A DNA stretch of 39,877 nt from positions 1 through 39,877 of the forward strand of contig VBKG01000303.1 of assembly GCA_005879585.1 (NCBI GenBank), read 5' to 3'. The notes beneath the pieces were generated by a model. That model was not told the DNA's origin and ran no database searches. It saw only the letters and a list, made by a program, of their open reading frames with translations. Below are positions 1-39,877 of the stretch, one piece after another. Each line of letters opens with the position of its first letter. The stretch's first letter is position 1. The position numbers were made by a program, and so were the translations under genes. This DNA comes from Deltaproteobacteria bacterium. GTDB lineage: Bacteria > Desulfobacterota > Binatia > DP-6.

Positions 1-699
1 GCGCCGCCGAGCGTGGGCGTATCGGCCGTCTCGTTGAACCCGTCGACGGTCACGGGCGGAAGCTCTTCCGCCGGGACGGTGACGCTGAACATGGCGGCGC
101 CTTCGGGCGGGGTCGGCGTATTCCTGTCGAGCAGCTCCACGGTAGCAACCGTCCCCGCAAGCGTCGTCGTTCCGGCGGGTCAGACCAGCGCCGGCTTCAC
201 CGCAACCACCTCGGCCGTGAGCGCGACGAACGCCGTCACCATCACGGCGCAGAGTAACGGCTCGGCATCGGCGGTCCTGACCGTCAACCCGGCGTCGAGC
301 TGCACTCCCACCACCTGCGCGGCGCAGGGCAAGAACTGCGGGAGCATTTCCAACGGCTGCGGCGGCACGCTTTCGTGCGGCTCGTGTACGGCTCCGCAGA
401 CGTGCGGAGGCGGCGGCGTCGCCAACGTCTGCGGGGGCGGGACGGCCTCGACTTCTCAGCTCACCGTGACGGCGACCGGGCGCTCCGGTGAGCGGGTCAC
501 CTCGAGCCCCGCCGGGCTCAGTGTCAACGTCGGCACGACGGGCAGCGCGAGCTTCACCACGGGCACCGCCGTCACGCTGACCGTGAGCAACGACCGCGAT
601 GCGATCTGGTCGGGCGCGTGCTCCAGCGGCGGGAACAAGATGAAGAGCTGCACCCTGACGCTGAACGCGTCGGCCTCCGTGACGGCGAACGTCCAGTAG
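1..699 (+). CDS. Ig-like and cysteine-rich surface/secreted protein, 3' part
   Basis: The frame is open to the left edge, so the N-terminus is missing and at least 232 residues are visible. The first ~95 residues form a Ser/Thr/Val-rich beta-sandwich-like module of the bacterial Ig-like/Calx-beta type, ending in a strand VLTVNPAS. A cysteine-rich knot follows (about residues 100-145) with the pattern CTPTTC..GKNCG..SNGCGG..SCGSC..PQTCGGGG, a motif I know from large extracellular proteins of Myxococcota-like bacteria. The last ~80 residues are another beta-rich module with a CSSGG..MKSC cysteine pair. These features indicate export or surface display; the cysteines probably form disulfides. 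No catalytic motif is visible. The next gene is convergent and ends 10 bases away. Family function is unknown; adhesion or a structural role is inference. Confidence 0.75.
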   Translation, partial: APPSVGVSAVSLNPSTVTGGSSSAGTVTLNMAAPSGGVGVFLSSSSTVATVPASVVVPAGQTSAGFTATTSAVSATNAVTITAQSNGSASAVLTVNPASSCTPTTCAAQGKNCGSISNGCGGTLSCGSCTAPQTCGGGGVANVCGGGTASTSQLTVTATGRSGERVTSSPAGLSVNVGTTGSASFTTGTAVTLTVSNDRDAIWSGACSSGGNKMKSCTLTLNASASVTANVQ

Positions 700-708
700 C
701 TCGCCGCG

Positions 709-2181
709 CTACAGCGCCGCGAGGGCTTCCTGCGCGGCGCGCTCGCCGGAACGGACCGCGCCGTCCATGTAGCCGTTCCAGAACGTGGACGTCTCGGTGC
801 CGGCCCAGTGGATGCGGCCGACCGGAGTGCGGAGCACGGCGCCGAAATCGGTCAGCGTCCCGGGTCCCAGCACGGCGACCGGACACCCGCGGTTCCAGAC
901 CTCGGCCGACCAGTTGAACTCGACGACGTCGCGCGGGCTGAGCGCCTGGTTGCCGAAGTACGCGGCGAGATTTCCGAGCGCCGCGGCCCGGCGGTCGGCC
1001 TCCGGCTGGTTCTCCCAATAGCGGGCTTCGTGGCCGCCGATGAAGCCCATCATGATGCCCAGGCTGCCGTCCGCCGGCGACGTGTCGAACGTGACCTTGA
1101 CCGGACCGTTCTCGCTGACGGCCTGCCCCGAGAGGCCCTGGCTCCGCCAGAAGGGCGTGTCGTAGATCGCCTCGAACTTCATCAACGACCCTTGCGGCAT
1201 GCGCTGCGTCAGCTGGTCGCGGAGGGGCGGCAGTGGTGGATCGTACTGGATGCGGCCGGCCAGGGTCGGCGGGATGGCGACGATCACGCGCTGTGCGTAG
1301 CAACGGTGGCCGTTCGAGTACACCGTGGCGCGCGTGAACGACTGCTCGATGCGCGTCACCGGCGTGTTCAGGCTAACGCGCGTGCCGAGCTGATCGGCCA
1401 CGCGGAGCGCGATCGTCTGCGCGCCGCCGACGAAGCGGCTCTCCTGGGCGCCGCCCGCGGTGTTGAAGTTCCGCTCGAACGTTCCGACGTTCTGCTCGTT
1501 CCCCGAGGCCGCGATGTAGAAGAGCGTGTAGAGCAGCGACAGCTCGCGTGGCTCGCAGCCGAAGATCGCTTCGGTGGCCGCCGACGTGACCGCCAGGAAC
1601 TCCGAGTTGCCGCTCGTATTCGCGCGGAGCCACGCGTCGAGCGTCTGCCGATCCCAGTCGTCGGCGCTCGACGCCGTCCACGGCGCGTCGACGGGCACGC
1701 TCGTCGACATGTTGTCGAGCTCGGAGACGGCGAGGATGATGTCCGGATCCACGACCGGATCGACGGGGGCGGTGCCGAGCGGCGTGTTGTTCGCGTATTC
1801 CTCGCGCCCGCGTGGCCCGTAGAAGACGTTGTTGCCGGTGTTGTACGTCGGGAAGGTGTCGACGCCCATCGCCTGGGCGAGGGCCTGAATGCGATCCTGC
1901 GTCGGGCCGGTGAACATTCCGCCGAGCTCCGTGTACCGCGTGAGGTCGAGCGGATGGTTCAGCACCCGCCCTCCGACCCGGGTGCGCGCCTCGAGCACGA
2001 GCACCGAGCGCCCGGCGGCAGCGATCGCACGCGCCGCCGTCAGGCCCGCGAGGCCGGCGCCCACCACGATGACGTCGGCGGTGAGTGTCGCCGCCTGCGT
2101 CGACTTCGGCAGCGCGGTGATCGCCGCGCCCGCCGCCGCGCCACGGATGAGGCCACGACGCGTGATCCCGCTGGTCTTCAT
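709..2181 (-). CDS. Tat-exported FAD-dependent amine oxidase
   Basis: A 490-residue flavin monoamine oxidase family protein that would oxidise an amine, or a related substrate, with FAD. The N-terminus carries a twin-arginine signal (TRRGLIRG, residues 7-14) and an Ala-rich stretch ending near TQAA, so the folded holoenzyme is probably exported. The dinucleotide-binding motif VVGAGLAGLTAARA lies at about residues 39-52, followed by the LEARTRVGGRV segment typical of the family. The C-terminal FAD motif is HWAGTETSTFWNGYMDGA. I chose the ATG at 2181 because a GGAGG lies 6 bases upstream and the Tat signal starts there; a longer frame to 2241 lacks such support. It is divergent from the SDR gene. 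The substrate cannot be read from the sequence (monoamine, polyamine or amino acid). Confidence 0.88.
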   Translation of the reverse strand: MKTSGITRRGLIRGAAAGAAITALPKSTQAATLTADVIVVGAGLAGLTAARAIAAAGRSVLVLEARTRVGGRVLNHPLDLTRYTELGGMFTGPTQDRIQALAQAMGVDTFPTYNTGNNVFYGPRGREEYANNTPLGTAPVDPVVDPDIILAVSELDNMSTSVPVDAPWTASSADDWDRQTLDAWLRANTSGNSEFLAVTSAATEAIFGCEPRELSLLYTLFYIAASGNEQNVGTFERNFNTAGGAQESRFVGGAQTIALRVADQLGTRVSLNTPVTRIEQSFTRATVYSNGHRCYAQRVIVAIPPTLAGRIQYDPPLPPLRDQLTQRMPQGSLMKFEAIYDTPFWRSQGLSGQAVSENGPVKVTFDTSPADGSLGIMMGFIGGHEARYWENQPEADRRAAALGNLAAYFGNQALSPRDVVEFNWSAEVWNRGCPVAVLGPGTLTDFGAVLRTPVGRIHWAGTETSTFWNGYMDGAVRSGERAAQEALAAL

Positions 2182-2316
2182 GGTCGCCTCCGGAGGTCCG
2201 CATTGAATCGGCCGAGGAGCGCGTATGGTCAATCCCAGCAAGGGGTTATTGGCGCGAGGGGTTCACGGGAGGTGGCGCCCTCGCATCCACGTTCGGCGCC
2301 CGCTAGATACCGCGTC

Positions 2317-3099
2317 ATGGCTGCCGCGTCCCTCGATCTCACCGGCAAAGTCGCGCTGGTCACCGGTGCGAGCCGCGGCGTCGGCCGTGCCCTCGCCCTC
2401 GCGCTCGCGGATGCCGGCGTCGACGTCGCCTGCGCCGCTCGCGCGACCGATGCCGCGCCGCTGAAGCTGCCCGGCACCATCGACGCGACGGTGCGCGACG
2501 TCGAGGAACGGGGCCGGCGCGGGCTCGCGATCCCGGTCGACCTGTCGCGCCCAGGAGCGCCCGAGGCGATGGTCCAGCACGCCGCCGATGCGTTCGGACG
2601 GCTCGACATCCTCGTCAACAACGCCGCGATCACGTTCGACGGCGACCTCGCGCTGCCGATGAAGCGATGGGACCTGGTCATGGAAGTGAACGTGCGGGCC
2701 CCTCTGCTCGCCATGCGCGCGGCTCTGCCGGTCATGAAGCGGGCGGGGCAGGGGAGGATTCTCAACATCTCGTCGGCGGCGGCGGTTCTCCCGATCCGCG
2801 GGCTCCTCGTCTACGGCGTCTCGAAGGCTGCGCTCGAACGGCTCACCACCGGCGCTGCCGAAGAGGCGGTGGCAGACGGGGTCGCCGTGAACTGCCTGCG
2901 GATCGACGTGCCCATCGCGTCCGAAGGGTTCGTCCACAACACCCCGGGGCTCGACCACTCGGCATGGGAGCCGACGGAGGTCGGGGCGGAAGCCGCACTC
3001 TGGGTGCTCGCGCGGCCGCTCGACTACACGGGGCAGGTCGTGGGGATCATGGACCTCCGGCGCCTCCACGGCGTCGCCGAGAGCCGCGTCGGCGGCTGA
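2317..3099 (+). CDS. Short-chain dehydrogenase/reductase
   Basis: A 260-residue classical SDR: an NAD(P)-dependent oxidoreductase with a Rossmann fold. The cofactor loop TGASRGVGRA is at about residues 17-26. The NNAA motif (LVNNAAITFDG) is near residue 104. The catalytic Ser lies in NISSAA and the Tyr/Lys pair in YGVSK. The frame is open far upstream, but the N-terminal MAAASLDLTGKVALVTGAS start is where the family begins. It ends 8 bases before malQ, so the two may be co-transcribed. Loss of the usual PG motif after YxxxK (here RIDVPIASEG) hints at an unusual substrate pocket. The substrate is unknown; it could act on an acyl-CoA, sugar or steroid-like alcohol. Confidence 0.88.
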   Translation: MAAASLDLTGKVALVTGASRGVGRALALALADAGVDVACAARATDAAPLKLPGTIDATVRDVEERGRRGLAIPVDLSRPGAPEAMVQHAADAFGRLDILVNNAAITFDGDLALPMKRWDLVMEVNVRAPLLAMRAALPVMKRAGQGRILNISSAAAVLPIRGLLVYGVSKAALERLTTGAAEEAVADGVAVNCLRIDVPIASEGFVHNTPGLDHSAWEPTEVGAEAALWVLARPLDYTGQVVGIMDLRRLHGVAESRVGG

Positions 3100-3107
3100 A
3101 GCGCCGC

Positions 3108-4688
3108 ATGGCGGACGGCCGTCGCGAGGCTGGGATCCTCCTCCCGCTCTTTTCTCTCCGCGGGCGGCGCGACTGGGGGATCGGGGAGATCTCCGACATC
3201 GGGCCGCTGGCGCGCTGGCTCGCGACCGCAGGGCACGGGCTTCTGCAGCTGTTGCCGATCGGCGAGATCGCTCCGGGCGAACGCAGTCCGTATGCCGCGC
3301 TCAGCGCCTTCGGCATCGACCTCATCTACCTCGCACTCCGGGATGTGGAGGACTTCGTCGCCACGGGGGGCGAGGAGGCACTGGACGACGGCGCGCGGTC
3401 GTTGCTGGCGGCCGCGCGCGCACACCCGAGCGTCGACTACGAGGCCGTACGTGCCGTCAAGCGCCGCGCGCTCGAGCGCGCGTTCGAATGGTTCGTCGCC
3501 ATCGAGTGGCGCACGCGGAGTGCACGGGCGGCCGAGTTCGAGCGGTTTCGAACGGCGGAGGCCGGCTGGCTCCGCGACTATTCGCTCTTCCGGGCGTGCA
3601 AGGAGCGGCGCGGCGAGCGTCCGTGGACCGAGTGGGAGCCGTCGCTACGCGACCGCGAGCCCGCGGCGTTGGCCACGATCGCCGGCGAGGTCGAGTGGCT
3701 CCGTCTCTTTCACGAGTACGTGCAATGGGTGGCGGCGTCGCAGTGGAGCGCGGCGCGCCGGACGGCGGCGGACGCCGGCGTCCGGCTGAAGGGCGACCTG
3801 CCATTCATGGTCGCGGGCGACAGCGCCGACGTGTGGGCGCGGGCGGGCGAGTTCGATCTCCAGTGCAACGTCGGGGCGCCGCCCGATGCCTTCAACGAAC
3901 GGGGCCAGGACTGGGGGCTGCCCGTCTACCGCTGGGACGTCATGGCGGCAACGGACTTCGCATGGCTGCGCGCGCGGATGGCGGGCGCGGCGCGCCTCTT
4001 CGACGCCGTCCGCGTGGATCACGTGGTCGGATACTACCGGCTGTGGGTGCTCGGTCGCGGCGCGGAGGGGCGGTTCGTGCCGTCGGAGGAGGGGGCACAG
4101 CTGGTACTCGGCGAGCGACTCCTCGGCACGGCGCTCGCGGCGGCGGGCGCCACGCAGGTGATCGCCGAAGACCTCGGCACCGTGCCGCCCTTCGTCCGGC
4201 GGTCACTCACGGCGCTCGACATCCCCGGCTATCGCGTGCTGCGCTGGGAGGACGACGGAGGCGTGTTCCGCGACCCGTCGACGTATCCGGCGCTCTCCGT
4301 CGCAACCAGCGGCACGCACGATACGACCACGCTCGCCGTTTGGTGGAGCGCCGAGCTCGGCGACGCGGGGCGCCGGAGCCTCGCCGCCGTCCCGCTCTTT
4401 GCCCCGCTGGCCGACGCCGGCGCCGAGTTCACGCCCGCCGTCCACGCAGCGTTGCTCGACGGGCTCTATGCCGCGGGCTCGGACCTCGTCGTGATCCCGC
4501 TGCAGGACGCCTACGGAGGTCACGAGCGCATCAACGTCCCGGCGACGGTGGGTCCCCAGAACTGGGGCTACCGGATGCCGTGGGCCGTCGAGGAACTGGG
4601 TGGCGGCGTCAGCGCCGAGGTCGGCGAGCGCTTGCGCTCGCTCGCGCTGCGTCACCGGCGCGCGTCAGGAGTCGCGTGTCCCGCGTAG
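3108..4688 (+). CDS. malQ: 4-alpha-glucanotransferase (amylomaltase), GH77
   Basis: A 526-residue glycoside hydrolase family 77 enzyme. It transfers alpha-1,4-glucan segments between maltooligosaccharides in glycogen or maltose metabolism, in the cytoplasm. The opening GILLPLFSLRGRRDWGIGE matches the family N-terminus. The nucleophile region VRVDHVVGYYRLW is near residue 300, the acid/base region IAEDLGTVPP near 353, and the substrate-binding Asp region SGTHDTTTLAVWW near 402, so the three catalytic carboxylates are present. The length matches bacterial MalQ (about 500-530). The ATG at 3108 follows the SDR stop by 8 bases. Its 3' end overlaps a convergent small gene by 24 bases. GH57, DUF4912 and a GlgC-like gene 11-16 kb away belong to the same metabolic area. 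Confidence 0.93.
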   Translation: MADGRREAGILLPLFSLRGRRDWGIGEISDIGPLARWLATAGHGLLQLLPIGEIAPGERSPYAALSAFGIDLIYLALRDVEDFVATGGEEALDDGARSLLAAARAHPSVDYEAVRAVKRRALERAFEWFVAIEWRTRSARAAEFERFRTAEAGWLRDYSLFRACKERRGERPWTEWEPSLRDREPAALATIAGEVEWLRLFHEYVQWVAASQWSAARRTAADAGVRLKGDLPFMVAGDSADVWARAGEFDLQCNVGAPPDAFNERGQDWGLPVYRWDVMAATDFAWLRARMAGAARLFDAVRVDHVVGYYRLWVLGRGAEGRFVPSEEGAQLVLGERLLGTALAAAGATQVIAEDLGTVPPFVRRSLTALDIPGYRVLRWEDDGGVFRDPSTYPALSVATSGTHDTTTLAVWWSAELGDAGRRSLAAVPLFAPLADAGAEFTPAVHAALLDGLYAAGSDLVVIPLQDAYGGHERINVPATVGPQNWGYRMPWAVEELGGGVSAEVGERLRSLALRHRRASGVACPA

Positions 4689-4946
4689 CCGTTGGAGGCC
4701 GAGCATCACGAGACGCTCGGCACCGAACACGCGGCTCGTCTGACCGGCCAGCGCGAAGCGGCCGTCGGGCAGCACGCTGATCGCGATCCCGTGGCGCGTG
4801 AGATACGCGCGTGCGTGCTCGATCTCGGATGGGCTCACCCAGGTGTCGCGCTCGACCGACCATCGGTAGAGGATGGTGTCCGCGACGCCCTCGAAGCCTC
4901 GATGATGCTCGCTGCTGTTCGTCACCACTGGCTTTCCGACCCCCAT
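4665..4946 (-). CDS. Small hypothetical protein (93 aa)
   Basis: I do not recognise this protein. The 93-residue frame has the balanced composition of a real soluble protein (WSVERDTWVSPSEIEHARAY, then VLPDGRFAL) and a strong G/C preference at third codon positions like its neighbours. Frames antisense to real genes here are instead Arg-rich and unlike proteins. It overlaps the last 24 bases of malQ tail-to-tail. The ATG at 4946 has no clear Shine-Dalgarno sequence. An alternative frame from 4983 is Arg-rich and was rejected. No signal peptide, membrane segment or metal motif is visible. The part around residues 35-65 reads like a small alpha/beta domain. Function unknown. Confidence 0.6.
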   Translation of the reverse strand: MGVGKPVVTNSSEHHRGFEGVADTILYRWSVERDTWVSPSEIEHARAYLTRHGIAISVLPDGRFALAGQTSRVFGAERLVMLGLQRLRGTRDS

Positions 4947-5071
4947 AGTCGACAGAGTAGCGCTCGGTGTGCGTCGAACTCAAACGGAAAAGAGTCTACA
5001 TGGCCCGGGGAAACCCTGACGAAGGTTAAAGTTCGTGTGTCCGACGCCGGCGCGCGGTATGCTCGCGCAGC

Positions 5072-5956
5072 GTGACGCACGACGAGCTGCGCGCGGCGCT
5101 GCCGCCCTACGCCGCGGGTGAGCTCGAGGAGAAGCCCGCAGCGGAAGTTCGCGCGCATCTCGCGGCGGGCTGCGAGGATTGCCTGGCGTCGCTCTTTCGG
5201 CTTCCGGTCGGTCGCCCGCGCGACCGCGGGCAGCGTCGCCTGCCGCGGCCCGGGTGGCTCGCGCCGGCGACCGCGGCCCTGCTGGCCATCGCGCTCGCCG
5301 TGCTCGTCGCGTGGACGATCCGCGATCTGGCGCGCCGGGAGGCCGAGCAACGCGCGGAGAGCGAGCGCGCGGAGGCGCGGCTGGTCGCCGCCGAGAGCGC
5401 ACGGGCGGCGGCTGCGGCCCGTGGCGACGCGCTCGCGCGGGCGCTCGAGGCCGCACGGGCCGACGTGGCGGAGGCGCGAGCGGCGCTGGCCGCCGCCGCG
5501 GGCGACCGTCCCCGGCTCGAGGCGGAGCTGGCCGCCTCGGAGGCGCGCGTCGCGAGCTTGCTGCGCAGTATCCACCGCCGCGACGCGGAGATCGACCGCC
5601 TGCTCGGCGGGGCGCCGGAACGGACGCTCGCCGACCTCGCCGCCATGCCCGGATTTCGGGTTTCCGGACTCGAGGGGCGCTCGGGCGGCGGCGCGCGTGG
5701 ACACCTCCTGTGGCATCCGGCACAAGTGGCGGCGCTGCTGTACGCGTTCGGGCTGCCGCGCGGCCGGCCATATCGGATCGAGCTTCAGCTCGACGACGGC
5801 CGCATCGCGTCCGGCCCGGCGTTCGAGGTCGGTGCCGACGGCGACGCGGTGGTGCCGATCCGGCTGCCGGTCGTCGGCGCCCGCATCCGGGGCACGACGG
5901 TCGTCCGCGATCCCGGCGGGCAAACGGTCCTCGGTGCGCGGCTCGGGGGCGGATAG
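5072..5956 (+). CDS. RskA-like membrane anti-sigma factor with coiled coil
   Basis: A 294-residue protein with the layout of a class of transmembrane anti-sigma factors. Residues 1-45 form an anti-sigma zinc-finger-like domain with His29, Cys34 and Cys37 (HLAAGCEDC). Residues 62-83 are one membrane segment ([20 protein letters not shown]). Residues ~85-185 are a long Ala/Arg/Glu coiled coil. Residues ~200-290 resemble the extracytoplasmic RskA C-terminal domain ([20 protein letters not shown], then [10 protein letters not shown]). Such proteins hold an ECF sigma factor at the membrane until proteolysis releases it. No sigma factor gene is next to it, which is unusual. The start is GTG at 5072, because the zinc-finger domain begins right there. 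The coiled-coil insertion is longer than in typical RskA. Confidence 0.75.
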
Positions 5957-6044
5957 GGCCGCCGCGCGGTTGCAGCCGTCTCCGCCCTCCGGCATACGAT
6001 CGCCGATCCATGCGGCAGCGTCGCACGGCGGGCACGGGACGGTA

Positions 6045-7637
6045 GTGCGGCGGCTCGCGTCGCACGTGCGGCGGGACGCCGAGTTCGAGGACAACGCCCG
6101 CCATCACCGCGGCCTCGCGGCCGAGCTCCGCGCCCGGCTCGACGCCACGCGCCAGGGGGGACCGGCGAAGGCGCGCGAGCGGCACACCGCGCGCGGCCGC
6201 CTGCTGGTGCGCGACCGGATCGCGCGGCTCCTCGACCCGGGCACACCTTTCCTCGAGCTGATGCCGTTCGCGGCCGAGGGTTGCTACGACGGATCCACGC
6301 CGGCAGGTGGACTGGTCACCGGCATCGGCGTCGTCGCGGGCCACCAGGCGATGGTGCTCGCCAACGACGTCACGGTGAAGGGCGGCACGCTCTACCCGAT
6401 CACCGTGCAGAAGCAGCTCCGCGCGCAGCAGGTCGCGCTCGAGAACCGGCTGCCGTGCGTGTACCTCGTCGATTCCGGGGGCGCGTTCCTGCCGCTGCAG
6501 GCCGAGATCTTCACCCCGGGCGGGCGCATCTTCTTCAACGAAGCCGTCATGTCGGCCGAGGGCATCCCGCAGATCGCGGTCGTGCACGGCCCGTCCACCG
6601 CGGGCGGCGCCTACGTGCCCGCCATGTGCGACGAGAACATCATCGTGCGGAACCAGGGCGCCATCTACCTCGGCGGTCCGCCGCTCGTGCGCGCGGCCAC
6701 CGGGGAGGAGGTGACGGCGGAGGAGCTCGGCGGCGGCGACGTCCACACGCGCGTCTCCGGCGTCTCGGACCACCTCGCGATGGACGATGCCGACGGGCTC
6801 CTGCTCGCGCGCCAGGCGCTCGCGCACGTCCCGCGGCTTGTGCCCGCGACCGAGCCCGGCCCCGTCGAGCTGCCCGCCGAGGACCCTGCCGACCTCTACG
6901 GGATCCTGCCGCGCGATCCGCGCCGGCCGTACGACGTGCGCGAGGTGATCGCGCGGCTCGTCGATGGCAGCCGCTTCCACGAGTTCAAGCCGCTGTACGG
7001 GACGACGCTCGTCACGGGGTTCGCCCGCCTCCACGGTTACGAGGTGGGGATCCTCGCCAACAACGGCGTGCTCCTCTCCGAGGCGGCGCTCAAGGGCACA
7101 CACTTCATCACGCTCGCCTGCCAGCGCCGGATCCCGCTGCTCTTTCTCCAGAACATCACGGGATTCATGGTCGGCAAGGAGTACGAGCGCGGCGGCATCA
7201 CGAAGGACGGCGCCAAGATGGTGCACGCCGTGGCGACCGCGCAGGTGCCGAAGCTGACCGTCATCATCGGCGCCTCGCACGGCGCCGGGAACTACGCGAT
7301 GTGCGGGCGGTCGTACGGCCCGCGGTTTCTCTTCACGTGGCCGAATGCGCGCATCTCCGTCATGGGCGGCGAGCAAGCGGCGGCGACGCTGCTCGCCGTG
7401 AAGCGCCAGCAGCTCGCCGCCGAGGGCCAGGCGCTCAGCACCGAGGCCGAGGCCGCGCTCACCGCGCCGATCCTCGCCAAGTACGAGGAGGAGTCGAACG
7501 CGTACTACGCGACGGCCCGGCTCTGGGACGACGGCATCGTCGACCCGATCGAGACGCGCGACATCCTCGGACTCGCGTTGGCCGTCGCGCTGCGGCCCCC
7601 CGTGCCGCCGCCGCGGCACGGGGTCTTCCGGATGTGA
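6045..7637 (+). CDS. Acyl-CoA carboxylase beta (carboxyltransferase) subunit, methylcrotonyl-CoA type
   Basis: A 530-residue biotin-dependent carboxyltransferase. It moves CO2 from carboxybiotin to an acyl-CoA in the cytoplasm. Family motifs run in order: [18 protein letters not shown] near residue 45, [111 protein letters not shown], and the C-terminal GVFRM. The last motif and the length are typical of methylcrotonyl-CoA carboxylase beta, used in leucine or isoprenoid degradation. I set the start at GTG 6045 because upstream sequence in the same frame is not family-like and a GGGACGG precedes it. No biotin carboxylase or biotin carrier gene is in the window, so its partner must lie elsewhere. 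Propionyl- or geranyl-CoA specificity cannot be excluded. Confidence 0.9.
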
Positions 7638-7641
7638 CCCG

Positions 7642-9024
7642 CTACTGGGCGACGTTCTCGGGTTGCGGGTTCCACTCGATGCCGTAGCGCCGCATCTTGT
7701 CGTAGATGCTGGTGCGATGGATGCCGAGACGCTCTGCGGCTTCGCTCTTGTTGCCGCCGGTCAGGCGTAGCGCCTGCGCGATCGCGAGCTTCTCGATCTC
7801 TTCCAGGGTCAGGTGCGCGGGAATCAACGGGCGCTCGTCGTCGCCCCCGCGATGCACCTGCGGCGGCAGGTCCTGCGCGCGCAGCTGGTCGCCCTTGCCG
7901 AGGACGACCGCCCGCTCGATCGCGTTCTCGAGCTCGCGGACGTTTCCCGGCCACGAGTAGCTGAGGAGCACGTTGAGAGCCTCCTCGGCGATGCTCGACA
8001 TCGACGAGTGCTCGCGGGCGGCGTACTTCCGCAGGAAGTGCATGGCGACGATCGGGACGTCGTCCATCCGTTCGCGCAGCGGCGGCACCCGCAGCAGGAT
8101 GACGTTCAGGCGATAGTAGAGGTCCTCGCGGAGCACGCCTTCCTCGAGCGCCTTCTGCAGATCGCGGTTCGTCGCGGCGATGATCCGGGTGTCGACCGGG
8201 ATGGTGGCCGATGAGCCGAGGCGCTCGATCTCGCGCTCCTGGAGCGCGCGGAGGAACTTCGCCTGCAGCCGGGGATGCATCTCGCAGACCTCGTCGAGGA
8301 ACAGCGTCCCGCCGTCGGCCTGCTCGAAGCGACCGATGCGGCGGCGGTCGGCGCCGGTGAACGCGCCCTTCTCGTGACCGAACAGCTCGCTCTCGAGCAG
8401 CGTCTCCGGGACTGCGGCGCAGTTCATCTTCACGAGTGGGCCGCGCGTGCGACGGCTCTGCGCGTGGATGGCGTTCGCGATGATCTCCTTGCCGGTGCCG
8501 CTCTCGCCCTGCACGAGCACCGTGGCGTCGCTTCCGGCCGCAGTCTGGATGATCTCGTTGATGCGGCGCATGGGCTCGCTCTGGCCGACGAGCTGGTGGG
8601 CGCCGCGGAGCAGCGACACCTCCTCCTCGAGCCGTTCCTTGCGGTGCACGAGACGTCGGCGCTCGAGCGCCTGGCCGACGAGGTGGATGATCTCGTCCGG
8701 CGTGAACGGCTTCGTGACGTAGTGGTAGGCGCCGCGCTTGATCGCGTCGACGGCCGTCTCGATGCTGCCCTGGCCGGTGATCACGATCACCTCGAGCCCC
8801 GGCCACTGACGCCGGATGCTGTCGAGCAGCTCGAGCCCGCTCACGCGCGGCAGGGTGAGGTCGGCGAGGACGAGGTCGGCCTCCTGCTTCTCGAGCTCCG
8901 CGATGGCCTGGATCGCATTGTCGACGGCCAGGACCGCATAGCCCTCGCCGGCGAGCGTCTCGCGTAATGCCTCGCGCATCGTAGCGTCGTCATCGACAAC
9001 AACAATTTTCGCCTTGCCGCTCAT
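7642..9024 (-). CDS. NtrC-family sigma-54-dependent response regulator
   Basis: A 460-residue activator with three domains. Residues 1-120 are a receiver: acidic pocket Asp11-13, phospho-acceptor Asp55 (LVLADLTLP), Thr83 and Lys105. Residues ~140-380 are an AAA+ sigma-54-activation domain with Walker A GESGTGKE, the GAFTGA loop that touches sigma-54, and Walker B GGTLFLDE. The end is a Fis-type helix-turn-helix (GGNKSEAAERLGIHRTSIYDKM). It should respond to a histidine kinase and drive sigma-54 promoters. No kinase gene is adjacent, so it is an orphan here. GGAG precedes the ATG at 9024 by about 9 bases. It converges on the carboxyltransferase gene, 4 bases apart. Target genes are not evident in the window. 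Confidence 0.93.
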   Translation of the reverse strand: MSGKAKIVVVDDDATMREALRETLAGEGYAVLAVDNAIQAIAELEKQEADLVLADLTLPRVSGLELLDSIRRQWPGLEVIVITGQGSIETAVDAIKRGAYHYVTKPFTPDEIIHLVGQALERRRLVHRKERLEEEVSLLRGAHQLVGQSEPMRRINEIIQTAAGSDATVLVQGESGTGKEIIANAIHAQSRRTRGPLVKMNCAAVPETLLESELFGHEKGAFTGADRRRIGRFEQADGGTLFLDEVCEMHPRLQAKFLRALQEREIERLGSSATIPVDTRIIAATNRDLQKALEEGVLREDLYYRLNVILLRVPPLRERMDDVPIVAMHFLRKYAAREHSSMSSIAEEALNVLLSYSWPGNVRELENAIERAVVLGKGDQLRAQDLPPQVHRGGDDERPLIPAHLTLEEIEKLAIAQALRLTGGNKSEAAERLGIHRTSIYDKMRRYGIEWNPQPENVAQ

Positions 9025-9274
9025 GGCTCATCTCCATTCGCGGGTCGTAGCCGATCACCGCGGGTCCGAGGCTGTCCGTCGCGAAATACTACAACCCCGT
9101 ACGCTTGTGTACCCCCCCGGATCCCTGTGCCGGCAGGGACATTGCTCGTGGCCCCCGAGCGGAGCCGCAACCGCGGTGCCATCCGCGCATGGTCGTGCCC
9201 GGCTCGATGCGCCGCAGAACGGGCGCTTGCCAAACGTGCGGGGCGATGGCTAGAAGCCGGCCGACGAGGGTGCC

Positions 9275-9478
9275 GTGACCGGAACGATCAAGCGCATCGT
9301 GCGGGAGAAGGGCTTCGGCTTCATCACGCCGGACGACGGGTCGGAAGAGGTGTTCTTTCACCGCTCGCGTCTCGGCCCGCGCATCGAGTTCGAGGAGCTT
9401 CGCGAGGGCGAAGAGGTCGAGTTCCAGACGCGGCCGGGTGAGAAGGGACCGCAAGCGTTCAACGTGAAGCCTCGATAG
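9275..9478 (+). CDS. Cold-shock domain protein
   Basis: A 67-residue single cold-shock domain that binds single-stranded RNA or DNA and acts as an RNA chaperone. The RNP1-like motif KGFGFI is at residues 12-17 and the RNP2-like motif VFFHRS at 26-31 (commonly VFVHxS). The rest of the five-stranded barrel follows (EGEEVEFQ, then GPQAFNVKP). Length and spacing match CspA-type proteins. It starts with GTG at 9275. The 250 bases before it separate it from the divergent regulator gene and should hold its promoter and 5' leader. The next gene begins 17 bases downstream, so the two are probably co-transcribed. Confidence 0.93.
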   Translation: MTGTIKRIVREKGFGFITPDDGSEEVFFHRSRLGPRIEFEELREGEEVEFQTRPGEKGPQAFNVKPR

Positions 9479-9495
9479 CGAGCGCGGGAGGGAAC

Positions 9496-9753
9496 ATGGC
9501 CCAGCGGAAGGCACGGAAATCGGCGAGCAGCAAGAAGAAGAAGGCGACGAGCCGGCGTGCGGCGCCGAAGCGCAAGGCGGCGCGCCGGCCGGCGCCCAAG
9601 GCGGCACCGGCGGCGAACAAGCGCGTGACGGAGCTCGAGGCCGAGAACCGCAGACTGCGCGACGAGGTCAGCCGCCTGCGGGCGGAGCTCGGCGATCGGC
9701 CGGCGGCCGAGGAGAGCATGCCGCCCGACGAGATCCCGCCGCCCGAGTTTTAG
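9496..9753 (+). CDS. Small basic protein with leucine-zipper-like coiled coil
   Basis: An 85-residue protein with three parts. Residues 1-45 are Lys/Arg/Ala-rich (KKKKATSRRAAPKRK, then repeated KAA/PAPKA), like histone-H1-type nucleic-acid-binding tails. Residues ~45-65 are a short heptad coiled coil (VTELEAENRRLRDEVSRL). The end is an acidic, Pro-rich tail (MPPDEIPPPEF). A strong GGAGG stands before the ATG. Following a cold-shock gene by 17 bases, it may be a nucleic-acid-binding partner, dimerising through the coiled coil; that is inference. I know no named family for it. It ends in a convergent arrangement with uvrA. Confidence 0.75.
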   Translation: MAQRKARKSASSKKKKATSRRAAPKRKAARRPAPKAAPAANKRVTELEAENRRLRDEVSRLRAELGDRPAAEESMPPDEIPPPEF

Positions 9754-9763
9754 ACGGCCGCGC

Positions 9764-15319
<5,556 letters not shown>

Positions 15320-15405
15320 GTGGACGTCGCCGCGCACGGCGTGCGCGGTTTGGGAGACTGTCGAACCCGCGAGTATACCGGGCTTGGACGGTCGCGAAAG
15401 GCCGC

Positions 15406-16584
15406 TCACCGAGCCGGCGCGACGACGACCGTGAGGCCCGACGGCGCGAGGCGGCCGGGGGCGCTCGGCGCGGCGCCATAGCCGATCATCTGGCCGTCGG
15501 CGACCACGGCGCCCGGTCCGACGAGCGCACGGCGGACGAGGGCGCCGCGGCCGATGCGACAGCCCTCGAGCAGCACGCTGTCCTCGACCTCCGCGCCGCT
15601 CTCCACGAGGACCGCGTGGCCGAGGACGGAGCTAACGACCACGCCGCCGCAGATCATGGAGCCTTCGCACACGAGGGAGTTGAGCGCCTGGCCCGCGCGT
15701 CCGGCGGGATCCGCGACCACCTTGGCGGGTGCGAGGCCGGTGGCGCGAGCGCGCACCGGCCATGCCGGATTGTAGAGGTCGAGCCGGGGCCGCGGCGTGC
15801 AGAGGTTCATCTGCGCGTCGTAGTACGCCTCGAGGCTGAACGGCTCGTGCCAGTAGGCCCCGTGCGACGCGCCGGGAACGGGTCCGTCGAGGACGTCGTG
15901 CGCCACCACGCGGAACCGCTCCGCGAGCGTCGTGACGAAGCCCGCGTCGTCGGGCGGCGCGTCGGCGGCGAGCGTGGCGAGCACGGCCGGAAGCGCGGCG
16001 GCGCGGACGATGAAGTCGCCCCCCCAGGCGACGTCGAGGTCCGTGTGCGCCGACGCCGCGCCAGCGGGGCGCGCAGCCCCGAGGACCCGACGACGCGGGC
16101 CGAGGCGCAGGATGGTACGATCCGAGCCGTCGATGGCGGCGCCGGGGACCGCGACGAGCGTCACATCCGCACGGAGCGCGCGGTGTGCCACGGCAAGCGG
16201 CCGGAGGTCGACCTGCAGGATGTGGTCGGCGCCGAGTACCACGACCGCGTCCCGCTCGCCCGCGGCGACGAGGTCCCAACAGGTACGGAGCGCGTCGATC
16301 CTGCGCTGACCCGGCGACGCGGCGACCGAGAGCGAGCGCACGACGTGCGGCGGGCGCGCGCCGCTGCTGCGCCAGGCCACGTGGGCGGACACGGTCGTGT
16401 CCGTTTCCGGCGCCACGACGTACGTGTCGTGGATCCCCGAGTTGCCGAGGGTGGCGAGCGCGAAATCGATGAAGCGGTATTTCCCTGCGAACGGCGTGAG
16501 CGCCGCCTCGCCCGGCGAGACGAGAGGATCGAGGCTGGCGCCGCCGCCCCCCGCCACCACCACTCCCAACAGCCGTCCGGCCAT
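15406..16584 (-). CDS. GlgC-like (ADP-glucose pyrophosphorylase family) protein, probably non-catalytic
   Basis: A 392-residue protein with the two-domain plan of ADP-glucose pyrophosphorylase: an N-terminal nucleotidyltransferase fold and a C-terminal left-handed beta helix ([20 protein letters not shown], then [18 protein letters not shown]). Clear family marks are AGGGG at 11-15, [18 protein letters not shown] at 34-51, GADHILQVD, and [18 protein letters not shown]. Key catalytic positions differ. The Arg of GxGxRL is Ser17, the Lys of RAKPAV is Ala27, the EKP motif is missing, and WxDVG is WHEPF. This resembles regulatory partners such as GlgD or the plant large subunit. A GGAGGGAGG precedes the ATG at 16584. 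It lies 20 bases after the DnaA-like gene, so the two are probably co-transcribed. A role modulating glycogen synthesis is inference. Confidence 0.78.
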
Positions 16585-16604
16585 CGGACCTCCCTCCCAG
16601 CCCG

Positions 16605-17873
16605 TCAGGGCGTGTCGTCGACGAGTCGGCGCTCGATCTCTGCGACGAGCGCCCTGAGCTCCCGGTCCATCTCGATCTTCTTTCCGACCGCGCGGCACGC
16701 ATTGCGCACGGTCGTGTAGTTGCAACCGAACTCGCGGGCGAGCTGCGCGGCGGATTGCCGGCAGAGCTTCAACGCGAGGTACATCGCGACGTGGCGCGGC
16801 AGGACGACGATCGCACGGCGGCTGTTGCCGCGCAGCCCACGCGGCGGGAGGCGGAACGCTCGCGCCGTCACCGCGATGATGCGCTCGACGGTGGGCGGCA
16901 CGTCGGGTGTCCGCCGCAACGGCGGCAGCACTTCGAGGGCCAGCGCCGCGTCGATGTCACGGCCGCGCAGGCGCGCGTGGGCGAGCAGGCTGCGCAGCGC
17001 GCCCTCGAGCCGGCGCACGTTCCCCGAAACGGTCGCCGCCAGCCGCGTGGCGAGTCCTGCTTCGAGCGCAAGCCCGAGGGCGCGCGCCTTGGAATGCACC
17101 AGGCGCAGGCAGAGGCTCGGCTCCGGCGGCGCGATGCCCGCGATCACGCCGCTCACGAACTCGTCGCGAACTCGCGCGGCCAGTCCCGCGACGTCCCCCG
17201 GTGCCCGATCGGACGTGAGCGCCAGGATGCGGCCCTCCTTCGCCCAGGCGACGAGGCCGTCCATCAGGTGCTCCTGCATCCGCTCCTGACCGGCGAGCGA
17301 GTGGACGTCGTCGAGCAGGAGGGCACCGAGCACGCGCAGCTCGCGCCAGAAGACCACGTGTCGGTCGTTGCAGATGGCGCCGACGAGGCCTTCGATGAAG
17401 CGCGCCGCCGGCAGGCAGGCGACGGCCAGTCGGCGCGCGTCGAGCTCGTGCGCGATGGCATGCAGGAGATGCGTCTTGCCGACGCCGCCCGGGCCATGGA
17501 GGAAGAGTGGCGCCGTGGTGTGCCGCGCGGCGACGGCGCGCGCCGCGGCGAAGGCCCGCTCGTTGCTGTCGCCGACCACGAACGTCTGAAACGTATGATC
17601 GGGAAGCGGCGGCGTGGTGCGGATCGGCAGCGGCGCGGGCACCGCCGGGAGATCGACACGAACCGTGCATCGCCGCCCGGCGACCGCGGCAACGGCTTGG
17701 GCAATGACATCCGCGAAGTGCCGCCCCACCAGCTCGCGGGTCAACCGGTCGGGCGCCTCGAGCATGACGTCGTCGTCCACCCACGTACAGCGCAGCGGTG
17801 CGATCCACGCGGCATAGTTCTGCTCGCCGATTCGGGTGCGCAGGCTCTCGCAGGCCTGCGCCCACATCGTCAT
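16605..17873 (-). CDS. Divergent DnaA-like AAA+ ATPase
   Basis: A 422-residue protein with the domain order of the replication initiator DnaA. The N-terminal domain I is at 1-75 (MTMWAQACESLRTRIGEQNY). A short linker follows, then the AAA+ domain (FQTFVVGDSNERAFAAARAV; Walker A GPGGVGKTH at 127-135; Walker B LLLDDVHSLAG at 185-195; sensor 1 TSDR at 220; sensor 2 NVRRLEGAL near 285) and a C-terminal helix-turn-helix domain (RHVAMYLALKL). Two hallmarks are changed. The arginine finger (E. coli Arg285, LKSRF) is Glu238 (VRDEF), and the box-recognition motif GGRDHTTV reads GCNYTTV. Oligomerisation on ATP and box specificity are therefore probably altered. I chose ATG 17873 because domain I starts there; the frame stays open upstream. 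It may be a paralogue rather than the main initiator. Confidence 0.82.
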   Translation of the reverse strand: MTMWAQACESLRTRIGEQNYAAWIAPLRCTWVDDDVMLEAPDRLTRELVGRHFADVIAQAVAAVAGRRCTVRVDLPAVPAPLPIRTTPPLPDHTFQTFVVGDSNERAFAAARAVAARHTTAPLFLHGPGGVGKTHLLHAIAHELDARRLAVACLPAARFIEGLVGAICNDRHVVFWRELRVLGALLLDDVHSLAGQERMQEHLMDGLVAWAKEGRILALTSDRAPGDVAGLAARVRDEFVSGVIAGIAPPEPSLCLRLVHSKARALGLALEAGLATRLAATVSGNVRRLEGALRSLLAHARLRGRDIDAALALEVLPPLRRTPDVPPTVERIIAVTARAFRLPPRGLRGNSRRAIVVLPRHVAMYLALKLCRQSAAQLAREFGCNYTTVRNACRAVGKKIEMDRELRALVAEIERRLVDDTP

Positions 17874-18145
17874 GGCGTCCGCCGGCCCCGGCGCACTCCT
17901 CATCGGCGGCGACGTCCACAGCTGTGGAAAAGGCGCGCATCGCTTCGGGAACACGTCGCTTTCAGCTTCGAGCTGGCGACGCCACTGCGCGATCGTGCCG
18001 TCGGATACACCCCGGCGGCGCCACCAATCCTTGCAAACATGTCGTTCATCGAAGGAGATCCGGCTGCGCCGGGACGTTTCGCGGAGCTCGGTCGGCCCGG
18101 GGCGGGACGACCGCCCGCGACCTTTAATCCAACCGCAATGGAATG
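17874..18145. other. Upstream region of the DnaA-like gene
   Basis: Counting the terminator described separately, about 315 bases separate the DnaA-like gene from the membrane-protein gene upstream. The DnaA-like frame remains open here and would encode a stretch with RGVSDGTIAQWRRQLEAE, but there is no credible start before 17903, so I treat it as leader or promoter DNA. It holds the DnaA-box-like palindrome. I see no confident -10/-35 pair. Confidence 0.5.
17914..17931 (-). promoter_or_regulatory. Palindromic DnaA-box-like site
   Basis: A 14-base perfect palindrome (TCCACAGCTGTGGA) lies about 40 bases upstream of the DnaA-like start. Read on the minus strand it gives TTTTCCACA, close to the DnaA-box consensus TTATNCACA. 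dnaA genes are often autoregulated by such boxes, so control by DnaA is plausible. Binding itself cannot be shown from sequence. Confidence 0.5.
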
Positions 18146-18185
18146 ACAAGAAGAAAAACACGGGACGCGACCGATCGGTCGCGTC
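18146..18185 (-). terminator. Intrinsic terminator of the GH57/DUF4912 operon
   Basis: A 22-base perfect palindrome at 18164-18185 (GACGCGACCGA and its complement) begins three bases after the stop codon of the 181-residue membrane protein on the minus strand. It is followed within six bases by TTTTTCTTCTT. A GC-rich stem plus a T-run is the classic Rho-independent terminator. It separates the upstream minus-strand operon from the DnaA-like gene. Confidence 0.85.
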
Positions 18186-18188
18186 GAC

Positions 18189-18734
18189 TCACTGGTACGC
18201 GACTTTGCGGCCGGAGAGCAGCTGGAGGTCGGCGACGAGCTCGCGAACGGCCGCGCGGCTGGCGCGCGCGTTCCGATGCAGCTCGCGCTCGAGCTGGAGG
18301 CGCCGCGCGTCGCGCAGCGGCCGGGTCTGTAGCTGCAGGTACGCGCGCTGCATCTCGCGCCGTCGTTCGAGCAGGCGGTCGACCTTGGCGAGCGCGAGGA
18401 GTCGCACGCCGTGCTGCGGGAGCTCGTCCGCGACCGTCAGCAAGCGTGAGAGGAGCGCGGTGTGGTGACGAGCGATGAGTTCCGGCAGCCGCGGATCGGC
18501 ACGCACCGTGATCAGGCAGAAGGCCGCCTCGAGCTCGTTCAGCGCGGCCGGCAGGTGCTCCGTCTTCAGACGGGCTTCCGCGCGCGCGGCGCGCGCGAGG
18601 CAGCGCCGGAAGCGCGCGCGCTCGAATCCTCCCATGGCTGGTGCGACGAGCGGTCGGGCAAGCAGCGCAATCAGGCCGACGACCAGCGCGACGGCCACGG
18701 GCAGCAGCACGAGCGCGACGAGGAGGGTGGACAT
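18189..18734 (-). CDS. Single-pass membrane protein, unknown
   Basis: A 181-residue protein I do not recognise. Residues 2-30 form a long hydrophobic segment (LLVALVLLPVAVALVVGLIA) that anchors it in the inner membrane. The rest is soluble and strongly helical, rich in Arg, Leu and Ala (RRCLARAARAEARLKTEHLP, then ERRREMQRAYLQLQ), suggesting a helical bundle or coiled coil facing the cytoplasm. The ATG at 18734 puts the membrane segment at the N-terminus; a TTG at 18758 is possible. It lies downstream of the GH57 branching enzyme on the same strand (66 bases) and ends at a strong terminator, so it is probably the last gene of that operon. No link to glucan metabolism can be read from the protein itself. 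Confidence 0.72.
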   Translation of the reverse strand: MSTLLVALVLLPVAVALVVGLIALLARPLVAPAMGGFERARFRRCLARAARAEARLKTEHLPAALNELEAAFCLITVRADPRLPELIARHHTALLSRLLTVADELPQHGVRLLALAKVDRLLERRREMQRAYLQLQTRPLRDARRLQLERELHRNARASRAAVRELVADLQLLSGRKVAYQ

Positions 18735-18800
18735 CGAGCGGGGTCGACTGTAGGGCAAGGCCGCGAGCGAGACAAGCCAGGTTCGCTCGAACGGACCGTC

Positions 18801-20378
18801 TCAGAGCAGAACGCGGTAGTCGAGCGCCGGGAAGAGGTTGTCGGTGTCCTCGAGCGCGGCGAGCCGCAGCTCGTCGATGGACCCTTGCTCCACCTCCGCG
18901 CACAGCCGCTGACAGCGCAGCAGATGATCCTTGGTGCGCCGCACCGCGTACTCCACTGTGGTGTCGCGCGACATCATGAACGCCCAGTCGCTCGCCTGCG
19001 CCAGGAGCAGCTCGCGCAGCGCCTGCGTGAGGACGCGTCGTGTCCGTTCGTCGGCGCTCGGATAGCGCCGGCAGAGCGCGTGCAGCCGGTCGGCGGCGGC
19101 GTGCAGATGACGGTAGATCCAATCGTTCGAGCCGGAGAGCCAGACCTCGTTGTACCCCTTCCATCCCCACGTCGAGGTCGCGGGCGTCGCGCGCTGGATC
19201 GTCGGGTGGCGGGCGAGGTCGTCGCCCGGCGTCACCGCCTCGAGATCGGGCGTCTCGGCGAGCCTCCGGAACACCATCTCGAGCCACCACGGTCCTTCGA
19301 ACCACCAGTGGCCGAAGAGCTCCGCGTCGTAGGGGCAGACCACGATGGGCGGACGCTCCATCTGGCGCGCGAGCCACGCGACCTGCCCGAGGCGCGTCTC
19401 GACGAAGTGGTCGGCATGCTCCTGCACGCGGCTCCGGGCGCGCTCCGGGTCGTAGGGCTCCTTCTGGTCGGTCTTGCCGGTGATGCGATGGTATTTGAGA
19501 CCCGTGTGGATGCGCTGGCCCGTGGGCGGGAGGTACGGGCGGACGTAGTCGTAGTCGAGGTCGAAGCCGATATCGCGATAGAAGTCGCGGTACCAGAAAT
19601 CGCCGGGGTATCCTTCGTCGGCGCTCCACACCTGCTTGGAGCTGTCGGGATCGCGGCCGAAGGCCGCCACGCCGGATTCGCACGCGATCGGTGCGTAGAC
19701 GCCGTAGACCGGCCGCGGCGTCGCGTGGGCGATGCCGTGCGTGTCGACGAAGAAGTACCGGAAGCCCGCCCGTGCGAGATCGGCGTCGAGCCCCGGTTCG
19801 TAGGCGCATTCGGGAAGCCAGAACCCCTCGGCGGAGCGCCCGAAGAACCGGCGATACTCCGCGGCCGCGACCTCCACCTGCGCCCGCACGACGGCGGGGT
19901 TCACCGACAGCAGCGGCAGAAAGCCGTGCGTCGCCCCGCACGTGATGACGTCGACCAGTCCGCGCTCCTGGTAGGTGCGGAAAGCGGCGACGAGGTCCTG
20001 CTGCCACTCGTCGAGAAAGACGGCGCGCACGCGGTAGAATCGCGCGAGGTAGAACTCGGCGACGCGATGGAAGCGCGCGTCGCCGCGCGTGCGCCGCTCC
20101 TCCTTCTCCGCGAGCTCGACGAGCCGGTCGAGGTGGCGCAGGTAGCGCGCGCGCAACAGCCGGTCGGAGAGCATGCCGAGCAACGGCGGGCTGATCGAGA
20201 TGGTCAGGCGGCAGGGGACGTGGTCGCGGTCGAGCGCCTCGAGGACTTCGAGCAACGGAACGTACGTCTCCGTGACGGCTTCGTAGAACCAGCGCTCCTC
20301 GAGGAAGTCCTCGTGCTCCGGGTGGCGCACGAAGGGGAGGTGCGCGTGCAGGACGAAGGCGAGGCTTCCGCGCGCCAT
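18801..20378 (-). CDS. GH57 1,4-alpha-glucan branching enzyme
   Basis: A 525-residue glycoside hydrolase family 57 protein with a C-terminal DUF1957-type helical domain, the layout of bacterial and archaeal GH57 branching enzymes. These make alpha-1,6 branches in glycogen, in the cytoplasm. The family start FVLHAHLPFVRHPE is at residues 8-21. The nucleophile Glu lies in GFWLPECAYEPG near residue 187 and the acid Asp in CPYDAELFGHWWFEG near 349, matching the positions in characterised enzymes. Also seen: GATHGFLPLL, STWGWKGYNEVWL and the aromatic-rich SDWAFMMSRDT. It follows the DUF4912 gene by 21 bases. Amylopullulanase-type activity is the main alternative, but length and domains favour branching. 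A catalytic GlgA is not in the window. Confidence 0.92.
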   Translation of the reverse strand: MARGSLAFVLHAHLPFVRHPEHEDFLEERWFYEAVTETYVPLLEVLEALDRDHVPCRLTISISPPLLGMLSDRLLRARYLRHLDRLVELAEKEERRTRGDARFHRVAEFYLARFYRVRAVFLDEWQQDLVAAFRTYQERGLVDVITCGATHGFLPLLSVNPAVVRAQVEVAAAEYRRFFGRSAEGFWLPECAYEPGLDADLARAGFRYFFVDTHGIAHATPRPVYGVYAPIACESGVAAFGRDPDSSKQVWSADEGYPGDFWYRDFYRDIGFDLDYDYVRPYLPPTGQRIHTGLKYHRITGKTDQKEPYDPERARSRVQEHADHFVETRLGQVAWLARQMERPPIVVCPYDAELFGHWWFEGPWWLEMVFRRLAETPDLEAVTPGDDLARHPTIQRATPATSTWGWKGYNEVWLSGSNDWIYRHLHAAADRLHALCRRYPSADERTRRVLTQALRELLLAQASDWAFMMSRDTTVEYAVRRTKDHLLRCQRLCAEVEQGSIDELRLAALEDTDNLFPALDYRVLL

Positions 20379-20399
20379 ACCGATGCGACGCGGCCCGGC

Positions 20400-21215
20400 T
20401 CAGCGGACCGGCGGCCGCGGCGCGTAGAGGTCGCTGGAGCCCGCCAACGGCGCCGGGGAGCGGCCGTCGCGTCCGGCATCGGGGTGCCCGGCGTCCTCCC
20501 AGCTTTGGCCCCCCGCCACGGGGAGGCCGTGCGCCGGCAGGGTGACCCAGCGAACGGTGGTGTCGGGCGATGGCTGCGGTCGCGACGTCGTCACCGTGTT
20601 CGAGCGCAGGATCGAGACGAACCGTCCTGCCGGTGTCCGGACGCCCAGCTCCACGCAGTACGCCGCCGCCGGCTTCCACACGTTGATGTACCACCTCTCC
20701 GTTCCGGGCGTCGGCTCGATGTCGAACGAAGACCAGGCGTTGGCGCCGGTGAAGTCAATGAACGTGACGTCGTGGACGCGTAGGACCTCGACTGCGCCCT
20801 CGGCCTCCTCCCCGAGGCTCCGCAGCGCGTGGATCCGACTCGTCGGCGTCAGCTCCCAGTACGCGAAGAGCCACCACGGGTCGCGCGCGAGCAGGACGAG
20901 CCGGTCATGACCGTAGCCGCGCGGCAGGTCGCCGGGCTCGCGGTCGACCAGCCCGACCGGAGCCGTGCTCTGCGCCGCGGGTGCAGCGGGGCGCTCGCCG
21001 GCGAGGTAGTACTTGGCCTCCCGGGCCTGCTCCTCGGGCCGCGGCGCGGGTGGGGTGGCGGCACGAGCGGCGGGATGAGGACGACGCGGGGAGGCGAGAC
21101 CGAAGACGCGCACGACCGGCTCCGCCTGCGCCCGGATCCGCATCGCCAGGCTGCACGCGGAGCCGAACCACTCGCCGACGAGGCTCCAACCGACCCCCAC
21201 TGCCCTGGAGATCAT
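20400..21215 (-). CDS. DUF4912 domain protein
   Basis: A 271-residue protein carrying a DUF4912 domain: LPRGYGHDRLVLLARDPWWL then FAYWELTP, followed by a beta-rich section (VEVLRVHDVTFIDFTGANAW, WYINVWKPAAAYCVELGVR, RFVSILRSNTV). This domain resembles a carbohydrate-binding beta sandwich and commonly sits next to GH57 glucan-branching enzymes, as here (21 bases apart). The N-terminal ~85 residues (SRAVGVGWSLVGEWFGSACS) and the C-terminal Pro/Gly-rich tail look disordered or linker-like. ATG 21215 was chosen because the Arg-rich extension to 21305 is unlike a protein start; no good ribosome-binding site is seen for either. A role in binding or presenting glucan to the branching enzyme is inference from context. 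Confidence 0.8.
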   Translation of the reverse strand: MISRAVGVGWSLVGEWFGSACSLAMRIRAQAEPVVRVFGLASPRRPHPAARAATPPAPRPEEQAREAKYYLAGERPAAPAAQSTAPVGLVDREPGDLPRGYGHDRLVLLARDPWWLFAYWELTPTSRIHALRSLGEEAEGAVEVLRVHDVTFIDFTGANAWSSFDIEPTPGTERWYINVWKPAAAYCVELGVRTPAGRFVSILRSNTVTTSRPQPSPDTTVRWVTLPAHGLPVAGGQSWEDAGHPDAGRDGRSPAPLAGSSDLYAPRPPVR

Positions 21216-21320
21216 CGCGATCGGAGATGCTATCGCGGAAGATGCATTGCGGCAATCAGCGCGCGCCGCGGGACGAGCGCTTGCAAAACGCCGCAGCGCC
21301 ATCAAAGGTGAGATCCCGTC

Positions 21321-21533
21321 GTGAGCCGAGGCGCACCGAAGGCACTCGTCCTGATGCGTATCCCGCGCGGCGCGCCCGCACCCGCCGACGAGTCGATCCG
21401 CGCGGCGATCCAGGCCGACCGCCGCCGGCTGGGCCTCGGGCCGGCGAACGGCGACCAGTACCGGCTGGCGGGCCCGTACCGCATCGAGGTCGGTGGCAAG
21501 GCGCTCGACGAGTACGTCGCCTGGGAAGTCTAG
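21321..21533 (+). CDS. Small hypothetical protein (70 aa) ending in a repeat
   Basis: A 70-residue frame with GTG start and G/C-rich third codon positions like real genes here. I do not recognise a family. The middle (ADESIRAAIQADRRRLGLGP) looks helical and the end (YRIEVGGKALDEYVAWEV) beta-like. An AGGTGAG lies about 11 bases before the GTG. The TAG stop is the first part of the intergenic repeat that follows, so the insertion of that repeat may have set the present C-terminus. It is divergent from the DUF4912 gene. Function unknown. Confidence 0.55.
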   Translation: MSRGAPKALVLMRIPRGAPAPADESIRAAIQADRRRLGLGPANGDQYRLAGPYRIEVGGKALDEYVAWEV

Positions 21534-21649
21534 GAGGCCGACCCGAGATACATCTCGGGTCGGGACCGGACGCGAGAGTGGAACGCTCGGTGACCCGCGC
21601 GCGCCGCATGTCGCGGCCGGCGAAAGCCGGCGCGACAGACGAGGTACGC
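21530..21649 (+). repeat. Structured intergenic repeat, copy A
   Basis: First of three copies of an element of about 120 nt. Its first 42 bases are identical to those of copy B (25235-25276) and start with CTAGGAGG, supplying the stop codon of the upstream gene. Hairpin 1 (21538-21563) has the stem CCGACCCGAGAT with its exact complement. Hairpin 2 (21609-21637) has stem TGTCGCG, a bulged G, CCGGC, then a GAAA loop. The hairpins are 45 bases apart. A tail GAGGTACGC follows. Confidence 0.85.
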
Positions 21650-21770
21650 CCGCCCCGCCGACGCCTCTGTGCGAGGCCTGTCCAACACGCCGAAGGCTGG
21701 CGGCTTCACCGCTGCGGCGGCATCCGCCTATCGAGCGATGCGCGCCGGGCGCGTACGCTCCTGCGACGCT

Positions 21771-22247
21771 CTAGCGGCTCGGAATCGCGCGAGCATGCGT
21801 GCCGAGCGCGGCCAGCGCGGCATCGGCATCGGGGGCGGCGAGGAGGGCGGCCCGCAGCTCCGGCGACCGCAGCAGCGTGGCGATGTCGGTCAGGATGCGT
21901 AGGTGATCGGCGGTCGCGCTGGGTGGCGACAGCACCAGGGCGACCGTGGCGACGGGGACGGTCGGGACCGGCTCGTAGAGCCCGGCACGCGAGACCGCCA
22001 GCGCGACGACGGCCTGACGAAGTCCGGCGAGCCGCGCATGCGGCACGCCGACGCCGATGTCGAGCAGCGCCGTCGAGGACTCGTCCTCGCGGGTCATGAC
22101 GGCGCGCACGGCGTCGTCACGCACCTCGGCGTCGAGCGTGCCGGCCGAGACCAGGCTGTCGACGAGTCCCGTCACCGTCGCCCCGAACGTGCGCCATGGC
22201 GGCGCGACGTGCACCAGCTCGGGACGGAGACGGGCGAGAAAGCTCAC
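21771..22247 (-). CDS. PTS EIIA-type (fructose/nitrogen class) domain protein
   Basis: A 158-residue stand-alone phosphotransferase EIIA domain. The phosphorylated His is His70 in GVGVPHAR, with the preceding family pattern AVMTREDESSTALLDIG. The C-terminal part, LVLSPPSATADHLRILTDIA followed by LLRSPELRAALL, is also typical. Such isolated domains (EIIA-Ntr-like) usually regulate, through their phosphorylation state, rather than transport sugar. No HPr or EI gene is nearby. I set the start at GTG 22247 (a GTG two codons earlier is possible), because the longer open frame upstream is Arg/Ser-rich non-protein-like sequence. It follows a tiny 35-codon gene by 22 bases. Its partner kinase or target is not visible. 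Confidence 0.85.
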   Translation of the reverse strand: MSFLARLRPELVHVAPPWRTFGATVTGLVDSLVSAGTLDAEVRDDAVRAVMTREDESSTALLDIGVGVPHARLAGLRQAVVALAVSRAGLYEPVPTVPVATVALVLSPPSATADHLRILTDIATLLRSPELRAALLAAPDADAALAALGTHARAIPSR

Positions 22248-22269
22248 AGGCACTCGCAGCCACGCTCGA

Positions 22270-22377
22270 TCAGCGGCGGAAGAGGTCGCGGGCGACGACG
22301 GAGGCGCCGCCGACGAGTCCGCCGACGGTGGCGCCCGCAGGCCCCATGACGAATGCGGGCGTGCGGAGGATCGCCAT
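22270..22377 (-). CDS. Possible 35-aa glycine-zipper membrane peptide
   Basis: A short frame encoding 35 residues: a hydrophobic, glycine-rich core (PAGATVGGLVGGASVV) flanked by Arg residues (ARDLFRR at the end). GxxxG spacing of this kind packs membrane helices. Every codon ends in G or C except a few, like real genes here. It sits 22 bases upstream of the EIIA gene on the same strand. There is no strong ribosome-binding site, and its length makes chance possible. Confidence 0.4.
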   Translation of the reverse strand: MAILRTPAFVMGPAGATVGGLVGGASVVARDLFRR

Positions 22378-22444
22378 GCGTCTCGAATACTGCACGGGCG
22401 GCGCCTTTTCCAGCCGATCGCCTGGCGGTGTAAAACGGGGACCG

Positions 22445-23089
22445 ATGCTCCGCCCCCTCGCCGTCGCGATTGCGCTGGCCGCCCTCGCGGCCTGCGCGCG
22501 TCCGGGACCGGCGCGATCGCCGACCCCCGTGATGCCGCCGGGAACAGCCCGCATTGCCGTGGTGCCATTCCGGACGGCGGGCGCGCCGGGTGCCGAGGCG
22601 GGTGGCGGTGGCGAGGGCGTGCCCGCGGACGCGGGTCCGGCCGCCGCGCGGATGCTCGCGGCGCACCTCGCGGAGACGGGGATGGCCGTCGTGGACGCCG
22701 ACCGCGTCCTCGGCGCGTGGTCGCTCGCCGATACGACGGCGTACGATCCGCGGGTGGCGGCGCACGTCGCCGAGAAGGTCGGCGCGAACCTCGCGGTGCT
22801 TGGCACGCTGTCGCGCTATCGCGAGCGCCAGGGAACGGCGTGGGCGGTCGAGGCCCCGGCCGCCGTCGCCTACGAGGCTGCCGTCGTGCACGCCCCGGAC
22901 GGGGCGCTGCTCGCGGTTGACCGCTTCGAGTACGCGCAGCAGGCGCTCACGGAGAATCTCCTCCAGCTCCCCCGCTTCGTCGAGAGCGGCGGCCGCTGGC
23001 TCACCCGCGAGGAGCTGCTCGATCAGGCCCTCGCCCGAACCGCCGAGCGCCTCGCCCGGGCGCTCGGTGCTCCGCCGGTGCGGCGATAG
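22445..23089 (+). CDS. Predicted lipoprotein, TolB/CsgG-like N-terminal fold
   Basis: A 214-residue protein with a lipoprotein signal: charged start, hydrophobic core LAVAIALAAL and lipobox LAAC with Cys17 as the lipidated residue. After a Pro/Ala-rich linker comes RIAVVPFRTA, then AARMLAAHLAETGMAVVDAD and VAEKVGANLAVLGTLSRY. This pattern, with an internal duplication-like strand-helix layout, is seen in TolB-N/CsgG/FlgO-like periplasmic domains. It probably sits at the inner face of the outer membrane. The frame is open upstream, but ATG 22445 gives the signal peptide. It ends 5 bases before pfkA, so the three genes to 25238 look like one operon. The assignment to CsgG-like is by pattern only. 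Confidence 0.75.
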   Translation: MLRPLAVAIALAALAACARPGPARSPTPVMPPGTARIAVVPFRTAGAPGAEAGGGGEGVPADAGPAAARMLAAHLAETGMAVVDADRVLGAWSLADTTAYDPRVAAHVAEKVGANLAVLGTLSRYRERQGTAWAVEAPAAVAYEAAVVHAPDGALLAVDRFEYAQQALTENLLQLPRFVESGGRWLTREELLDQALARTAERLARALGAPPVRR

Positions 23090-23094
23090 CGCGT

Positions 23095-24057
23095 ATGCGA
23101 CGCATCGGCATCCTGACGAGCGGCGGCGATGCCCCCGGCATGAATGCGGCCATCCGCGCCGCGGTCCGTCACGCGCTCGGCAAGGGGCTCGAGGTGATCG
23201 GCATCCGGCGCGGGTATGCGGGTCTCCTCGCCGGCGAGATGCGCGCGCTCACACGCGCCGAGGTCGCCAACATCATCCAGCGCGGGGGGACGGTGCTGGG
23301 GACGTCGCGGTGCGAGGAATTCCTCGATGCCAAGGGGCGTGCCCGCGCGGCGGCGGTCCTCCAGGGCGCGGGGATCGAGGGGCTCATCGTCGTCGGTGGC
23401 GAAGGGACGTTTCACGGCGCCACGCTGCTCGCGGCCGAGCAGGGGGTGAAGGTGGCGGGTGTGCCCGGGACGATCGACAACGACGTGTACGGGACGGACT
23501 TCACGATCGGCTTCGACACCGCCATCAACACCGCGCTCGAGGCGATCGACCGTATCCGCGACACCGCGGCCTCGCACGAGCGGCTCTTCCTGGTCGAGGT
23601 GATGGGACGCACGAGCGGCGACATCGCGCTCGGCGTCGGCGTCGCGGGGGGCGCCGAGGACGTCCTCATTCCCGAGATACCCACCGATCTCATTGCGCTC
23701 GGCCACGAGCTTCGCCAGAGTTGGCAGCGCGGCAAGCGGTCGAGCATCATCGTGGTGGCGGAGAGCGGCGAGCAAGGGCGCGTGTTTCGCATCGCCGACG
23801 AGATACGGGAGCTGACCGGCCTCGAGCCGCGGGTGTGCGTCCTCGGCCACATCCAGCGCGGCGGAACGCCGACGGCGCGCGACCGGATCCTCGCGAGCCG
23901 TCTCGGGGCCGCCGCGGTGGACCTGCTTCTCGACGGCGGCGGGACGATGGCCGGGGAGGTGTGCGGAAAAGTGGCGCGGGTTCCGCTGAAGGACGCGTGG
24001 GAGAAGCGGCGCGACGTGCGCGTCGACCTGCTGGCGGTGGCGCGCGACCTCGCGTGA
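23095..24057 (+). CDS. pfkA: 6-phosphofructokinase
   Basis: A 320-residue phosphofructokinase that phosphorylates fructose-6-phosphate at C1 in glycolysis. Motifs: the opening ILTSGGDAPGMNA at 6-18, the nucleotide loop VGGEGTFHGA at 100-109, catalytic PGTIDND at 124-130 with Asp128, VMGRTSGDIAL near 169, and GHIQRGGTPTARDR near 262. Position 104 is Gly, as in ATP-dependent enzymes (PPi-dependent ones have Asp there). The preceding Asp of GGDG is Glu103, a variant I associate with actinobacterial-type PFKs. Length matches the family. Its TGA overlaps the next ATG (TGATG), indicating translational coupling to the exchanger gene. Use of ATP rather than PPi is inference from Gly104. Confidence 0.93.
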   Translation: MRRIGILTSGGDAPGMNAAIRAAVRHALGKGLEVIGIRRGYAGLLAGEMRALTRAEVANIIQRGGTVLGTSRCEEFLDAKGRARAAAVLQGAGIEGLIVVGGEGTFHGATLLAAEQGVKVAGVPGTIDNDVYGTDFTIGFDTAINTALEAIDRIRDTAASHERLFLVEVMGRTSGDIALGVGVAGGAEDVLIPEIPTDLIALGHELRQSWQRGKRSSIIVVAESGEQGRVFRIADEIRELTGLEPRVCVLGHIQRGGTPTARDRILASRLGAAAVDLLLDGGGTMAGEVCGKVARVPLKDAWEKRRDVRVDLLAVARDLA

Positions 24058-25238
24058 TGCGCTCCGTGCTCTGGCTGGTGGGTGCGTTCACGCTGCCGGC
24101 CGCGTGGTTCGTGGTGCATTTCACGGGCGCGGCCAGCGGACCGGTCGGGCTCGCCGCCGCGTCCGGCGCCGCGATCTTCGGCTCGGGATTCCTCCTGTCG
24201 TGGGCCGCGGAGGTGGCGCAGCTCGACGTGCCACGTGCCCTCGCGCTCGCCGTGCTCGCGCTGATCGCCGTCGCGCCCGAGTACGCGGTCGACGTCTACT
24301 TCGCGTGGCGAGCGGGACAGGACCCCGCGTACACGGCCTACGCGACCGCCAACATGACGGGGGGCAATCGGCTGCTCATCGGCGTCGGGTGGGCGGCCTC
24401 CGTTCTGACCATCTGGCTACGCCACCGCCGCCGCGCCATCTCGCTGCCGCGCGAGCAGGCGGTCGAGATCAACTACCTGGCGCTCGCGACGGCATATTCA
24501 TTCCTGATCCCGCTGAAGGGCACGCTCAGCGTGTTGGACACGGTCGTGCTGCTCGCGATGTTCATCGCCTACATGCTCGCCGCGGGTCGGTCGCATCACG
24601 AGGAGCCGACGCTCGAGGGCCCCTCGGAGCTCATCGCCCGCGCGGGAAAGATCGGCCGGCGCACTGTAACGCTCGGCATCCTCGCGCTCGCCGGGGGCGC
24701 GATCTACACCGCCGCCGAACCGTTCGCCGAGAGCCTGCTCGCGGTGGGCCGCACGTTCCACATCGAGGAGTTTCTGCTCGTGCAATGGCTCGCGCCGCTC
24801 GTCTCCGAGTCGCCCGAGTTCATCGTGGCGGTGCTCTTCGCGCTCCGCGGTGCCGCGGCGGCGAGCATCGGCACGCTCACGTCCTCGACGGTGAACCAGT
24901 GGACCTTGCTCGTGGGGGCATTGCCGGCGGCGTTCGCGCTGTCCCACGGCAGCCTCGATCCCATGGTCCTCGACCGCCGCCAGCGTGAGGAGATGCTTCT
25001 CACCTCGGCGCAGTCGGTCTTCGCGCTGGTCGTGATCTCGAACTTCCGCTTCACGCGCGGCGAAGCGCTCGTCTTGTTCTCGCTCTTCGTGCCGCAGCTC
25101 TTCTTGACCTCGCCGCTCGCGCGCTGGGGGCACGCGCTGCTCTACCTGGCGCTCGCCGCGGGCATCGTGTGCTTCAGCCCGACGGCGCGCGCCGGCGTCC
25201 GGAATCTGCTCCCGCGCCCCCGGCGCCGCGCCGGCTAG
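24057..25238 (+). CDS. Ca2+/Na+ exchanger (CaCA) superfamily membrane protein
   Basis: A 393-residue polytopic inner-membrane protein with about ten hydrophobic helices in two halves, the plan of the CaCA exchangers. Each half carries an alpha-repeat-like segment. The first, near residues 75-100, contains VAPEYAVDVYFAWRAGQD and NMTGGNRLLIG. The second, near 255-290, contains SESPEFIVAVLFALRGAAAA, then GTLTSSTVNQWTLLVG. The acidic PE residues that bind the cation are present in both halves. It should swap Ca2+ or another cation for Na+ or H+. Translation is coupled to pfkA through TGATG. The TAG stop is part of the repeat that follows, so the C-terminal RPRRRAG may be shaped by that insertion. 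The ion is not predictable. Confidence 0.85.
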   Translation: MRSVLWLVGAFTLPAAWFVVHFTGAASGPVGLAAASGAAIFGSGFLLSWAAEVAQLDVPRALALAVLALIAVAPEYAVDVYFAWRAGQDPAYTAYATANMTGGNRLLIGVGWAASVLTIWLRHRRRAISLPREQAVEINYLALATAYSFLIPLKGTLSVLDTVVLLAMFIAYMLAAGRSHHEEPTLEGPSELIARAGKIGRRTVTLGILALAGGAIYTAAEPFAESLLAVGRTFHIEEFLLVQWLAPLVSESPEFIVAVLFALRGAAAASIGTLTSSTVNQWTLLVGALPAAFALSHGSLDPMVLDRRQREEMLLTSAQSVFALVVISNFRFTRGEALVLFSLFVPQLFLTSPLARWGHALLYLALAAGIVCFSPTARAGVRNLLPRPRRRAG

Positions 25239-25353
25239 GAGGCCGACCCGAGATACATCTCGGGTCGGGACCGGACAGGGAATTGTACCGTTCGATGGCC
25301 TGCGCGAGCGGCGTGTCGCGGCCGGCAAAGCCGGCGCGACAAACGAGATACGC
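25235..25353 (+). repeat. Structured intergenic repeat, copy B
   Basis: Second copy. Bases 25235-25276 equal 21530-21571 and include the TAG stop of the exchanger gene. Hairpin 1 is at 25243-25268. Hairpin 2 is at 25314-25341: stem TGTCGCG, bulged G, CCGGC, AAA loop. The hairpins are again 45 bases apart, although the spacer sequence differs from copy A. The tail reads CGAGATACGC. Confidence 0.85.
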
Positions 25354-25381
25354 ACGACACCCCGAGGCGTCTGTGGCGATG

Positions 25382-25470
25382 GGAGGTCGGTGCGGCGCGA
25401 TCGGCCATCGTCCTGGCGGCGCGACCTCCAGCGCGAAGAGCCGCCTGCAACCCGCGCCAGCTCTTCGCGC
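25382..25470. repeat. Two further inverted repeats between repeat copies B and C
   Basis: The first is GGAGGTCG at 25382-25389 pairing with CGACCTCC at 25422-25429. The second is GCGCGAAGAGC at 25431-25441 pairing perfectly over 11 bp with 25460-25470, around an 18-base loop. They fill the rest of the 420-base convergent intergenic space. A degenerate hairpin-2-like string (TGTCGCGCCGGCGTAAAGGC) follows at about 25474-25494. No coding frame here is convincing. Confidence 0.6.
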
Positions 25471-25540
25471 TTGCTGTCGCGCCGGCGTAAAGGCGGGCCT
25501 GAACTGTGGTGCAGTGACACGGAAGGGATCAACCTCTCGC

Positions 25541-25658
25541 GCGTACCGCGCATGCCGCGCTGGCTTTGCCAGCCGCGGCACGGCGGTCGCGCGTGGTACT
25601 ACCCCTTCACGCTCGCGTCTGGCTCCGACCCGAGACATGAGTCTCGGGTCGCGCTCGG
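25541..25658 (-). repeat. Structured intergenic repeat, copy C (inverted)
   Basis: Third copy, on the minus strand, directly after the stop codon of the CoA-transferase gene. Hairpin 1 (25626-25651) has stem CGACCCGAGAC with a 4-base loop. Hairpin 2 (25553-25580) has stem TGCCGCG, bulged G, CTGGC, AAA loop. Three paired positions differ from copies A/B, and in each the partner base has changed too. The spacer is 44 bases, and the tail GGTACGC is kept. Confidence 0.82.
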
Positions 25659-26882
25659 TCAGGCCAGGATCTGGCGCGCGCGCAGCTCGGCGATCTCGGC
25701 GTCGGTGTAGCGGCACACCTCCGCCAGCACACGTTCGGTGTCCGCCCCGAGGCACGGGGCAGCTCGGCGGACGCGGCAGTCGCTCGCCGACATGCGCCAG
25801 GGTACGCCGATGTGGCGGCGGACGCCGACCTCCGGATGCGGCAGCTCGACGAAGAAGCCGCGAGCGTCGAGATGGGGATCCTCGGCGACGTCGCGGTTCG
25901 TCGCGGCGGTGAACGCGGCGATGCCGGCATCCTGGAGGAGCGCCGTCGTCTCCTCGGGCGACCGGGCCCGGGTCCACGCCGCGACCAGATCCTCGAGCTC
26001 GTCCTCGTGCCGCTTGCGGGCGACGAGCGTCGCGAAGCGTGCGTCGGCGGCGAGCTCGGGCTGCCCGAGGCAACGCGCGAACCGTGCCCATGCGGCGTCG
26101 TCCTCGATCGCGATGGCCACCCAGCGGTCGTCGCCGGCGGCGCGGAAGACGCCGTGCGGCGCCATGTCCGCGTCGCGGTTCCCGTCGCGCGGCGGCGCGA
26201 CGCCGTTCATCGTCCAGGAGATGATCGCGTCGGGCAGGACCGTCATCGACGATTCCCACTGCGAGAGATCGATGTATTGCCCCTCGCCGCTCCGGGATCG
26301 GTGCAGCAACGCGGCGAGCACGGCGACGGCGCCATGCAGGCCACCGGTCGGGTCGCCGTATGAGATGCCGACGTGCATCGGCGGCCAGCCGCGGTAGCCG
26401 GTGACCGACGAGAGACCGGACAGCGGCACCTGCGCCGGCCCGTAGGACACCTTGTCGCGGTCGGGTCCGGTGGCGCCATAGCCCGAGAGCGAGATCATCA
26501 CGATGTCGGAACGCAGTGCGCGGAGCACGTCGTACCCGAGCCCCATGCGGTCCATGACCCCGGCGGCGAAGTTCTCCACCACGACGTCGCTCGCCGCGCA
26601 GAGGCGCCTGGCGACGGCCACGGCCTCCGGCCGCTTGAGGTCGAGCGTGATGCTCTGCTTCCCCTGGTTGTACTGGTTGAAATAGCCGCTCCGGTTCGGG
26701 CCCGGCGCGACGTCGCGCGGGTAGGGCGGCAGGAGCCGCGTGACGCAGATGCGCGTCGCCGTCTCGACCCGGATCACCTCCGCGCCGAGATGCGCGAGCT
26801 GAAGTGTACAGAACGGCCCGGCCCACACCCACGTGAAGTCCGCCACCCGCAGACCGGCGAGCGGGGCCGGGTCAGTCGTCAC
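25659..26882 (-). CDS. Class III (CaiB/BaiF family) CoA-transferase, subunit 1
   Basis: A 407-residue family III CoA-transferase, which moves CoA between carboxylic acids through a covalent Asp-acyl intermediate. Family marks: LAGLRVADFTWVWAGPFCT at the start, LGAEVIRVET, NQGKQSITLDLK, the presumed catalytic Asp in SYGDPTGGLHGAVAVLAAL, then SRSGEGQYIDLSQWES and ATNRDVAEDPHLDARGFFVE. GTG 26882 overlaps the TGA of the upstream transferase (GTGA), so the two are translationally coupled and likely form one hetero-oligomer, as in benzylsuccinate or succinyl-CoA:malate CoA-transferases. A longer Arg-rich start to 26954 was rejected. The acid substrate is not readable from sequence. A structured repeat hairpin begins just after its stop. 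Confidence 0.9.
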   Translation of the reverse strand: MTTDPAPLAGLRVADFTWVWAGPFCTLQLAHLGAEVIRVETATRICVTRLLPPYPRDVAPGPNRSGYFNQYNQGKQSITLDLKRPEAVAVARRLCAASDVVVENFAAGVMDRMGLGYDVLRALRSDIVMISLSGYGATGPDRDKVSYGPAQVPLSGLSSVTGYRGWPPMHVGISYGDPTGGLHGAVAVLAALLHRSRSGEGQYIDLSQWESSMTVLPDAIISWTMNGVAPPRDGNRDADMAPHGVFRAAGDDRWVAIAIEDDAAWARFARCLGQPELAADARFATLVARKRHEDELEDLVAAWTRARSPEETTALLQDAGIAAFTAATNRDVAEDPHLDARGFFVELPHPEVGVRRHIGVPWRMSASDCRVRRAAPCLGADTERVLAEVCRYTDAEIAELRARQILA

Positions 26883-28039
26883 GGGAGCCCCGCCTCGGCG
26901 AGCACCTCGGCCGTGTGCTGCCCGAGGCACGGCGCGGGGCGACGGAGCAGCCACGGCGTCGCGGCGAGCTTGTACGGCGCCCCCGGCATCGTGACGGTCC
27001 CCGCGACGGGATGGTCGACGGTGACGAAGAAGCCGCGCGCGCGGAGATGCGGGGAGGCGACCAGGTCGCCCATCGTCGAGACGGGCGCGAACGGGATCCG
27101 GCGGCGCTGCGCCGCCTCATACAGCTCCTGGACCGACTGGTCGCGGCACCATTCCTGGAGGAAGGCCTGCAACGCGTCGAAGTTCGCCCCGCGCGCCAGA
27201 CGGTTCGTGAACAGCTCGAGTCCGGCCCATTCGGGGTTGCCCATGATTTCGACGAACCGCTCCCACTGGTGCTCCTCGATCGCGCAGAGAAAAATCCACC
27301 CGTCGCGGCACTCCATGAAGCAGAGCGGCTGGATCGGCTTCTGGCCGAGGCGCGACGCGACGAGCTGCGTATACGGCCAGTACTCGAACGTGAGCTCGAG
27401 GATCGTGGCGACGCACTCCTGCGTCGACACCTCGACGTGCTCACCGCGGCCGCGCTTGATGCGGGCGAGCAGCGCGCCGAGCGAGCCGACGGCGGCGGTG
27501 AGCGCTGCCTGGAACCCGGACTGGTCCCCGAACGTCTTGAGCGGCGGCAGGTCCGGCTCGCCGGGCACCCCGTTCAGTGCCGCGACGCCGCCCGCACTCC
27601 ACGTCACCACGTCCGTTCCGCGCCACCCGGCGTGCGGCCCCGAGAGGCCGAAGGGCGCGATCGACGTCACCACCAGCCGGGGGTTGCGCGCGCTCAGCCG
27701 TTCGTAGTCGAGACCCGACGCGGCCATGTCGCGCGGGTGGACGTTGTGGACGAGCAGGTCGGCACGCTCGGCCAGGCGCTCGAGTGCGGCGTGGCCCGCG
27801 GGCGTCGTCAGGTCGAGGACGATGCCACGCTTGTTCGTGTTCAGATAGAGAAAGAGCCCGCTCTTCTCCGGGTGCGGCATGCCACCGGGAAACGGCCCCC
27901 GTCGCCGCGCGCGGTCCCCCGCGGGCGGCTCGATCTTGACGACGTCGGCGCCGAGATCGGCGAGCAACTTGGTCGCGTACGGCGCGCTCACCAGCTCCCC
28001 GACCTCGAGGACGCGGAGGCCGTCGAGCGCGCTCGCCAT
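26879..28039 (-). CDS. Class III (CaiB/BaiF family) CoA-transferase, subunit 2
   Basis: A 386-residue paralogue of the downstream transferase. Marks: LDGLRVLEVGELVSAPYATK at residues 5-24, LGADVVKIEPPAGD, TNKRGIVLDLTTPAG, an Asp in KTFGDQSGFQAAL at the catalytic position, RGRGEHVEVSTQECVA, and SPHLRARGFFVTVDHP. It starts at ATG 28039 and shares a 4-base overlap with the next gene. An 82-residue protein gene ends two bases upstream of its start. Both subunits keep the candidate catalytic Asp, so which one reacts cannot be told. The pair is likely to act on dicarboxylic or aromatic acids in catabolism; that is inference from known two-gene family III enzymes. Confidence 0.9.
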   Translation of the reverse strand: MASALDGLRVLEVGELVSAPYATKLLADLGADVVKIEPPAGDRARRRGPFPGGMPHPEKSGLFLYLNTNKRGIVLDLTTPAGHAALERLAERADLLVHNVHPRDMAASGLDYERLSARNPRLVVTSIAPFGLSGPHAGWRGTDVVTWSAGGVAALNGVPGEPDLPPLKTFGDQSGFQAALTAAVGSLGALLARIKRGRGEHVEVSTQECVATILELTFEYWPYTQLVASRLGQKPIQPLCFMECRDGWIFLCAIEEHQWERFVEIMGNPEWAGLELFTNRLARGANFDALQAFLQEWCRDQSVQELYEAAQRRRIPFAPVSTMGDLVASPHLRARGFFVTVDHPVAGTVTMPGAPYKLAATPWLLRRPAPCLGQHTAEVLAEAGLP

Positions 28040-28041
28040 CG

Positions 28042-28290
28042 TCACGCCCCGAGGGCGAGGCGGACGAGCTCTTCGATGGTCTCGGGCTCCTCGTGCGGAC
28101 CGAGCCGCGTCATGAGCTCGGTGTGCGAGTGCTCGGCAACGGGCCAATCGTGGCGGACGTCCCACCCGGCGGCCGTGCGCGCCAGCAGGTGGACGCGCTT
28201 CTGATCGTCCGTGACGGCGATCGCGGCGCGCTCGCTCGGCGTCATGCAGAACAGCGCGTAGCCCGCGCGCTTGGACGTGACGAAGTACAC
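28042..28290 (-). CDS. Small hypothetical protein (82 aa) upstream of CoA-transferases
   Basis: An 82-residue soluble protein that I cannot assign. Composition is balanced: YALFCMTPSERAAIAVTDDQ, then a beta-like KRVHLLARTAAGWDVRHDWP, and an acidic end HEEPETIEELVRLAL. It ends two bases before the CoA-transferase start, so it is surely in the same transcript. A start at GTG 28290 is assumed; Met16 (28245) is an alternative. The downstream genes suggest a link with CoA-transferase function, but nothing in the protein shows it. Confidence 0.68.
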   Translation of the reverse strand: MYFVTSKRAGYALFCMTPSERAAIAVTDDQKRVHLLARTAAGWDVRHDWPVAEHSHTELMTRLGPHEEPETIEELVRLALGA

Positions 28291-28333
28291 GGGACGCGTG
28301 TCCTACCAGGCCCGGGCCGGGACTGGCAATGCG

Positions 28334-29011
28334 TCAGCGCTGCGGGCAGACCCCGAGCGTCCCGAAGCGGACGCCCGTGGAGTACGCCGCGATACGGAGA
28401 CCCTGCGGACCGAACTCGCCGATGGCGACGTAGCCGCGGTCGGTCGTCTCGCTGCGCGACCAGTCCCAGTGGCTGCCGAGGAGGCGCTCGCCGTGCACGC
28501 GCTGCCAGCAGAGCGTGTCGAAGGCGATCTCGACGGCGCTCCGGCGGTGCGGCGCCGACGCGTTCGATCCCGCCGCGGCGAGCACCGTGTCCTGGTCGCG
28601 ATAGGTGCGGTTCAGGGTCGCGGCGAGCGGCTCCCGCCGCACGAGGCGCCAGCCGGCCGGGCAGGTCTCGGCGGCGGCGAAGGGCTGATCGTCGATGGTC
28701 CACTCGTCGCGGAGCAGATATCCGACGCCCGTGTGGACCTTCGGATCGAGCCCGCCGCCGAGGCGCTCGGCGAGGCGGAGCATGGTGAGCGGCCCCTCGA
28801 CGTCCCGTGGGAGCCTCAGCACGAGCATCGCGCCGTCGGCCGCGGCTCGCTCGAGCTCCGCCGTCGCGAACGGGAGGCGCGCCACGGCTCGCCGTTCCGT
28901 GTCGTCGAGCACCGCGGTCGCGTCGAAGCCGAGGGCGGCCGCGATCTCGGGCGGACCGAGTACCGCGCCGCCGAGCACGCGCGAGGCTGCGTCGAGGCCG
29001 GCGATCTCCAT
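28334..29011 (-). CDS. Hypothetical protein downstream of moaA
   Basis: A 225-residue protein I do not recognise. It starts at ATG 29011, 4 bases after the moaA stop, with GGCGGG in front, so it is co-transcribed and probably coupled. Features: an N-terminal helical region (LGPPEIAAALGFDATAVLDD), then GAMLVLRLPRDVEGPLTMLR, a mid part with several conserved-looking Trp and Asp residues (YLLRDEWTIDDQPF, ETCPAGWRLV), and the C-terminal DTLCWQRVHGERLLGSHWDW. There is no signal peptide or membrane segment. Two or three Cys residues are widely spaced and do not form a cluster motif. Adjacency to moaA could hint at molybdenum cofactor use; that is weak inference. Confidence 0.7.
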   Translation of the reverse strand: MEIAGLDAASRVLGGAVLGPPEIAAALGFDATAVLDDTERRAVARLPFATAELERAAADGAMLVLRLPRDVEGPLTMLRLAERLGGGLDPKVHTGVGYLLRDEWTIDDQPFAAAETCPAGWRLVRREPLAATLNRTYRDQDTVLAAAGSNASAPHRRSAVEIAFDTLCWQRVHGERLLGSHWDWSRSETTDRGYVAIGEFGPQGLRIAAYSTGVRFGTLGVCPQR

Positions 29012-29015
29012 TCGC

Positions 29016-30014
29016 CTACCCGCCGATCTGGTACATCTCGCGCGCCTCCGTCGAGCGGCCGAGATCGAGGCGGTGGCCGGTGGGCTTGGCGCCGACGGCA
29101 CGGAGGAGGATCAGGCCGATCGCGTCGAGGTCGGCGCCGCTGCGCAGCGCGGCCCGCACGTCGATCTCGTCGTCGCGCAGCAGACAGAGGTGGAAACGGC
29201 CGTCGGCTGTGAGCCGCATCCGGTTGCAGCTGTCGCAGTACGGTTCGGAGACCGGGCTGATGAACCCGACCACACCGCGTGCTCCCGGCAGGCGGTAGTT
29301 GCGCGACTCGTCAGCCGCGTCGACGGCGGCCAGGGGAGCGAGCGGTCCGAGCGCGGCTTCGACGCGGGCGCGGTTCTCCGCGTTCGGGACGAGCCCCGCG
29401 CGTGCCACCGCCCCGACCTCGCCACGCCCGAGCGGCATCGCCTCGACGAAGCGGACGTGCCACTCGCGCTCGAGCGTCAGGGCGGCCAGCGGGACGACGT
29501 CCTCCTCGTTGAAGCGACGGACGACGACCGTGTTCAGCTTGATGGGCTGCAGTCCGGCGGCCTCGGCCGCCTCGATGCCCGCCCAGATCTCCGCGAGCGT
29601 CCCCCAGCGCATGATTCGCGCCAGGCGATCCGGATCGAGACTGTCGACGTGGACGTTGATGCGCCGGAGGCCTGCGGCGGCGAGTCGCGGGGCGAGCGCG
29701 GGCAGCCGGACGCCGTTCGTCGTGAGGGCGAGATCGCGGACACCGGGGACCGCGGCGAGTCGCGCGATGATCTCGACGAGGTCGGGACGCAGCGTCGGCT
29801 CGCCGCCCGTCAGCCTGAACTTGCGGAACCCGACCCGGACGGCGGCGCGCGCGACCGTTTCGATCTCCGTCGCGGTCAGCAGGTCGGGCGACGGCGCGTA
29901 GTGATTGCCCGCGAGCGGCATGCAGTAGACGCAGCGGAGGTTGCAATGATCGGTGAGCGAGATGCGCAGGTAGTCGATCTCGCGGCCGAATCCGTCGCGC
30001 GGCACGGCACGCAT
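29016..30014 (-). CDS. moaA: GTP 3',8-cyclase
   Basis: A 332-residue radical SAM enzyme that starts molybdenum cofactor synthesis by converting GTP to 3',8-cyclo-GTP. The SAM-cluster motif CNLRCVYC gives Cys24, Cys28 and Cys31. LTGGEPTLRPDL follows the family pattern. The second 4Fe-4S site is in PYCDSCNRMRLTADGRFHLC. The protein ends in Gly-Gly, the conserved MoaA tail needed for the reaction. Length is that of the family. Only one downstream partner (an unknown protein) is present. MoaC, MoaD and MoaE must be elsewhere, so a molybdoenzyme is expected in this genome but none is in the window. Confidence 0.94.
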   Translation of the reverse strand: MRAVPRDGFGREIDYLRISLTDHCNLRCVYCMPLAGNHYAPSPDLLTATEIETVARAAVRVGFRKFRLTGGEPTLRPDLVEIIARLAAVPGVRDLALTTNGVRLPALAPRLAAAGLRRINVHVDSLDPDRLARIMRWGTLAEIWAGIEAAEAAGLQPIKLNTVVVRRFNEEDVVPLAALTLEREWHVRFVEAMPLGRGEVGAVARAGLVPNAENRARVEAALGPLAPLAAVDAADESRNYRLPGARGVVGFISPVSEPYCDSCNRMRLTADGRFHLCLLRDDEIDVRAALRSGADLDAIGLILLRAVGAKPTGHRLDLGRSTEAREMYQIGG

Positions 30015-30135
30015 CTTCGGCCGGGCCGCACGTCAAGTCAACGCGTTGCGCGCCGCGCGCCCGTCCGCTACACGGCCGCCCGGTGGAGGTGGTGGCGGCG
30101 CGGCTGGTCGCGCCGGGGCCGCTCTTCAGCGGCGC

Positions 30136-31122
30136 TCAGGCGGAGCGGTCGCCGAGATTCTGCGCGAGCGCCTCGAGCGTGCGGCGGTAGGGTGACGCGG
30201 GCAGGCGGCGGAGGGCGTCGAGCGCCTCGGCCACGTGGGCCTGCGCGCGCGCGGTGACCGCCGACAGCACGCCGCTCGCGTGGATGCGGCCGAGGCCGGC
30301 CTCGAGATCCCCGCTCGCGAGCCGTTCGCGGGCGAACAGCCGCGCGAACTCGGGATCGGCGCGGAGGGCGAGCACGATCGGCAGCGAGGGGTTGCCGTCC
30401 CGGAGATCGATGCCCCGAGTCTTGCCGGTGCGGCCGGGATGTCCGACGACGTCGAGCAGGTCGTCGCTCACCTGGAAGGCGAGTCCGATGTGCTCACCGG
30501 CGACCGCCATCGCCTCGACGAGCTCCGGGCTGGCGCCCGCGAGGTGTGCCGCGGTCCGCGCGCCCGCCGCGAAGAGCGACGCCGTCTTCCGCCGGATGAT
30601 CTCCACGTAGTCCGCCAGGGTCACCGCGGGATCGTGGCGAAACCGTCCCTGCATGATCTCGCCTTCGGTGAGGCTCACGCACGCGCTGGCGGCCCAGCGA
30701 ATGACGACCGGCTCGAAGCGTGCGCAGAGGGCGAACGCGCGGCTGAAGAGGAAGTCGCCCGCAACCAGCGTGTCGGCCGCGCCGAACGTCCGGAGCGCCG
30801 ACGGGCGGCCGCGGCGGACGTCCCCCGCGTCGATGATGTCGTCGTGCAGGAGCGTCGCCGAGTGAATGAGCTCGAGGGCGACCGCTGCCTCGATGGCGTC
30901 GTCCCGCCGCACAGCCCCGTTGCCCGCGGCATGAAACACCAGCAGGACGACGGTGGGTCGGATGCGTTTTCCTCCGGCGCCGAGGAGGTGCGTCGCGATC
31001 GTCGCGAGCCGCTCCTCGCGCGACACGAGCTCCTCGGCGAGCCGCTCCTCGACGCGCGCGAGGTCCTCGGCGATCGGAGGCGGGTAGGCGGCGGCCGCGG
31101 CAGTAGGCGCGAGGGAGTTCAC
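30136..31122 (-). CDS. Trans-polyprenyl diphosphate synthase
   Basis: A 328-residue all-helical prenyltransferase. It lengthens farnesyl-type diphosphates for the quinone side chain. Motifs: GGKRIRP at 50-56, the first Asp-rich site LLHDDIIDAG (Asp94, Asp95, Asp98), GDFLFSRAF, and the second Asp-rich site FQVSDDLLDVVG. The residues before the first motif are small or aliphatic (HSAT), as in long-chain enzymes such as octaprenyl synthase, but exact chain length cannot be read. GTG 31122 was chosen because the upstream frame is His/Arg-rich antisense sequence to mrp. It is divergent from mrp with 84 bases between. Short-chain GGPP synthase is the alternative. Confidence 0.9.
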   Translation of the reverse strand: MNSLAPTAAAAAYPPPIAEDLARVEERLAEELVSREERLATIATHLLGAGGKRIRPTVVLLVFHAAGNGAVRRDDAIEAAVALELIHSATLLHDDIIDAGDVRRGRPSALRTFGAADTLVAGDFLFSRAFALCARFEPVVIRWAASACVSLTEGEIMQGRFRHDPAVTLADYVEIIRRKTASLFAAGARTAAHLAGASPELVEAMAVAGEHIGLAFQVSDDLLDVVGHPGRTGKTRGIDLRDGNPSLPIVLALRADPEFARLFARERLASGDLEAGLGRIHASGVLSAVTARAQAHVAEALDALRRLPASPYRRTLEALAQNLGDRSA

Positions 31123-31206
31123 GACGCAGGCGGCCGATTCCACTGCGAAGCGAAGGGCAATGTCAACAGCGACCCTGCAGCGTTGCCTTTTCGGGGGTCG
31201 GTCGCT

Positions 31207-32289
31207 ATGTCCCGGCCAATGGCGCTGACGCCGGACCGGCTTCGCGACGCGCTGCGCGCCGTGCGATTCCCCGGCTTCAACCGCGACATCGTGCGCCTCG
31301 GGATGGTGACCGAGATCGAGGTCGACGGCGGCACCGTCCGGGTGCATGTGCGCCCGGGAACCGATCGCCCCGACGTGCTGCGGCAGCTCACGGCGGACAT
31401 CGAGCGTGTGCTCGGCGCCGATCCCGGGGTCCGCAAGGTCGAAGTCCGCATCACCGGCGCCGCCGAGGGCCGCGGGAAGGACCCGTTCGCCGAGCGCGCG
31501 GCGTTGCCCGGCATCGCGCACATCATCGCGGTGGCGAGCGCCAAGGGCGGCGTTGGCAAGTCCACGGTGGCGGTCAACCTGGCCCTCGCCCTCGCGCGCG
31601 TCGGACGCGTCGGCCTGCTCGACGCCGACGTCTACGGGCCGAGCCTGCCCATCATGTTCGGCACGGCGGAGCGGCCGCGGGCGACGGCGTCCAAGCGCAT
31701 CCAGCCGATCGAGCGCTACGGCATCGGGCTCATCTCGATGGGCTTCTTCCTCGACGAGCGCTCACCGGTCATCTGGCGCGGCCCGATCGTCATGGGCATC
31801 GTGCGGCAGTTCCTGCGCGACGTCGACTGGGGACCCACCGACTTCCTCGTCGTCGACCTGCCGCCCGGGACGGGCGACGCGCAGCTGACGCTCGTGCAGC
31901 AGGTGCCGGTCACCGGCGCGGTGATCGTGACCACGCCGCAGGACGTCGCCCTGCTCGACGTGGGCCGCACGATGGCGATGTTCGCGCAGGTGAAGACCCC
32001 GGTGCTGGGCGTCGTCGAGAACATGAGCGGCTACGTCTGCTCGCAGTGCGGGACCGAGGATCCGATCTTCGGCCGCGGTGGCGCCGACGTCCTCGCCGAA
32101 CGCTTCGGGGTTCCCCTACTGGCGCGGATCCCGCTCGTACCCGCGGTCCGCGAAGGCGGCGACAGCGGCCACCCCATCGTGGTCGCGGCCCCGGAGCATC
32201 CCGTGAGCGCGCTGTTTCGGGTACTTGCCGAGCGCGTCGCGGCGGCCGCCGCGCAGCCCGCCGTCCCGGTCCCCGGCGTCCACCCCTGA
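31207..32289 (+). CDS. mrp: Mrp/ApbC-family iron-sulfur cluster carrier ATPase
   Basis: A 360-residue P-loop protein that carries and delivers 4Fe-4S clusters in the cytoplasm. Residues 1-90 form an MIP18/DUF59-like domain. The deviant Walker A SAKGGVGKST is near residue 112. DADVYGPSLPIMFG and VDLPPGTGDAQLTL follow. The cluster-binding CxxC is CSQCG near residue 278. Length is that of bacterial Mrp (about 360). I chose ATG 31207; an ATG four codons in is possible. A ferredoxin gene follows 71 bases later with its own likely promoter, which fits an iron-sulfur theme. Confidence 0.93.
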   Translation: MSRPMALTPDRLRDALRAVRFPGFNRDIVRLGMVTEIEVDGGTVRVHVRPGTDRPDVLRQLTADIERVLGADPGVRKVEVRITGAAEGRGKDPFAERAALPGIAHIIAVASAKGGVGKSTVAVNLALALARVGRVGLLDADVYGPSLPIMFGTAERPRATASKRIQPIERYGIGLISMGFFLDERSPVIWRGPIVMGIVRQFLRDVDWGPTDFLVVDLPPGTGDAQLTLVQQVPVTGAVIVTTPQDVALLDVGRTMAMFAQVKTPVLGVVENMSGYVCSQCGTEDPIFGRGGADVLAERFGVPLLARIPLVPAVREGGDSGHPIVVAAPEHPVSALFRVLAERVAAAAAQPAVPVPGVHP

Positions 32290-32302
32290 CGTCCTTATTT
32301 GG

Positions 32303-32332
32303 TTGTCATCGGTCGCGCACCGCCGGTATAGT
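32303..32332 (+). promoter_or_regulatory. Sigma-70-type promoter for the ferredoxin gene
   Basis: TTGTCA at 32303-32308 and TATAGT at 32327-32332 are 18 bases apart. Each matches the sigma-70 consensus at five of six positions. The pair lies 28 bases before the ferredoxin ATG in an otherwise very GC-rich background. Confidence 0.6.
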
Positions 32333-32360
32333 CGGCGCGCGACCGAGGGGGCCGCGTACG

Positions 32361-32696
32361 ATGTCGACCATGATCACCACGGAGTGCATCAACTGCGGGG
32401 CATGCGAGCCCGAATGCCCGAACACGGCGATCTACGAAGGCGGCGTGCCCTGGAACGGCGACGGTGCCGCGCATCCGGCGCTCGCCGCGGACGTCTACTA
32501 CATCGTGCCGGAGAAGTGCACCGAGTGCGTCGGCTTCTTCGACCAGGAGCAGTGTGCGGCGGTGTGTCCGGTCGACTGCTGCGTGCCGAACCCCGACGAT
32601 CCGGAGACCGAGGACCAGCTGCTCGCCAAGGCGCGCCGCATTCATCCCGATCACGCGTTCGCCACCGACTTCCCGTCCCGGTTCCGAAAGAAGTAA
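32361..32696 (+). CDS. Two-cluster 4Fe-4S ferredoxin, YfhL type
   Basis: A 111-residue ferredoxin that transfers electrons in the cytoplasm. The first cluster site is CINCGACEPECP with Cys9, Cys12, Cys15 and Cys19. The second is CTECVGFFDQEQCAAVCPVD with Cys53, Cys56, Cys65 and Cys69, where the spacing between the second and third Cys is enlarged as in YfhL/FdxN-like proteins. An extra Cys73-Cys74 pair follows. The C-terminal tail (EDQLLAKARRIHP) is helical. The start is ATG 32361, with the family motif ITTECINCG right after. It lies between mrp and ino1 but has its own promoter-like sequence. The redox partner is unknown. Confidence 0.93.
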   Translation: MSTMITTECINCGACEPECPNTAIYEGGVPWNGDGAAHPALAADVYYIVPEKCTECVGFFDQEQCAAVCPVDCCVPNPDDPETEDQLLAKARRIHPDHAFATDFPSRFRKK

Positions 32697-32789
32697 GTTT
32701 GCGCGCTCACCGGGGCGGCATTTACAGTCCGCCTGCCGTTGAGTATATGGGGCGCGCTCCAGCCTCGCACGAATGCGCGAGCCTCACGA

Positions 32790-33893
32790 ATGAGAAAGAT
32801 CGCCGTCGGCATCGTCGGCGTGGGCAACTGCGCCAGCAGTCTGCTGCAGGGCATCGAGTTCTATCGAGCGCCCGACCCCGCCGCCAACGGACATACGATC
32901 GGTCTGATGCACGACGACCTGTGCGGCTACCGGCCGAGCGACATCGAGGTCGTGTGCGCGTTCGACGTCGACGCGCGGAAGGTCGGGCAGTCGCTCGACG
33001 TGGCGGCGAAGGCGCCGCCCAACAACGCCCGCCCCCTGTATCCCCGCCTGCCGCGCTCGTCCGTCGTGGTCCAGATGGGCCCGGTCCTCGACGGCATCTC
33101 CGATCACATGCGCGACTACCCGCCCGAGGAGGCGTTCGTGGTCGCCGAGCGGCGTCCGGTCGACGTGGTCGATGTGCTCAAGCAGAGCGGCGCCGATGTC
33201 CTGATCAACTACCTGCCGGTCGGCAGCCAGGCCGCCACCGAGCACTACGCGCGCGCCTGCCTCGAGGCCGGGGTGTCGTTCATCAACTGCATCCCGGTGT
33301 TCATCGCGTCCGACCCACAATGGGCGGCCGAGTTCGAGCGCCGGCGCATCCCGCTCATCGGCGACGACGTCAAGTCGCAGCTCGGCGCCACGATCCTGCA
33401 CCGCATGCTCGCGCGCCTGTTCGTGGACCGCGGCGTCACGCTCGACCGGACCTACCAGCTGAACACCGGCGGCAACACGGACTTCCTGAACATGCTGAAC
33501 CGCGCTCGCACCGGCGCCAAGCGTCGATCGAAGACCGAGGCGGTGCAGAGCGTGCTGCCGGAGCCGCTGCCCCGTGAATCGATCCACATCGGACCGAGCG
33601 ACTACGTCCCCTGGCAGCGCGACAACAAGGTGTGCTTCCTCCGCATGGAGGGGCGCGGGTTCGCGAACGCGCCGATCGAGCTCGAGGTGCGACTGTCGGT
33701 CGAGGACAGCCCCAACTCGGCCGGTTGCGTGATCGACGCCATCCGCTGCTGCCGCGTGGCGCGCGATCGGGGCATCGGCGGCCCCCTCAACAGCGTTGCG
33801 GCATACCTCATGAAGCATCCGCCGCGGCAGCTGGCCGACGATCTCGCGAAGGAACGGGTCGAGCACTTCCTCCGCGGGGAGATCGAGCGCTAG
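32790..33893 (+). CDS. ino1: Myo-inositol-1-phosphate synthase
   Basis: A 367-residue enzyme that converts glucose-6-phosphate to inositol-1-phosphate using NAD. It has the shorter form typical of actinobacteria (about 365 residues), not the ~530-residue eukaryotic form. Motifs: the NAD loop GIVGVGNCASSLLQG at residues 8-22, GADVLINYLPVGSQAATEHY, INCIPVFIAS, IGDDVKSQLGATILHR with the catalytic Lys, and NTGGNTDFLNML. ATG 32790 begins the NAD-binding strand. It ends two bases before the CDP-alcohol phosphatidyltransferase gene, so the product should feed that enzyme. TATATG at about 32744 in the leader could be a -10 box but has no good partner. Confidence 0.94.
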   Translation: MRKIAVGIVGVGNCASSLLQGIEFYRAPDPAANGHTIGLMHDDLCGYRPSDIEVVCAFDVDARKVGQSLDVAAKAPPNNARPLYPRLPRSSVVVQMGPVLDGISDHMRDYPPEEAFVVAERRPVDVVDVLKQSGADVLINYLPVGSQAATEHYARACLEAGVSFINCIPVFIASDPQWAAEFERRRIPLIGDDVKSQLGATILHRMLARLFVDRGVTLDRTYQLNTGGNTDFLNMLNRARTGAKRRSKTEAVQSVLPEPLPRESIHIGPSDYVPWQRDNKVCFLRMEGRGFANAPIELEVRLSVEDSPNSAGCVIDAIRCCRVARDRGIGGPLNSVAAYLMKHPPRQLADDLAKERVEHFLRGEIER

Positions 33894-33895
33894 GC

Positions 33896-34654
33896 GTGCC
33901 GCCGGCCTGCCGGCCGGGAACCGCCGCGGTCGCGGCGGTCGTCGTCGGCGTCGCGGTGGCGCTGGCACTCCGGGGATACGCGCACACGGCGGTCGCCTCG
34001 GGGCCGACCGGCGACGAGCCGCCGCTCCTCGGACCGCGCGTGCGGGCCTGGTACCGCGGCGTGCTCGCGCCGTTCGAGGACCAGCTGGTCGTCTGGCGCG
34101 TCCATCCCGACCTGCTGACGTTCGCGCAGCTCGGCGTCAGCATCCTCGCCGGCGCGGCGTTCTGGGCGGGGTGGATCTTCGTCGCCGGCTGGCTCACGAT
34201 CCTCGCGGGCACGCTCGACATCCTCGACGGCGGCGTCGCCCGGCGAAACGGCGCGGCGGGCCGCCGCGGCGCGCTCGTCGATTCGGTCGTCGACCGCTAT
34301 TCCGAGTTCGCGACGTTCCTCGGCCTCGGCGCCTTCTTCCGCGACGACTGGGTGCTGCTCGCGGTCGCGGTGGCGGCGTTCGCGAGCCTCATGGTGAGCT
34401 ACACCCGCGCGCGCGCCGAGGGCCTCGGCGTGGCCCTCAGCGCCGGGCGGGCGCAGCGGCCCGAGCGCTACGTCGTGCTCGGGTTCGGCGCCTGGCTCTC
34501 CGGGCTGGTCGCGCACCTCGCGTGTCCGGTCCTCGGGCATCCGACGCACGCCGTGCTCGGCGCCGCGGTCGTGCTGCTGGCCGCGCTGTCGGCCTGGACG
34601 GCGCTCGCCCGGGCGCGGCTCGCCGCCCGGGAGCTCCAGGGCGGCGCGGGATGA
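33896..34654 (+). CDS. CDP-alcohol phosphatidyltransferase, likely phosphatidylinositol-phosphate synthase
   Basis: A 252-residue inner-membrane enzyme that joins CDP-diacylglycerol to an alcohol. The family signature is complete: Asp108, Asp111-Gly112, Ala115-Arg116, Gly125, Asp129 and Asp133 (DILDGGVARR, then GALVDSVVDR), with the exact D-x2-DG-x2-AR-x8-G-x3-D-x3-D spacing. About six hydrophobic helices are visible, the first at residues 8-27. The start is GTG 33896, two bases after the ino1 stop. Because it directly follows inositol-phosphate synthase, inositol-1-phosphate is the likely acceptor, as in actinobacteria; that is inference. Phosphatidylglycerophosphate synthase is the main alternative. 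The next gene overlaps by 4 bases (ATGA). Confidence 0.85.
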   Translation: MPPACRPGTAAVAAVVVGVAVALALRGYAHTAVASGPTGDEPPLLGPRVRAWYRGVLAPFEDQLVVWRVHPDLLTFAQLGVSILAGAAFWAGWIFVAGWLTILAGTLDILDGGVARRNGAAGRRGALVDSVVDRYSEFATFLGLGAFFRDDWVLLAVAVAAFASLMVSYTRARAEGLGVALSAGRAQRPERYVVLGFGAWLSGLVAHLACPVLGHPTHAVLGAAVVLLAALSAWTALARARLAARELQGGAG

Positions 34655-34854
34655 GCCCGGCGCCCGGCGGGAAGGCGCGGCCGCTCGGCTTCCTGCTCCT
34701 CGTCCTGGGACTCGGCGTCAAGATGGATTCGGGGTACGACGCGTTCGCGTGGCTGCTGATCGTCGCCGGTGCCGCGACCGCCGCGGTCGGGCTCTGGGAA
34801 CTCCTCCGTCTGGGGACGCGCGAGGCTTTCGTCCCGCGGCGAGCCGGGGAATAA
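34651..34854 (+). CDS. Small membrane protein in the inositol-lipid cassette
   Basis: A 67-residue protein with two hydrophobic helices (PLGFLLLVLGLGV at about residues 11-23 and AFAWLLIVAGAATAAVGLWE at 32-51) and a basic C-terminus. It starts at ATG 34651, overlapping the stop of the phosphatidyltransferase gene (ATGA), so translation is coupled. I know no named family. Its position between the lipid synthase and the flippase-like gene suggests a helper of either one; that is inference. Confidence 0.75.
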   Translation: MSPAPGGKARPLGFLLLVLGLGVKMDSGYDAFAWLLIVAGAATAAVGLWELLRLGTREAFVPRRAGE

Positions 34855-34860
34855 TGCCGC

Positions 34861-34886
34861 GCGCCCGTTTTCCGGGCGCCGGGAGG
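34861..34886 (+). promoter_or_regulatory. Hairpin and ribosome-binding site before the flippase-like gene
   Basis: A 7-bp stem (GCGCCCG/CGGGCGC, loop TTTTC) at 34861-34879 is followed at once by GGGAGG at 34881-34886. This strong Shine-Dalgarno sequence is 5 bases before CTG 34892. It points to the start there although no ATG, GTG or TTG is in frame. Confidence 0.5.
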
Positions 34887-34891
34887 ACCGT

Positions 34892-35899
34892 CTGCGCACC
34901 GCGTTCCGCTCACTGGTCGGCATCGCCGTCTCCCTCGGCTGTCTCTACTTCGCGACGCGGGGGACGGACTGGCAGCGGGTCGGGGCCCTCATCGCGGGGG
35001 CGCGGCCCGGGTGGGTGGTGGCGCTGGTCGCCGTCAGCCTGATGTCGCTCTACGTGCGCGCGCAGCGCTGGCGCGTCCTGCTTCGCCCGGTCGGCGACAT
35101 CGAGCTCTATCCGGCGCTCTCGGCGACGGCCATCGGCTTCGGCGCGAGCTCCGTGCTGCCGTTCCGACTGGGCGAGCTCCTGCGGCCCGCACTGCTCGGT
35201 CGGCGTGCCGGCGTCGGCATGAGCGCGGCGCTCTCGAGCGTCGTGCTCGAGCGGCTGTTCGACATGCTGCTGGTGATCGGCTGCTTTCTCGGCCTGGCGC
35301 TCGCGTACCCGATCCCGCGCGCGATGCGCCAGGCCTCGTGGGTGCTCGCGGCGATGGCCTCCGTCGGCTTCGTCGTGCTGCTCGCGATGCAGCGCAATCG
35401 GGCGCTCGCCGACCGGCTGATCGGGTCTGCGCTCGGGTTCGTGCCCGCGCGCGCCCGCCGCGGACTGGCCCCGCTGTGCACCGCGTTCCTGAATGGCCTC
35501 GCCGGCCTGTCGGACGGGGCCACCGTCGCGGTGGTGATCGCCTACTCGGTCTACCTCTGGGGCGTGATCGCGCTCACCTTCCTGTTCGGTTTCCTCGCGC
35601 TCGACATCCACGTCCCGCTCGTCGCGGCGTCGCTCGCCGTCGTCGTGGTGGTGGCCGCCTTCGTCTTCCTCCCGCAGGCGCCCGGCTTCGTCGGCACCTG
35701 GCAGGCCGGATGTGTTCTCGCGCTCGGCTTCTTCGCCGTCCCGAAGGACGCGGCGGTCGGCTATTCGCTGTTCACCTGGGTGATCCAGATGGTGATCAAC
35801 ATCGCCGTGGCCGGGGTCTTCCTCGCGCGCGAGGACGTCTCGGTCTCGCAGCTGGTGCGGCTCGCCGAGCGCCAGGCGCCGCCCGCGGAGGCGGGCTAG
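34892..35899 (+). CDS. Flippase-like integral membrane protein (LPG synthase TM / UPF0104 family)
   Basis: About 335 residues with roughly eight membrane helices, of the lysylphosphatidylglycerol-synthase transmembrane (flippase-like) family. Family marks are ARPGWVVALVAVSLMSLYVR then AQRWRVLLRP, FGASSVLPFRLGELLRP, SSVVLERLFDMLLVIG, and LPQAPGFVGTWQAGCVLAL. Such proteins are thought to move or bind lipid-linked substrates. It has no soluble aminoacyl-transfer domain. The only standard start in frame (GTG 34769) would overlap the previous gene by 86 bases. A strong GGGAGG stands 5 bases before CTG 34892, which I prefer as the start. It follows the inositol-lipid genes and precedes coaBC by 4 bases. 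Flipping of the inositol lipid is inference. Confidence 0.82.
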   Translation: MRTAFRSLVGIAVSLGCLYFATRGTDWQRVGALIAGARPGWVVALVAVSLMSLYVRAQRWRVLLRPVGDIELYPALSATAIGFGASSVLPFRLGELLRPALLGRRAGVGMSAALSSVVLERLFDMLLVIGCFLGLALAYPIPRAMRQASWVLAAMASVGFVVLLAMQRNRALADRLIGSALGFVPARARRGLAPLCTAFLNGLAGLSDGATVAVVIAYSVYLWGVIALTFLFGFLALDIHVPLVAASLAVVVVVAAFVFLPQAPGFVGTWQAGCVLALGFFAVPKDAAVGYSLFTWVIQMVINIAVAGVFLAREDVSVSQLVRLAERQAPPAEAG

Positions 35900-35903
35900 C
35901 ACG

Positions 35904-37133
35904 ATGCCGCTCGACGGGAGGACCGTCGTCGTCGGCGTGAGCGGCGGCATCGCCTGCTACAAGGCGTGCGAGCTCGTGCGGCTGCTCGTGGGGGCGGGGG
36001 CGCGGGTCCGCGCCGTGATGACCGCCGCGGCGCAGCGGTTCGTCACGCCGCTCACGTTCCAGACGCTCGCCGGGCAGCCCGTGGCGACCGACACCTTCGA
36101 TCTGACTCAGGAGTCCGAGATCGGGCACATCCGGCTCGCCGACGAGGCCGACGCGGTGGCGATCGCGCCCGCCACGGCGAACGTCATCGCGAAGCTCGCC
36201 GCGGGGATCGCCGACGATCTGCTGACCACCGTCCTGCTCGCCACGCGCGCGCCGCTCGTGCTCGCGCCGGCGATGAACGTCCACATGTGGGAGCACCCGA
36301 CCGTGCAGGAGAACGTTGCTCGCCTCGTCGCGCGCGGGGCGCGCGTCGTCGGGCCGGCGAGCGGCTCGCTGGCGTGCGGGTACGAGGGAACCGGCCGCCT
36401 TGCCTCGCCGGAGGACGTCGTCGAGGAGATCCGGCACGTGCTGACGCCGCAGGACCTCGCCGGGGAGCGCGTGCTCGTCTCGGCAGGGGCCACGCAGGAG
36501 CCCATCGACCCCGTCCGCTACCTGTCCAATCGCTCGAGCGGCAAGATGGGATTTGCGGTCGCGCGCGTGGCGCGCCGGCGCGGCGCCGACGTGACACTGG
36601 TCGTCGGTACGACGGCGCTCACGCCACCGGCGGGCGTGCACACGGTGCAGGTGACGACGGGCGAGGAGATGGCGCGCGCCGTGCAGGCCGCCGCCGCGAG
36701 CGCGACCGTCGTGGTGATGGCCGCCGCGGTGGCCGACTACCGCCCGCGGCATCCTTCGGAGCACAAGGTGAAGAAGAGCGCGCGACCGGCGGCGCTGGAG
36801 CTCGAGCCGAACCCCGACATCCTGCGGCGGCTTGCCACGCGCAAGGGACGGCGCGTCCTGATCGGCTTCGCGGCCGAGACCGAGCACGTCGTGCGGGAGG
36901 CGCGCCGGAAGCTCGCCGAGAAGCGGCTCGACCTGATCGTCGGCAACGACGTCACGGCGCCCGGCGCGGCCTTCGGCGGCGATACCAACGTCGTCCACCT
37001 GATCGACGCCGCCGGCGAGGAGCAGGCGCTGCCTCTCCTGTCCAAAGAAGAGGTCGCCGACCGGATCCTCGACTGGGTCGTGGCGCACCGCTCCGCGGCG
37101 ACACGCCGTCCGACGTTGCGACGTGTCCGCTGA
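35904..37133 (+). CDS. coaBC: Bifunctional phosphopantothenoylcysteine decarboxylase / phosphopantothenate-cysteine ligase
   Basis: A 409-residue two-domain enzyme for two steps of coenzyme A synthesis. Residues 1-185 are the FMN-dependent CoaC decarboxylase (GVSGGIACYKACELVRLL at the start, active His in GHIRLADEAD near 75, PAMNVHMW near 125, and the active Cys in SLACGYEGTGRL near 158). Residues ~190-395 are the CoaB ligase (SAGATQEPIDPVRYLSNRSS near 194, GKMG, AAVADYRP near 274, the Lys cluster KVKK near 291, and GFAAETEHV). All expected residues are present and the length is that of the family. ATG 35904 lies 4 bases after the flippase-like gene stop. It converges on the PLC-like gene. 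Confidence 0.94.
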   Translation: MPLDGRTVVVGVSGGIACYKACELVRLLVGAGARVRAVMTAAAQRFVTPLTFQTLAGQPVATDTFDLTQESEIGHIRLADEADAVAIAPATANVIAKLAAGIADDLLTTVLLATRAPLVLAPAMNVHMWEHPTVQENVARLVARGARVVGPASGSLACGYEGTGRLASPEDVVEEIRHVLTPQDLAGERVLVSAGATQEPIDPVRYLSNRSSGKMGFAVARVARRRGADVTLVVGTTALTPPAGVHTVQVTTGEEMARAVQAAAASATVVVMAAAVADYRPRHPSEHKVKKSARPAALELEPNPDILRRLATRKGRRVLIGFAAETEHVVREARRKLAEKRLDLIVGNDVTAPGAAFGGDTNVVHLIDAAGEEQALPLLSKEEVADRILDWVVAHRSAATRRPTLRRVR

Positions 37134-37140
37134 CGGCGCG

Positions 37141-37992
37141 TCAGGCGACGAGCGCCCGCACCTCGGCGTCGAGCGCCGCCGTCATGCGGCCGCGACGGTG
37201 GAGCGTCCTGAGCTTGCGGCGCAACGCTTCGGCGCGGGACAGTGCTTCGCGTCCGGTCGGGTCGGACTGCTGGCAGACGCTCGCCCGGCCGTGCGCCAGG
37301 AGATCCTGGATCGCCCCGACGCACACGGCGTTGAAGCGATCCACCTCGCCGGGCGCGAGCGGATAGCGCGAACGCTCCGAGAGACCGCGGATCATGCGCT
37401 GCCACTGGCCGAATTGCTGGACGGCCATCACCGAGTTGAAGATGCGCTTGTTGGTGCGGAACGAGAAGAGCGTGCGCTCGACGACGCGTTCGACCAGCCG
37501 GTCGCAGTCGGCAAAGCGGTGGTCGAGCACGGTGCGGATCAGCCGGCAGCGGTCCCGCTCCTGCGCCGCGTCGAAACGCGCCTCCCAGTAGATGTGCTTG
37601 AGGGTCCGCGCGCGATAGCTGACGATGAGCTGCACGGGAACGTACTCGTTGTGCGAGTACACGTCGCCCGCGAGGTGCGAGAGATAGCCGTACGCGAACG
37701 CCTGCTCGCGTTCGCCGCGCGCGGACTCGACCAGCTGCCAGCCGACGGGCCAGCAGTGGCAGTGCGTGTAGAGGCTTCGGGTGTACTTCTTGGCCTGGAC
37801 GATGTCCGCGGCGATGCAGCCGTAGAGGTAAGGGAGTCGGTGGGCGCGCAGGATTTCTTGAAGGGCCGGAGCCAGGGTGCTAAGACTGCCGAGGATTTGC
37901 GAGCCGTGGACGAGGTGGGTGACCGGCCCCCACGCGTGCGCCTCGCCGGGCCAGGCGAGGAAGAGAAGCACCACGGCGCCGGCCAGCCACAT
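37141..37992 (-). CDS. Secreted zinc-dependent phospholipase C-like protein
   Basis: A 283-residue protein with a signal peptide (residues 1-20, ending GEAHA) that leaves Trp as the mature N-terminus. In phospholipase C of the Bacillus type, the amino group and carbonyl of Trp1 bind zinc. Further ligands fit: His6 (mature numbering), Asp43 (IAADIV), His57/59, His86 and Asp90 (YLSHLAGDVYSH), His94, and His113 with Glu117 (KHIYWE), the last two with the exact family spacing. It would cleave phospholipid head groups outside the inner membrane. Met at 37992 gives a proper signal peptide; a TTG at 38010 is also open. It is divergent from the uracil-DNA glycosylase gene. Substrate preference is unknown. 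Confidence 0.8.
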   Translation of the reverse strand: MWLAGAVVLLFLAWPGEAHAWGPVTHLVHGSQILGSLSTLAPALQEILRAHRLPYLYGCIAADIVQAKKYTRSLYTHCHCWPVGWQLVESARGEREQAFAYGYLSHLAGDVYSHNEYVPVQLIVSYRARTLKHIYWEARFDAAQERDRCRLIRTVLDHRFADCDRLVERVVERTLFSFRTNKRIFNSVMAVQQFGQWQRMIRGLSERSRYPLAPGEVDRFNAVCVGAIQDLLAHGRASVCQQSDPTGREALSRAEALRRKLRTLHRRGRMTAALDAEVRALVA

Positions 37993-38009
37993 CGCTCGCC
38001 GATCGTACA

Positions 38010-38765
38010 ATGGGGACCCCTGCCTCTCAAGGCCAGCTCGCGAAAATCGCCCGCGCGATCGCCACGTACGTCGAGTACCAGCGCGAGCTCGGTGTGCTCG
38101 GGTTTCCCCGCAGCGTCCCTGGCCATGCCGCGGCCGCTCGCCCGGCGCCCCGCGTGGCGGCGTCGGTGGACCTCTTCGCCGACGCCAGCGTGGCGCAGGC
38201 GCGCACCCTGTCCGAGCTGCGGGCGGCCATCGGCGACTGCCGCCGCTGCAAGCTCGCGCCGCACCGGACCCAGGTCGTCTTCGGCGTCGGCAACGAGCGC
38301 GCGCGGCTCGTATTCGTCGGCGAGGCCCCCGGGCACGACGAGGACGTCCGGGGCGAGCCGTTCGTCGGACGGGCCGGGCAGCTGCTCACCGAGATCATCA
38401 CCAAGGGGATGCGTCTCCGGCGCGAGGACGTGTACATCGCCAACGTCATCAAGTGCCGGCCCCCGGGAAACCGGAATCCCGAGCCGGACGAGGTTGCGAC
38501 GTGCGAGCCGTTCCTGCTGCGCCAGCTCGAGATCATCGCGCCCGAGGTGATCGTCGCCCTCGGCAAGTTTGCGGTTCAGACCCTCCTGCGGACGAAGACC
38601 CCGATCACGCAGCTGCGTGGCCGCTGGCACGACTACCACGGCATCCGGCTCATGCCGACCTTCCATCCCGCGTACCTGCTGCGGAACCCGGGAGACAAGC
38701 GGCTCGTGTGGGACGACATCCGCAAGGTGATGGGCGTGCTCGGCATCGGGGGCGCACCGGCGTGA
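38010..38765 (+). CDS. Family 4 uracil-DNA glycosylase
   Basis: A 251-residue iron-sulfur uracil-DNA glycosylase that removes uracil from DNA for base-excision repair. The catalytic motif GEAPGHDEDVRGEPFVGRAG is near residue 110 and the second motif HPAYLLRN near 220. Cluster cysteines are CRRCKL near 78-81, Cys in IKCRPPGNRNP, and Cys in ATCEPFLL. The first ~60 residues include a Pro/Ala-rich linker (HAAAARPAPRVAAS), a common N-terminal extension in this family. Its TGA overlaps the start of the NfeD gene (GTGA), so the two are co-translated. ATG 38010 is 18 bases from the divergent PLC-like start. Confidence 0.93.
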   Translation: MGTPASQGQLAKIARAIATYVEYQRELGVLGFPRSVPGHAAAARPAPRVAASVDLFADASVAQARTLSELRAAIGDCRRCKLAPHRTQVVFGVGNERARLVFVGEAPGHDEDVRGEPFVGRAGQLLTEIITKGMRLRREDVYIANVIKCRPPGNRNPEPDEVATCEPFLLRQLEIIAPEVIVALGKFAVQTLLRTKTPITQLRGRWHDYHGIRLMPTFHPAYLLRNPGDKRLVWDDIRKVMGVLGIGGAPA

Positions 38766-39877
38766 GACGGGGCGTTGCGCTTGCCCTCCTGTTGCTCGGG
38801 GCGGCGCCCCGTTCCGCCGATCCCGTTCCCGTCGAGACGCTCGCCCGCATCGTCATCGACGGCACGATCAACCCGGCGGTCGCGGATTTCGTGCACGAAG
38901 CGATCGCGCGCGCCGAAGCCGACCATGCGCCGGCGCTCGTCATCCAGCTCGACACGCCCGGCGGCCTGCTGCCCTCGATGCGCGCCATCGTGAAGGACAT
39001 CCTGGCCGCGCCGGTCCCGGTGATCGTCTACGTCGCGCCGAGCGGGGCGGGCGCGGGCTCGGCCGGCGTCTTCATCACGCTCGCCGGGCACGTGGCTGCC
39101 ATGGCGCCCGGCACGAACATCGGCGCCGCGCATCCCGTGGGCGGACAGGGCGAGGACATCAAGGGCGTCCTCGGCGAGAAGATCGAGAACTTCACGGCGT
39201 CGTTCAGCGAGGCGATCGCCCACCGGCGCGGACGCAACGTCGAATGGGCCGTGAAGGCGGTGCGCGAGAGTGTGTCGATCACCGCCGAGGAGGCGGCGAA
39301 GATCCACGTCGTGGATTTCGTCGCGAAGGACCTGGAAGACGTCGTCGCGCAGGCGGACGGGCGCCAGGTGGACGTCGGCGGCGAGAGACGGAAGCTCGGG
39401 CTCTCGCACGTGTGGCAGGACGGCCAGGTGCGCGTGCACAGCTACGATATGCGGGTCGCGCAGCGCTTCCTGAACGTGCTCGCGGATCCGAATATCGCCT
39501 ACCTCCTGATGATGGCCGGCGTCCTCGGCCTGTACGTCGAGCTCACGCACCCCGGTGTGGTGTTTCCCGGTGTCGTCGGCGGTATCTGCCTCGTCCTCGG
39601 CCTCACCGCGCTCCACGTGCTGCCGGTCAGCGCGTCGGGGCTGGCGCTCCTGCTCCTCGGCGTCACGCTGCTGATCGCGGAGGCATTTCTCCCCACGTTC
39701 GGACTCATCGGTGCCGGCGGCATCGTCGCATTCCTGCTCGGGTCCCTATTCCTCTTCGACACGGCGGGGACCGGCGTCGCCGTGGCGCGGAGCCTCGTCT
39801 TCGGTGTCGGAGGAACGCTCGGCGTGCTCATGCTGGGCATCGCCGCCCTCGTGGTGCGATCGCAGCGGCGTCCCGCG
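38762..39877 (+). CDS. NfeD-type membrane serine protease, 3' end outside window
   Basis: At least 372 residues, open to the right edge. It begins with GTG overlapping the glycosylase stop. Residues 1-19 are a signal peptide (MRRGVALALLLLGAAPRSA). Residues ~25-230 are a ClpP-class Ser/Lys protease domain: LVIQLDTPGGLL near 59, the nucleophile Ser100 in PSGAGAGSAGVFI, and the Lys140 base in GEKIENF, matching the Ser97/Lys138 pair of the archaeal stomatin protease. Residues ~265-365 hold about four membrane helices (AYLLMMAGVLGLYVELTHPG onward). The usual C-terminal OB-like NfeD domain should follow. These proteases cut stomatin-type membrane proteins, whose gene often lies next; it would be just past the edge. 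Confidence 0.9.
   Translation, partial: MRRGVALALLLLGAAPRSADPVPVETLARIVIDGTINPAVADFVHEAIARAEADHAPALVIQLDTPGGLLPSMRAIVKDILAAPVPVIVYVAPSGAGAGSAGVFITLAGHVAAMAPGTNIGAAHPVGGQGEDIKGVLGEKIENFTASFSEAIAHRRGRNVEWAVKAVRESVSITAEEAAKIHVVDFVAKDLEDVVAQADGRQVDVGGERRKLGLSHVWQDGQVRVHSYDMRVAQRFLNVLADPNIAYLLMMAGVLGLYVELTHPGVVFPGVVGGICLVLGLTALHVLPVSASGLALLLLGVTLLIAEAFLPTFGLIGAGGIVAFLLGSLFLFDTAGTGVAVARSLVFGVGGTLGVLMLGIAALVVRSQRRPA

Follow-up and report, generated by a model that had tools for sequence, protein, structure and literature searches.

The genome of a Binatia soil bacterium (assembly GCA_005879585.1) encodes, besides two other DnaA proteins, a DnaA paralogue that retains the ATP site of the initiator and has lost its arginine finger, and this third gene, dnaA3, is under purifying selection. 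Judging from sequence, we tentatively propose that DnaA3 could serve as an ATP-binding accessory of, or brake on, the canonical DnaA1, working through protein contacts and controlled through a DnaA-box dyad upstream of its gene, a reading that we consider plausible rather than probable; an initiator role is very unlikely on the same grounds. The host genome is a fragmented metagenome assembly of 625 contigs, in which the canonical dnaA1 sits in the order dnaA1-dnaN-gyrB-gyrA (dnaN, gyrB, and gyrA were named by reading the open reading frame sequences and their order) and dnaA2 lies elsewhere. The dnaA3 gene is located in the window analyzed here (the whole stretch of 39,877 nucleotides, positions 1 to 39,877 of contig VBKG01000303.1) and is not beside dnaN, which adjoins dnaA1 only. 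The original prediction had described the protein as a paralogue and suggested looking for a canonical dnaA next to dnaN. With dnaA1 adjoining dnaN-gyrB-gyrA and dnaA2 also present, DnaA3 is clearly a paralogue, and the possibility that it represents the only DnaA of the genome was rejected.

The open reading frame first reported for dnaA3 spans positions 17873 to 16605 of the minus strand and encodes 422 aa from an ATG at 17873. An in-frame ATG located ten to twelve codons 5' of this start is common to three congeners, and the ATG at 17903 is therefore the likelier start (Table 1). The product contains DnaA_N, Bac_DnaA (AAA+), and Bac_DnaA_C (helix-turn-helix, HTH) domains in DnaA order, all above the Pfam cut-offs. 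Its ATP-site residues are intact, comprising K133 (Walker A), D188/D189 (Walker B), and D222 (sensor 1), as are the box VII arginine (R234) and sensor 2 (R287); by alignment, their E. coli counterparts are K178, D235/D236, D269, R281, and R334. Against the DnaA equivalog model TIGR00362, DnaA3 scored 284.4 bits, below the cut-off of 343.9 that was exceeded by both DnaA1 (471 bits) and DnaA2 (423 bits). A structure model, also suggested at the outset, predicted all domains to be folded (mean pLDDT 87.5, confident over domains I, III, and IV, HTH ~90), and its best structural matches were DnaA structures. DnaA3 resembles the DnaA initiator (TIGR00362; E. coli, B. subtilis 8btg) in its four domains, Walker A/B motifs, sensors, box VII arginine, and HTH fold, with 33–36% identity to B. 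subtilis DnaA structures, but differs from it in carrying Glu in place of R285, in the loss of R432, H434, and L290, in scoring below the equivalog cut-off, and in its location away from dnaN.

Table 1. Features of the dnaA3 locus, ordered by position in the window.
Feature	Position	Strand	Basis or remark
Double-length UvrA, neighbor	9764..15409	-	
GlgC-like nucleotidyltransferase with hexapeptide domain, neighbor	15406..16584	-	
dnaA3, third DnaA paralogue	16605..17903	-	432 aa from ATG 17903
Codons TGC AAC TAC, Cys384-Asn385-Tyr386 replacing Arg-Asp-His of the DnaA-box reading motif	16716..16724	-	alignment
Codon GAG encoding Glu238, aligned with E. coli Arg285 (arginine finger)	17160..17162	-	alignment
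Walker B, LLLDD (aa 185-189)	17307..17321	-	sequence
Walker A, GPGGVGKT (aa 127-134)	17472..17495	-	K invariant in five orthologues
DnaA-box dyad TCCACAGCTGTGGA (pair of box cores, head to head, 2 bp apart)	17915..17928	.	conservation
Conserved leader element TTTTTCTTCTTGTCATTCCATTGCGGTTGGATTAAAGGTCGC, possible promoter	18118..18158	-	alignment of three congeners
Terminator-like hairpin followed by T-run, ends upstream gene	18164..18185	-	
181-aa protein of no Pfam family, upstream of dnaA3	18189..18734	-	conserved
GH57 1,4-alpha-glucan branching enzyme, neighbor	18801..20378	-	
DUF4912 protein, neighbor	20400..21200	-	

Alignment with E. coli DnaA bore out the initial claim that Glu238 takes the place of Arg285, a position occupied by arginine in 146/146 DnaA proteins outside the dnaA3 clade (sampled within the class and on 80 contigs from across the bacteria). 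In E. coli, functional contact between DnaA molecules requires R285, L290, and R227, and ATP-dependent initiation complexes require the arginine finger (PMC5742627). The AID-2 leucine corresponding to L290 is gone in all five dnaA3 orthologues, R285 in three, and R227 (AID-1) in two. The AAA+ core had been described as intact, which stands for the Walker motifs and sensors but not for the core at large, as each dnaA3 protein departs at 15/50 near-invariant sites (≥95% conserved among 69 DnaAs from the class), compared with at most three in any other DnaA tested. ATP binding without normal filament formation, as originally suggested, is supported at the level of sequence by the retained ATP site and the loss of both R285 and L290. 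Loss of Arg245 (ssDNA-binding B motif) was considered as proof of a non-initiator and rejected: the residue is lost in four of the five orthologues, yet the present DnaA3 keeps it, and the site is variable among DnaAs from outside the class.

The reported loss of the box-reading residues in domain IV was likewise recovered by alignment, with R432, D433, and H434 corresponding to C384, N385, and Y386; R399, T435, and T436 are kept. Tyrosine at the position of H434 was found in none of the surveyed DnaAs outside the dnaA3 clade. The change at D433 was rejected as a striking one, since Asn is ordinary there (31/145 other DnaAs). Given these frequencies at positions 285 and 434, it is the loss of the finger together with R432 and H434 that is exceptional.

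Orthologues of dnaA3 occupy one conserved slot in 5/7 genomes of the host's family, to which clear orthologues are confined, and the gene is absent from two other genera of the family. In a midpoint-rooted DnaA phylogeny, an analysis that the original prediction had proposed, the five orthologues formed one fully supported clade on a long branch. DnaA3 was 72% and 71% identical to its orthologues in two congeners, whereas those of two additional genera shared 55% and 50% of its residues. All five copies are open and full-length, and keep Walker A/B and both sensors. The two distant orthologues retain R285 and RDHTT; in the three congeners, residue 285 is Gly, Gly, and Glu, and the reading helix is RNHTT, RNPAT, and CNYTT, respectively. 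The simplest account would be a single loss of the finger at the root of the genus, followed by species-specific drift of the reading helix. Because the distant orthologues retain these residues, the clade as a whole may differ in role from that proposed for the genus.

The gene order around dnaA3 is conserved as DUF4912 – GH57 branching enzyme – 181-aa protein – dnaA3 – GlgC-like – double UvrA, and in genomes without dnaA3 the same order closes up around a clean site. The existence of two relatives without dnaA3 indicates that the gene is dispensable in the family. Within the family, the 181-aa protein always adjoins GH57, even where dnaA3 is missing. The GlgC-like protein matches the nucleotidyltransferase model over residues 7-147 only, and is perhaps a non-catalytic subunit; it evolves fast and is absent from two members of the family. 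A strict functional link between dnaA3 and the GlgC-like gene was rejected, as each was found without the other in one genome. The UvrA protein (~1,850-1,880 aa) consists of two UvrA copies fused in one frame, whose halves match each other, with ~45% identity in relatives. A second dnaA (dnaA2) is often present in several of the families that make up the class (L036, L038, L041, L044, L047, L049, and many other class loci), and in the host family of dnaA3 its product has lost the box VII arginine (Arg281, replaced by T, A, or K) and kept the arginine finger and RDH. One congener (G002) encodes a further DnaA-like AAA+ protein without an HTH (L043, 1407-2993, minus strand; G002:C91), which adjoins another AAA+ ATPase gene. 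We also considered a phage or plasmid origin of dnaA3 and rejected it, since phages, plasmids, and viral contigs yielded only ordinary DnaAs at about 30-33%, none of them closer.

Between congeners, dN/dS was 0.21–0.26 for dnaA3, 0.23–0.32 for dnaA2, and 0.11 for dnaA1 (one pair); at these values dnaA3 is not decaying freely, and with no stop or frameshift in any of the five copies we rejected its interpretation as a pseudogene. A related reading holds that dnaA3 is a redundant paralogue heading to loss; the mild constraint would then be a remnant, and the missing residues a sign of relaxed selection. This would account for the stepwise loss of R285 and the reading residues with an outcome that differs per species, for the absence of the gene from two family genomes with clean sites, and for the many changes at near-invariant positions. 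We nevertheless regard it as unlikely, as the frames are undamaged, the dN/dS is close to that of dnaA2, and both the ATP-site residues and the upstream dyad have been kept.

By domain, dnaA3 gave dN/dS values of 0.31–0.36 for domain IV, against 0.19–0.24 for domain I and about 0.2 for domain III; the corresponding domain IV values were about 0.15 in dnaA2, where it is the most constrained domain, and 0.13 in dnaA1. The domain IV/III ratios of dnaA3 (1.4–1.6) are borderline, with bootstrap intervals reaching about 1; the ratio was larger still in one dnaA1 pair, owing to a domain III that has hardly changed. That domain IV is the least constrained part of dnaA3 is thus a lean, not proof. The excess speaks against recent fixation of a new DNA specificity and in favor of a function that rests on domains I and III.

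The leader of dnaA3 contains the perfect palindrome TCCACAGCTGTGGA 11 bp before the likely start, and conservation in the leader is highest over the 21 bp of this dyad (20/21 columns invariant). With at most one mismatch allowed, six of the family genomes have one to three copies of TCCACAGCTGTGGA each and the seventh has no copy; almost all copies immediately precede a dnaA gene, namely dnaA3 (five genomes), dnaA1 (two genomes), or dnaA2 (two genomes). Across the class, 41/63 dnaA genes are preceded by the dyad within 150 bp of the start (≤2 mismatches; loci L009-L033, L035-L053, and L136-L174), often in the full form TTATCCACA-NN-TGTGGATAA, compared with 0.02 expected in shuffles and 1 with the reversed pattern. 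On the strength of this enrichment we read the dyad as DnaA boxes, and by its placement it appears to be a shared control element of dnaA genes. A new operator for DnaA3 was rejected, the palindrome being a normal DnaA-box dyad widespread before dnaA genes. Its likely reader would be DnaA1 or DnaA2, since the box has been kept and the reading residues of DnaA3 have not. Farther upstream, the leader element TTTTTCTTCTTGTCATTCCATTGCGGTTGGATTAAAGGTCGC showed no match to the sigma-70 consensus. The terminator-like hairpin that ends the upstream gene suggests that dnaA3 starts its own transcription unit.

The dyad and the domain IV data also bear on the proposal of a different DNA target, which was not supported. 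A role as a dedicated transcription factor that reads a new target, e.g. its own locus (GH57, GlgC-like, uvrA), would fit a neighborhood conserved in five genomes, an HTH fold that is intact and well predicted with R399, T435, and T436 in place, and the known activity of DnaA as a regulator. However, we consider this reading rather improbable. The three congeners have three different motifs and no new one in common, which leaves a new target unsupported, and domain IV is the least constrained part of the protein. The only conserved palindrome is the ordinary DnaA-box dyad, also found at dnaA1 and dnaA2, and the GH57–181-aa–uvrA order is unchanged in a relative without dnaA3.

Among the three roles originally listed (transcription factor, inhibitor, or alternative initiator), inhibitor or accessory is the best candidate, whereas alternative initiator is the one to be doubted most. 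Initiation at another replicon or under special conditions would be compatible with the presence of all DnaA domains and with the retention of R285 and RDHTT in two family members, but the finger is gone in the host genus of dnaA3, no closer relative was found on plasmids, phages, or viral contigs, and no DnaA-box cluster was found near dnaA3, the dyad being the only such site in the whole window; such a role is very improbable. Assembly or alignment error, or a sole DnaA with tolerated residues, is scarcely credible even for a fragmented metagenome assembly, given two other dnaA genes, one of them beside dnaN, and two independent congener assemblies that also lack R285.

We therefore return to DnaA3 as an accessory of, or brake on, DnaA1. 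The protein would bind ATP, and could neither give an arginine finger to a neighbor nor grip DnaA boxes firmly. Its action on the canonical DnaA1 would rely on domain I and on its ATP face, where the finger of DnaA1 could still be accepted. DnaA3 would then most likely be a chain-ending or sequestering subunit restraining filament growth at oriC, past which an ATP-DnaA filament could not be extended. DnaA1 (or DnaA2) on the upstream dyad would set dnaA3 expression, creating a feedback loop.

Hda is a DnaA-derived regulator without an HTH that binds the sliding clamp and inactivates DnaA, using its arginine finger to trigger ATP hydrolysis by DnaA. DnaA3 is similar to Hda (TIGR03420) as a DnaA-derived AAA+ protein for which regulation of DnaA is proposed to occur by AAA+ contact and not by DNA reading, but differs in keeping domain I and the HTH domain IV and in carrying Glu238 at the finger position. 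Its score against the Hda model was 76.7 bits, relative to a cut-off of 194.8. No gene exceeded the Hda cut-off in any of the seven family genomes, and two weak extra matches inspected in the host genome were read as RarA and RuvB. A more specific version of the proposal is that a DnaA copy was converted to a dedicated trans-acting restraint, which would receive rather than give the finger contact, end filaments, and provide a dyad-controlled brake where no Hda was found; we hold this to be conceivable but doubtful.

Extra dnaA copies are already known, with three in 'Ca. Kuenenia stuttgartiensis' (PMC7709395) and two in 3.7% of 1,067 genomes (PMC3080875). The genome studied here resembles such multi-dnaA genomes in having three dnaA genes with only one beside dnaN and gyrB, a comparison made for Kuenenia at the level of gene copies. 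In a literature search of limited extent, we found no DnaA paralogue kept under selection without the finger. The dyad also has precedents. E. coli DnaA represses its own gene via a DnaA box (dnaA2p; PMC5835720), which is similar in placing a box before dnaA, whereas here a head-to-head pair 2 bp apart precedes three paralogues. E. coli DnaA favors paired boxes 2-3 bp apart, modeled in tandem (PMC11317965), in contrast to the head-to-head arrangement of the dnaA3 dyad.

A finger-less paralogue maintained by selection would provide a natural case in which ATP binding is uncoupled from assembly that depends on the finger. The orthologue series, ranging from near-canonical proteins to the present DnaA3, illustrates the order in which an initiator can shed functions under selection. 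The occurrence of the dyad before all three dnaA genes suggests that they are joined in one shared feedback circuit.
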